Shown: piece after piece, positions 1 through 64,000 of the stretch
Layout of the letters: every line of letters starts with the position of its first letter
Numbering within the stretch: position 1 is the stretch's first letter
Assembly: GCA_018350325.1 (NCBI GenBank)
Contig: JAEVLN010000003.1
Coordinates: 21,985 to 85,984, forward strand
DNA from: Globodera rostochiensis
Lineage: Eukaryota; Nematoda; Chromadorea; Rhabditida; Heteroderidae
Direction of reading: 5' to 3'
Length of the DNA stretch: 64,000 nt
Made by a program: the position numbers and the translations under genes
The notes under the pieces: model-generated
What the model saw: only the letters and a program-made list of their open reading frames with translations
Database searches by the model: none
What the model was told of the DNA's origin: nothing

Positions 1-60
1 AATCAGGTAGTTTTTTTTTTTGGTTTATTCAAATCATTTCAATGGCCCCCCTCTATTCAG

Positions 61-1024
61 GTGACCTTCATTGCGGAGCAAGTCAGCCACCATCCGCCCA
101 TCTCCGCCTTCTACGTCGAGCACCAGCAAGCCAGTGTGTCCTGCACCACTGCAATACAGACCAACTCGTTCTTCTCCGGCCTCAGCGTTGGCGTCGAGAT
201 GCTGGGAAAGGCGACGCTCAAACTTCACAGAGTAAGTTCGGCGTGGGGGAGGAGTTATTTTATTTTATTCCCAAATCAATTTCAGCACAACGAGACGTAC
301 ACCATCACATTCCCGAAGGCCTATGGACGCAAACTACTGTCGACGCCCTTTTTTGAACTGGCAGGCAAGGTGGAGCTTCGATGTGAGCAGACCAACTACC
401 GGGCCGAGATCACCTTCCAAGAGGCCGGCTTCACCTTCCTCGGAAGAGCTGCTCATCAACTCATCGGCACTGTTTTCAATGGAAATTCTCCAGTGATGAA
501 GCTGAAAGGTGGGCAATCCTTTGGCGTTTCCGGGGTTTTCTGATGGGTAGAATTCGAATCGGATATCTAAAAATCCAAATTAATGCAGGTGAATGGAATG
601 GCATCATCGAGCTGGGACGTCGGACTGGCAGAGGCGACTACAATTACCAACATTTCACGGACGTGCGCGCTAAATCCTCCGTTGCGAAGGTGGAGTTTTG
701 AATTTTTTGAGTTTTTTTTTTGATTTCTGATTTTTTTTAATTTTCAGGAGTGTGTGGCTGTGATGGAGCAGGAGGCCACAGAGAGTCGAAAACTTTGGCG
801 CCATGTCACTGCGGCACTGTTCAACAACAACACGGACGTCGCGACCAGTGGTGGGTCAAATTTAAGAGTTGGGAATTTCCTAATTTTTTTTTTCAGCAAA
901 AAAACGGATTGAACAACGGCAACGCGACGAGGCGGCACAGCGGGCACAAATGGCGCAGACGTGGCAACCGCGGCACTTCGCTCGGACTGGAGGAACATGG
1001 GAATACTTGGGGCGGCGTCTGTGA
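61..1024 (+). CDS. Oxysterol-binding protein-related protein, C-terminal part (5' end outside window)
   Basis: This is the lipid-binding and C-terminal region of an OSBP/ORP family lipid-transfer protein. Such proteins carry sterols or phosphoinositides between membranes at contact sites. Exons are 61-231, 286-508, 589-689, 748-850 and 897-1024; together they give 241 codons plus a stop in one frame. The family signature EQVSHHPPISAFY lies in the first exon, followed by the TFP-containing strand (TYTITFPKAYGR), the GEWNG motif across an exon boundary, and a charged helical tail (AKKRIEQRQRDEAAQRA). The order matches the ORP9/10/11 subgroup, but I cannot name the member. A PH domain, if present, would lie upstream. 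A 41-bp tandem repeat starts at the last coding codons and runs into the 3' flank. Confidence 0.93.
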
Positions 1025-1140
1025 TAGTAATCTCATGCTGTTGTATATGTATTTTGCGTCTGTGATATTAATCTCATGCTGTTGTATATGTATTTTGCGT
1101 CTGTGATATTAATCTCATGCTGTTGTATATGTATTCTCTT
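1015..1140 (+). repeat. 41-bp tandem repeat, three units, overlapping the OSBP stop codon
   Basis: Three near-identical 41-bp units begin at about 1015, 1056 and 1097, each starting GCGTCTGTGATA. The first unit contains the last codons and TGA of the OSBP-related gene, so the unit probably arose by duplication of the gene end. The third unit runs into the dispersed 190-bp sequence described separately. Confidence 0.85.
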
Positions 1141-1290
1141 CCTCTGTTCATTCATTGTTATTTCTCTGTTAATTGTAATAAATGGAGTCCAAAATTTGGA
1201 TTTTGAGAAAGGGGATCGGAACCAAAGGGCACATAATCTTTTGGGTCCGGCAAAATTCATGCTTATCGCCTGCTGAACTGGACAAATTGC
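1100..1290 (+). repeat. Dispersed repeat, copy A (3' flank of OSBP-related gene)
   Basis: This stretch matches the reverse complement of about 23310-23490 over roughly 190 bp with only scattered differences. Both copies contain TTGTAATAAATGGAG, which includes an AATAAA poly(A) signal. Both lie just downstream of a stop codon in the sense orientation of the gene before them (OSBP-related here, histone H2A at the other copy). Confidence 0.85.
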
Positions 1291-1509
1291 CTCCCCCGTT
1301 TTTATCCAACGACAGGCAGCCCCACCCCCTCCCCCCTATTTTTGATTTAGAAAAAAACCCCTATTTCCTTAGAGAATCTTCTATTTTGCTTTGTCGTCGT
1401 TCTCGTCGCTTCCTTACTGTATTTTGCCAACAATTTTGGGTGCGGGAAATTCGAAATGGAGTCGGATTCGGAATTTTACAGATTTGTTGTTAGAATTCGG
1501 ATTTCTAAA

Positions 1510-2055
1510 ATGAATGGTCCCAGCGGAAATGACACTCGTCCCAGTGCAAATGACACCCGATCCGTTCTCATTGCCATCAATCCGCTGAAGCGTCGGGTCA
1601 GCTTCCGTGACATGCCGAACACCCAGTGAGGAAAAACAACGATCTTTTCGGAATTACCTATTCGGTTCTTTTTCAGCGAGTACGAGTATGCGTCTTCGAC
1701 CTCGACAGTGGCGCAAACGCCGACCAAACTGCTCCAAAAAAGGTCGGCCTATGTCTATGCGCCGACGGACAGTGGCATGCTATCCCATGTCCCTCCCCCC
1801 TCCCCTTAAAATGGTTAACAAATCGATTTGAGCGAGTTTTGTTCAAGCAACTCCATGCCTGGAGAATGTTTTTTGGATAAGGGGGAGGGCTCATCAGTAT
1901 GTCAGCCGAAGAACCAAACAATTACCGAACTTTTTGTCTTTTTAAAAATCATTTTTATTCCAAAGGTTGACGAAGTGGCCAAATACGGTGCGATTAACGA
2001 ACAAATGAACCATACCCATGTCATTCAGCACACTCCGTTCCATGGCCGTAAGTAA
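1510..2055 (+). CDS. Small conserved-looking protein of unknown function
   Basis: I do not recognise this 105-residue protein. The model joins 1510-1625, 1677-1788 and 1966-2055. It starts MNGPSGNDTRP, continues through EYEYASSTSTVAQTPTK and ends VDEVAKYGAINEQ...TPFHGRK. The start at 1510 follows a TTTTACAG acceptor at about 1480 that could accept a spliced leader; an in-frame upstream ATG exists at 1456. The donor after 1788 (CAT|GTCCCT) is weak. The stop lies inside a strong donor-like string (GGCC|GTAAGT at 2046-2051). Splicing there onto the acceptor at 2386 would read in frame into the LENG8 gene, but the joined peptide would be F/N/K-rich and unlike protein. It has no signal peptide or membrane segment. 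It lies between two genes on the same strand. Confidence 0.5.
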
Positions 2056-2374
2056 GTGTTTGAAAGGGTAATTTTTTATAAGCCCAAAATTTTCAACAAC
2101 AAAAAAACCATCCCGATTTTGTCACAATGCTCGGGCGGTTCTTTGTGCCATATGTCGAGCAAACCGAAAAAAACTTTACGTCGTTTTAATACATTTGTTC
2201 TCGAGTTATAGGCTAAAATGTTCATAATTTTATAGAAGAAAATCGTTCAACATAATTTTTGAATTTAGCGTTTGTTTTCTTTACATTTAATACTCTGGGC
2301 AAAATGTTTCAGCGATAATAAGATACAAAAATGAAACGCTGTGTGTCCTGTAAAAAATTGACGTAATTTCTTAC

Positions 2375-2387
2375 CTTTTCTCGCAGA
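2375..2387 (+). promoter_or_regulatory. Candidate trans-splice (spliced-leader) acceptor for LENG8
   Basis: The sequence CTTTTCTCGCAG ends at 2386, 56 bp before the ATG at 2443, with no in-frame coding-like sequence between. A pyrimidine tract plus CAG this close to an ATG is typical of nematode outrons. It would also be an ordinary 3' splice site if the upstream small gene were joined to LENG8. Confidence 0.4.
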
Positions 2388-2442
2388 GAAAAACTACTTT
2401 TTTTATTTTGCTTCATCATTTTTCACCAATAAATTATTCGTC

Positions 2443-5400
2443 ATGGAAAACGCGTGGCGAACGAGTAAAGAAAAGTGCGAAGGAGAGGATGAGACCAAAT
2501 CAGCATATGAACGTGATGAAAAAGAAATAGCCGCCAGGTCATCCGATCAGCAACAAGCGCAGGAAGCTGCAGCTGCACTGCCTGACGATTTGTCGGCCAT
2601 TCCCGTCCCGACAGAGCAGGAGATGCATCCGGCATGGCTGAAAGCGCAGGAAGCGCTCCGTTCCATCGGCGGCAAGACGGGCCAGCAGCAACAGGAGGAC
2701 ACCAGTGGTGACGCTGCTGTGCACCATCAACAGCAAAGCTATGAGGCGGCTGCAGCAGCGGTGTACGGATGGCCACCCAATGTAGGCCACCAGTTCAGCC
2801 CGTACTATCAGCAACAGCAGCCGCAGCATACAATGTATGATGAACAGTATCAGCGGCAGCCGCCGCCGCAGCAATACCACCACCCGCAACAACAACACCG
2901 ACAGCAGTACAGGCCGAGAATGATGACCGGAGTGTACAGTAACAGCACTAGCAGTAGACCAGTTCCGCTTGCTCAAGTCAGCGTTTCAGGTATGAGTTTT
3001 AATGGGGGGCTGAACGCGTTGGCCAGGAATGAGTTGGGTTTGGACTGCTCAAAAGCTCCTCCTCTGAAAAAACGTTAAATTTAAGCACAACTCTTTTTTT
3101 AGACCAATTTTTTGGCAAATTGCGTTCAAATTTCCCAGGTTTGCATCAGTCCGCTTCTCCTCGTTTCACAAAACCCATCCGATTTCCCAGCGCGCAACAA
3201 CACCACCAGCCGCCGGACAATGAAGTGTCCACAGAATCGCAAAAGTTTCTCGGAGAGGCGGCCGGCACTCGACAATATCCCGTGTCATTGAGGTTTCTAC
3301 TCATTTTGCCAACAATTTTTGGGGAAAATCCCTCCAAAAAAAACCTTTTTTTAGAATGCAAAAATGTTAAAATTTACATTTGTTGACGTACATAATTTCC
3401 GAATCACAAATTGCATTGAAAAAAACACATTTCTAGGAGTATATTGGGTCGAGAACCCGAATATGGCCTTCAATTTAATGGATTTTGCGTTTAAAACGGT
3501 TTTCGAACACGGAGACCGTTTCAATTTGTCCAAAATCATAAGGGGACTTTTTTTCGAAAACCAAAATTTTCATTGGTTTAAAAGCCATTTAAATTCTTTT
3601 TAACCAACTAGGAAGGCCAAACCCTGTTTTAAACGTAAAATTCGATAAATTAAAGGTTATATTCGCGTTTCTTACTTACGCAGAACCAAAATGTACCATC
3701 AATTTTTCATTTAAATTGAGAAAAACAAAAAAATGGATTTTTTAACAATTTCCTTCAAATTATATTTTTTGGCGCTGTAGTCCCACTCGATTTTTTGCAT
3801 AAATTTTAGCATTTTTAATAATAATAAATAATAATCCTTCCTAGGAGCTACATTGAGCGAGCTTATCGCGCCTGTGAAGGAGCGGAGGAGCGTGAAAAGT
3901 TGGAGAATTATTTACGGCAACGGGTGGAGCCACTGCTCAAATCGGGGGCCATTTACGCCGTGAATTGGGTGAGTATGTGGTTGGACTGCTGACCGAACTG
4001 CTCCAATCAGTGTGATCCAATGTTTCGCGTTCAGTTCGGGCAGCTAATTTTTGACAGAAAACATTTTTTTTTGTATGGTTAGCAAATATGCCAAAAAAAA
4101 AAAAAGAATTGCATTTTTCTTGGATTACAATCAGAGCGTGTGCTTGAGTCCCACTGGATGGTTTGCCACTAGAATGAGAGTCTACGGCTTCCCGAATTCT
4201 TGGCTAACCGGGGTCGAGACCTCCGAACATTTCTCGGTTTTTTAGATCGATCTGAAACCGACAAACTTAGCTGGCTGCCACGCTAAGCATGAATGTTGTC
4301 GGTTTTAAGTCGAACCAATCCAAAAATAATAATTGTGCAGTTAAACAAAAAATGTGCGAACTCGGCAAAACGGCCCTGGAGTGTAGACAAAATATCCAAA
4401 AATAGAAGAAAAAAAACCCCAAAGAAGGGCAATTTTCAGTGTTGTGGGAATAATTAATGTCGTCCATTTGCAGGCAAAGGAGCCGTTGCCGCATGAGCTG
4501 AACTTTGAGCTGAAGACGGGCTGGATTCCGGCCAACCTGGTCAAGCAGCAGTTCCAACAAAAACTAGCAGAAAAGGATGGCGGCGGTGGTGGTACTGGTA
4601 AAAATGCCGTTATGGCATCAAGCGGCGGTGTCGGTGCCGGTGGTCGGCGCAATTCGCCCGAGCGATGGGAGCGCGGCAAGAGTCCGTCCGCCTCCTCCCA
4701 GCAATGGACGCCGTCGTCAACATCGTCGCCCGCCAAAAGGTGTCCACCCTCCACTCCTCCCTCCCTCTACATCTACCCTATTTGCCGTCCCCGGAAATTG
4801 CCCAATTTGGTGCCGACCCCATAACTGGGGTAGCGCCGGTTTGGTTGGCCATGCCGAAAACGTTGGTAGAACCGGCTTAATGCCGGACGGTTAAAACAAA
4901 ACCGTCAACCATGGCCACTAATAATTGTTTCTTGAAAATGTTTTCGATCCGCGCCCCTCCCCCTTCTCTCAACTTTTGGTATGAAAGCTGAAATTCCATG
5001 TCCTAAGCATCCATAATTCGGAACTTATTCAACTTTAGGCTTTTGTGCTCATTGTCAGACTGGACAAACTTGACTTTAACTTTTGCGTTCTATTCATTTT
5101 TAAACTCCAAAAATTTTTGTCGTTTTTCCGCATCGAATTCCGTAAATTCAAAAATTTCTAGCAAAATAGCTCTCCCCTTGCCAACACTAAAAAAAGAATA
5201 AACTTTTTTGATCAAAAAAAATGGCCATTACTCAACGGTATGGACTCAGCGCGGCAATTTTTTAAGTATTGGTGGCCCAACAAATGGGCAGTCTTCTTCT
5301 TTCTTCTTCATTCCTTCACCCGGATCACCCCCACCCAAACGCAGCAAAGTCTCACCGTTTGTCGGCGACGAACGGTTTGGTGGCGCTGTTCAATACCAGC

Positions 5401-8237
5401 AACAGCAACAAACATTTTTTTCGACCACCTCCGCGCATGAGCTAAGGCCGGGCGCCGTTGGTGGCCAAGGCGGTGCCGCGTTTTCAATTGTATGTGCCGG
5501 GGGTGGGGCATTAAAAAAAAGGGGGGGGGGATTTTTTGTTTTTGTTTTGGTAATTCAAAAAATGCGGAGAAATTTGAACGGGGGAGATGTGAACCTTCGT
5601 TTGGAAGAACACACATTTTCGAACTTTAGGCACATTTTTTGATAATTACGAATTAATTTATTTTCCAACTTAAAAATTTGCTCACAATGTTTAGTCGCCG
5701 TTGGCCTCCGGCTCTGCCGCACAACGTGGTAATGGTGAAGGCGTTCGATGGGAATGGACACCGGCGGCGGCTGTTCATCAACAACAACGACAGCAGCAGC
5801 AGCATCAACCTGCTGCTGACCGGTACCAACCAAAGTCGCCGTCGTACTCGCCGACGCGTCAGAAAACGGTGAATGGGGCGGGGGGGGGTGTGATGATTGG
5901 GAGTGATAGAGTTGGCTTATATAGTATATATTTGATTGTCAGGATCTAATCGAATATTCCTGAAATATGTGTACATTTCTTAGACGCTGAGTAAAAAGGA
6001 GCGGAAACGATTGAAGAAGCAGCAGCAGAAGTTGCAGAAGCAGCAACAGCAACACCTGGAGAACAACAACAATTTTTTGCTCAGTAGCAGCAGCACATCG
6101 AGGACGTCGGGGCAATTGCCGTCGTCCGGTGGCGCCGTCGGACCGTTCCCGTCGTTCACTTCGTTAAGCGGTGGTGCCGGCGGCGGTGGTTCATTCCAAC
6201 AACAGCAGCAACAGAAACAGCCACCGCATTGGCAGGTGAAATTTTGGCTAACCAACAAAAGTTGTGTTGTGTTGCGTAGACTACTTAAACAATTTGTCGC
6301 GCGACAGATTGACGTGTCAAATGAGCGAAAGATGGAGCGCGCGCGACGCTTCGCGGACGACGAACAGCGAACGCAGCGGGCGGGCGGCCGTCCAGTGCTG
6401 TCAGCAGCAGCATCATCAAACAGCAGACGACAACCGTTCAACAAGTGAGTCCCCGGGAAGGGCGTCGTCGACGGACGGGGGCGGGGGGTTGGATTGGAAT
6501 TCACAACCTCAGGAAATTTTAGGGCTTAACAAAATTTCTGGAAATTTAAATTTTAAAAAGCATCCTGAACCCCCCGACACCAGTGAGTGTCGGCCGAACC
6601 CGGCCTTTTTTTTTGACGCAAAACTCTAGACCGGACGGCTTGGCTGTTTTGTGAATGGATCTCTCAAAAAAATTTTCAAGATTTTCTGTCGACGCCATGC
6701 ACTCCATGTTCACCGGTGCTGAACTGGTTGGAGTTGGGCCAAACTTTGCGTCGCTGAACATTGTCGGCACATGCACAGACATTGGTTGGTTGGTTGGCAT
6801 TTTGGCGAGCATTTTTCTACAAATTTTATCCCCCAAAAAATATAATAAATTTTATTTTCAGAAAAGTCCTTCTTCCGTCTCACAGCATCGCCCGACGCGA
6901 GCCAAGTGCGGCCCCTAAATGTGCTCAAAGTGTCGCTGGAAAATGTGAAGGACAAGTACAAGCAGTCCAACAACTATCGCTACGTACGGAAATTTGTTTA
7001 TTGAATGATTAACAAATATTTGCTTATTCAATTTATTATTATATTAATAGCGTAATTGCTATTTAAAAACAATTGCAACATCAATTTTAGGCCTCCGACC
7101 AACTGAAAAGCATTCGTCAAGATTTGATGATTCAGAACATCCGCAACGACTTCACCGTGTCGGTGTACGAGGCGAATGCGCGGGTGGCACTCGAAAAACG
7201 GGACCGCGAGTAAAATTTTTTTTTTTCTTGCAAAAATTGCAATTCAAAATGTCGCGCGCTTCGCTGCCTATCTTTTTTTTTGTGTTTTGTTGCAGGGAGT
7301 TCAACCAGTGTCAGAACCAGCTGAAGCAGTTGTACAAATTGGTGCCTGCCGCCGCATGTCCGAACCGATGGGAGTTCACCAGCTATCGTCTACTCTACTA
7401 CATTTACATGCGTGAAACGCTTGGTTTGTTCGTTTTTTTTGCATTATTTAAAAAAATAAACGAAATTTATTTAAAAATTTTTAGATGTTGCCTATTTGTT
7501 GGACGAATTGGTGCCGGACGCAATTGCCGACGAGTGCATGGGCTTCGCTTTGATGGTGTCTTTTTGGTAGAGCAAATTTTTGGGACAAAAATGCCACTAA
7601 AATTATGTGCCACTTTTGTTTATTCCTGAGGATTTTTTTTATTGATTTATTGGGAAGTCTGACTATGAGGGGAGATCGAATTTCAATTTTAAAAAATAAA
7701 AAATTGTTTTCTAAAAGCGTTGAAAATATTTTAAAAATTGTTCAGGTTTGGGACGCGTGGAGCATGAACAACTACATCAAGCTGTTCAGACTGTATTCAA
7801 AAGCGCCAAAAATGACGGGTTGGTGCTGTTTTTTTACACACAAATTAATGCACAAAATAAAAGTTATAAAAATGTTTGTTTTAAAATATTATTTTTAAGG
7901 CTACGTGATGGACATGTTCATTGATCGGGAACGCACTGAATTTCTCATTGCGGTGCTTAAAGCGTAATGTTTTTTTATTTTTTGGAAGATTTTATATTTT
8001 TCTCAACATTAATTTATGTAAAATTGGCTACTCTTTTTTATTTTTTGGTTGTGGTTTGTCTTCAATAATGAATGCTGCTTCAACAGATTTCGTCCCGGCG
8101 TGCCCGTTGCTGTACTGCTCGGTTGGCTTCAGTTCAGCACCGAGAAAGGGCTGCTCGACTTTTTGACCCAGCGCGACATCGTGCCGGAGGAGGACGGCAC
8201 ACTGGACTGCCGCAAATATGCCAACCACAAATTGTAG
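2443..8237 (+). CDS. LENG8: LENG8-like SAC3/GANP-domain protein
   Basis: Homologue of LENG8, a nuclear protein of the SAC3/GANP/THP3 family linked to mRNA splicing and export. Sixteen exons: 2443-2989, 3139-3292, 3845-3968, 4474-4739, 5345-5489, 5695-5868, 5984-6235, 6308-6444, 6681-6784, 6862-6983, 7091-7209, 7296-7423, 7485-7555, 7746-7818, 7900-7963 and 8087-8237, giving 876 residues with every phase matching. The N-terminus has the family block [14 protein letters not shown], then a Gln-rich stretch. Exons 3-4 carry [15 protein letters not shown] (human TIDWSREPLP). The C-terminal third is the SAC3/GANP domain, with [50 protein letters not shown] and [16 protein letters not shown]. The middle is low-complexity (poly-Q, poly-G) and basic. 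The exon 5 acceptor (5344) was chosen because it alone keeps frame; the exon 9 acceptor at 6680 is chosen over a nearer-consensus TAG that leads to a stop. Confidence 0.93.
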
Positions 8238-9333
8238 ACCCCCCGCCCCCTTTTTGTGTTCTTTCCTATTTCCTCCTCCACATTCACTACCAGGCGCGTA
8301 TGCAGGGGGGGGGCAGGAGGGGGCATGCCCCCCCCCCCCCCCCGAAATGAAATTTGAAGAAAAAAAAACAAGAGGGGGGACCCTTTTGTTTTACACTTTT
8401 ACAATTTTTTTTGGCCAATTTTCTTAACAAATTGTCATCAAAAATCCAAAAAATTTTCTCGGCGGCGCCTATCGGCACCGCCGACCCCTCCCATTTCTAA
8501 AAAAAGGGCCGATTTTTTAAATTTTTTGGTTGAAAATCTCTTAACAAATTGAGTCAAAAATTCAAAATTTTCTCGGCGGCGCCTATCGGCACCGCCGACC
8601 CCCCCCCCCCCAACGGTAAAGCAGAATACGCAAAAAAAAATTGCATTTTGAAAATTTCATAACAAAAATGGAGTAAAAACGGAAAATGCACCCCCCTAAA
8701 ATCGAACATTTTTGAAAAAATTGCTTAACAAAAATGCAATAAAAAGGGAAAAATACACCCCTAAGAACTGCCCCCCCCGAAAATTTTTTCTGGATACGCG
8801 CCTGTTCACTACACAACACAACATATTTACGCAACAATTTATGTGTCAAATAACAAGAAGAGAGGTGATGTGAAAAAATAAAATTTGCATAAATTACGAC
8901 AAAACAAAAAAATCTCTCCTCTCTAAACATCGTGGATATTATTATTGATTTCGTTCCATGAAGAACAACACCACCACTGTACTTATCAATCAAAAAAATG
9001 TTAATTGTACTCTTGTTGTGTCAATTTTGCATTTTTAAAATTGTAACGTTTTTTTTAGTCTAATAATATTCTGTTGATTAGTTCAGCTTTTACTGTAATA
9101 ATTTTACTAGGGGGACTATTTTGATGCGCGTCTTGTTTTGTGTTTTCTCCTCTCCTTTCTTTTTTGTTTCTATTTTTTTTCTTGGCAGTTTAAATTGTCA
9201 GAGTCAATCAATCGATCAATAAAATTAGTCAGAGTCAATCAGCAAATCTCGATCAATAAAATTGATCAGAGTCAATCAGCCAATCTCGATCAGTCTCATG
9301 GGAAGGAGAAGGACTGCTCCCCGACGGGGCTCA
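8238..9333. other. Intergenic region between LENG8 and the membrane-protein gene
   Basis: Apart from the hAT-type element at 8291-8804 the interval is AT-rich. At 9195-9300 there is a short imperfect tandem repeat of a GTCAATCA-AATCTCGATCA unit (about 35 bp, three copies). I see no convincing exon on either strand. Confidence 0.6.
8283..8812. mobile_element. Non-autonomous hAT-type element 1 (514 bp) with 8-bp target duplication
   Basis: The element spans 8291-8804. Its ends are inverted repeats (CAGGCGCGTATGCAG and CTGGATACGCGCCTG, 14 of 15 matching). It is flanked by a perfect 8-bp duplication, TTCACTAC, at 8283-8290 and 8805-8812. Inside are poly-C/poly-G blocks, two copies of CGGCGGCGCCTATCGGCACC and repeated AAAAATGCACCCCTAA-like segments. 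It has no coding capacity. An 8-bp duplication with CAG ends points to the hAT superfamily. It is related to the element at 12902-13397. Confidence 0.88.
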
Positions 9334-12153
9334 TCAGATCCGGCCAATGTTGTTGTTGTGGCTGTTGTCTGACGACGCTCTGTCTCTCAGCACCGGCGGG
9401 GACAACAGTGACGCCGGGGACGTTGGCGGTGGTGGTGCTGCTGCTGTTGCATATACTGCTTCTTCCTCTGCTACCGGTGCCAGGAGACGCTGTCTGTGGT
9501 GTCCACGAGCAGAAATGACGGCATTGGCATTGTCATCACAGTGTCGCTGCTGCGCACCTAAAAATGCCAATAATTGGACCATCGAATTTTTGTGAATATT
9601 TAATATTATTTGTGTAAATTATTTTTTGTGGAGCCAAACCCCGGCCAAAACGGACGGTGTACTGTTTGACCAGATCAATCGGTTCTTCTTCCGCCAATCG
9701 TTCGTCATCCTTGCATTTAAAAATAAAAGAAAAATTAAAAATACAAATAAATAAATTATTTTTGCCTTCTTTGCCGGAGGCGATGAATGCCGTCGTCGTC
9801 GCAGTTTGATTTCAGTTGTTGGCATGTTAACGATGGTGTACCTGCTCGCATTCGTGCCGGCGTATAGCACCACTCGTTCCTTCTGAAAAAATGCCCATTT
9901 TTTTTTGTTAACAAAGAAAAACAACTAATTAAACAATTAGGGCAACAAATAGTAACTAATTATAAATTTAATTGTTACGAATTTTTGCGGGTCCTTGTTG
10001 CTCGCCCATTTGATCAACGCCGAATGGTGATCAGACAAAGACATCTTTCGCACATGAAAATCGCAGTTTTCAGCCCAAAAATTGTCGTCCTTTTGCTGCT
10101 GCTGCTCATGGAGTGTTTTTGCTTTACAAGTTTTTTTTTTTTGTATTTATTTTAGATGAAGCTGTAATTAAGCTAACAATAGGAAGCCTTTTTACTATTG
10201 GACAAATCCCAAAAAGAATTATGGCATTTTCAACAAAAATATTAACGGGGGGGCCATTTCAGTTAATAACTCGGCATTTGCCGTGGCGTTCCCGTGGCGC
10301 AGTGGCTAGCGCGCCCGTCTGCCTTTCCCTACGGCCGTGGGTCCTTTTGGGCTCATTGTCGCGGGGGGTATATGAGCGGGAGAGGCGTGGGTTCGAATCC
10401 CCGCCGGGGGCTTTTTTCTTGTTTTTCCCCAATTTTTGCAATTATAATTTAAATCAAATTTAAAAATTTATTTAAATAACAAAAAGGCTGCCCCCACCTT
10501 TGACTTTTTCCCATTTTGCTGCCCATTGAAACATCAAAAAAGTTTCCCACAACAATTTGCTTGTCCAGCCGACCAGTGGCAGCAACAGCGCGTCAAATTG
10601 GGAGAACTTTTTTGGAACAAAAAAATTTTCTTTGAAAATTTTAAAATTTAAATTGAATTTAAAACAATATTTGGCTGAATGTCGTCGTCATCATTAGCGA
10701 TGGACAGCGCCAAAAGTTGGTAAAATGTGTTGAAAAAGCCGGCAATAGCGAATAGAGTCTGAAAAAGTGAAAAAAAAATTTGTGTTGCTCCCCGACCCCC
10801 CCCCCCCCCCCGATTATTTTTGGTTGGGGTTTCGGTCCCTCGAGTATTTATTAAATTTAAAAAAATATATGTTTTAAATATTATATATTTAAATAATATA
10901 CCCTTTTGTTCGAATTTTTTAGAATATTTTCTAGGGTTGCCCCCCGGACCCTTCGGGGGCCGGAATGTCGATTGACTAATTTATTTATTTTAAATAAAAA
11001 AAAATATTTTTTATTATTTTAAAAAAATATGCTCAATAAAATAAAATTCTTTTAATGCAATTTAAAACATTTGTTTTATGTACATAAACAGCAGCCGCCG
11101 GAGCAACTAAAACGGCGGCTTTTGTCCACAGCCCAACCACCGCGACGCCATGAATGGACACAAAGCCAACGAGGCAAATTTTGGCGGAATTTTGAATGCC
11201 GGCATCGAATGGCCAAATGCGGTTGTGTTCATTGAACAGAAAGTGAAAATGGAGCAGTCCAGAGAAGCAAAGGAGCAGCCAACAGAGAATCTGAGGAGGA
11301 GGCGTATGAATTTCGAAAAAAAGTTTCAAAATGCCAAAAAAAACACGGTTTTAATGGCACAGTGCCGCGAGGCGAACGGGTAGCGCCACCAGTGCACGGC
11401 CTTCTGCTGTTTCAGTGAGCGACGAAAGAATTCGAAAAACTGCAAAAATATTTCATAAGAGACAGAGCAGTCAGTCCGCCCGGAGAACAACCACCGGTTG
11501 CGGCCGCCGCCGCCGTTTTGTGCCTCCGGACATTTTGCCCGGGGGACTAAGCCCCAGGCAAAGCATCGCCGGACCCCCGTTTCCAAAACATATAAAAGCT
11601 AGCCACCAAAAAGGACATTTTGAAGCTAAACATTGTCATTCTGAACACCGGGTTGAGGACGTACAAAATGTTCGGACTTGATTTTTTTTTCCAAAATTCA
11701 AACTTCAACGATCCAAAAAAACTGCTATAGGGGATAAGCAGGAGCTCTGCTGGTAATGGGTATGTTGCACAACTCGAAGCTGCTCCATGGAGCTTACGCA
11801 AAACAGACAGTACGGAGCAGAAGCTTCTTTTGTGCCCCGCCCCTCCACCAGCATCAAAGTGTTTGGTGACCGTTCTTCGTTGTTTCAGCTTCACGCGCTC
11901 CCTCCACCGAAGGTACTGCTCCAACTCGTGCTCACCCTCTTCCTGCTCATCATCATCATGCATGGACGGCTTGTTGCTGCTGCTGTTCCACACCAGCTCA
12001 GCTGCCTTCCGGGCCTACTTTTAGATCATTTAAATCATTTTTTATTATTTTTGTTTAAGGCAACAAAACACGCGCCTTTTCCACCATAAGCTGCTTCCGT
12101 GCAATTGGGTCGCCGACGCCAGGCGGTGGCCGATTGGCATATTCCGGCGACAT
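9334..12153 (-). CDS. Multi-pass membrane protein of unknown family
   Basis: I do not recognise the family. Phase-consistent exons on the minus strand are 12070-12153 (MSPEYANRPPPGVGDPIARK), an exon starting at 12014 (ARKAAELVWN, Asp/Glu-rich), one near 11705-11795 (SMEQLRVVQHTHYQQ), possibly one near 11650-11690, then 11347-11439, 11084-11290, 10666-10758, 10505-10606, 9979-10104, one from 9882 to about 9803, 9640-9709 and 9334-9557. Exons 11084-10505 encode about four hydrophobic segments (for example VSIHGVAVVGLWTKAAVLV and TLFAIAGFFNTFYQLLAL). The C-terminal half is soluble and charged (KERVVLYAGTNASRYTIV, DDERLAEEEPIDLVKQY). The exon boundaries between 11440 and 11900 and the donor near 9803 (AAG|GCAAAA or a later GT) are uncertain. 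The stop TGA is at 9334-9336. Confidence 0.6.
10288..10417 (+). tRNA. tRNA-like sequence (intron-containing tRNA, tRNA pseudogene or tRNA-derived SINE head)
   Basis: An A box (TGGCGCAGTGGCTAGC) at 10295-10310 and a B box (GGTTCGAATCC) at 10389-10399 are followed by TTTTTT at 10412-10417, a Pol III terminator. GTTCCCG (10288-10294) can pair with CGGGGGC (10405-10411) with two G-U pairs. The D arm GCGC/GCGC is perfect, and CCCGT can pair with GCGGG as an anticodon stem. Between these last arms lie about 57 bp, far more than a normal loop, and the T stem is imperfect. The amino acid cannot be assigned safely. It lies in an intron of the minus-strand membrane-protein gene, on the opposite strand. 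Confidence 0.5.
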
Positions 12154-12493
12154 TTTTTATAATTAAAAATCTAATTTTTAATTAATTAATTAACATTGCG
12201 CACGCTACGCTTATTAACAATGAATGCCGCCCCAATAGAAATATAAATGTCGTTTCCATGGCGATTTATTCAGCTTTTTCTTGTTCCCCCCCCCCCCCAC
12301 AAGTCGTCAGCAGAGAATGCCATTTTTGGAAATGCCGATGCCGGACAAAAGTTTGTACCCAAAGCAATGCGCGTGTCAGTGCACCACCAGTTTTCAACCT
12401 TTCTTCCGCCCAATGTGTGTCGTCTCATATATGTAAATTTAAAATTTTTAATAAAATTTAAATAGCATATAAAAATATGGTGGAGGAAAAAAT

Positions 12494-14864
12494 TCATTGT
12501 TTTGTTGTTGAATCATCGCTTTTTTCTTCTTCTTCTCCGCCATCGCCTCGAACGCCCGGCGGCCGCTTCAGCTTGAACTCAAAGTCCTCCAACGCTTGTG
12601 CCGCCAACTCCTGTTCCGGGTCCAGCTCCTCCTGCACATCTTTGACCTGAAAAGAAATATTTGAGTGAGTGGTGTTTAAAAGCAAATATTATAAACACAC
12701 CTCGGGCACATAAAATTGCATCATATTTTTGATGCCTTGCCGAAGTGTGACCGCCGAACTCGGACAGCCGGTGCATGCGCCCTACAAAAAATGTTGGGAT
12801 TCAATAGCTAATTTTTTTTTCTCCGTTTTTAAAAAAATATTATTCAAAAACTTAAAAAAAGGTAAATAAAATGCAAGCCGTCACCAGCCCACCCCCCCCC
12901 CCAAGGGCGTAGCCAGGGGGGGGGCTGAGGGGGCTGCAGCCCCCCCGAAATGAAATTTGTGAAAAAAAAATCCATAGGAGGACCCTATTGTTTTGCAAAA
13001 TTGTTCATTTATTTGACCAATTTTCTTTACAAATCGCTTTTAAAATCGTCAAAATTTTTCCCGGCGGCGCCTATCGGCACCGCCGGGCTCTCCCATTCTA
13101 AAAATGTTTTAAAAAATTACCACATTTTTTAAATTTTTGGTGCAAATCTCTTAACAAATTGAGTCAAAAACTCAGAAATTTTTCTCGGCGGCGCCTATCG
13201 GCACCGCCTCCCCCCCCCCGAAAAATTGCTTAAGAAAAATGCAATAAAACCCAAAATTGCACCCCTAAAAATCCAACTTTTTGGGGTAAAAATTCTTTAA
13301 GAAAAATGCAATAAAACCCAAAAATGCACCCCTAAAAATCGATTTTTTTTTTTCTTGACTCAGCCCCCCCTGAAAAAAAATCCTGGCTACGCCCTTGCCC
13401 CCCCCACCTTCAGTCGAAGTCGTAAAACGCCATGCTCGGCGTCAAAGCCGGCATACAGCACATCGCCGCCGTCCTCCTGCACCATCGGTTTGATGCGCGA
13501 CTCCAACAGCTCCTTGATGGTGGCCACCACCTCGTCGTCGCCCGGAAGAATTGCTGTATTTTGTAAAAACAATTTTAATTGTCCAATTAGAATTTTTGTA
13601 TTCGCTTTTGACTCCGCCACCCCCCCCCCAATTCACGCATATGTGTCAAGTTTTGAATTTTCTGGGGCAAAGCCGCGCCTGCCATCATTTCAGCACAAAT
13701 TTCCTTTGCAAAATGTAAATTTGGCGAACAAAAAAAAAGTTGAGTAAATCTCTCAAATCTCGGTAAAATTTCGTCGATCGAGACTCTCGATCGGTTTGTG
13801 CTTTAGGTTTAAATTGCACCACACCCACCCAGCCACCCACCCACCAACTTGTGTCCGTTGGCTCGGCGGCCTCCGCCGCGTCAGTCTCCGCCTGCACCAC
13901 CGGTTTGCCGCTCATCAAATGGTCCATAATGGCGGCAAAAATGTGCGGCTTTAACAGTGCCCACTCCTCCTCAATACTTTGCTTTTGGATGCTGACCTTT
14001 GGGAGAACAAAATTTTCAAAAAAAAACATTTTGTTTTGAATCAACCAAAGCGTGGAAATTTACGGGAAAGGTTGTGTTGCTGTTTGGATGGCCAGGTCTC
14101 ATAAATTTAAACAATAAATATATTCAAAATGTTCTGCAAGTTTAAAGGCTTACATTTTCGAAAATTTCTACACGGATATTACCCAACTAAAATTAGTTGT
14201 TTTTTTTGTTATTCAAACACTTTGTAAAACTCACAAAATCTTCGCCGAAAAAAACGCTGCGCACTCCATCAATACGAAGCAGTTGCCTAAAGAGGTACTT
14301 TTTTTATCCTTTATTTAAACAAAAAAAATTTTTTATTTTTTAAATTCGTTTTCCTTCAAATTCTTCGGATATTCGGAAAATTAACTAAATCAAAATCAGG
14401 ATGTTTTCTTTGATTAGCTGAGATGAGACCGATTAAAGTTCGTTTTGTTTTTTGTTTGGAGCCCAATGCCAACAATATTAGTACCCGACGGCATCGGGTT
14501 TCTCGAATGCGGGGTGGTGCGAACGGAATTAAACTGGACCGGATCTCGGCATGCCAATTTTACTAATCCCGACTTTTTAATTTCGCCCGGAAATAAAAAT
14601 TTTGAATTCATCGAATTTCATATTAAAATTAACCTGGCCAACGGACTGCGCTTGGCCGCCTCCAGGGCGGAGGTGAACTCGTAGGTGCGGCCCGGCTCGG
14701 CCAGCACTTTTTGGCCAGGCAGAAATTTCAGACTCAACGGATTCGGCGTCTCCTGTAATTGTTTTGAATTTCAAAATGTTTTAAACGAAAAGCCCCTATT
14801 TTTTAGGAATGTTCATAACACTTGTCCATCCCAGTTACCTGCACTTGGATGAACATGAAGCGAT
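12494..14864 (-). CDS. NFU1: NFU1 iron-sulfur cluster scaffold protein
   Basis: Mitochondrial-type NFU1, which passes 4Fe-4S clusters to targets such as lipoyl synthase. Exons: 14839-14864, 14634-14752, 14235-14286, 13837-13996, 13408-13553, 12701-12781 and 12494-12646. The N-terminal NFU domain reads [19 protein letters not shown] ... [22 protein letters not shown]. The C-terminal NifU domain reads [20 protein letters not shown] and ends with the cluster-binding [13 protein letters not shown] (CxxC intact). The last exon adds an acidic, Lys-rich tail ([13 protein letters not shown]). The exon with the start codon and the expected mitochondrial presequence upstream of 14864 is not resolved; an in-frame Met lies at 14856. 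The donor at 13837 is one of three possible GT sites and is the one that keeps frame. A hAT-type element sits in the intron 12782-13407. Confidence 0.92.
12894..13405. mobile_element. Non-autonomous hAT-type element 2 (496 bp) inside an NFU1 intron
   Basis: The element spans 12902-13397 with perfect 16-bp terminal inverted repeats (CAAGGGCGTAGCCAGG and its complement). The flanks are CCCCCCCC on both sides, consistent with an 8-bp target duplication but sitting in a C-run, so the duplication is not proof. It shares with the 8291 element the block CCCCCCGAAATGAAATTTG, two CGGCGGCGCCTATCGGCACC copies and repeated AAATGCACCCCTAAAA motifs. No open frame of note is present. It leaves the surrounding NFU1 splice sites intact. 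Confidence 0.85.
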
Positions 14865-16330
14865 CTAAAATTTTGAAAATAAAAAAATTAACCGAAATTT
14901 TTCACAATTTTTTGAGTTTTAATTCCTGAAAAATAATAAAATCTAAATGTTTTTTTGAGTTTAAAATGGCCGCATTTTTAGCACAAAATTAAGGGCCTAA
15001 CTCGGCGATTTGCTGATGCATCTGATATTCGTTTGCATTTGTGCAGAAGAACATTTTAGCAAAATTGGAGTGAGCACAAATTTTCGCGCAATAATTGACG
15101 CGGATGAGGAGCCAAAGCAGCACAAAAGCAGGTCGGCGGCAGATCGAAATTTGAACATTTATCTAAAATCGGCTAATAATTTTATTTCCCAACCGGAATT
15201 CTCGTGGTTTCCCCGTCAACCCGGTCGAATTTTTCACGGAATCCCGCGGGAACGGGAAAATTTAAACACAAAAAACAATTAAAAAGGAAAAGTGAGACAG
15301 TATTACAAGGCTTTTTCTCTGCTGCTGGGCTTGACCATAATTTCAGACAAAAAGGTTAAAAGTGAAGAGGACAGACGAGAGAAGTAAAAGAAATAATGTG
15401 GAAAATGAAGAGAATTAGATAGAAAGAGAGAAAATCAATGAGAAGATGGGCAGGGGACATAAAACAGACGGGGTCAACCAATTTCATCCATTCCTTAACT
15501 GGCATAAAAAGGACCGGGGTCAACGCACCCGAACTGATCCATTCAAAATTTGAAGTTTTGAAGAAAGCTTTAATGAGTAGAAAAATGTTTTAACAACAAA
15601 ATCAAATAATGTTTGTACGATTAGTAAGCTTTAGATATGTTTCAACAGGGTTTCAAAGCATTTATTTGTAAGAAATTGGTGTCCGTACGTTTTGCCACCC
15701 CAGCAAAAATGTTTTACATTTTACCAACCCATCAAAAACTTAAATTTCGATCAATTTCGAACCCCGGACCCGAATTCGAAGGTTTTTTCGATTCCAAAAT
15801 TTTTTCGGAATCTTTTGACCTCAAAATCATTCAAAAACGTAACATTGCCAAAACTTAACGGAGGCAAAATGTAAGGTGGCAAAACGTAGTGTAACTTAAG
15901 AAGTTACATCTACCTATTTGCGAAACTGCCAAAAATTGAGATTTCAGTTTTTCGAACTCCAAAGTTAGGAGTTCAATAACTCCATTTTTGCTAAGTCAAT
16001 ATTGGTACTTAGAAAGTTTTAATGAGTAGAAGATATGTTGTACCAACAAGGTTAAAGCATTTACTTCCATGAAGCTGTATATTTGCGAAACTGCCAATAA
16101 GTATCAATATTGTTTTTTTTTAATTTTGAGAAGAGAAGAACTTCGAACTTTTGTAATGGATGAGTTTTGGGTTTGGGTGTGGTGAGTGTGACCCAAAACA
16201 GACAAAATCTCATGCAAAATAATTTCACATGCAATATTAGGGGGGAGGGGGGTGTCATTTTTGCTTATTGGGGATTTTGTCTTACACTAAAATTAGCTTT
16301 AGGCAATAAAGCTGAAATTGACCTAACAAG
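14865..16330. other. Intergenic region between NFU1 and the EEL-1 homologue
   Basis: These two genes are transcribed away from each other, so both promoters and the missing first exon of NFU1 should lie here. A minus-strand reading at 15063-15000 (MFFCTNANEYQMHQQIA) is a possible first exon, but its donor phase does not match the 14864 exon. A GA-rich stretch runs about 15350-15450. No other convincing gene is seen. Confidence 0.5.
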
Positions 16331-19300
16331 ATGAAGATTATCATCGAGAAATTAAAGCCTTTTAGCGCAGAAATTGTAAGTTTGTATCTTTTCGGTTTAC
16401 ATTAACGTGTTTTTTAATTTTCAAATAGACTGACGAGTGCCAAAGGGTCATCAGCAACATGAAGAACACTGGTGACACCACAAAATTTGTTTCTGGCCTT
16501 GACATGATGACAGAATGGTGCAGCACCTTTGGAAAGGTAAACAAACAAACATTTTTAACATGTTTATCGTTTGTTATAGACAGAAATGGGGCGCTGGGCC
16601 GACGTTTTGAATGACGGTGACGCGATTTTGGACGCAGCACTCGAGGAGGACCAGAATGGCACTTTTGCCATCGACAGGGAGGACACGCTCGAGTCGTCGG
16701 TGCTGTCCGTGCTCCGCTTCACGTCCCTCCTCTTCGAGAATACTTTCAGCCGGTCCATTTACGCGTCTATGGAGGTACTTTTAGGCCTGGACCGCATCTT
16801 CTTGATTCCGAAAATCTTTTTTAAAATTTCAACTCAAGTTCGGACTCACCCCTCCCCCTTTACAGCGACTGATCAAACTGCTTGACTGCAGGAAAATATG
16901 GGTGCTTGTGCAAGTGTTGCGTGTGCTGATGATTATCAGCAAGTCGTCGCGGTTCATCTCGCAGCACCTGACGCAAGAAATGCGCACCAAGCTGTACACA
17001 AAGCTGATGGCAATACTTGAGGTACTCTTTTTTTTGTTTGTTAGGGATTCAAAATTGAAAATTCAATTTTGTAAATACAAAAACGAAAGCTGCTTCGATT
17101 GGCAATGAGAATTTTTTTTTTGTTTAAGGCATGGAGTGGTCGATTGAGGACGATGCCGGTCAATGAGTTCTGTGCAGAGGGTTATACCGTTTCCCCCAGC
17201 ACACTGAACATTCAAATCCGCTCTGATGTGCCGGGATACACAGTCAATTTGGACAAGGTGAACATCGAGCAGTTACATTCATCTCCGTTGATTTTCAACG
17301 AAAAAAAAAATCGAAAACCATGAAGTCTGGCAATTAGTTTTTTTATTGTAATGGAGTTGGGCGGTTTTACAATTTGTCTTTCATTTTAGTCCATCGTCAA
17401 GTCCATCGGTGAAATGAGGGCCTCCTTTGCGTCAATCACTTTGGACGATGCAGAGATGGCACTGGCGAGCTTCAAATTGCGCTTTGCGTACGCCTCAAAG
17501 AATTTGAGCGAGCGCTTCTACTTGGTGATGACCCGCCTGATTGTCACGTCAGTGTTCTGTAAGGGTTTTGAAATGAAATGATTTGAATTTGAATTTGATT
17601 TTGGCTCCTTAAGTAATTTTGTTTTAGTAAATTTAACTAAAAACTTTAGTTTATTCGCGTTGTCTGATCACCGAAGAATGGCGTCTGAACAGCTTGGCGA
17701 ATGACGGATTCATTGAGCACTGCTGTGCGATATTGCGCAGTGAGTGGCCCTCAAAGTGTCACACGCTTGCAGATGCACTCAAAACGGAGGCGCTCAAAAC
17801 TCTGGCCAGTGTCGTCTTTTTGGAGAAAGACAAAAAGTATGCGCATCTTTACTCTTTTTGTGATGATGATTTTAATTTTTAGAATCCAAATGATTGTTGA
17901 CCATCTCGAGCTGCGCACTTACCACGGCTTTCTGCCGTCTCAGATCAGAAGCTGCATTGAAAGTTTGAAGGCGGGAAAGGTGGACGTCGGTAGCAACAGC
18001 GATTGTTCAATTGCATTTGTGACGTCGTTGTTTTCGTTGGTCTACCACATTGCCGGATTCGAATATGGTATGTATAATGGTGCAACAAACACAGTGTATA
18101 ACATTGAAAATTTGTCATTGTTTTAGGTGGGGATGCACTCAACCGATCATCAATGACAGCTGTACTGCTAGATGTGGTGAAGAACTACACACTTTCTGAA
18201 CAAAACATCAGTTTCGTCACACGTTCAATGCGAATCATCGACAATCTGACCGGCATGGACATCACAGAGTTCAATGCCAGAGGTGGCACTGACATTGTCA
18301 TCAAGCGGCTTATAGTAAGCCTGATTTTGCCATTAAGATGATTTAATTTGAACTTTAATTGGATGGGCTTTTCAGCATGAGGTCGACAAATGCAATCAGG
18401 CAGCAACACCGTTGCTGTGCAACCAGCAGCGGTCCGCTCTGATGAAGTCGTTGCTGAACTTTTTGAAGCGCGCTGTGCTCGACGTGCATTTGGTGGCACA
18501 AATGCGACGGATCATGGAGTCGGAGTTGCCCATGTCGCTGATCCACATCATTGAAAACCCGCACTTTTACGGCCCATCATTGTTGCACTGTGCCGTCACG
18601 CTGACAACAAATTTTATATTCCAGGAGGTGTAACAGTTTGTTGTTAGGAGTTGATTTACTTAACACACACCTTGTTTGTGTGATCACTTCTTTTCAATTT
18701 AAGCCTGCGCAACTGACGACACTTCAGAACACAGGCCTCACCAGCGCAATAATGGGATTGATATTCAATGAAAAAGTTTGTTTGTTTGTTTTTTTGGGTT
18801 TTATTAAAGATTGTTGTGGTTGGTGCCCTTTTCAGTTTCCAATCTCTCGCGACCTGGTCTGTGCATTGCCGAATGTGTGCTCAGCACTTTGCTTGAACGA
18901 GCGGGGGCTGAACGAGCTGAAGACATTCCAAGGGAAGAAGCCGCTGGAAAAGATGTTCCGGATCATCTTTTCAAACAAATTCCTCCAGTCCATGAGGAAG
19001 CGGAAGACCGAAATTGGTGAGTGAGAGCAACATTGGGATGGTATTGTTTTTGTTCAATTGCAGTTGAAACGGCCCACATGCTCGGCACGTCCTTTGACGA
19101 ACTGATCCGGCACCATCCATCGCTCCGCAAAGAACTCATGAGCACGTTGGCAGCGGTATGTAACATGCAACTAATGAATCTTGGAGAACATTGATTGTTT
19201 TTTATCCAACAGATAATTGACGATTGGCTGTCATTTGAGCAAAATTGCGAAAAGGAGGGGAAGCAATGTGCCATCGCGTGGGGCGTTGGAAAGGCTGTCG

Positions 19301-22300
19301 TTGAGGACGAATCCGTGCCGCTGCTACCGCTGGGCGATTATTTGGCAATGCTTGGCAGTAAGTACAATAGTTATTGTATTTGGGTTGTCTGGGGTGGTCG
19401 AAGTAACAATGTGCCAACTTCCTTCCATGTAAACGGCATTTCAAAATTTTAATTTTTTTTTACAATGTTCCGATCGCTTAGCTTAACAAACCAATGATTT
19501 GTTGTGTTTTTAAGTTGTGCTTGAGACGATGTTGACCAATCGCGGTGTGCAGGACAATGTGCAGGCGGCCAATGAATTTAGCATTTCGCTTCGTCTGGTC
19601 AAACTGATCACCCAGGCAAAACAACCGGTTTGTTTTTTTCAATTTATTTTATATAAAATCATTCTTTTTTGTTCAGAGTCCGCTGATGCTGCAGTCAAAC
19701 TACCTTCACATGCTGGCCAACATACTGCGTTATGTAAGACAGCTTTTGCAATTTTGTAACGTTTTTATCCCCCCCCCCCCATCATTTTGAAGACGCACAG
19801 ACACGATGTGGATAAGGCGTTTCTGCACTTGGTGAAGCAGAACAGTGTCGAGCTCAAGGCGTACAATCAATGCGAAGCGAGTGGCGATGGCAGTTGTCAG
19901 AAGAAATTGTGCCAATTGACCCGCCTTTGTGCACTGCTGACTACGCTCAACAGTCTGATGGTTTGTGTGTGGCTTTGTTTAACAAAATTTAAAAAAAATT
20001 TTTTTTTTCGTTTAGAAGTCGTCGCTACACTCACAAAGCACATATGAGTTAGTTTTAAAATTTTATTCATTTCCGTTTTGTGTTTATTTATTTCATTTCA
20101 GAATGCGTCCGTATATGCTTCACTTTTTTGCAACCGACTCGGACGCGCGCTCATTCATTTTTGCACTTTTTGATGCGTACAAAGTGAGTGACCGATCGAT
20201 TATTTTATTTATTTGTTTTTTATACGTCTCTGATTTTAGGTGATCAGTTGCAATTCCGCGGAACAACAGCAGCAGCAGGCAACAACATCACAAATTATTG
20301 AAGACACAGCCAAAGTGAGCGAACTGTTGATTGACGATGAATCGGGCAGCCAGCAGCAAGGAGTGTTGCTGATGGAGGTGGACAACAGCGGCACCGTGGC
20401 ATCGTCCACCAACACCGTGGCGCACCAACAACATCAACAACACCAAAGGCGTAATGTTGTCAATGTTGCAAGGAGCAATAGCGGCACCGCGGCTACCATG
20501 GCATTAACAACAGCACCAACACCAACAACATTGTTGGCCAACCCAGCTGCCACTTCATCGACGACGACGGATGGTCGACTTGTGGAACGGTCTGCGCAAT
20601 CCATCGCCATCCGGTCACTGAAGCAAATTGCTGAGCTGATCACATACATTGGCAAGGCGTTTTGCACCATTTCGTTGCCGCGCATTCGACAACGCGGGCA
20701 GGCCGCACAACCGACAATGGATCAGGCCACGATGCGACAACATGCACAGAAAATCACCAAGCTAGTGTTTGGTGGTCTAAAGCGCTTGTTGGAGACTGAC
20801 GACACGACGTTGAAGATGGTGAACAAAATCAACATGAGGTAAATGAGCAGGGAATGGAATTGCTTATTTGTGTTACCATAATTTAAGTGCTTCACATATC
20901 CACCATTCGTTGTCAACCTTGAAGAAGTTGTTGATCGACGACACGCACAATCTGCAGTTGCTTTTGCCAAACTTTTACAAATCGGGATGCCACAGTGCCT
21001 TCTTTGCCATGGGCGACAAGTATCTCAGACCAAACATTGAGAAAGGTATACACATTTTTTAATTGAGAAAATTCAATATTTTTCTTTAGTTGAGTACAAT
21101 ATGCCCATCCAACTTTGGCTTGGTATAACGCAACGTTTGATCGTCGTCCAGCTTGCGGACATGACGAGCAGAAACAAAAACAATGGCCAGCAACCCAAGC
21201 CGCAGCAAGTTGTTGTTGCGGGCTTCGAGTCGAACAACTACCTGGCAACTTGTCAAAAAGTATGGGGTTTTTGTCTTTCATGACGTTATAAATTGCATTT
21301 GAAAAAAAAATTGTTTGAGAAGATTGTTTTGATGGCAATATACTTCTGGCATTTTTATTTTGATTATTTCAGGATGCATTTGCGGCACTTGTCAAATTGT
21401 TCAAGTCTTTGGTTGAACTGTGCGATGTTTCGACAAAGTGTGGCAAAGAAGAAGGTGTTGTGTTTGTTTTGCTGGAACGCGTGCTGTGTTCCATGAAAGT
21501 GCTCGTCCATGGCATGATGGAGCTGTTAGAATTGACGGAAAACAAAGCTGGGCACGCTGCAGAGATACCAGTCAGTGAGATCGACCCGACCAAGGTGGGC
21601 ATGCGCATTTTCAGATTGAATACTCGAATAAAATTCGGTGCATTTTAGATTGAACAGCTTGTCGAGGTTGGTGGTGGTGGTGCAATTGATATTGAAAGTG
21701 GACTTAAATATACATTCTCTTATCCAAATTTAGATGGGCTTCTCGCAAAGTGACGCTGTGGACGCACTCATGCAATTTTCGAGCGTGCTTGAGGCAGCCG
21801 GTAAATGAATAAACAGAAAAAAAACTCAAATTTGGATAGTGGGGACTTTTGTGCTTCTACGTTTTGGGGGGGGGGGGTGGGGTGGGGGAGTTTTAAAGTT
21901 TAGTTCTTTCTATTTAACGGCTCGTTTTACTATATTTTGAAAAAGCCTCCCTTCACGAGTTTAAGCGCTTAAAATTTGATTAATTCTGAATATTTGTGCA
22001 CTTCTTAACAACATTATAGAGCACATCGTGTCGATGATGGAGCGCTCAGCAGCGGCCACTTCTCGAACAATTACATCTGCGGCGCAGCCGACTGTCACTG
22101 TTTCGTCAACGGCGCCCGCTACAACTGTGGCCGCTGCGACCACTGTTGCGACAGATGTTGTTGCTGCTGCGACCGCATCCGTCATTTCAGCAGAGAATAG
22201 TGCTGCTGATCAACAACAACAAGACGAGGACAGTGCTGCTGCTGCTGCTGCTGCTGCTGACGCTGACACCGCCACGCCGATGGAGGAGGGACAGTCACAA

Positions 22301-22901
22301 TTTCGTTCGAGTACACCAGAGGCAGACGCGTCAACATCGACCACCGCTGAAGCGGGAGAAGAAAACCAAGCAGAGGATCAGCAAGATTTTGGAAAAGAGA
22401 CAGCGCAGGAAGATGAAATGTCGTTTGCTGACTTGAAGCCGTTGACGCGAGAGGAGTTTCAGGCAAGTTTGTTTCGGATTGGCCTAGCCTATAAAATTCA
22501 GATTGAATAATCTGTGCTTTTAACTGCAGGAAATGGTCGACTTGCTCTGCAGGGAGGTGGTCGGCACGTGTCTTCGTCTTGTGCGGTGCAGTCGACTGGT
22601 GGTGATCGGCCTGTCCGAGTTGGTCTCAGTGTTCGCCCGCGACGCATTGGCAAGCTCATGGGTTGATGTGCAGTTCATTGGCAGCATTATCACTGAACTC
22701 AATCGACACTTGGACGAGCTGACGACAACAAATTGTGACGAAGGTGAACCGATGATGGCGTCGTCGGATGAGGACAAAGATGCTGATGTTGGCACGGATG
22801 ATGAAGAATTGACTGAACAACTTGCATCCCTTTTGCAATTGTTTTGCCAGCTCTGGCAACATTTCCCCAACCAAAAAATCTACAAACGCCTCAACGAATG
22901 A
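16331..22901 (+). CDS. eel-1: EEL-1/HUWE1 homologue ending after the UBA region (no HECT domain)
   Basis: Homologue of the N-terminal third of the HECT ubiquitin ligase HUWE1 (EEL-1 in C. elegans). Twenty-seven exons, from 16331-16375, 16429-16536, 16580-16774 and 16866-17021 through to 22020-22462 and 22530-22901, sum to 4605 bp (1534 residues plus stop) with all phases agreeing. It starts MKIIIEKLKPFSAEI. The armadillo-like DUF908/DUF913 region is clear: SLLFENTFSRSIYASME, YHGFLPSQIRSCIESL, ISFVTRSMRIIDNLTGMDI, ALLKS-like ALMKSLLNFLKRAVLD and LPNVCSALCLNERGL. A UBA domain lies at about residues 1236-1275 (IEQLVEMGFSQSDAVDALMQ). The gene then ends KIYKRLNE, stop at 22899-22901, with AATAAA at 22913. 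No WWE, BH3-like or HECT sequence follows in the window. Exon 24 (21649-21666) is an 18-bp microexon, and the last intron has a canonical GC donor (CAG|GCAAGT at 22463). Confidence 0.93.
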
Positions 22902-22912
22902 TGTCTGATCGA

Positions 22913-22918
22913 AATAAA
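22913..22918 (+). terminator. Poly(A) signal of the EEL-1 homologue
   Basis: AATAAA lies 12 bp after the stop codon, followed by a T-rich stretch. It supports a true transcript end here rather than an unrecognised downstream exon. Confidence 0.6.
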
Positions 22919-23309
22919 AGTCATGACCAACGCCTGGAAACGATAATTATTTTTTATGTTATGTTTGGTGTCTTTTTATTCTCATTTATTGTCATTGATG
23001 ATTGATTTCGAATAACGCTTTTGATAAAAAATTATGTGACCGCACAACAGAAGCATCAGGGGAATGTAAAAATGGGGGCCCGGGGGGCGCAATGATTTTT
23101 GCGAAGACCCATCTAAAATTTTGTTTGTCAATTTCCTTGAAAAAATGTTGCCAGTTTCAATATCCATTTTTTCGGATTGGGAACTTTATTGGCAAAATTT
23201 GTAATTTCAACAGCAGTGAGCACATCAAATTTATACGTACGAACAAAAACAAATGAATTTCAAGTCGCTTTCGTCCAATTGCACATTTGTGGCCCTAAAG
23301 AGGGCCGTT

Positions 23310-23490
23310 TGGTTAATTTTGTCCAGTTCAGCAGGCGATGAGATTGAATTTGGCCGGACCCAAAAGATTATATGCCCTTTGGTTTCCGATCCCCTTCTCA
23401 AAATCCATAATTTGGGACTCCATTTATTACAATTAACAGAGAAATAACAATTGAATGACCAGAGGAAGAGAATACATTACAACAGCATGA
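23310..23490 (-). repeat. Dispersed repeat, copy B (3' flank of histone H2A gene)
   Basis: This is the inverted partner of the sequence at 1100-1290, running from the CTCATGCTGTTGTA block through the AATAAA-containing centre to the CTGAACTGGACAAA block. It begins about 45 bp after the H2A stop codon in the sense direction and supplies the most obvious poly(A) signal for that gene. Confidence 0.85.
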
Positions 23491-23534
23491 GATTTCTATT
23501 TATTAAGAGATCCGTCGTCTTCTGCTGCTGCTGC

Positions 23535-24068
23535 TCAAAGCCTTTTGTTAAACACCCGCTTGGGCAGAACTTCTGCCTGGATGTGCGGCAACACACCGCC
23601 CTGAGAAATGATCACACCAGAGAAAAGCTGAAAATGAACAAAAACAATTTCTAACAGTCCATCGTCTCAAAGTCCACCGACCGTGCTCAACTCCTCATCG
23701 TTACGGATTGCCAACTGCAAATGGCGGGGGTTGACCCGCTTCTTGTTGTTGTCCTGTGCGGTCTTGCCGGCCAACTCGACCACTTCGGCCACGAGGTACT
23801 CCAGCACCGCAGCCAGATAGACGGGCGCAATGGCTCCCACACGATCGGCGAATTTCCCTGAAATTTGGAAAAATTGAAGAATATCATCAACGGATTTGAT
23901 TTTTCTAAAATTGCTTTTTCAAGATTTTGCAATTTTTACATCGTGTGCTTTTGCCTTACCTTTACGCAGCAAACGATGAATACGCCCGACGGGGAATATA
24001 ACTTCGGCACGTGAAGAACGCGAGTGTCCGCCTTTCTTCGCTTTGACTCGCTTATTGCGTCCCGACAT
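23535..24068 (-). CDS. Histone H2A (intron-containing, divergent C-terminal tail)
   Basis: Core histone H2A, 125 residues, from exons 23960-24068, 23682-23857 and 23535-23627. It starts [20 protein letters not shown] and contains the H2A landmarks [42 protein letters not shown] and [15 protein letters not shown]. The acidic-patch residues NDEE are intact. It differs from replication-dependent H2A by having two introns and an AATAAA signal, and by the tail [12 protein letters not shown] and substitutions such as [17 protein letters not shown]. It is not H2A.Z (canonical RNDEEL and VLPHIQ) and has no SQ motif of H2A.X. The second intron has an unusual GTCGGT donor. Confidence 0.93.
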
Positions 24069-24991
24069 TTTGTTGTTGAATCGAGAAGAGCACAGAAGAA
24101 AATTTGTTGCGTTTATCAGCCAGAGACTGTGAGCAAATTGAAAAATTGGAATTGTTTAAATACAAAAAATTGGCATAGAAATTCGATTTGTTAGACACAC
24201 ATTTCTCTCGCTGTCTGTCACACTGTACATTTCACTGCCTCTCTCATTTTTTACTCTCGTCTCTTTTCCTCTCTATTTCCTCCACTATTTCTACACTTTT
24301 GTCATTATCTCTGCGCTCATCTGTCTTTTTTATTTTTAGAGTTTTGGACCCCATACAAAAAAGTATTGACAATTTCCTTAAAGCAACGACCATTCCGCGG
24401 TGTGTTGACTCTGCTTCTGGGCATTCTGCATAACTCAACATTCAGGAGAATGTTAATTTTTGGAAAGCGGTCGGGGACGCCCGACCGCGCAAAAGACGTA
24501 GCAGCGCGTTTCGGCGCGCTCGGCTCGGTGCGGCACGATTCGGCCCGGCACAATTCGGCGTCGACAAGTTTTTGGTTATAACTTAAACGGTTCGTCTTTT
24601 CAAAAAAAGGTTATAGGTTTAAAACCTGTGAAAATTGCCATTTTTGTCGTGGTGACGTTTTAAGTCAAATCGCTTAGCTTTTGCTTTCTAAGCTTCTACT
24701 CATTGCATGCTTTCGAATGATACCAAGCATGTTTGGTTTGGTTGACTTTGAGCAAAGTTATAACGAAAAACTTGTCGGCGCCGAATCGTGATGTACAGCG
24801 CAAAAGAAAGTGGAGGGCGGTTAACAGTTGAATTGTTTTGTTGCATGTTTTATTTGCCAAGAATATGCAGATCCAAGAGATGAAATGTAACAATAAGATT
24901 ACAAAAAATGATTATTGGTCAAACAAAACAAAGAGTCTCCGTCTGGTTAGTCAAAAAAAGAGCGATTTCGATTTTTTATAACTCCAAATCC
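24069..24991. other. Intergenic region between TAF10 and H2A, with a 34-bp inverted repeat
   Basis: Contains a CT-rich tract (24205-24320) upstream of H2A and a GC-rich patch (24470-24560). An inverted repeat of 34 bp lies at 24549-24582 and 24757-24790 (31 of 34 positions pair) around 174 bp. No gene seen. Confidence 0.6.
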
Positions 24992-26233
24992 TCATTGATA
25001 GAAGGGCGGTCTGTCCATCTGAATGCCGTACTCCTCCAGCACCGGCTGCAACAGTTCGTTGGTCAGACAATATTTAGCCTCACGTTGCCCCTTCTTCACT
25101 TGACCAAGGCCTTTAATGCGAGCCTGGAAAAATACGAAGAATTGATTTGACATTAATTAGTAAAAATTGCACACTTCAAACATTTTCAAAACAATAAAAA
25201 TATGAGTTCTACTAGCCTAGTTTGGTTCAACTTTTTACATCAAATTGTTTTTTCCTTTGCTTCCATCTCCTAAAAAGTGTTTCTTGGGGTAAATTCGAGG
25301 TCGAGCAACCCGAATTAGATTTTGTAAAAAAAAAATTGGTACAAATGCGGGGCCCAAATAGACGAATAACAAAATATGAACTCCTCCAAAAAGTCACAAA
25401 AATTGGCCCAGAAACAAAATGATGCTATGCCTGTTGCATTGCGTCCAGGCAAATGTCGGAGATGAACTTTTGCGCAGCCAGCGAAAACAGACGCACCACG
25501 CGCACATCCGGATTCGCAATGCCATTCTTACGCATGTAATGCAGCGCCACCGAGTCCGGGATGGTCGGCTGGTACTGCTCCAAATCCTTGTAAAAGTCCG
25601 CCAGCGAACTGCCCGGACGCACGTCACTTCCTGAAGGAAAATAACATTTTGTACAATGGACAACGACATCCCATCGCTAATTTTAGGGGAAATATCTATT
25701 TATGGGGCAGCCCTGAAGAATAGCGTCCCTAATGTCGATTTTCTAATTTTTACAATAAGGAATTTGAATCTGAATTTAAAGAACCAAATTCGGTTGGTTG
25801 TTTACTTTTACAATCCACAAGCTTTACTAAAACCAATCAAAGAATTGATGAAAAATTCAGGTTCAGGGTTCGAATTGAGCGATATGGAGCTCAGATTCGG
25901 ATTCTACGTCCTAGAACATTTAACGACAAAATGTTTTTTTTTTGTTGAAACAAAAATTAGGGACACCCCCCACGCTTTAGTGGCTTTATTTATTGAAGTG
26001 GAGGATGGGTCACATGAACGCCAACCAGTTCGAAGTGCTTGGATCTGCTGTTCGGTCACCGGACGTGCAACCAACGGTCGCGCATACTGCACCGAAGCGG
26101 AATGGTGCTGCTGCAACACCGCCGCGCTCCCGCCATGTTGAACTGCCTCAGCACCTGCCGATTCGTGTTGCTCAACAATCTCCCCCTCTTCATGCATTGG
26201 TGTATCCATGTCCACCGACGGCAATTGCTGCAT
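24992..26233 (-). CDS. taf-10: TAF10, transcription initiation factor TFIID/SAGA subunit
   Basis: TAF10 is a histone-fold subunit shared by TFIID and SAGA. Three exons, 26026-26233, 25431-25630 and 24992-25123, give 179 residues. The N-terminal region is Gln/Glu-rich and variable. The conserved fold reads [39 protein letters not shown] and, in the last exon, [17 protein letters not shown]. The second intron appears to use a GC donor (CAG|GCATAG); no GT donor keeps frame before the TAG. The ATG is only 2 bp after a TTCCAAG acceptor (26236), and the stop codon of cyclophilin H is 155 bp upstream on the same strand, so the two probably form an operon. Confidence 0.93.
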
Positions 26234-26235
26234 GC

Positions 26236-26250
26236 CTTGGAATAAAAAAA
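26236..26250 (-). promoter_or_regulatory. Candidate trans-splice acceptor for TAF10
   Basis: A run of T followed by ATTCCAAG ends 2 bp before the TAF10 ATG, in the short gap after cyclophilin H. This spacing and position fit spliced-leader addition to a downstream operon gene. Confidence 0.5.
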
Positions 26251-26388
26251 ATGTTTAAAAAGCGCACTGATTCAAAAAATAGATTATTGAATTGAAGCAT
26301 CACATAGTCAACAATAATATGTATATGAAACATGAAATTGAACAAAATATTTAAGCGGAGATCAAAATTTAACAAAATCTCTTGAATG

Positions 26389-27567
26389 TCATAATTCGCC
26401 GCATTGTTCAATGACAATTGGTATCTTTGGCTTATTGTTCTGCACAGTCGGCACCTAGAAGAAAAAAAAATACTTTTTTTTTTTGAACAAACAACGTAAA
26501 ACAAATAAATTCCAACATTTTCAATCTTCCGCACAGTGAGCAACCCATCAAGAACGCGACCTTTTAAAGAAAAAAGTGGAAATTTACAAAAAAAAAAAAC
26601 AAAAAAAAGAACTGACCAAAAACAACATGTTTCCCGTCAAGAAAATCACATTTATTGCATGTGACAAAAAACTGGCAGCCTAAAATGAGAGGAATTTTAC
26701 AATTTATTGCTGCCGTTCAACGCTATAACCGTTCGTGTCGGGCCCGGCATTAGCCTAAACGGACTAAATTTATTGCAAATTAATCCAAAAAAATTCTGAC
26801 TAACCATCGAAAGAATGCCAGGCTCGGAATGCTTCACCTCGAAGTTTTCGTCCGCAAATTTTGGTCCATAAATTGATGTCATGCCGGTTCCATCACCCTT
26901 AAACAAATGCAATAATTAACAAATATTCAAACAAATGTTCTTTATACATTGACAAAGTCGCCTCCTTGCACCATAAAGTCCTGCGAAGTTGAAAAAGAAT
27001 GTTTTTTTTTAAATGCACAAACAAGCAGAGCAAACAAACTTTGATGACGCGATGGAATTGTGAATTTTTATAACCAATTGGAACACCATCTTTTTTTCTT
27101 AAGATTTTTAAACGGTCATAAAAAGTATTTAGAATACTATTTGAGTTACAATTCTCCAGTGCAAAGTTGTCGAAAATTCTCTGCAGTTTTTGGCGTTACA
27201 TCCCCAAAGAGTTCGATTGTAATTCGACCTGAACACCAAGTTTTAGTCAATTAACAGAAAATTATGTTTGCTAATAGGACAAGACCGGCTTTAAAACCGG
27301 TAATTTGGGGACCTGGTTTATTTTGAGTGGCACTTTTAAAGAATTTGATTAAAAATTTTGAAAATTCTGTTTTAACCTAAAACCAGGTTTGTCCTACCCT
27401 AGTTTTTAAGGAAAATCTACATACCTATGGGCGCACCGCCCGCCGCAATATCCTGTGACGGGAAAAAATAGAAAAATTTTCAAAGACCACACAAAGAAAC
27501 ATACAAAAAAGACAATTGGATTTTCGGGATGGCGCAATTTCTCGGATAAACGCTCCCATTCACTCAT
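26389..27567 (-). CDS. PPIH: Cyclophilin H (spliceosomal peptidyl-prolyl cis-trans isomerase)
   Basis: Cyclophilin of the PPIH/USA-CyP class, associated with the U4/U6 snRNP. Ten exons: 27505-27567, 27425-27452, 27150-27228, 27040-27097, 26948-26980, 26805-26897, 26730-26754, 26617-26679, 26517-26560 and 26389-26454, totalling 183 residues, close to the usual 177. Motifs: [65 protein letters not shown] and [20 protein letters not shown]. The catalytic Arg of FHRV and the Gln of MVQGGD are present, and the PPIH-typical Trp-to-Phe (CDFLDG) is seen. It ends [11 protein letters not shown]. It is the likely first gene of an operon with TAF10. Confidence 0.95.
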
Positions 27568-29300
27568 TTTGTCCTAAAATAGGAATTTATGAAGATTTTT
27601 GGGAGCTGCCATTGGAGTAACAGTTTTTGAACCATAAATGTTTTGATCTCGCCCATTAATTAAACAATTTTCTTATTTATTAATTATAATAAGTGGGCTT
27701 AAAACTTGATTTGTCGGTTTTTGTTTTTTTTCTTTTTTTTCTGACATAACGCCAAAACGCCCAATGCCATATTTAAATGCTATATCTTACATAACGCCAA
27801 CGCTCAATGCTATATTTAAAAACGATATTTTGAAGGATTTTATTACTACCGACAATTGTTCGACGTTTTTATTCAGTCCATGGAGAGCCATTGAGCTTAA
27901 TCCTACGCAAAAACATGGCGGTCAGCGACTCTGCTACGCGCCCAGAAAGTTCCCCGATTTGAACATTCTCGACTCGAGCGCGCACAAATTTGAAAGCGGG
28001 TTTGAAAACAAAAACAAAAAAAGACATAATTTGTAGCAAATTTTATTAATAGAGACTTTTTGTCGAGTGAAAAAAAAACGTTGATCAATTGACATTATTT
28101 ATAAAATCCGTCCGTCCTATCCGTCGCTGATCCGTCCGTGTCCATGAGTTGGCCGGTCCGTTTCGCTACACTTGTATGTGCGCAATGTCCAATTCCTGTA
28201 AAAGCGCCAATTAATGTTGCTTCGTGAAAGTCGATGAACACAAATTTCGAAGTCGTCAAGAAACACTTTTCGTCTCTCTCTCGTACATTTGGCATTTAGT
28301 AATTTTTGATAAAAAATTTTGACGACTGCTGGGCTAGAAAATTGTCCCAATCCGGTTTATGTGGTCGATACCCAAATTCCCTATACGTTCTAAACGTGTT
28401 GCAGGCCTCCCGATTTCTGCTAGGACTAATGACCCAAAAGGACCAAAAAACACACGCTTTGTCTGAGTGACTGACTGACCAGGTTTGTTCGGGTTCATCT
28501 GCTTCGGCGAGTACTCAAAGCGCGTGAGGCGCCAGTCGGCCTTGTCTCAGGCCTGAAAAAGTGCAATAAAATGGACCACCCTTTTTTTAATTTAAATTTT
28601 TCGGTAAACCCTCGGGAGCGTTTTCAATTTATCCAATTTTAATTCACCGCTGAACTGAAGCAAATTCCAAAATTTATGACCGAAAAATACACGTCAAGCA
28701 CGACTCCCGGCTGAAAGATAAAATTTAAACTTTCAAGAGTCTATTTTTTCTGATTTCGACCAATTGCGCAAAGTCCGTATTAAAATCTCGAGGCGTTTGC
28801 TGTACGACAGAAGTGCGCAATGGTTGTGCTGCTGCGAGCCGGACTTGCCCAGCTTGGCGAGAAGAACACAACACGGGACGGAGACAAAAGCGGACTCATC
28901 AGAACAATAATTTTATCTAAAACGAGCAAAGTGTGAAAATGGCGGTTGAACTTTGGGTATTTGATTTGCATTTTATGAAACTAATTACTAAAGTAAGGAT
29001 TTTTAGGCTCGAAAAATCTCAAATAGTCACCTAAACCGAAAAATGCACCCCTAAAGATGGACGTTTTTTCGAGACCAAAAAATATGCACCCGAAAAATGC
29101 AAATTTTAAAATTAGGGATCCATATTTTTCAAAAATTTTGACTTAATGTGAATAAAAAATTTTTGGCCACTTACACCACTAATTTTGAGACTTTTTAGGA
29201 ACTATTGACAAAATATCAGACATTTATTTTTTTATTTATTTTGTTTAAAATTTTTTGGCGTTATGTTTTATCATTTTCCACAAATTTCTTACTGAAATGT
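27568..29300. other. Gene-poor region with dispersed repeat and weak coding fragment
   Basis: At 27662-27925 lies one copy of a dispersed repeat also found at 30810-31185. At 28495-28560 a minus-strand exon-like stretch after a CTTTTTCAG acceptor reads DWRLTRFEYSPKQMNPNKPG but is preceded by an in-frame TGA. At 28795-28915 another reads FVSVPCCVLLAKLGKSGSQQ. They could be remnants of one gene; I could not build a continuous model. At 29040-29110 there are AAATGCACCC motifs like those inside the hAT-type elements. Confidence 0.4.
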
Positions 29301-29301
29301 C

Positions 29302-29310
29302 TATAAAAGG
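29302..29310 (+). promoter_or_regulatory. TATA box of the small heat-shock-protein gene
   Basis: TATAAAAGG stands alone in AT-rich sequence about 65 bp before the minisatellite and is followed by GTTCTTCTGC, part of which resembles a heat-shock element half. A strong TATA box fits an inducible hsp gene. Confidence 0.5.
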
Positions 29311-29370
29311 CCAGTTCTTCTGCTCAGTTGATCATTGAATCTATTTTTTAAAATTAACTTTACTAATAAA

Positions 29371-29700
29371 AGAGCCATCCAATTCATTGCAAAAAGAGCC
29401 ATCCAATTCATTGCAAAAAAGAGCCATCCAATTCATTGCAAAAAGAGCCATCCAATTCATTGCAAAAAAGAGCCATCCAATTCATTGCAAAAAAGAGCCA
29501 TCCAATTCATTGCAAAAAAAGAGCCATCCAATTCATTGCAAAAAAAGAGCCATCCAATTCATTGCAAAAAAGAGCCATCCAATTCATTGCAAAAAAGAGC
29601 CATCCAATTCATTGCAAAAAAAGAGCCATCCAATTCATTGCAAAAAAGAGCCATCCAATTCATTGCAAAAAAAGAGCCATCCAATTCATTGCAAAAGAAG
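29371..29700 (+). repeat. 25-bp minisatellite (13 copies) at the 5' end of the sHSP gene
   Basis: Thirteen copies of GAGCCATCCAATTCATTGC are separated by A-runs of 4-8 bases, so unit length varies from 24 to 27 bp. All three frames are open through much of it (repeating RAIQFIAK, SHPIHCKK and EPSNSLQK). There is no ATG inside the array. It runs directly into the coding frame of the small heat-shock protein. Confidence 0.95.
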
Positions 29701-30155
29701 AGCCAATCTATCAAACCGAAGAGCCAATATTTAGCAAAAGCAAAAGAAAAACTGTCAGCGGTTTCCTTTCTAACGAGATTAAGGTTGAACTGAAGGACAA
29801 TGAGATCATTTTGGCGGGTGAACACCGCGAGCAGAACCAGGGTCAGTTTTTGTTGAGAGATTACGCCGTTCACGAATTCGAGACCAAACCGTCAGAAAAA
29901 TGTTAGGGTTATTCACATTTAAAATTTCCACCAAATAGGCATCCTTAATCAAAAATGACGCTAAAATTTTGGCACATTTCAGGCGAGTCGGTGCACCGCC
30001 AGTTTTGTCGTCGTGTGCTCATTCCGGAAGGCATCCAAAAGGAGAGCATCAAGTGCAAGCTGCACGCGGGCCGCTTGTGCATCACCGGCATGAAAACCAC
30101 GGGCGTTGGGAAGCGCTCCATTCCCATTGTGGTGAAGAAGGCGGTGGAGCAGTAG
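29701..30155 (+). CDS. Small heat-shock protein (Hsp20/alpha-crystallin), 5' end replaced by minisatellite
   Basis: Two exons, coding to 29841 and 29983-30155, encode an alpha-crystallin domain: NEIKVELKDNEIILAGEH, then ESVHRQFCRRVLIPEGIQ, KCKLHAGRLCITG, and the C-terminal I-x-I motif in KRSIPIVVKKAVEQ before TAG. Such proteins are ATP-independent holdase chaperones. The frame continues upstream through the 25-bp repeats with no ATG, so the start codon is either in an unseen upstream exon, supplied from a non-ATG codon, or lost. The canonical N-terminal region and first beta strands are missing. A TATA box lies at 29302 and AATAAA at 30254. The coding half shows no internal stops. Either an expressed unusual sHSP or a recent pseudogene. 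Confidence 0.75.
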
Positions 30156-31771
30156 TAGCTCTGCGCATCACCGGCTACGTCTATATGAGACCAACTTCTT
30201 TTTTGGGTCTCCTTGACACGCACGTATTCTGTTTTGCTTATAATTTATTTTCTGAATAAACAAACAATTCATTCACTGCGCACTTCAAACACGCGTTTTG
30301 TGCAACTTTCCATGGAAGCACAATTTTTTCCGGATCGGAAAAGCGCTATCAGTGGCTCTATTGCAGTTTACACGACCATAAACAAATTACACGACCTTAA
30401 AAAAAAATCGGCCCCCGCCAGCCATGATTAGTGGGAAACATGCCAACATAATCGATTTTTTTGGCGTTTGTAATAAAGAATGGCAAAAAAAAATTCTGGA
30501 ATCAATCTTAGTTTTTTTTTGTTTTTTAAAAACTTCCGCCGCTTTTCTGCTCACAGTTTCTCCAAAGATTCTGGTCTCAATCACAACAGCTGCTCCTACA
30601 AAAAATTTTCAATTCTGGATTTTTAGGCAGCTCAGTTCGAACCGGTCGAACCCGGGACAATGTCAAGTTGCAATTGAAAGTTGACACGCGTTTTACCTCC
30701 GTCCCAACTCCCTCCTCCAACAGTAAATGCCTTCTCATTTATTATATACTTGTAATTTCGATAAGTTAGCATTTTCCATTCAGCTTTTAGTCTATTGCAA
30801 ATTAACCTCCTATTAAGTATAATAAGTGGGCTTAAAACTTGATTTGAGCTAAGAAAACTTAGCACAATATGGGAAAATATTTTTCTAAGCTCTGTGCAAA
30901 AAATTAGGGCAATCGGTCGGTTTAATCAAAAAATATTGTGTCTGATGTGCGACCAACTCGGTTTTTGCTTTTTTTTCTTTTTTTTTACCTGACATAACGC
31001 CAAAATGCCCAATGCCATATTTAAATGCTATTTTCTACACAACGCCAATGCTCAATGCCATATTTAAATGTTATTTTATACACAACGCCAACGCTTTTTG
31101 AAAGATTTAAACATTAATTCGCTTTTTTCTTTTTTTGCCGTCCGTAGAGAGAGAGCCCTGAGCTTAATTCTACGCAAACATAAACGATCGTACATTGTAT
31201 GTACTTGTATAAAAAGTTGAATGCCATCTTTACGTTCTGACCCTTGACCTCATCGCTGACATGACATGTTCAATTGGCGATAGGCATTTCCACAGTCCTT
31301 TATTTAATCTGGGAGGCAGTAAATGCCTCATCAGAGAGTCCTCCGTCCCAACTCACTCCTCCAACAGTAAATGCCATTATATAATATCGATGAGGTTAGC
31401 ATTTTCCATTCAGTTTTTAGTCTATTGCAAAATTAACCTCCTAAAGAATGAAAATGGTGCTCTGATGATTCGACAGTAAAGACAGTTCGGGCAGTATTTT
31501 TCATAAATTCTGTTTTTGTGTTCTAGACAGGCATGCCCATGGGTACAAATTTTGACAAAGGAATTCTTCAAACTTTTATTGACTTTCTGGCTCTTTCTTT
31601 CTACTAAAAAAAATTTTTTCAGTTTATGAAAAATACTGCCGAACGAACTGACCGGGACACCACTGAAAATTGCGAATTTTTTCAAGTCCATTGATGTTTT
31701 TTTTTAAATTGAAATTTCTACTTTTTTTTAGCTTTTGTTATTATTGTTTTCTTGTTTTTTCGAATTTGGAA
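30156..31771. repeat. Repeat-rich intergenic region: 105-bp direct repeats and a dispersed repeat copy
   Basis: Two direct repeats of about 105 bp (30699-30813 and 31347-31445, both starting CCTCCGTCCCAACT and ending TTAACCTCCT) flank about 530 bp. Inside, 30810-31185 matches 27662-27925 (shared TAATAAGTGGGCTTAAAACT, CTGACATAACGCCAAAA and GAGCTTAATNCTACGCAAA blocks). The arrangement could be a degraded LTR-like element. No gene seen. Confidence 0.6.
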
Positions 31772-34246
31772 ATGTCAAACAACGAAGAAGTTGGTGAAGT
31801 ACCGCAGGAAAATGGGGGAGATGCGGTCGAAGTGAAGACGGAGGAGAAGACAACGGAGGAGAACGGGGAAGAACAAACTCCTCCTCAAGGTTTGACTCAT
31901 TCAGCAATTTGCGTTTTAACTTTAAATAAATTTTCAGTTTTTATAGAAAGTAAATTTGCCTCTTTTTTTGCATAATGTGTGTTTAAAAAACTGCAAAAAT
32001 CCGATTGTAAGGAATGTAAATTCAAAAACCTCAGTTTTGCTACACCCCGAATTTATGAACGAATGCTAAAATTTACTATAAAAATATTTGCAGTATGCGA
32101 ATACACCGAAGAGCAAATGGAACGTTTGGTGCTTTGTCGCACGTCAGACGACAAAATTATTGTGGCACGTCCCTTTCAAAATAATGGAAAAATTTTGTTT
32201 CTTTTAATTTTAGGCGCCGTGGCATCTGATGACCCAATCGAAGACGTTTATGCAAATGTGGCATGTTTTTAATTTGTTGTTAAAATTTTGTAAAATTTGC
32301 TAAAATGCAAATTTGAATTTAGGGAAAATCTCGGCATGGAAACTGCCTCCTACCAGGCGTCCTCATTGACTGCAACGGAATTCGAGTTTCCGCTCAACGA
32401 AATCACCGGCGAATGCTTTCACAAAATTCTGGAATGGATGCGCGAACATCACAGTAAGCAATAAAAAATTCGAGATCAAACCGATCGAGATTCTCGAGCA
32501 GTCCGAACACTCTGGCACAAATAGTGAAAAGAATTTGCATTTCAATTGGGGGACCAAATATTTGCGTGAACTGTTTCTGTCTATGGGGGGGGGGGAATTT
32601 TCAAACCCCAAAAATGAAAAAGTCTATTTATTTGTTAGTTTGCGAAAGGAGAAAATTTTCTAAAACTCGAAAACAAATGACGTTTTCCGTTTTTTTCATT
32701 GTTTCTTATTTTCTGAAAAATTTTAGGATTTTTTTGTTTTGTTTGCTGATATAAGAGAACGATTTATTGGGTTTTGTTACTCCGTTTAGACATCCCCGAG
32801 CCGATTCTGAAGCAGGACCCGGTCACTGACGAGGTTTTGTCAAAGAAAAATCTAATTTTTTTTTTCAACAAAAAATGCTTTTCAGCGCACTTGGTTTAAA
32901 TTTACCGACTGGGAGAGACAATTTTTTGACGTCGACTTCGAGAGCGTCAAGGAGTACTATTTGGCCGCCAATTTCCTGGACATTCGTTCGCTGTACCTCT
33001 ATTGTAATGTTTTGATTGAATTTGATTTTTTAAAAAAAGGGTTTTCTCGGGAGAAATTTTAGAAGATTTAACCAAACTGTTAAGAAAATTGGATAATTTG
33101 GCAAAACAAAAGGTTATTGTTTTTTTTAACAAAAAACTTTTGGGACTCTGAAATTTGTTTATTGGTGTTCTTTTGAAAGGGTATTGCCGTGAAGAGCCAG
33201 CCATCGTTAAATTAGAGAATTTTTTACAATAAAAAAAAATTAATTTTATGTTTTTATGTTTCTGCAGGTGCCCAAGAATGCGCCCGTTGCATAATGGACA
33301 AATCAGCGGAACAAATTCGAGAGATGCTTTGTTTGGAAGATGTAAAGCAGCGTTTATTTATTTATTTATTTATTTTAAAATCAAAGACCAGGCCAATTGG
33401 CAAGGACGCAAAAAAATTTTTTTTTGTTTTTTGCCTTTTCAAATTGACACAAATTTTTTTGTTTTTTGTCTTTTCAAATTGACGCACTTTTTTATGAAAA
33501 CGTTTTTAGGATTTGACTGATGAGGAAAAGGCGAGCATCACCAAGGAGTTTGACGTTCCGCGCGACTTTCCCATAATTCCGCTGCCGGAGATGAGCGGGC
33601 CGTCCACGTCGTCGTCCTCGTCGGCGGCTTGCAACGGCACGACAATGAACGGACACAGCGACGAAAAGGGGTAATTTGCCAAGCGAAACTTTTTTTTGTT
33701 TTTGTTGGGAAATCCGAAAAAATTGAAGTTCTTAAAACATTTTAATTGTTGTCCAAAAGTTGCGCACAATTACGCCCCCCCCCCTTTCCAACGTTGGGGA
33801 AACGGCTCCTGGAATTGGCCAATATTTGTGTTTTAAAAAAATACCAATTTTATTACATTTAAAATCGTGGAAATTGGGGGGTGTTCGAGAAAAGTTTGCA
33901 GTTTTGAGTAGAGACCGGAATTTTGAAAAATCCCGGACCTGGATCTGGATTTTGCAAATGATCTGGGACCTGGATTTACCAGGATTAAAAATCCTGGTTT
34001 CCAGGATATCCTGGTCCTGGTGCTTCGGTCAAAAATATCAAGATTCCGGATCAGGAGTCCTGGAAAATCCCGGTCTGGCTGGATCCAGATCCAGTCCGAT
34101 CTCCGGTTTTGAAGTTGTTAATTTTGGCGTTCATTTTAATTTGATAAGTTCCAAAAAACGGCTCGATAAATAATAAGCGCACACTTTTTAGAGCCGGCGG
34201 CAGCGGCGGCGGTGGCGGTGGTTCGTCCAGCTCGTCATCGTCGTAA
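31772..34246 (+). CDS. SKP1-related protein (SCF ubiquitin ligase adaptor family)
   Basis: SKP1-family protein, which normally links an F-box protein to cullin in SCF ubiquitin ligases. Nine exons: 31772-31889, 32094-32161, 32214-32257, 32323-32453, 32790-32833, 32886-33003, 33268-33341, 33510-33670 and 34192-34246 (270 residues, all phases agree). The fold is recognisable: LCRTSDDKII, MTQSKTFMQMENLGM, HKILEWMREHH, FESVKEYYLAANFLDIRSLY, AEQIREMLCLEDDLTDEEKA. It differs from standard SKP1 (about 163 residues) by an acidic N-terminal extension (about 40 residues), replacement of the terminal NQWC-type helix by a FDVPRDFPIIPLP segment, and a Gly/Ser tail. The exon 2 donor at 32161 was chosen because it joins exon 3 in the SKP1-like frame. 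A small transposon sits in the last intron. Confidence 0.88.
33901..34113. mobile_element. Short TAGAG-family element in the SKP1-like gene's last intron
   Basis: The element is 33909-34105, starting TAGAGACCGG, with flanking GTTTTGAG (33901-33908) and GTTTTGAA (34106-34113), 7 of 8 matching. Its inside is full of short inverted CCAGGA/TCCTGG and GGATC words. It is the reverse complement of much of the element at 37079-37247, sharing CTGGTGCTTCG and GATTCCGGATCAGG. Confidence 0.7.
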
Positions 34247-35316
34247 ACTTTGACCGCATCGGAAGGGAAGGGACGGACGGACGGACATATTCGGACGGCC
34301 GGGCCCCATAAACGATCTTTGTGTGTGTTTTTTTTCTTATTATTTTGATGATATCACTTCACGTTTTATCTCGCCATCATGGCACATCATAAACCTTTTG
34401 CTTTTCGTAAAAACAAAAATAAATAATGTAAGTGAAGCCTCTTTTTTGTGTGATGGGTGGCGGGGGGGGGGGAGGGGAGGGATGAATTGAGAAAGTTTTT
34501 TTGTTACAAATATTTGTTTGTCATCATCACGCTCCGTGGCCTCTCTGTGAGCAATTACGGACAGAATGTCAGATCCAAAAAATTAAATGAAATAAATTTA
34601 AGAAGTTTTTTAACCCGGCCGATTATTGCACGGAAGCATGGTTTTTCTCCTCTAATTGTTTTTTTTTTTAAATTTCGTTCATGTCCGGTCCGATTGTCCA
34701 CTTCTGTCGGCGGATTGTCCAGTGTCCAATTGTCCGGGTGCCTTTTGTTTTTACTAAAGTATGTCCTTATTTTGTGCCTCGGTGATTTCGGACCTAAAAA
34801 AATTGGTTTTGGGATTTTAGCACACCTCAAAAATTAATGTGCAATTAGTAAACAAAACGCTCAATTAACGCAAATGTATACAAATAATAAAATTGTCACA
34901 GACAAACAATGAATGCAAAAAATTGTTGGCTAAAAAAATCATTAAAATCTTTGTGACGATCGTTTCCTTCCGCTTTGAAGACGCTCATGTTCAAACTGAA
35001 ATTATTAAATTCGTAATTAATTAAAAGGATATTTCTTTTAATATGTAAAAATTAATTGTTTATTTGACCAATTCCCGAACTCCCAACCCCGAATTATGCA
35101 TTTTTGTCGAAAAAAAGTCGGTAAAATTGATGAGAAAATATTTTTGAGATTTTTTTTGGGACCAGAGGCTCTGCGGGTTTGATGGTCAAAATTGGAAAAT
35201 TGTTCAAAAATTAATCAGCCAGTAACAACGAACTTGACAAACCCCCACCCCCCAATTATCATTTTTTTAAGTATTTTAAAATGGGTGAAATTTAATTCGT
35301 ATTTTTTTTTATTAAA
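34247..35316. other. Intergenic region between SKP1-like and globin genes (convergent 3' ends)
   Basis: AATAAA at about 34419 probably serves the SKP1-like gene. The rest is AT-rich with an 11-bp G-run near 34460. No gene seen. Confidence 0.6.
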
Positions 35317-38300
35317 TTAAACAATTTGTGTGTGCGTGCTAACCCCGCTCAGCAATGCCCGGCCCAGGTAGGTGACCATCTCAATCCACGCCTCCAGCTC
35401 CGTCGGACTGAAATCGTCGGCGAGCAGGTCGCACATTGTGCCCACCACTTGACTGCAGAACAACCGCACCGTGCGCTCCCCGAACTCGTCCTTCTGTTGG
35501 AGAATTAAAAAAAAGATGATTTAAATATATAAATATATTTAATTATATATATATATAAATATGTACTTACAAGTTTCGGCTGGTAATGTCTTTGGCCATA
35601 CGTGAACAAAGCGGGAAGCCTGAAGAAAAAAGAATAGTCAAAAATTCATTTTTTTAAATTGTTATGAATTAAAATATTAACAAAAAACCGATAAAAGAAT
35701 AAATTTATATCTAAATAAAAATAATAAATATGTATATTAATTAATTGAAAAAGTTCTCTAAAATAATTCTCTAAAATCTTGAAATAAAATTAAAATCTTG
35801 AATAAAAATTTCTAATTTCAAAAAAAACTCTTAAAAATATTTTTTATATTTAAATTTAGGTAAATTAAAATATTTGAATGTGCACACATTTCAGTCTTTA
35901 GCTCGGCCGCATTGCGCACGGACAGGTCCAAAATGTTGTTGAACACGTGCAGATGACGCATGAATGGGTGCATGTGCTGCTGTTGTTGCTGCTCCTGCTC
36001 GTCCAAGTCGGTCAACAAAAAGCTCGGCGATATACCAAAAAGCTGCAATTTGTTAGGGGTTTTTACAACAACATAATAATTGTTATTTCTTACAACAACA
36101 AAAAATGCTCACCGGTTTCAACTCGGGCGCCCGCTCAAAAATGCGATCAAACGCGTAGAAGGCAAAGCAGCGGTCGGCACCGATGCCAAACTGTTCAATG
36201 CGATTGTTGGCACGACGCCATGAGCGTTGGACTGCGTCAGCTTGCTGAATAATTGGCAAAATTGTTTTGATTGGTTTTACGGCACAATAAATTTAAGCAA
36301 AATTTGGCACATTTGCTTTCAGCTAAGATCTTGTGTTTGAACACTGCAAACTGCATTGTGATCAATCATTTTGATCACTCTCAAAATTGTGATAAAAAAA
36401 TATTGGTGGCACTAAACTCGATCTGGTTTTTCTTGTCCTAATCTGTACTATATATGAACAGGGTTAGGGTTTCTACATGAAAATGTAAAGAATTTTTTTA
36501 GACCCCCTGGTTCAAGATGGTCAGCAGGGGTCAGAGCCTGGCTCTTGTCGTCGGCAAAAAAGGTGCCATAAATTTTGAGCCCAATTTGGGGAGCTGGAAT
36601 CTCTCGAAAGTTTCTGGGGGAGGGGGACACGCGAGTGCTCTCAAGCTACAGAAGTGCCAACCCCCCCCCCCCCCCCCCCCGAGCACAATCTTTTACAAAA
36701 TAACAAATTTTGGCACGGACCTCCCAGCTGAGCACGTCGTCGTCTCCGGCGTACGTCATGGCGCTGCCGCTTCCGCGGCCGCCACCGCTGCTGCTGCTGC
36801 CGCTGCTGAACACGCGCCGTTGCTGATGCATCAGTGGGGACATGGAACGCGCCGCCGCCGCGGCACCACCGGCCGCGGTGCGCAACGACAGCGGATGCAT
36901 TTCCGCGCAAATGTCCTGAGAAAATTGGGGGGCACCAAAATCGATGTTAATCAAATCGATTCTGATCATCTCATCTTTGGCAAAAATGCCTGTGTGATCT
37001 ATTGATCAGTGGTGTTGCCGCCACCACTTTTTAAAGAGTCTGGCGCCCCGGATCAATAGTGTGATTGATGCTGGATACTAGAGCGCGGACAGGACCGGAC
37101 TTTTTGGACACGATTCTCCAGGACCCCTGATCCGGAATCCTGGTATTTTTGTCGAAGCACCAGGATCAGGAGGACATCCTGAAATCCTGCTGACTCTGGT
37201 CATTTACCCAAAGCCTGATCCGGGATTTTTCAAAGATCCGGGCTCTACTGGATGCCTAAAATTTGCCGAGACTCGACACTCTGAAACTTGACGCCCGAGA
37301 CAGAGCCAAAAACCTCGAGACTTTTCTCGAGTCGAGACTGGAGACCGAGACTCTCCAGCATCCCCACTAATCAACACTCTTAAAATGATCAGATGCTTCT
37401 TTGCCTAGGCGTCCGATCAGAGTGCGATTGGATGTAAAATTAAATCAAATTCAAATTGTTTATTTATTCATTTTCCATCATTTGCCCGAACTTTACCGCA
37501 TTGTATCTGTCCAATGAGCGCGCGAATTTGCATTCGTTAGGTCGACGAAAAAATTTAAGTGCCGGTGCGCGATGGTCTGCTGCAGCGGCAGCAATGCTTT
37601 TGTCGTCCGAAATTGTTGTTGTCTAAAATATTTTTGTAATTTTTATTTTAAAAAATATTTTTGTAATTTTTATTTTAAAAAATATTTTTGTAATTTTTAT
37701 TTTAAAAAATATTTTTGTAATTTTTATTTTAAAAAATATTTTTGTAATTTTTATTTTAAAAAATATTTTTGTAATTTTTATTTTAAAAATATTTTTAAAT
37801 TTTTATTTTAAAAATATTTTTGTAATTTTTATTTTAAAAATATTTTTAAATTTTTATTTTAAAAATATTTTTGTAATTTTTATTTTAAAAAATATTTTTG
37901 TAATTTTTATTTTAAAAAATATTTTTGTAATTTTTATTTTAAAAATATTTTTAAATTTTTATTTTAAAAATATTTTTGTAATTTTTATTTTAAAAATATT
38001 TTTGTAATTTTTATTTGTTAAAATATTTTTTATAAATTTTTTAGTTTATTTATTTACCTGTCCCCTCTCCAACCGCTTTTTGTGCGTAATTTTGCGTGAG
38101 TCCACCTTGTGTGCTTTGTGCTATAAACTATGCATTTGTTTTTTGTTTTGTTTTGTTTCCAAATTCTGTGAAATTAAAATTAAAAATCCTAATTTAAATT
38201 TTAGTTAAGTCTGTGGGTTTGAGAAAGAACAACAACACTTTCTTCCCATTCTTCATCGTTCTTTTTTGTGCATTTTGTTGACCTTATTGAAGCCGATGGA

Positions 38301-39499
38301 GGCACCGCTGCCTCGGCGTTGATCACCACTGTTCGTCTCCCCGCTGTTGGCATTCAGTCCAGCAGAATGGTTGCCGCCATTTGTGCTCTTTAAAATTTTA
38401 GTCAATTTTTTTAAAATTAAAATTTGATATAAAATTTCAGTTACCTATTCATTTAATAAATAAATATAAAAATTTTAGTGTTGCTCCCCCGACCTTTCGG
38501 GGGGGGGGGGGACCGGGGGGGGGGAGGTTCGGGGAAGCGCCCGAAATTTTGGGGTTCGGGGACGAAAAACCGGACCAAAACGTTTGCGGGGATTCGGGGG
38601 AAGCAAATGCTAATTAATATTAAATTAATTAAATGTTTACAATTTATTAAACAAATAAAAAATACAAATGCAATTTTACCTCCCCTCCATTCACCGCACA
38701 ACAATGTTCAATGGTGCCGTTTATTTCAATTCTGGGCGGCTCCAACGCTTTTTTGCTTCCACTCAACCCCTCCGAACTGCTTCTGCCAAATTAATTAAAA
38801 AAATGATTTTTTTTAAATTAAAATTTGTTTAAATTAATTTTTTTTATTACCCCCCAAAAGGCGCCGCGTCCGATTGCGAATCGAGCGAATTGAACGGACT
38901 TTGGCCAAAAGTGAATGATCGGTAATTGTTGTGGGGCTCAACTTTCTTAAATTAGAAAATTTAACCTTTTTTTTTTTGTTACAATTTTAAATTATCTCAA
39001 ATTTTATTTTATTATTTTTTTTATCGTTTTAAAATTTATAAATATAAATTTAAAGCTATTTGAATTTGGAAAAAATATTATTTATATTTTTAAATATGTA
39101 CGTATTTTATTTTTGACAATTTTTTGAACTATGGTTAATCAATTTTAAAGCTTTATTGAAAATTTATTAAACAATTTAAAATAATTTTACTTTTACATTT
39201 AAATGATTAAAATTGCCTCTTTTGTGACTGTTTCCATCGCAATAATTGCTACCGAACGTCGCCGTTGCTGCTCCCGCAGTTCGGCCAGCCTTTTAAAAAT
39301 TATTTTTAAATATTTTTAATTTCAAAAAACGAACTTTAATCGTGCATTTTTTGATAGTGCCGACTTTCTCACCACTGCCTCCAAATTTTGCTGCAAAATT
39401 TATTGAAATTTTTAAATTAAATTTTTTTGTTTGAAATTTGCTTACCGTACTGCTGGAGGGGCTGTCTGTCTGTGAGCAATTTGTTTGATGATTTCCCAT
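35317..39499 (-). CDS. Globin with long, possibly myristoylated N-terminal extension
   Basis: Nematode-type globin. Supported exons: 39446-39499, 39373-39390, about 39253-39289, 38851-38945, 38680-38782, 38283-38387, 38058-38120, 37497-37622, 36721-36915, 36113-36244, 35888-36042, 35571-35619 and 35317-35493. The globin fold begins at QADAVQRSWRRANNRIEQFG, continues AFYAFDRIFERAPELKP, FMRHLHVFNNILDLSVRNAA, and reaches LPALFTYGQRHYQPKL, where the His of GQRH is the candidate proximal heme ligand. A loop of EQEQQQQQHMHP interrupts the middle. The N-terminal 230-plus residues are Ser/Gly/Ala-rich and disordered. The protein starts MGNHQTNCSQT, a match to the N-myristoylation pattern (Gly2, Thr6), as in some C. 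elegans neuronal globins. The phase between exons 2, 3 and 4 does not add up, so one small boundary there is wrong. A minisatellite and a nested transposon lie in introns. Confidence 0.85.
37065..37366. mobile_element. Nested pair of short elements in a globin intron
   Basis: The inner element, 37079-37247, starts TAGAGCGCGGA and ends TCCGGGCTCTA, with CTGGATAC before and CTGGATGC after (7 of 8). With it removed, the outer sequence (TGATGCTGGA...AAAATTTGCCGAGACTCG...GAGACTCTCCAGCATC) lines up with the element at 50810-51155. So one family member inserted into another. Confidence 0.7.
37625..38037. repeat. 25-26-bp AT minisatellite in a globin intron
   Basis: About 16 units of AAAAATATTTTTGTAATTTT plus a TATTTT tail, with a shorter variant lacking GT in some units. 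It fills most of the intron between 37622 and 38058. Confidence 0.95.
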
Positions 39500-42400
39500 T
39501 TATTATTAAAAAATAAAATTTAAATTACAAAAATTGTTTTTCCTCTCTAAACATTAAATTTGTTTGTTTTGAGGCAATTCCAAAATTTTATTTATTTATT
39601 TATATGGGAGACAATGTTTTGGCTTTAGCTTTGTAAAGTTCCAAAAAATAAAAATGTTAATTAGGGCCATTGAAAATGTGAAAAATGAAAGAATTTTTCG
39701 TCCCCCCAGGGGAACTTGTTGAGTGAGGCGCCGGCGGGGAGCAAAGCGTAAATCCCCGCCCGCTTCAACGCCCACGGGGAAAGCCCAAAAAAAGAGTGTT
39801 GGCCAAAGCAAAAAGAATGGGACGTGACGGGGAGGGCGGGGGGGGGGGGAACAATTCCATATGCACAAATTCAATGGGCACAACGGACGGGCGGAGACCA
39901 AAAATAGTAAAAGCGCAAAAAATGCCAAATTTTATTTAAAAAAAAAAAGAAAGAAATTATTGGGAAAAAAAGAAAGTACTGACGAAAAAAAGAGGCATTT
40001 ACGACAAATTCAAAATGTGCTTCCCTTTAAACAGTTTTTAAATTTGCTTATAAATTTAAATTGAAGAAATTTTTTTTTGAAAAATTATCGATTTAATTTA
40101 TTTGAAAAAAAGAAAAAGCAAAATCAAATGCTCCCCAAAAACTGTTTCATCTTCGTGCGTTGTGCCACTTTTCGGTGTGTGGGGAATGCCCGCCATTGCG
40201 AGTGCCCAGAGAAGGCCTTATTAGTTGTTAGTGTGCTCGCACTCACAAACACTTTTTCACCCTTTAATTTTTGCCGGAGGGATTATGTGTGCCACACTGG
40301 CCCCGCAGGGGGCACACCCGGTACGCTTAATTAGTGCCTGAGGCAAAATTGTCGGGGAATCACGGGGAATCGGGGGGGGGGCACACCCGGTACGCTTAAT
40401 TATTGCCTGAGGCAAAATTGTCGGGGAATCACGGGGAATCGGGGGAGGGGGGGGGGACGGAGGCTTAATTAGCACCTGAGGCAATCGGGGACGCGCGGGG
40501 AATCGGGGAGGGGGCACGGTAGGCTTTAATTAGCGCCTGAGGCGAAATTGTCGGGGAATCGCGGGGAATCACGGGGAATCGGGGGAGGGGGGGACGGAGG
40601 CTTAATTAGCACCTGAGGCAATCGGGGACGCGCGGGGAATCGGGGAGGGGGCACGGTAGGCTTTAATTAGCGCCTGAGGCGAAATTGTCGGGGAATCGCG
40701 GGGAATCACGGGGAATCGGGGGAGGGGGGGACGGAGGCTTAATTAGCACCTGAGGCAATCGGGGACGCGCGAAGAATCGGGGGGGGGGGGAGAGGACGGG
40801 GATGAAAAATTACGAGGCCACCTCCACACTTTAGTACCAAATCATACTTATTAATTCGGGGGGGGGGGGAGGCGGTGGCGGGCCTACAAAATGGAAATAT
40901 TAAAATTGAACAAAATTTTTAATCTCAACAAATAAATTCTGTAAAATTTAGTGCCCCAGGCAATGAGTGAGTATATATAAATAATTAATTAATTGCTTCA
41001 AAGATACCAAAATGTTTGAGAGTTTGTGCGTGTGACAAAAAAAAAGAAGTAAAGTTTCGTGGAAGAAAAAAAATGGCGTGAGAGAATATGCAAATTGGAT
41101 TTTCTGCCAATTATAAGTGACACATTTGAATAATTAATATATTATTGTAATGGAATATTTTAAAATATCTCTCTATTTAATTTTTAAATACTATTTTTTG
41201 AATAATTTATATATTTTTTAACGATATTTTGTCATAAAAAACGGCGTGATCCGCGATCATCAAGGCTCCCCAAAAAACGGCGTGTGATTGGCGTGACCGG
41301 TGATTAGGCGCAGCCGCCCTTTCTGGTCCTTACAAATTAATGTTCCGACTTCTGAGTCCCGACATTTTTGGGCTCGAAATTCCGAATTTCCGACTTCCGA
41401 ACCATTTTTTAAGGCTCGAGATTCCGAATTCGAGACTTCCAATCAAATTTTAAGGCACGGAATTCCGAATTTTCGACTTTCGAACAAATTTTAAGGCTCG
41501 AAATTCCGAAATTTGTTGAGGGGCTCCCATCCCGGGTCCCTCCCTACTGGAGTCCGTCCAAGTTCCGGGCTCAACATATCGCCCGGCATTTTCTTTTTCA
41601 TTATCCGCCCACACATTTTTATATTTTACAATCTTCCCCCACTCACCAAATGATTGTTGTACATATAGTACAGAACGATCTGCGTCATTCGCGGCGCCCA
41701 CACATGCCCAAAAAATGAATATGCCTTCAGGGGGGGGGGAGGGAGGGACCCATCATTTTTAGTCCCCCCGGGGCCCATCATATTCAGTCCCCCCGGGGCC
41801 CATCATATTCAGTCCCCCCGGGGCCCATCATATTCAGTCCCCCCCCCATCATATTCAAGCCCCCCGGAGCCATTTTCAGTCCCCCCGGGGCCCATCATTT
41901 TCAGGCCCCGGGGCCCATCATTTTCAGCCCCCGTCCCCCCTCTCCCCGCAGGGCACACATAAAAATGGTTGGTTTCTCGGCCAATTAGATTAGGGGACCT
42001 ACAAAAAAAGTGTGTTGTTTTGTTGGTTTCTTGCCCCTTAGGGCGGCATCCCCCACAGCTAAAGCACTAATTGAGGCCCGGAAGCGTGCCCCGCTGTTGC
42101 AAAAAAAAAACGCTGTCAGAACAAATCAATTTCAAAGGAATTTTGGGGGGAAACAAAAAGCGCTTGCTAATTGGTAAGACAGGCCTCCCAAAAATGAGGA
42201 AAATTTGTTAAAAAATGGATTAAAAACTAAAAAAAGGGCACAAAAATGGAAAAATCTGCAAAAAAAATGAATCAAAACATTGGAAAGGCTTCCGGAATTT
42301 TGATAATTCCAAAAAAACCCTCTGAAAAAATGGGCAACTCCTCGAAATATTCGTTTTTTTGCTTACACTTATAACTAGGAGTAGCGCTTGTTGTGCCTTT

Positions 42401-42690
42401 TTAGATCAATTTGCTTAACAAAAACTAATCAAATTTTAATAAATTTGTAATCGATTGGTTTAAACTTTAAAGTAAATAAAAATTGAATGTGCCTATTTAG
42501 ACCAATTTGCTTAACAAAAACTAATCAAATTTTAATAAATTTGTAATCGATTGGTTTAAACTTTAAAGTAAATAAAAATTGAAGCTGGCAGCGCCCTCCA
42601 ACTGAACCGAGCTGAGAGAGATCCAATTGATGCGGAGAATGAAAATTGTTGATAAATGAATAAACAACATTTTTTTGGTTTATTAATAAA
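39500..42690. repeat. Repeat-rich region with several tandem arrays; no confident gene
   Basis: At 40310-40800, G-rich tandem repeats built of CTTAATTAGCACCTGAGGC and GGGGAATCGGGG blocks, with about 136-bp higher-order units beginning near 40459, 40595 and 40732. At 41335-41515, four units of about 55 bp built on GGCTCGAAATTCCGAAT. At 41757-41935, a 26-bp repeat of GTCCCCCCGGGGCCCATCAT. At 42403-42583, a 94-bp direct duplication (TTTGCTTAACAAAAACTAAT). One exon-like minus-strand fragment, about 41648-41700 (MTQIVLYYMYNNHL before a GTGAGT donor), may belong to an unresolved gene. Confidence 0.75.
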
Positions 42691-43176
42691 TTCGGGGTTA
42701 TCCCCCTACCGGTTAATTTGTTGTTTTCTAAAAATTTTATATTAAAAGTTTCGGGGTTAACCCCCCTACCGGTTAATTTGTTGTTTTCTAAAAATTTTAT
42801 ATTAAAAGTTTCGGGGTTAACCCCCCTACCGGTTAATTTGTTGTTTTCTAAAAATTTTATATTAAAGTTTCGGGGTTAACCCCCCTACCGGTTAATTTGT
42901 TGTTTTCTAAAAATTTTATATTAAAAGTTTCGGGGTTAACCCCCCTACCGGTTAATTTGTTGTTTTCTAAAAATTTTATATTAAAAGTTTCGGGGTTAAC
43001 CCCCCTACCGGTTAATTTGTTGTTTTCTAAAAATTTTATATTAAAAGTTTCGGGGTTAACCCCCCTACCGGTTAATTTGTTGTTTTCTAAAAATTTTATA
43101 TTAAAAGTTTCGGGGTTAACCCCCCTACCGGTTAATTTGTTGTTTTCTAAAAATTTTATATTAAAAGTTTCGGGGC
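42691..43176. repeat. 60-bp tandem repeat, about eight units
   Basis: Units carry TTTCGGGGTTAACCCCCCTA followed by CCGGTTAATTTGTTGTTTTC and an AT-rich tail. They are nearly identical from unit to unit, with single-base indels. The GGGGTTAACCCC core is palindromic. The spacers are not unique, so this is not CRISPR-like. Confidence 0.97.
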
Positions 43177-46100
43177 TTGTGTTTTTTGTCTGCGATCAGT
43201 TTAAAATTGGTTTGGTTTAATTCAATTTATAACAATCGAATTCACTTCTGTTTCAGTGTTAACACGGCTTTTTTGGGGGTTTTTTTGGTTTTAGGCTTAT
43301 ATGGACAAATAAAAATATTAAAAACAATAATTTATAAAACAAAAATAGAGCGAGAAATCGAATTCCTTTGGGTGGAAAAAGAAGAAATTTACCATCTTTA
43401 ATGGACAATTTCATAGCGCTTTCGGGTGCGATGTGTTCATTTTTTTGAGTGTACCCCCCCGGGGGCGTTTTATTCGCACGACGTCGACGCTTCAAATTTC
43501 AACGATTCCCCCCCCCCCCCACCCAACCGTTGCAAAACGCATGAAAAAAAGAAGTTGGAGACAGCTATTTTGACTTATATTCCCACCAAATAACAATGTT
43601 GAGGCGTTTGTCACTTTTTTAAATCCAAAATTTTAATGTTTTAATGAAAAACTAAACAAAAAAATTATTTTATTTATTTATTTAAACAACACTTTTGACC
43701 TTAACTTTCACTCAATTCCAATTTGTTTCACTCATTTTAAATTGACCTTTTTATAAAGAAAAGATAGAGGGAAGAAGCAATAGAAAATTGTGCAACGAAA
43801 TTTGATTTTTTCTGAGACCGGGAGGGGGTGAATTTGCCCGGGGGGGGGACGGGAGTGAATTTGCCCCCGAGGGCTACGAGGGTTCGAATATTGTTGTAGT
43901 AAACTAAAACATGCACAATAAAACAATAATTCTTTTTTTTTAAATTTCCAAAAAAATTTTTGTTCACTTTTATTTTTGCGGAATAATTTTTTATTTCCTA
44001 TTTTTTTCAGCTTCACTTCTTTCGCTTTATTCAAAAATGGGAATTGCCTGCCCCGAGGGGACGAGAAATTGAAATTACATTGCCCCCGGGGAGCACTAAA
44101 TTTGATAGGCCCATCGGGAAAAGTGCCCGAGGCAATTCCGTGAAAAAAAAAAAAAATTCGCAACGCCTAAATTTGCAAAAGTTCACTGAAATAAACTATA
44201 AACACATAGTTTTTTTTAATATTTTTATTTTCAATTACTTTTTTTGTTCATTTCAATTTTTCAAATCCCTTTTTATAATTAACAAATATAATTTTTTATC
44301 TTACTTTTTATTATGTAATTTATTTTCTTTTTCCATTAAAAATAAAATTAAACAATTAAATAATTCATTGTCCATTAATTAATTAATTCATTCATTGAAA
44401 AGAATTGAAACGAAGGCATTTATTTATTCATTAATTTTGCCCGGGGGGAGGGACCTTTTTTCAATTAAAAGCGATGGCCGTGCGAAAAAGTATTGGCAAT
44501 GGCATTCATTCCCGAAAATTAATACAAAAAAAAAGCCCCGACGGATATTATTTTTCCACCATTTCAGAGTTTTTTTATTTCGAAATTTAAAAACAATTTT
44601 TGTACATAAATAATAAAAGTCAATTTAATGTTAAAATTGTTTAAAATTAAATATTAATTTAAAATTGTATTTATTGTTATTATGGATGAATGAGAGAGAG
44701 AGAGCCCCGGTTATTATGTTTCTTGCTTCTCCCCCGAACAGTTGTTGTGGGCCAAATTCCTTCCCATTGTTCGTTTATAAGATTATTGGATCTTTTTTGT
44801 GATCGGGGGGGGGGGGATCAGTTCGTTCGACTAACATTTTGGCGAAAATTGAATTTAAAAGTTTTTGCCGAATCGCCTTAGCCCCCCCCCCCCCCCCCCC
44901 CCCCAAACGGGCTTCGTCCCCCCCCCCCCCCCAGGGCTCTCTCTCAACTCATCTGCTCCAAAAAATGGCATTTTTATGGCAGTTTTCTTAAAGAATTTTA
45001 GAAACAATAATTTTTTTTTTTGAGAATTCTATTTAAATTTTAGGGGAGGGGAGAAATATGGCAAAAATTATGGCAAATTTCCAAAATTATGGCATTTGCC
45101 ATAAAAATAGGGCATTTTGAGAGCCCCGTTCCCCCCCCCCCCCCCGGCCGGTTTAAAAAATCATAAACTCTGTTCTTAGCCAACCGAGTTCTAAAATCTT
45201 AGTATTATTTTGTACAGCACTTAAGCTTTTGAATGTAACTAAATTTGTAAGATTTGAACAGTCCACGGGGACGGGCATTAAGTTATTTATTGTTCAATTT
45301 CATTAAGCCTCTAAACAAATACAAATTGAATTTAAAATAAAATTGTTTAATTGATTTTTAAAAATTCAATTAAAATAAATAACATCCATTTAAAAATATA
45401 AACATATTTATCAATTTACGTTAATTCAATAAAACTTTTATTTATTTTTATTGTTGCCAATGTTCTCGAAAAAATCGCAACATTTGCCCCAAAATTGTGA
45501 GCACATTGTTCAACGTGTGGCCAAGCTGTCCGCTTTTCGTTTACCACCAAAAAAGTGTTTTTTAATTTATAATTTAATTTAATTTTTAAAATTTATTTTT
45601 TATTGTTAAGTTTTCGACGCTCGGAGGGCGCTGTGCTGCCGTTGTGCTCCTCGGACCAGCAGCTGCGAATTTCGTCTTTCCAACCGCCAAAAATTGCATT
45701 AGCAACAGCAACAGCAGCGAACGGCGCCGCCGGCGATGGCAAAAAATGTGAAAAAAAAAACAATTAAATAAGTTTAAACAGCGGGGGCTGACTATTTCTA
45801 AGTTAAAATGCTACTCTCTTTTTTATGAGTTTTTAGTCCACAAATTTTTGGGATTTTGAATTTGGTTTTTTTTTTGATTTTAAAGACCAAAACCAACGCC
45901 TTTTTTGAGAAGCATCCAATCAATCAATCAATCAATTTATTTATTTATTGAAATTAAAAAACAAAAACAAATGTTTCCCCAATGGAAATGATGCCAAAAT
46001 TCGTCTCTTAGTCTTGTTTTCTGCAACATATCCTGACCAGCAGCAATGTCCCGGTTCCAGAACCGGAAGCGCGCAAAAATCCGGAACCGGTTTGAAACCG

Positions 46101-46277
46101 GAACCGCGATGAAATGGAACCGGAGGGGGAGGGGACATCACCGATCCTGTCTGACTCCAAGCAAAAACTAATTTTGGAGTCGGAATGCCAAATCCGATTT
46201 TTTTTTTGGCATTCGAATGCTAATTAACTCCTCCAGTATCTATCTCTGGCGTTTTGTTGTTGCATTTGAAAAAGTGT
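43177..46277. other. Gene-poor region with homopolymer runs and CCGG-rich patches
   Basis: Contains long C-runs (44882-44902, 44920-44932, 45128-45146), a G/C-rich patch with GCCCCCGAGGG words (43820-44110), and a palindrome-rich patch at 46040-46130 built on CCGGAACCGG. A minus-strand stretch at 45610-45740 (FGGWKDEIRSCWSEEHNG) is the only exon-like sequence, and I could not extend it into a gene. Confidence 0.5.
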
Positions 46278-46401
46278 GTTGTTACTAGAGAAAGGACTTG
46301 AGGACCGATCGAGATTACGATCGAAAATCTTGAAAAAATTTCGTCGAGATTTTCCGAGATTACGATCGAGAATCTCGATCGGTCCAATCTCTAGTTGTTA
46401 C
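46278..46401. mobile_element. TAGAG-family element, 108 bp, perfect 8-bp target duplication
   Basis: The element, 46286-46393, starts TAGAGAAAGGACTTGAGG and ends GGTCCAATCTCTA. GTTGTTAC flanks it perfectly at 46278-46285 and 46394-46401. The inside repeats GATCGAGATT and its complement. Confidence 0.8.
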
Positions 46402-46458
46402 TGAATTGTCCGCGTCGCTTCACATGCATTATTTGTTATTGTTGTTGTTGGGACAGCA

Positions 46459-47747
46459 ATGCTTTCGTCTAACAGCGGCCGGCCCATGTCCAGCTCGTCA
46501 AGCAGTTCGTTGTTGCGCGTGTCGGGCCCCGCGGCGGGCGGCGGCGTTGTCGGGCCCGGCGGCAAGCGCCTTCTGTCGTTGGACTCTGCCGCCCAATTAG
46601 TGGCCCCGGCGGGCGGCGGTGGCCATGAGGAGGAATGGTTGCGCACGCAGCGCAAGTTGGGCAAGTTTTGGCCATAAAATTCAACAACAAAATAAAAAAA
46701 AAATAAAATTTCGAAAACAATGAAATGCCCCCATTTTTAAATAATTATAAATTATCTAATGCTAATTTTTAAGTTCAGCTCAAGTTGGGCAAGTTTTGGC
46801 CAATGCATGCCATTACAAAAATTGGGGGAAAAATGAAATGCCACGATTTTTAAATAAAAATTAAATCATTTTTAAATTAATGGCTAATTATTTGTAAGTT
46901 CAGTTGCCGAAGCGGCCGAACTTCGGCGCCAGCGTGAGCAGGCGGCGGTTTGTTGTGCGTCGGTGGGCGCGTCTTACGCATTTTTGGCACTTTCCGTTGC
47001 ACTCAGTCTATCGGTGGTAATGATTGACTTTTAAACGAAATTAATAATTTATTTATATTCAATTTTAAATACTAAATAATAGGGATGTTCGAGAGTCTCG
47101 GTTCTCGAGTCGAGAAATTTCTCGGGTTTTTTGGGTCTCGGTCACGGTTCTCGATCTCGGTGTCATTTCTCGGTCTCGAGTCTCGGTTGTCGGTAAATTT
47201 CAAGTCTCGAACATCCCTACTAAATAAATAAATAGGTACCAAAAATAATTTTCAATAAAAACAAAACAAAACTTAAATTAAAATGTACATACAAGTTAGG
47301 TACATATTATTGTTGATGATTTTTATTCAATTTTTTAATTTAATAAAATTGGGTTAAAATATTTGGATATTTTTTTTTCTCGACAAGGAAAAATGTTTTT
47401 AAATTTATTCATAAAAAACAATTTAAATTCTAGGTTTAAAAACAACGAAAAATGTTTAATACACATTTTTATTAAATTATTCGTTTCTTCTCACAAAGGT
47501 AATCGCCGTCTGTTTGTTTCTGCACTCATTTGTGCCCAAAGAATATTATTATAAAAATGCTTCTTCACCATCGTCCCATGCCAACAATTTTATTGGCACA
47601 GAGAATACGGTAAATTTAAAAATTAAGAAAAAAAAAACAAAAAAAAAAATTCAGGAGCCCTTTCTGCTGGTAACGAATTTGCCACAATTACGCGCACAAT
47701 TTGTTGGGCAAAATGCTGATGATGACGCCGGAAGGGACGACGAATGA
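46459..47747 (+). CDS. Single-pass membrane protein of unknown function
   Basis: I do not recognise this 172-residue protein. Exons 46459-46655, 46899-47016, 47499-47609 and 47655-47747 join in phase. It begins MLSSNSGRPMSSSSSSSLL, a Ser/Gly-rich tail, then a charged helix (AEAAELRRQREQAA), a hydrophobic segment SYAFLALSVALSLSVVIAVC and a C-terminal part with KNASS (a possible N-glycosylation site), ending FVGQNADDDAGRDDE. A type II orientation is likely. The ATG follows a GGGACAG acceptor by 2 bp, so it may be trans-spliced. The first intron contains a second copy of CAAGTTGGGCAAGTTTTGGC, the sequence at the first donor, and the second intron carries a short transposon. The second exon acceptor (46898) was picked to keep frame. 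Confidence 0.65.
47072..47227. mobile_element. Short element, 140 bp, with perfect ends and 8-bp target duplication
   Basis: The element, 47080-47219, has perfect 15-bp terminal inverted repeats (TAGGGATGTTCGAGA). CTAAATAA flanks it at 47072-47079 and 47220-47227. The inside repeats TCTCGGTNTCGAGTCTCGG. It lies in the second intron of the membrane-protein gene. Confidence 0.88.
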
Positions 47748-47804
47748 TGGCAATTTGTGGTGGCCAAATTTTGAAACGAATGTCCCCAATCGATAAAAAG
47801 GGAC

Positions 47805-47840
<36 letters not shown>

Positions 47841-48288
47841 GGGTGAGAGAGAAAAAGAAATTTCACATTGAAATTAAAATATATATCCAGCCCTAAACAT
47901 ATATTTATGAAATAATGTGCTCATAAAAATGTTGTCGAGAATGAAATTCTACGGATTCCCGAACAGTTATAATTTTTAATTGCTGTTAAATAGGAAATTG
48001 AATTTTGGTTGAATTGCCCCAAGCGGATTGGGGGTTTTTTCGATTACGTTATAAAATTCAATTAAATTTTAATTTATGAAAATGTTCAGACGACCGACGA
48101 CCCACCGGACCCATTATAAAAAATATATTGCAAATGGCTTAGCATAAAAAGTGGCTAAAAAAGTGATTAAAAAATTCATTGGAATTTAAATAAAATTTGA
48201 AAGAAATAAAATCATTCGAATTTTAAAAAAATAAAAATTCATTGGAATTTAAATTGAAAAATATAAAAATTAATTGGGGACTTTCCAT
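47748..48288. other. Intergenic region between membrane-protein gene and secreted-protein gene
   Basis: A GA dinucleotide tract (47805-47860) follows the stop codon of the upstream gene. The rest is AT-rich with no gene seen. Confidence 0.6.
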
Positions 48289-51200
48289 TCATTCAAAATC
48301 ATCTTTCAATTTGCTCTCCAAAACTTGTTTGATTTCCAACACCGTCGTGTGCAGATCGCTTCTGATGCCACAAACTTGCTTTTTGATCAATTTCACATCG
48401 TCCTTTAGCTTTACAATGTCCTCAGACATTCGTTTCAATTTCTGCAAAATTTAAAAAAAATTTAAAAATTGCATTTTCCCCACCTTTTTTTCTGTTTCCG
48501 TCAGTTCACTTTTGTGATTATCACTTTTGGAAGACTCGGCTTGCTTAGCCTTCTAGAATTTGAAATTTTTTTAAAATGGTTTTTGTTTTTTTACAATTTT
48601 TTTAAAGAATTATTTAAATTTAAATTTTACTATTTGCTGTTTAGCTGCCTCACTACTTTTAACAGGTGGGGGGTTTTTACGACATTTTTTTAACAAAAAA
48701 ATAATTTTTTTCTGATTTTTAGGGGCCCAACAAACCCCACGGTTTTCTGGACCCGTCCGTACCAGGGTATAACTCCGGACGCCAAAAAAATCCGGAATTC
48801 CGGACCCAAAAATGTCCGGAAATCCGGAAACCGGATGTTTTGGGGAATTAGTTACGGTAATTAATCTGTGTATTTCGAAAATTAAACCGGATTGTTGTTA
48901 AACATTCTATTAAAAACATTTAAATAGAATTGTTAAACATTCTAATTAAAAACATTTAAATAGGATTGTTAAACATTCTAATTAAAAACATTTAAATAGT
49001 TTCAAAACAAATGTTTTTTTCTTACGGTGTCCAAAGAAAATTCAAAATTGAAAGTGTCGCCGTTCAAAATTTCCACTGTTTGTAATGACTTAATTATAAT
49101 AACATCAAGCAGTTCCTTTATCTAAAAAAACAAATAAATATTTATTTAAATTAAAAATTTTATTTTATTTATACAGTCGCCGCATTTTGTGCCCATTCTT
49201 TTTTGCATTTGAACACAAAAATGTCATATTTTGTACAGCCGGGTGCATTCAAAACAATTAGCGCATTTTGCTCTGTGTATGTCTGGTACAATTTGTCTTC
49301 TGCTTCTCTGCCGCCATGGCATTTTGCTTCAACAAAATACACTTCGCCACAATTTGACGCCAAGCGCGGGAAAATGTGCACATTGAAATGGTTGGGGAAA
49401 TCAATTTGATAAGTTGCACCATTCGCGACCGTAATCCCTTCTTCAACCAGCAGGGCAGGCTTGTTAAACTGTAACAACAATATCAGGGTACGGTATTTAG
49501 CCGGGCAACATCCGGGTACGGTATTTAGCCGGGCAACATCCGGGTACGGTATTTAGCCGGGGGCTACAGTATTATTAATTATATAACAACAACATCCTGG
49601 TACAGTATTTAGCCGGGGGCTACAGTATTATTGATTATAAATAAGGCTCGTCGAACTGTAACAACAACATCCGGGTACGGTATTTAGTAGAGCCCGGAAC
49701 GAGACGAGATCTCGTCTCGAGATCTCAAAAAATCTCGACCTCGAGATCTCGCTCGACTAAAAATGAGCTTCACGAGATTTTTCGAGAATCTCGACTCGAG
49801 ATTTCGCTCGAAGCTCAAGTCCGGGCTCTAGTATTTAGCCGGAGGCTACAGTATTATTAATTATAAATAAATGAAGAATTATTTTAAATAACAAATACCT
49901 ACCTAATTAAAACATTAAATACCTACTTATATTTTCACTTAAAAATGAAATTAATTAAAAGTTTATATGTTCCATACCGTTTCATCGCTCAGCCAATGCT
50001 CATGAACGGGCCACACCTTGACGTCATAACTGTCACACTTTGTTTTGCTGCTGTTGAACACGACCATCGTGTTGTGCTGCGTGTACGTCTTGAACTCGGC
50101 CACTTTTGTGCTGCCAGCACAATGAATGTCCAGCCGGTAAAAAGTGTTTCCCGCCGCCGTTTCATTATCCTCAATCGCCGCCAACGAAGGTCCAATGATC
50201 AGTTTGAAAAAATTGCCAAAACGAATGCGATGTACGGCATTCTGATTAATGATGATCAACGACGTTTTATACGCTTTGGGCTAAAATTGGGTGCCAATTT
50301 TGTCATTTTAAAAATTAGAGAAAAACAATTTTTAGGACAATTTAATATTTATTTAATTTTTCACAAAAGCTTTAAACGTTAAAAAATTGTTTTTTTTTTT
50401 TGCAAATTTTGTTGTATTGTGAAATTAGTGTTTATGTATGATCGAGATTCTCGATCGAACAATTTTTACCGAGATTTTTTCAATATTTTCAGTGATCGCG
50501 AACGAATCTCGATCGTTTAATATTTTTTTCGAGATTCTCGATCGAAATCACGATCGGAGCTCAAGTCCGATCTCTAATTTATACTTACCCAAATTGGAAA
50601 ATCCAAATTTTTTGTGTTGTGCATTCGGACAATAATTTTTGTTTCATCCAAACATCGCTCCAAATTGAATGCGATTTGATCAAATTGAATTGTGCCAATA
50701 TTCATGTTGTTGTTTGCGTAGTTTTTGTCACTGTATTCCTGTACAGTATACTTTTTGACACAATTAATCACCACCTTAATAAAATAAAATTGATCTGTTT
50801 AGAGCTAACTACTGATGCACGAGACCCAAAATTTACCGAGACTCGAGACTCGATACCGAGACCGATACCCAAAAAACCCGAGACTTTTCTCGAGTCGAGA
50901 CTCGATACCGAGACCGATACTTGACCCCGAGACTCGATACCGAGACCGAGACTTGACCCCGAGACTCGATACCGAGACCGAGACCCAAAAAACCCGAGAC
51001 TTTTCTCGAGTCGAGACTCGATACCGAGACCGATACTTGACCCCGAGACTCGATACCGAGACCGAGACTTGACCCCGAGACTCGATACCGAGACCCAAAA
51101 AACCCAAGACTTTTTTCGAGTCGAGACTCGAGACCAAGACTCTCGTGCATCACTCGAGCTAACCCCCCAGGCGTCGTCCCCCCGAATGTTAGCCAATTAA

Positions 51201-51665
51201 ATAAATATATGTGGGTGTAAATTTGAATTGTTGGATTATTCGTATTTAAAAAATTCAAATATTTGAATAAAAAATTCTCTTTAATTTTTACAAGTAAAAT
51301 TTGAAACTTCCATTTTTCTTTATTGTTTCTATATTTTTCTTTTGAACAAATTCTTTTTAAAATAAAAAAATATTTAATTTAACTTTTAATAAAAAAGGTT
51401 CAAATTTTTAGAACGCCTACGACATATATTTAAAATTCCCTAATTGAAGAGGAGCAATATTGGTTTAAATTTTTGACACCAAAACAAGCCTTTTTTTAAT
51501 TTAAATTTTTAAAATAAAAATATTTATTCAACAAACTTTATAGACATGTTGATAACCGAACAGAGTGGGCATCAATTGCAGGTCAAACGCATGTTTATCA
51601 TCAGCAACACAACCACCAACCAGTGCAAGCAGTACAACACAGATGGACAAATTGTGGGGAAACAT
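48289..51665 (-). CDS. Secreted modular protein of unknown function with coiled-coil tail
   Basis: I do not recognise this 436-residue protein. Eight exons: 51537-51665, 50589-50774, 49978-50280, 49175-49468, 49026-49121, 48631-48711, 48484-48552 and 48289-48441. Every exon is a multiple of three (all introns phase 0). Exon 1 is a signal peptide (MFPHNLSICVVLLALVGGCVA, then DDKHAFDLQ). Exons 2-4 hold modules of about 100 residues. Two are similar to each other: DIHCAGSTKVAEFKTYTQHN then TMVVFNSSKTKCDSYDVKV, and AKCHGGREAEDKLYQTYTEQ then ALIVLNAPGCTKYDIFVFK. The later exons are Lys/Glu-rich and predict a coiled coil (SEDIVKLKDDVKLIKKQ). Conserved Cys pairs within each module suggest disulfides. 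In a parasitic nematode this would be a candidate effector or cuticular secreted protein, which is inference. Confidence 0.75.
49485..49680. repeat. 28-bp tandem repeat in an intron of the secreted-protein gene
   Basis: Repeats of GGTACGGTATTTAGCCGGG with CAACATCC or GCTACAG spacers, four or more imperfect copies. The TAGAG-family element at 49688 has inserted into one of them. Confidence 0.8.
49680..49838. mobile_element. TAGAG-family element, 143 bp, perfect 8-bp target duplication
   Basis: The element, 49688-49830, starts TAGAGCCCGGAACGAG and ends CCGGGCTCTA. GTATTTAG flanks it at 49680-49687 and 49831-49838. The inside is almost wholly GAGATCTCG and TCTCGACTCGAG words. Confidence 0.85.
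50440..50575. mobile_element. Probable TAGAG-family element, left end degraded
   Basis: The right end GTCCGATCTCTA and the GAGATTCTCGATCG interior match the family, but the left end and target duplication are not clear. Confidence 0.5.
50802..51163. mobile_element. Short element, 346 bp, in first intron of the secreted-protein gene
   Basis: The element, 50810-51155, has ends TACTGATGCACGAGA and TCTCGTGCATCACTC (13 of 15 pairing). GAGCTAAC flanks it at 50802-50809 and 51156-51163. The interior is a tandem array of GAGACTCGATACCGAGACCG in about 60-bp units. Confidence 0.85.
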
Positions 51666-52515
51666 TCCAAATTAAAATTATTTTTAAATAAAAAATAAAA
51701 ATACTAAAAATTATATTCTTTTTTTTTTCATATAAAAAAATAAATTAATTAAGCAAAGACGTTGTAATGTTGAACGCTGATATTATTATTATTATTATGT
51801 GCAGGAAACAGAATTAATTCCATTCCAACAATAAATTTTTAATGATTTTTTAGGTTATGCGTGTAATTTACAAATATAAATATATATATTTTATGGTGTA
51901 ATTAAACCGAAACAAATTTTTAAAATTCCATTACGAATTATTGTCGGTGCAAAATTACAACGTTTTTGCGCTAGCTGTGGGGGTGGGGTTGGTGGCATTT
52001 CTGAAAAAATCTTAAAGCAATTTTTTAAAATAAAAAATTGAACTTTGGGGGGGGGGGGAAGGTTTTCTCAAAATGAGGACAAATTTGTAACAAAAATGCC
52101 CATATTTTTGTATGTTTTTGGCATTTGGACATCGATAAAATGCCCCAACGGTATTTTGGAACATTTTTCGAAGGAACAAAAAAAATTTGAATGTAAAATT
52201 GGGAAGCTTTGAAATAAAAATTATTATTTAAATAGTTTTATAATTCTTTTATATTTATTTTTTAATTAGTTTCAAATAAGTTGAGAACTGTCTGTTTGTT
52301 CAAAATCATTTAAATTTATTGAAAAATTTGAAAAAAAAAATATATATTATTTAAATAGTTTTTATAATTCTTTTATATTAGTTTCAATAAGTTGAGAGCT
52401 GTCTGTTTGTTCAAAATCATTTAAATTTATTGTTGGAAAAAAATTTTATGTAAAAATTACACAAAAAACATTACAATAATAAATATTGCCACCAATTTGA
52501 CAATAAAAAATCAAT
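51666..52515. other. Intergenic region with 90-bp direct duplication
   Basis: AT-rich. A duplication lies at about 52220-52322 and 52345-52432, sharing AGTTGAGANCTGTCTGTTTG and the flanking AT-rich sequence. No gene seen. It holds the promoter of the secreted-protein gene and the 3' end of the glucosylceramidase gene. Confidence 0.6.
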
Positions 52516-55500
52516 TTAAATTTTTGCAAAATCATCCAATGGATCAGCTTCTTTCAACAACACTTTTTGCTTCACTTTCGTCGACGTCGACGACGACGAC
52601 AATTTGACGTCGTCTGTTGCCCAAATCGCTGTCACAATCGATTCGGGGCCCATCGGAATGGTCCACCGGCGCCGATTGTCAACGACAGAAATTCGGTGGC
52701 CATTTGTGTCCGGATTAATCAGTACCAGCACATGACGTCCTTAACAATTAAAACAATTAAAAATAATTTAAATATATAAATTTGTTAATTTTGTAGTCCA
52801 TCATAAAAAAAGATTCTAAATTTTGCTATTAAAAAAATATATTTTAATAAATATGTTTATGTTTATTTAATCAAGAGATGATCAAACTGATCAGAAAACT
52901 GAGTACCAGAATTGAACTACCTAATTGACCTGTGTGATCAAATTGATCAATTTTCTGTCAAAATTTTTGTTTTGTTTTGATTACTCTCTGACTGATCAAA
53001 ACACTCTGATCATGTGATCAGAGCAAGTGTGCCCCATTATTAATAAAAAATTGATCAAAAAGAGAATAATCAATTTGTTGTGATCAAATTTTACCGTCAG
53101 GCGTTTGGAAAGCGATGTGTTCAATTTGCTGTTTTGTTGCCAATATTTCGCTGTTCAACTTTGTGAAATTGTCTTAAAAATTCAATTAAAAAAAATTTGC
53201 CATAATTTTTTTTTAAATTTTAATTTTACCAAATGCGTAGGAAATGGAATTCTCCACCGGCTCGTCCGGCAAAAGAGTGCCATTCTTGGCGTAAAGACTC
53301 GACGAAATGACCACCGAATTTGGCGGCACAAATCGACTGAAAAACAAAAAATTTTTAATTCAAAAATTAAAAATGCAAAACTTTTCACAAACCTAAAATG
53401 TGCGATGAAATAAAACATTGGCTGCTTATAAAATTCGTCTGCACTTGCGTTCACAATTATCTAAATTTAATAACAAAAATGTTAACAAATTCTATAAAAA
53501 ATAAATTATTTTTTAAAGAAACAAAACAAATTTTCGTATTTTTAAAAAATATAAAAAAATTGTGTCCCCAAATTTGTTAATTTATTGCAAAAACATTTTT
53601 TGCTTACCGGAGCGTCCACAAAATTTCCAACCCAATTGGGGCCTCCTTGCATGTCGAGGCCTGTAAAATTTCAAAAAATCAAACCCTAAACTTTTAAGAA
53701 TTTTTTTTTTCTTCTTCAATCTTTCTAATTCTAAAATTTGAATTTTTCATATTAAAATTTCAATTTTTTTCATATTAAAATTTCAATTTTTCATATTAAA
53801 ATCATATCAAATATGAATTTTTCATATTAAAATTTCAATTTTTCATTTAAAATTATAATTTTTACACAAATTCCAATCCGTCCAGCCGACCACCCAATTG
53901 CGCAAATTGTTCAAAATGTCGTGGCCATACGACCAACCGCGAATCCAATCGCCCAACAGCGTCGTGTGTTCCCACGAGAAAAAGCCGGCGCAGGCCTAAA
54001 AAAAAATCGGAAATTTTTTTAAATTTTTGTTTTTTTTGTACATACTTCGGTGGCCAACAAAAATTTGTCGGGGAACAATTTGTGCGTTTCCACCAGCGGC
54101 GCGTACGACGAATGGGCGTACCTTTAAAAATGCAAAAACTTTTTTTTTTTTAAATTTTTTAAATGCTTACAAATTAAGTATTTAAACTATCTAAAATAAT
54201 TTAAAAATTTGACTAGATTAATTAAATTTAATTAAATATAATTTATTTTTATTGAAATATTTATTACCAATGAATGCCCAACCCATCGATTGCACTCCGT
54301 TTGTTATGGTCATAAAAGAGCTGCACAAATAGAAAAAAGAATAAATTAAATTGATTTTTATTTGTAATTATTAAAGATAAACGTTTTATTAAAATATACA
54401 TTTCTATTTAATTAAATTAATTGCATTTTAATTGCTTTTTTTCACCTCTTTGGCCTCTTTGTCCAATGTGTGGCGCTGGTCGTCATGGGCCATGACGACC
54501 AGCTTGTTCGTTGTTTCCGATGTTTTCAGTGCTGGCACAAGAAGTTGAGAAGCAAAATCACTAAAAAGTATTTTTTATTTATTTTAAATATATTTAAGGT
54601 TTTTATTTTTTATATACTCTATTAATCTTTATTTTAATTGGCTTAGTATTTAATTTTTATTAAATTAGATTTTTCTTTACCATTGCATTTTGCTGTCAAT
54701 TAACAGCGCTTGCCAACTTCGGTTGCAGCAATGTTCGATAACTAAATTAAAAATCTATTTCAAAATTTTAAACAAAAAAATTAAAAGCAAAAGTCACAAA
54801 AGTATTAATTTTTTATTATCTATTTTAAATTATTTTTAAAATTTACATGGCTCATTTTGTATGGTCAGTCCCCAGAAAGTGACGTTTTGCTTTGCATATT
54901 CTTCAAAAAATCTGAAAAAAAAAACACTTTTTTTATATTATATAAAAACATTGAAATTTTGTCCACAACCTCTTAAGGTACTGTGCGTAGAGACGGTAGT
55001 ACGGTCCGTCTACAGTACCCTTCATTTTGGCGGATCCTTTCATTCGTCCGCTGACTTTCATCCAACCGGGCGGAGACCTTAAAACAAATAATAAATTATA
55101 CCATAATAAATATTTAAAAATAATATTTAAATTTGAGCAAACGATCGGATTTTGGACAAAAATTCATAGATTTGAAAGATTCAATTTTCACCATGGCGAC
55201 GCGAACAGACGGAGACGGTCCTCTCCAGCGAGTTGGCCGGCTTTCAAAATGTATGGAATCTAAAAAATTAAATTTAAATGCTCTAAAAGTAATAAAAATC
55301 AAAAAGTTTTTTTTAAATTAAATTTAAATGCTCTAAAAGTAATAAAAATCAAAAAGTTTTAAATGATTAAATGTTGCCTTTTCTTCAAAGTCTTCCTTGG
55401 CCAACGCAAAAGTGGTCATGTTGAAATCGTCCGGCGTGTCCAGATACGAATATTCGCGCGTTGAAAAGTCACAGCTGGCGATCGGAACGCGGCCAACCGT

Positions 55501-56134
55501 GTAGCCAATGCCTGCGAATTTTGCCAAATTTAAAACCAATTTTTGGGCATTAATGGCACACCAATTTTTTGGTCAAAATACGTCTTGAGCAACGCGTCGC
55601 GCGTCCGCCCGCTCAACGCGTTCAAATTGATGCCGGCCGCGTCGGTAAACGCGCCGCCAAAGCCGAAAATTGTTTGCCGCTTTTGTGACGCGTCCACGCG
55701 CACTTCAAATTCGTTGTTGGCATTTTGCCGGTTGGCGTCGTCTTGACAAATTTTGAATAATTTAAATTAAAAATTTATTTAAATTATTCTTCAATTACCA
55801 TTTTCGGCATTTTCAAATTTGGCCAGGCGATGTGCCAATTTGTCGCTCACATAATAAACCATTTTGTGGCCGCTGACATCGCCCGGGGGGTCGGGCGAGT
55901 CGCAATATTCGGCCGAACAAACGCACACAAAAGAGTCATGGCCAAGGCTAATTAAAGAGGCAATTTTAGTGATTAAAATGAATAAAAATATAAAAAATAA
56001 TTTAATAAAATATAAATTAATTAAATTTACTTTCTTTTCCTGCACGGCTTCCCGGCTTCTTCAGCGACGCACAAAACTTGGACAAATTGGGCGGCGACAA
56101 AAAATAATGACAGAAATAATTTGCAAATTTTCAT
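52516..56134 (-). CDS. gba: Glucosylceramidase (acid beta-glucosidase, GH30)
   Basis: Lysosomal enzyme that splits glucosylceramide into glucose and ceramide. Seventeen exons, starting 56031-56134, 55799-55947, 55562-55741 and 55378-55511 and ending 53095-53172 and 52516-52739, give 590 residues with all phases agreeing. A signal peptide (MKICKLFLSLFFVAAQFVQV) precedes DSFVCVCSAEYCDSPDPP, the conserved Cys-rich start. Motifs follow in order: FGFGGAFTDAAGIN, GYTVGRVPIASCDFSTREYS, FASPW/SPPGWMK, then TFWGLTIQNEP (catalytic acid/base Glu), FPDKFLLATE/ACAGFFS (nucleophile Glu at an exon end), VVGWTDWNL, GGPNWVGNFVDAP and FYKQPMFYFIAHF. Both catalytic residues are present. The substrate loop after NEP is short (FIEHCCNRSWQALL), and there is a lineage-specific Ser/Lys tail of about 30 residues. 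The intron after 55378 seems to use a GC donor (AAG|GCAACA). Confidence 0.96.
55264..55360. repeat. 53-bp direct duplication in a glucosylceramidase intron
   Basis: AAATTTAAATGCTCTAAAAG plus the following ATAAAAATCAAAAAGTTTT occurs twice in tandem. It does not touch the exon at 55192-55259. Confidence 0.9.
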
Positions 56135-59100
56135 TTTCTCTCAAAAAATTGTAATTAAATTTAAATTCAATTAAATTTTGCACCAATTACAGCATTGGAG
56201 GGTGAAAACAGCTTTAGTTCGACCCGAAAAGAGTGGTGCTGCTGCTGTCTGTCCCCCGCAATAAATAAATAACATTTGGAGGTGAGTCCAAACTGATCGG
56301 AGGGGGGGGGGGGAAGTCGTTGATCAGTCGATCGATCGGGCCATCCCCAAGAGGAGGAAGAAAAAATGGCTCGTGATCGGCGGCAACAGTTCTGTCGTTT
56401 TTTTGTCCCATCGGTGTGAAAGAACTAATTGAACCTCCTCTAGCGGCTGGAAATGTTGTTATGCTTATACTCCTTCAACTACTTGGAATGTGTCCCCCCG
56501 GGGGGGGGGATGGTTAAATGGGCGGCGACAATCAAAGAAATGTGGGAACCAAAAGTCACTGAGATTGAGATCAAAGAATGCGAGATCATAAGTGAACAGA
56601 AGCGATTTGGACATTGTGAGAGCAAGTGTGAGAAAGTGTCATCAATGGACTTTCACCAGGGATTAATTTGAGAAAAAGAACTAAGAAATTAATTGCCTTT
56701 CTTTGAATAGGTTTAATATGCTGATCAGCTCCAAAAATCATGATAATGTCTCAGATCAGAATCATAATGATCTGATCTGATCAAATCCTCAAATCTAATT
56801 GACAAACTAATGATCTGATAAAGTCTTAATGATCAATAATGTTCTGATCTGATCAGGTCCTCAAATCATTAATGATCAATAATGTTCTGATAGGATCAGC
56901 TCAGGCCATTTTGCTGATTTTCTGATCTGATCCGAAGGCTCAGATCAGAATTAAAATACTCAAATGGATGTTGCCAAAAAAGGGGTCTCTGATCGGTGAT
57001 GTGAAACTCCTCTGACTGAGATTGCTTGGACTGTTGCACGAGACACTTTTTTTTCTTAAATACTGCCGTCACCACCGATCAACTGATCATAGACCAGCCA
57101 TTGATTGACACGTGCCGGTTTAAACAGAGCGTTTCGTGGGTTGCCTCGTGGGGGGGGGGGGGGGTCAGACGCACTTTTAGGGCCATAAATGCCCACATTT
57201 GTGACTCCCTTGATCACTGATCAAATCAACAGGGGCGGGACACCACTTACTTCTTACTTTCTCTCTTTTGGACATTACTGATCACTCAAGAGTGGGGGGA
57301 CAACCCGAAAACTGTTTAACGATATGATTGATCAATGAGCAAATCAACAGCCCATTTATAGACAGATCCGATCAGTGACCAACCATCCGATCAGTAACCA
57401 AAACCAATCAGATCAACAAAACATTTATATGGGGGGGGGAAGTCTGTTTCTGATCAGTGAACACCAAAGTGACCCGGATAAGCATAGAGCAAAAATCCGA
57501 TGAAAAAGCATTGTTTGGAGAGAATACAAAAACGGAGAACAAAAAAAAAAAAGCGTTCGGACGGATTGAAAAAATGGAAGAATAATCCCCCGATTCGGAA
57601 GATTAAATCGAATTTAAAATAAACGGTCGAGCGCGTCCACTAATGATCCGATCAAAAATTTAAAAAACTATGAAAATCTTTAAAAAAACCATTTCCACAC
57701 AAAGGGTCATGCCAAAAATTGAATTTTTGTCGAACTTTAAATAGGTCATACCGGCATTCATCCATCTCCATCAATCAATATCAAAGGCCCAGATCACTTT
57801 CTAAGGCTCTGTCTGCGATCATTTTGATCACTTTTCTGGGCACACCAACCGCTGTCACCATAACCACTCTCACTTGCTCTGATCGCGGTCCAAAGTTTCA
57901 TGTCCCAGTGGACTTTGTTTTTTAGTGATTTGATCAGTGTGTTGAACAGTAAATAGTGAGTCTGTCCCCCCCCCCCCCATTTCCTGTCTTTTGGCAGGAC
58001 AAATCAGTTCAGTCTCGCGCAGAGAGTGAGCAGCGATCAGACATATTTACCCCAATTTTATATTTTTTTGTTGTTGATTTTAAATTCATTTTAAAATTTA
58101 CTTTGAACAAATAAAAATAATAAACATGGATTTTCAATAATCTTTAATCATTTTAAATCGTAAAATCCAAAAAAAAAACCAAAAAATTGAAGCGTGAACA
58201 CGGAACGGGATGTTCCGCTCCTTTTTGTTGATTTTAAATTCATTTTAAAAATTTACTTTGAACAAAAAAAAATAATAAAAATGGATTTTCAATAATCTTT
58301 AATCATTTTAAATCGTAAAATCCAAAAACCAAAAAATTGAAACGTTAACACCGGGACGGGACGGGACCGGATGTTCCGCTCCAACACAAAAATGAAAGGA
58401 TTAAACGCCTAAAAATAGGGGCGATACGCCCAACAAAATGAATATATTTTTTATTTAATAATTCAATTTTAAATTTTGAGCAAATATTTAAATCTCTTTA
58501 AAAATTCATCGAATTGTTCGTAAAGAATTGAAAAAATGGACAATTTCTCAAATTGTCCATTTCCGGGTTCGAGTTTTTCACCAAAAGTGGCACAAAAATA
58601 AAAAATTGCTCTTAAAAGACTCCGATGAAGCGCAAAATACTTTGATTCGCATAATAAAAACAAAATTAAATTTAATGATTTAAAATCATATATTTTTTAG
58701 AAAAATGGCGTTTTTTGGCCAATCTTCAAAATGTTGGTGATTTTTTTATGTTAACCCTTTCCAAAATTTGTGAATTTTTGTCATTGTTTTATTTTTTTGG
58801 CACAAAAATTGTAATAATTTGGACACGAAAATTGATTTTCTCCGACATTGCGCAAAGAAATAAACCAGTTTTGTTTGTGACTGATTTGTTGACCACCAGG
58901 GGAATCGAGAACATTTCGCTTTCGCAACTTTTGAGCGATTTTTTACGCTAAAAAACCCAAAAAAATAAAAATTCCAAAAATTGATTCATGCCCATGACCT
59001 AACACGAACAAAAACATCATCGATCAGAGAGTTGTTGTTGTTAGTGATCGATCAGATGGAATCCAACGATCAGCAGGAATTTTAATTATTGAATCATTCA

Positions 59101-59326
59101 AATGTGTGAAGCCAAAAATTGAAACTTTTTTTATTATTTTTTAACATTCAAACTTTTGTCTGCCAAAAATGCTTGGCTAGACTAATGGATCACGTTGGTC
59201 AGAATTGAAAAGACTAACAGTACAAAAAACTGATCTGATCAAGATCAGAAAAACTTTGGCTCAAAAAATTGGATTATGACAGTAATCAATTTGATCATGT
59301 TATAAAACTCAACAACACTTTTGTTA
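56135..59326. other. Gene-poor region rich in TGATCA words, with a 155-bp duplication and a helicase-like fragment
   Basis: From 56290 to 57930 the words TGATCA and CTGATC recur very often, sometimes as near-tandem CTGATCTGATCA. At 58071-58220 and 58228-58381 a sequence of about 155 bp is tandemly duplicated, each copy ending in GGATGTTCCGCTCC. At 58715-58951 (+) a reading frame contains KPVLFVTDLLTTRGIENISL, which resembles motif V of DEAD-box helicases, but the rest is unrecognisable. No complete gene. Confidence 0.5.
58715..58951 (+). pseudogene. Possible DEAD-box helicase-like remnant
   Basis: The frame reads KIVIIWTRKLIFSDIAQRNK then PVLFVTDLLTTRGIENIS and stops. The spacing between the first block and TD-L-RG resembles the C-terminal RecA-like domain of DEAD-box helicases. 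No upstream helicase motifs (Q, I, DEAD, SAT) are found nearby, and the flanking sequence is unlike coding DNA. A short decayed copy or chance; low confidence. Confidence 0.22.
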
Positions 59327-59530
59327 GTTGAGGTTAGAGATTGGACCGATCGAAGATTCTCGATCGATTAAATATTACTGATTTCTTGGTGCATTTTTGA
59401 GATTCTCGATCGATGACCAAGACTTTAGTGCATTTTCGAGATTCTCGATCGAAAGCTCGATCGATGACCAAGACTTTAGTGCATTTTCGAGATTCTCGAT
59501 CGGTACTCAAGACCGATCTCTAGTTGAGTT
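59327..59530. mobile_element. TAGAG-family element, 188 bp
   Basis: The element, 59335-59522, starts TAGAGATTGGACCGATCGA and ends GACCGATCTCTA. GTTGAGGT and GTTGAGTT flank it (7 of 8). The inside has three copies of a unit with TTTAGTGCATTTTCGAGATT and CTCGATCG. Confidence 0.8.
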
Positions 59531-62500
59531 TAGGCAAAAATTCAAATGCGGGCGGGGGGGGGGGGCCAACCACCACTCATTTTCATATTCAAAATTTTTG
59601 CCTTTTTATATTTTCATAAATCATTTTTTTGGCGTTGTGTCTGTCTGTGCGCGTTCATTTTTTATTTGATTTTCCTTTGTTGTTATTTTTGCATCATTCA
59701 CCACACAAAAGGGGGGCTTTTGGTGGAAATGAATGAGAAAATGGGAATAAAATTTGTACAAATAAATAAATATTTTGGTTTTTGATGATTTATTTGTCGT
59801 CCAAATTGGACTCGATGTGCTGGGGGGGGGGGAGGGGCTGGAATAGCGAAGACACCCCCAAAAAGTGTGACGTGACGTGTGATGACGGCAAATGTGCAAA
59901 TTATTCTGAATATTTTATTTTAAAAAAATATAAAATGGGAATAAAATTATATTTTAATTTATCTAAATTAAACTAAAAATGAGTAATAAAATAAGAAAGT
60001 AAGTGTAGTTTTGTTTTTATTCAATATTAAATAAATCTTTTAAGAAAGAATAACGGCGTGAATTGCTTTTATTTGAAATTTTATTGAAAAAAGAATACAA
60101 ATAAATATTAAACTAATATTTTTTTAATGTAATAACAATTTTAAATTCTTTATTAATATGATATATAATTGTTTTAATGGCTTAGTATGCGTGTTTCAAG
60201 CAATTATTAAATATTTTATTATTTCAAAAACCAATTATTCTCAAATTTCATTCCGAATTACCTAACTTAATTGCTGCTCTCAATTTGTTTGTGCCCATTT
60301 CGGCATCTACCAAATGTTGGCATTTTTTTGCTTTATGCTTAAGCCTAAAATTGGTTACATTTCGTATTAGCCTAACTTTGGAAAAATTTCTTAAATCTTA
60401 AAATTCAACCAAATCCCCGAAAATAATTTTATCCGTGTTAATAATTGCCGAACTTCTCGGCTAAATTTTCCCCGAATTTTTGTGCCCCGTCCACGTCAGC
60501 CCTCGCCACGTCCGTCCGTCTGGCCGTCCATCAATTATCGTCGCCATGGCCCGGCGCCTGTCGGCCCCCCCCCCCGCCCGCCGTCTCGGCATTTTGCCGT
60601 CGTCAGCGTCGCCGCCGAGTCCATCCATTCGTCGCTCAGAGTTCGCTGACGTCAATGGGCGGGCACCCACCGTCTCCCCCCCCCCCCCGAGGGCACAACA
60701 TTCCTCCCCGTTGGCATCCCCGGAGGCGCGTTAAGATTACTTACCAAACGCCGCCAGCAGCCAGCCCCACAAAACCCATATTGGCATTAAATTGGGCAGC
60801 ACCCAAAATTAGCCAAATTTGCGCCCTCTTAAAACAGCAGCGCTGGACTTAAATTGATTTGGGCAAAAGTTTGTGTTTAAAAATGCCGCCCCAAAAGCAA
60901 ATTGTTGCCAAAATGAACAACGTAATTTTTTAAATTCCTCCAAAAAGATTTTTGATTATATTATATCTTAGATTAATTGGCAAAACATTTTCATATTTCG
61001 CCAAAAACCCCCTCAAGGCGCCTCAAATTGATGACAAACTGAGTCCGGGGGTTTCTAAAATTGCACCACAAAGACCCTTCAGAGGTGCCCTAAAAATCGG
61101 ATTGGTAAAGGAAACCAAATTCCCCCCCCCACGTCCCCCCACGTCTGTGCCATGGCATGTGGCACCTAGGCATTGATTTTCAATAAGCATTGACACTTGG
61201 CAGCAAAAGGGGGGGGCAACTCAGTTTGGAACTTTTGCGGACTGTCGATAAAGCAATGACTCCCCTGGGGGGTTGAGGAGGGGGGAGGGGAGGGGAGGGG
61301 GGGGGGGGGAAGTGCGTCCATCCCCCGAGGCGTCGGAGGGGGGGGGGAGCATCCCTAAAGGGGGGGGGGGAGGTTTTTTTCATTTTAACTGCTGCCGACG
61401 GACACTTTTTTGCCGTCCTTTAAACATATAATTGCCCTCAAGCCTTCCTTAAATGGTGTCCAATTTGCATTTGTTAAAAGTTGTCCCCGCCTCTCTGAAG
61501 GAATTGGAATTTTTTTGTTTTTTGTTTTTCTCTTTTTTAAGCGTTTTGGCATTTATTTATTCACGAGTTTTAAAAGTTTTATTTTATAAAATTTACTTAT
61601 TTAAATGAGTCTGAATTTTAATACATATACATAAACCTATTTATTCCGATTTTTAGGCTTTACCTTTCCAATTTGAAAAACAAATCTATTTATTAATTCA
61701 TCTCATTTATTTGTTTTATATATTTATTATATAAACTTGGATTTAGTTTAAATTGAAAAAATCTTTCTGAAATTAAAATGTTAAAATTATGCCATTCTAC
61801 AACTTGTGAAACTTGTGAGCTTTACCTTTACATTAAAATTTATTCATAAATTCAACTTTTTGTTTGTTTATAAAATTAAAACAAAATTCACTTTGCTTGT
61901 GCGAGACGAGACGAGACGTTTTAAAATGTTTTTTGCTTTTTATTTTTTTCACAATTTTTTTATTTAAACGTTTGCACTTTCCCCGCCCATTTATTCCCTT
62001 TTCTCGCACGTACAACCACGGCATTTTTTGCGGGCATTTAGTGCCATGTAATCCGACTGTTTGTCCGCCCCGTCCACCGGCTTGTCTTGTCTTGTCTATG
62101 TTTGGCATTTTGTTTTTGAATCCATTTTCCCGCCCCCTAAAAGAAATATTATCCCCCCCCCCATCCCCCGAGGCGAATAAATGAAAATTTGAGCCATTTG
62201 TAAGCAAATTCTTTTCTTATTTATGCATGTGAATGAACAATTTAAACAAAAATGAATGGAATTTATGGATAATTTTTTGTTTGAAACGAATTTTCTGAGA
62301 TTACAATTTTTCAAGAAAAAAAATACTGGACTTTTTTCATTCAAAAATTAATTTTAAATTGAAGAAAACATTTTCCATTATTTCAAAAATAAATTTACAG
62401 TTTTTTTAAATTACCAAAAATAAATTCAGACGATTTCATTTTTGAAAAAATATTTGCTTTCTTTAATAATTTAAGATATTTTTCAATTTTAATTTAATTT

Positions 62501-62874
62501 AAAACATTTGTGGACTTTTTGTCATTTTAAAATTAAGACATTCCATCTCAAATTCATTTTTCACACGCCCAATTTGTAATTCTGCTCAAAACAGAAACAA
62601 AAAAAGAGGGCAAAAACGGGGGACAACAACAAAATGTTCGACGGACAAAGGGAAGAAAAAGCGATGGCATTTTTGGTGAGCATTGTTGGCACATTTACCT
62701 TTCAATTCCCCCATTTTGAAATATTTATTTTGCCAAAAAACTACAAAAAACGAATTTTAGACTTTAATTGAATTTGTGCCAAAAATTCTAAAACATAAAA
62801 AACAACACTTTGATGGAATTTTAAAAACTCGGCATCCCTTAATTAAGCATTGATCAACAAAATCTGTAAAAAAA
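59531..62874. other. Gene-poor region upstream of the ligand-gated channel gene
   Basis: AT-rich with G/C homopolymer patches (59546-59570, 59820-59835, 61260-61375). The stretch 60440-60850 is GC-rich and open in several frames on both strands (Pro/Arg-rich readings), which is the mark of base composition rather than a gene. No confident coding sequence. Confidence 0.5.
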
Positions 62875-64000
62875 ATGCCGGGCTGCCCAAAATGCAACAA
62901 ATTTTGGCTTTTTCTGATCGCTGCAATATGCTGGGTTTGCCTTCGAATTGATGGTAAAGCAAAGCAAAGCAAAGCAACCAAAACGTTTTTATTTATTTAA
63001 AATTTTTTAAATAAATTCTTAAATTTAAATGTAAATAATTTTTGTATATTCCATTTTTTCACAGCTTTTGGGGCGTTAAGGAAGAAAAGTCAGCAACGAC
63101 AGCAAGCAGCACGACAATTGGTGGTGGGGAGCAGTATCAGCACCAACAGCAGAAGGCCATCGGGTTCAACAACAACAACAACAACAACAACGGACACGGC
63201 AGAAGAATGGGAGGGCCAAAAATGGACGACGGCTGAGGGGGAGGAGGAAGAGGAGGCGGAGGATGATCCGAACAGCAGACTGACCCTTAGGATACGGTAC
63301 AATTCGTTGTGAAAATAATGACCAAAAGGCTACGGTAGAAATTTGCTGTGGTAAAAAGCCCTCAGGATACTGACCAAAGGGTACGGTAAAAATGGCTGTG
63401 ATAAAAGGCCCACAGTCAGACTACGGCCCAAAGGCTACGGTAGAAATTTGCTGTGGTAAAAAGCCCCTTTGGATACGGTACAATTCGTTGCAAAATGACC
63501 AAAAAAAGGCCGTTGCAATTTTGAAAATGCCTTTTGAGCTTAGAAGGATGGCGATCAATCACTGATCAGAACCAAGAAGTTTCAAAAATGAATAGTCATT
63601 TTCGATAAATGATCATCACACTCAGATCATTGATTTTTGATTAAAAATGATGCTATTTAAGCTCCAAAGCTCGGCCCTACAGACGGCCGGTGAAGCATTC
63701 CAACGGTAAAATACAAATTAAAATAATAAAAAATTTGATTAATTTTTAGACCCAATTGAAGTCCATGTCCGGTCCAGTCTCTACCAAATTGTGGACTTGG
63801 TTTGCGCCTCATATTTATCATTTTTTAAATTGTTTTAATTAAATATAAATTATAAAAAAGTAATTTTAAATGTAAAAGGACCAGCGCAACAATTTGGCCA
63901 CATTGGCCGCATATTTTGATGTGTGTTGGCTGGACGTATTTTTGCCGTGGAACAGCAGCGAATTTGATGGCATTACCACAACATTTGTGCCACTTCGATG
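62875..64000 (+). CDS. Cys-loop ligand-gated ion channel subunit, 5' part (runs off window)
   Basis: Start of a pentameric neurotransmitter-gated channel subunit. Exons 62875-62953, 63065-63296, 63662-63705, 63750-63799 and 63879-64000+ join in phase. Exon 1 gives a start and hydrophobic signal segment (KFWLFLIAAICWVCLRI). Exon 2 is an unusual linker: Gln/Arg-rich, then a Thr run, then an acidic EEEEEAEDD stretch. The ligand-binding domain begins at DPIEVHVRSSLYQIVDL and continues YFDVCWLDVFLPWNSSEFDG, with the Trp residues and W-N-SSEF pattern of the family's second and third strands. The Cys-loop, pore helices and the class (acetylcholine, GABA, amine) lie outside the window. The long exon 2 insert before the first beta strand is not typical. 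Confidence 0.82.
63290..63500. repeat. Imperfect tandem repeat across exon 2 end and intron of the channel gene
   Basis: Units containing GGATACGGTACAATTCGTTG and TACGGTAGAAATTTGCTGTG with GTAAAAAGCCC recur at about 63290, 63360, 63420 and 63472. The first unit includes the exon 2 donor (CG|GTACAA). Confidence 0.7.

What the first reader, a model, noticed from the sequence alone, without database searches (positions are those of the whole stretch)
16331..22920. EEL-1/HUWE1 homologue cut off after the UBA region, with stop codon and poly(A) signal
The 27-exon model is in perfect phase and runs colinearly with the N-terminal third of HUWE1, but ends in TGA followed 12 bp later by AATAAA, and the next gene (H2A) is in the opposite strand 600 bp on. 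HUWE1/EEL-1 is normally over 4000 residues with WWE and C-terminal HECT domains. Loss of HECT would leave a UBA-armadillo protein able to bind ubiquitin and substrates but not ligate. Alternatives: the ligase half is a separate gene elsewhere (gene fission), or this is a truncated paralogue.
Basis: partly seen in the sequence, partly recalled or inferred. Interest (0 to 1): 0.78.

Follow-up and report, generated by a model that had tools for sequence, protein, structure and literature searches.

The report
Giant ubiquitin ligase split in two
In potato cyst nematodes and related root parasites, a giant protein-tagging enzyme that other animals and yeast make as one chain appears to be encoded by two separate genes, cut cleanly between two helices, which probably dock to rebuild the enzyme.

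Summary
Window 16331-22901 (+) encodes a 27-exon, 1534-aa protein matching the first third of HUWE1/EEL-1 (DUF908, DUF913, UBA). It ends in TGA with AATAAA 11 bp later. It is not a ligase that lost its HECT domain. The rest of HUWE1 (WWE to HECT) is a separate gene on another contig of the same genome, C9:155285-164368. The searches found one N-half and one intact C-half (plus a decayed fragment on C19). Against the unsplit Ditylenchus destructor protein, all six N-halves tested stop matching at residue 1511-1514, and a global alignment places the C-half's first Met at 1515. N-halves with the same end occur in G. pallida, three Meloidogyne species and one unnamed record. C-halves with the same start occur in Heterodera trifolii, G. 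rostochiensis and one unnamed record. Ditylenchus, Caenorhabditis, Angiostrongylus, human and yeast proteins run through. The best explanation is one ancient gene fission in the cyst/root-knot lineage. I infer that the two proteins dock to rebuild the closed solenoid HUWE1 needs for activity; this was not tested. The paper searches found no report of it. A comparable natural case is yeast split-Doa10.

The parts
16298..16302 (+). TTTAG acceptor-like site 28 nt upstream of the ATG; possible spliced-leader trans-splice site of the N-half gene
   Evidence: sequence reading only; SL1-like RNA genes exist in the genome; no RNA evidence
16331..22901 (+). N-half HUWE1/EEL-1 gene, 27 exons, 1534 aa, TGA stop
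   Evidence: model; HUWE1 1-687 match; G. pallida orthologue covering 100% at 94%
16580..16774 (+). exon 3, start of DUF908
   Evidence: PF06012 E 3.2e-5 on this exon alone, below its curated cut-off; over the cut-off in the G. pallida protein
18376..19155 (+). exons 10-13, DUF913
   Evidence: PF06025 on exon pieces
21577..22045 (+). UBA domain, residues 1230-1272, from the end of exon 23 to the start of exon 26
   Evidence: aligned to human HUWE1 1316-1358, weak by itself; PF00627 over the cut-off in P0001, P0005 and P0006
22530..22901 (+). exon 27; helical tail that ends at the fission point (..FPNQKIYKRLNE stop)
   Evidence: six of six N-halves tested stop matching D. destructor at 1511-1514; predicted helices 2-17, 22-37, 42-72, 89-109, 114-122, mean pLDDT 74.5
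22913..22918 (+). AATAAA poly(A) signal
   Evidence: sequence
23535..24068 (-). histone H2A-like gene, convergent neighbour; not part of the split ligase
   Evidence: translation, read by eye

Best explanation
An ancient gene fission split the HUWE1/EEL-1 gene between two helices of its armadillo-like solenoid, after the UBA and just before the WWE module. The window holds the N-half (DUF908/DUF913/UBA). The C-half (WWE, ubiquitin-binding region, HECT) is a separate gene on contig C9. Shown: both genes are present in this genome, they are complementary to within a few residues, and the same end or start points recur in other cyst and root-knot nematodes, while Ditylenchus and more distant species keep one chain. 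Inferred: the two messages are translated separately, and the two proteins dock non-covalently at the former helix-helix contact and at the ring-closing contact, rebuilding a HUWE1-like solenoid in which the N-half places substrate and ubiquitin near the HECT domain. If so, ligase activity depends on assembly of two independently made subunits.
For: N-half: model; human HUWE1 1-687. C-half: aligned stretches from human 1575 to 4374, the last residue; best PDB matches are HUWE1 chains. WWE matches only on C9 (1 of 1 match); DUF913 only in the window (3 of 3 matches); the N-half's last exon only itself (1 of 1). Of 19 HECT matches, 5 lie in the C9 gene, which ends ..HTCFNQLDLPEY..ECSEGFAFA; that the C in HTC is the catalytic cysteine is recalled from the HECT motif. 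In one search, 7 of 10 listed proteins end at the fission point (P0001-P0007) and 3 of 10 run through (P0008-P0010; sequences). In one search, 3 of 9 (P0012, P0013, P0015) hold the start at the junction. Laid end to end, the window halves align across the D. destructor join with a 2-residue gap: the N-half reaches 1514 and the C-half Met falls on 1515; P0015's Met falls on 1516. N-half matching ends at 1511-1514 in 6 of 6. Split rows form one side of a 100/100 branch (10 rows) and of a 98/99 branch (7 rows). The closed-state interface of HUWE1 is needed for activity (review PMC13196369, passages). The fragments of naturally split Doa10 assemble into an active ligase (PMC3464245, abstract and section 7).
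Against: No RNA or protein evidence from this organism was examined, and docking of the halves is untested. By local alignment C-half matching begins only at D. destructor 1519-1539 (5 of 5), so 4 to 27 residues near the cut are not confidently aligned. No named Meloidogyne C-half was found (only the candidates sharing most words were scored). The fold search of the N-half tail gave no match at E <= 0.001, so the repeat fold at the cut rests on homology. The clustering of split rows is reached by 8 of 500 shuffles in the N-half tree but by 78 of 500 in the 7-row C-half tree, and P0006, P0015, P0010 and D. destructor are flagged as long branches in one or other tree. My C-half model skips some exons (compare).
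Confidence: 0.8

Rival explanations
1. The two pre-mRNAs are joined by trans-splicing into one full-length message, as I recall for C. elegans eri-6/7, so the protein is still one chain.
For: The halves are complementary almost to the residue; the genome carries SL1-like RNA genes and so probably trans-splices.
Against: The N-half ends in its own stop with a nearby poly(A) signal. P0006, a 1476-aa N-half, sits on a contig of only 4565 bases, so it must be intron-free and cDNA-like, and it ends at the homologous point (the record does not show its stop codon). P0015 likewise begins at the C-half start; its longest contig is 4709 bases. Reading the source label lgn as an RNA-containing collection is inference.
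Confidence: 0.06
2. The halves no longer work together: the C-half is a stand-alone ligase and the N-half is a separate ubiquitin/substrate-binding protein or a regulator of the C-half.
For: They are separate loci on separate contigs; HUWE1 HECT domains have been crystallised alone.
Against: The N-half stays full length and 44.0% identical to D. destructor over 1406 aligned residues, more than the first 580 residues of the C-half (37.8% over 497). The review states that the interface of the closed state is needed for activity.
Confidence: 0.12
3. Truncated paralogue or pseudogene, with a normal full-length HUWE1 elsewhere in the genome.
For: A decayed partial copy of the C-half exists on C19, so copies of this gene have arisen.
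Against: No second DUF913, WWE or N-half tail was found in the genome; 1534 codons are open; proteins of similar length with the same end occur in Meloidogyne.
Confidence: 0.01
4. Assembly misjoin at about 22.9 kb that separated one gene into two places.
For: Both loci lie within 165 kb of a contig start.
Against: Proteins from other species (G. pallida on a 5.9 Mb contig, M. hapla on a 3.0 Mb contig) end at the same point, and H. trifolii (1.4 Mb contig) starts at the same point; the tails after the last conserved residue differ between genera, as separate gene ends would.
Confidence: 0.01

Closest known systems
HUWE1 / EEL-1 / Tom1 giant HECT ligase
   Same: DUF908, DUF913, UBA, WWE, ubiquitin-binding region and HECT, in the same order across the two genes
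   Different: two genes on two contigs instead of one chain (2490 to 4374 residues in the solved examples); cut between UBA and WWE
Split-Doa10 of Kluyveromyces (PMC3464245, abstract and section 7)
   Same: a single-chain ubiquitin ligase split by fission of a nuclear gene; the event is shared by a clade
   Different: a membrane RING-CH ligase; its halves lie in one locus 508 bp apart with an internal promoter, and assembly was shown by experiment; here a giant HECT ligase with halves on different contigs and assembly only inferred
Two-gene sodium channel of aphids (PMC4954994, abstract and introduction)
   Same: an animal protein normally one chain is encoded by two genes
   Different: an ion channel; no link to ubiquitin ligases

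Membership tests
HUWE1/EEL-1 | DUF908 and DUF913 N-terminal region | tested here: met
   (on exons, where DUF908 is below its cut-off, and on the 94% identical G. pallida protein, where both pass)
HUWE1/EEL-1 | UBA | tested here: met
   N-half residues 1230-1272 align to human 1316-1358, weak alone; PF00627 over cut-off in P0001, P0005, P0006
HUWE1/EEL-1 | WWE | tested here: met
   C-half only, C9:155849-156001, 34.3 bits against cut-off 21.1
HUWE1/EEL-1 | ubiquitin-binding region (UBM) | tested here: met
   tested on the H. trifolii C-half P0013; listed as precomputed for P0012; not scanned on my own C-half model
HUWE1/EEL-1 | HECT domain | tested here: met
   C-half only; HECT matches; best PDB matches are HUWE1 chains to their last residue
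HUWE1/EEL-1 | all domains in one polypeptide | tested here: not met
   separate stop and start, separate contigs
HUWE1/EEL-1 | closed solenoid needed for activity | not testable with these tools
   no prediction of two-chain complexes offered; both halves exceed the 1200-residue limit
Split-Doa10-like split ligase | fission shared by a clade, unsplit outgroups | tested here: met
   sampling limited to the proteins found
Split-Doa10-like split ligase | two fragments bind and reconstitute activity | not testable with these tools
   needs biochemistry

The most novel reading that the evidence does not exclude
The cyst/root-knot nematode lineage runs HUWE1 as an obligate two-subunit ring ligase whose closure is regulated by making, localising or degrading the halves separately, so the N-half acts as an exchangeable substrate-receptor subunit: a natural conversion of a single-chain giant HECT ligase into a modular, assembly-gated one.
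Probability: 0.2. Interest if true: 0.8.

Novelty: new variant of a known kind. Interest (0 to 1): 0.62.

Why it matters
HUWE1 is a conserved ligase, single-chain in yeast and human, that works through a closed solenoid. A naturally split version kept across several genera would show which contact in the scaffold can be non-covalent, and would offer a two-piece system for testing whether opening of the scaffold regulates activity, which the review read here calls unknown. It would also be an unusual molecular difference between major crop parasites and their relatives. It corrects annotation too: a database entry names the G. pallida N-half alone huwe1.

Tried and rejected
Full-length copy elsewhere: none found in searches of the whole genome (one search used only the first 351 residues of the C-half). 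C19 second copy: it reads as fragments of the C-half with pieces missing and no continuous frame, so I take it for a decayed partial duplicate. Named Meloidogyne C-half: not found, left open. The N-half tail was modelled, but its fold search gave nothing significant. The two original HUWE1 cryo-EM papers are not held, so passages of reviews were used. A 2010 survey of animal HECT ligases counted one HUWE1 gene in C. elegans, sampled only C. elegans and Brugia among nematodes, and does not use the word fission (PMC2837046, passages). Paper searches bearing on this split. In the held library the only paper with both HUWE1 and Globodera concerns plant ligases (passages), and the only one with both HUWE1 and Meloidogyne is a Verbena transcriptome (listing only).
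Full report
1. What is in the window. The gene at 16331-22901 (+) is real. Introns are GT-AG except one GC donor, and several donors are unusual. The protein matches human HUWE1 residues 1-687 in one stretch (E 1.9e-94), and its UBA lines up with human 1316-1358, though that piece alone scores only 4.8 bits. A G. pallida protein of 1510 aa covers the whole model at 94% and ends identically. TGA (22899-22901) is followed 11 bp later by AATAAA, and an H2A-like gene converges from 24068 to 23535.

2. Where the ligase went. The window lies at C23:21985-85984 of a 92.6-Mb, 80-contig assembly. Of 19 HECT matches there, 5 lie at C9:163165-164362, in a gene ending ..HTCFNQLDLPEY..ECSEGFAFA; the catalytic role of that cysteine is recalled. 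The only WWE match in the genome is at C9:155849 on the same strand. A model from ATG C9:155285 to the stop at 164368 gives 2014 aa. It is imperfect: tblastn with G. rostochiensis and H. trifolii proteins, and one HECT match, show stretches that it skips, for example C9:162455-162625 and 163320-163424. It aligns to human HUWE1 in pieces from 1575 to 4374. DUF913 matched only the window, and the N-half's last exon matched only itself. So one N-half and one intact C-half were found. C19:172586-173950 holds a decayed partial copy of the C-half. The organism is a Globodera, most likely G. rostochiensis: G. pallida is 94% on the N-half, and the G. rostochiensis C-half protein P0012 shares identical stretches with the C9 gene, its predicted first residues included. 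This naming is inference.

3. The cut is clean and shared. D. destructor has one protein (P0008) that aligns to human HUWE1 from 1 to 1888 in pieces. Against it, N-halves from the window, P0001, P0004, P0005, P0006 and P0007 stop matching at residue 1511-1514 (6 of 6). In a global alignment of the window halves laid end to end, the N-half reaches 1514, two extra residues (NE) follow, and the C-half Met falls on 1515; P0015's Met falls on 1516. Local alignment is less sharp: C-half matching begins at 1519, 1526, 1533, 1539 and 1539 (5 of 5). Tails after the last conserved residues and leaders before the first differ between genera (KRLNE, KRVSNDRTST, KLLHNGNTDTISH; MSST, MASPECST, MAI). That would be expected if the break fell in an ancestral intron and each half later fixed its own end; the intron idea is inference. 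Of the 10 proteins, 7 end at the cut (three G. pallida entries, M. hapla, M. enterolobii, M. incognita, one unnamed) and 3 run through (D. destructor, D. dipsaci, C. auriculariae). Of the 9, P0012 (with 21 further predicted residues in front), P0013 and P0015 hold the junction start; P0014 starts at a Met 7 residues later and P0011 later still; P0016 and P0018 (Angiostrongylus) are single chains with N-half and HECT domains; P0017 and P0019 are partial. In the N-half tree (10 rows; P0002, P0003 and P0007 left out as aberrant or partial models) split rows form one side of a 100/100 branch, with Ditylenchus next to them (8 of 500 label shuffles do as well). A 7-row C-half tree agrees at 98/99, but 78 of 500 shuffles do as well there. 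Both trees are rooted for drawing only, and several rows are flagged as long. The direction, fission and not fusion, follows because the human and yeast chains match both halves, and Angiostrongylus has one chain.

4. Separate messages. Two unnamed records suggest mature, separate transcripts: a 1476-aa N-half on a 4565-base contig, and a C-half beginning at the junction whose longest contig is 4709 bases. Genes with as many introns as the window's (26) fit such contigs only as cDNA; neither record shows its stop codon or untranslated ends. Acceptor-like sites precede both starts: TTTAG ending at 16302; ATTCAG and ATATAG 14 and 5 nt before C9:155285. The genome has 46 matches to the SL1 RNA family, all below the curated cut-off; the one that I read carries GGTTTAATTACCCAAGTTTGAG on the reverse strand. 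That this is the canonical leader is recalled, and no RNA read was examined.

5. How it most likely works. The predicted N-half tail is a row of helices, the last ending one residue before the stop (mean pLDDT 74.5), and the D. destructor chain has a proline at the join, so the cut probably lies between helices of the armadillo-like scaffold. The fold search of that tail found nothing significant. The review read in passages says that the HUWE1 scaffold closes into a solenoid, that the interface of the closed state is needed for activity, that ARLD1 contacts ubiquitin beside the HECT domain in Tom1 (L615), and that any regulatory role of opening is unknown (PMC13196369). The N-half matches the Tom1 stretch 507-682, chain numbering, that should hold that contact. 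The simplest working model is therefore non-covalent reassembly of the two halves. Yeast split-Doa10 shows that a fissioned ligase can reassemble (PMC3464245). The N-half's 44.0% identity to D. destructor over 1406 aligned residues argues that its surfaces are still under constraint.

6. Novelty. Each half belongs to the HUWE1 family, but the defining single chain is tested and not met, so this is a natural split variant. Searches of the held library found no report of it; most subscription papers are not in that library.

Noticed in passing
G000:C19:172586-173950 (L039): Decayed, internally deleted copy of the C-half, keeping an ATTCAG acceptor-like site upstream.
   Followed up: partly
G000:C9:140870-141541 (L025:870-1541): Glycosyl hydrolase family 32-like stretch about 14 kb upstream of the C-half start (PF00251, 27.1 bits against cut-off 22.1).
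   Followed up: no
G000:C12:4258591-4283892 and C23:4799973-4823364: Arrays of SL1-like RNA genes, mostly spaced about 1.2 kb on C12 and about 1.6 kb on C23; all below Rfam's cut-off.
   Followed up: partly
window 23535-24068 (-): A histone H2A-like gene converges on the N-half; histones are a HUWE1/Tom1 substrate class, the neighbourhood probably coincidence.
   Followed up: no
G000:C23:2231440-2234607 (L011): A HECT ligase gene on the window's own contig with a long run of tandem NQYNPR/VQSVQPPG-type repeats, open in more than one frame, between HECT pieces; perhaps an intronic minisatellite.
   Followed up: no
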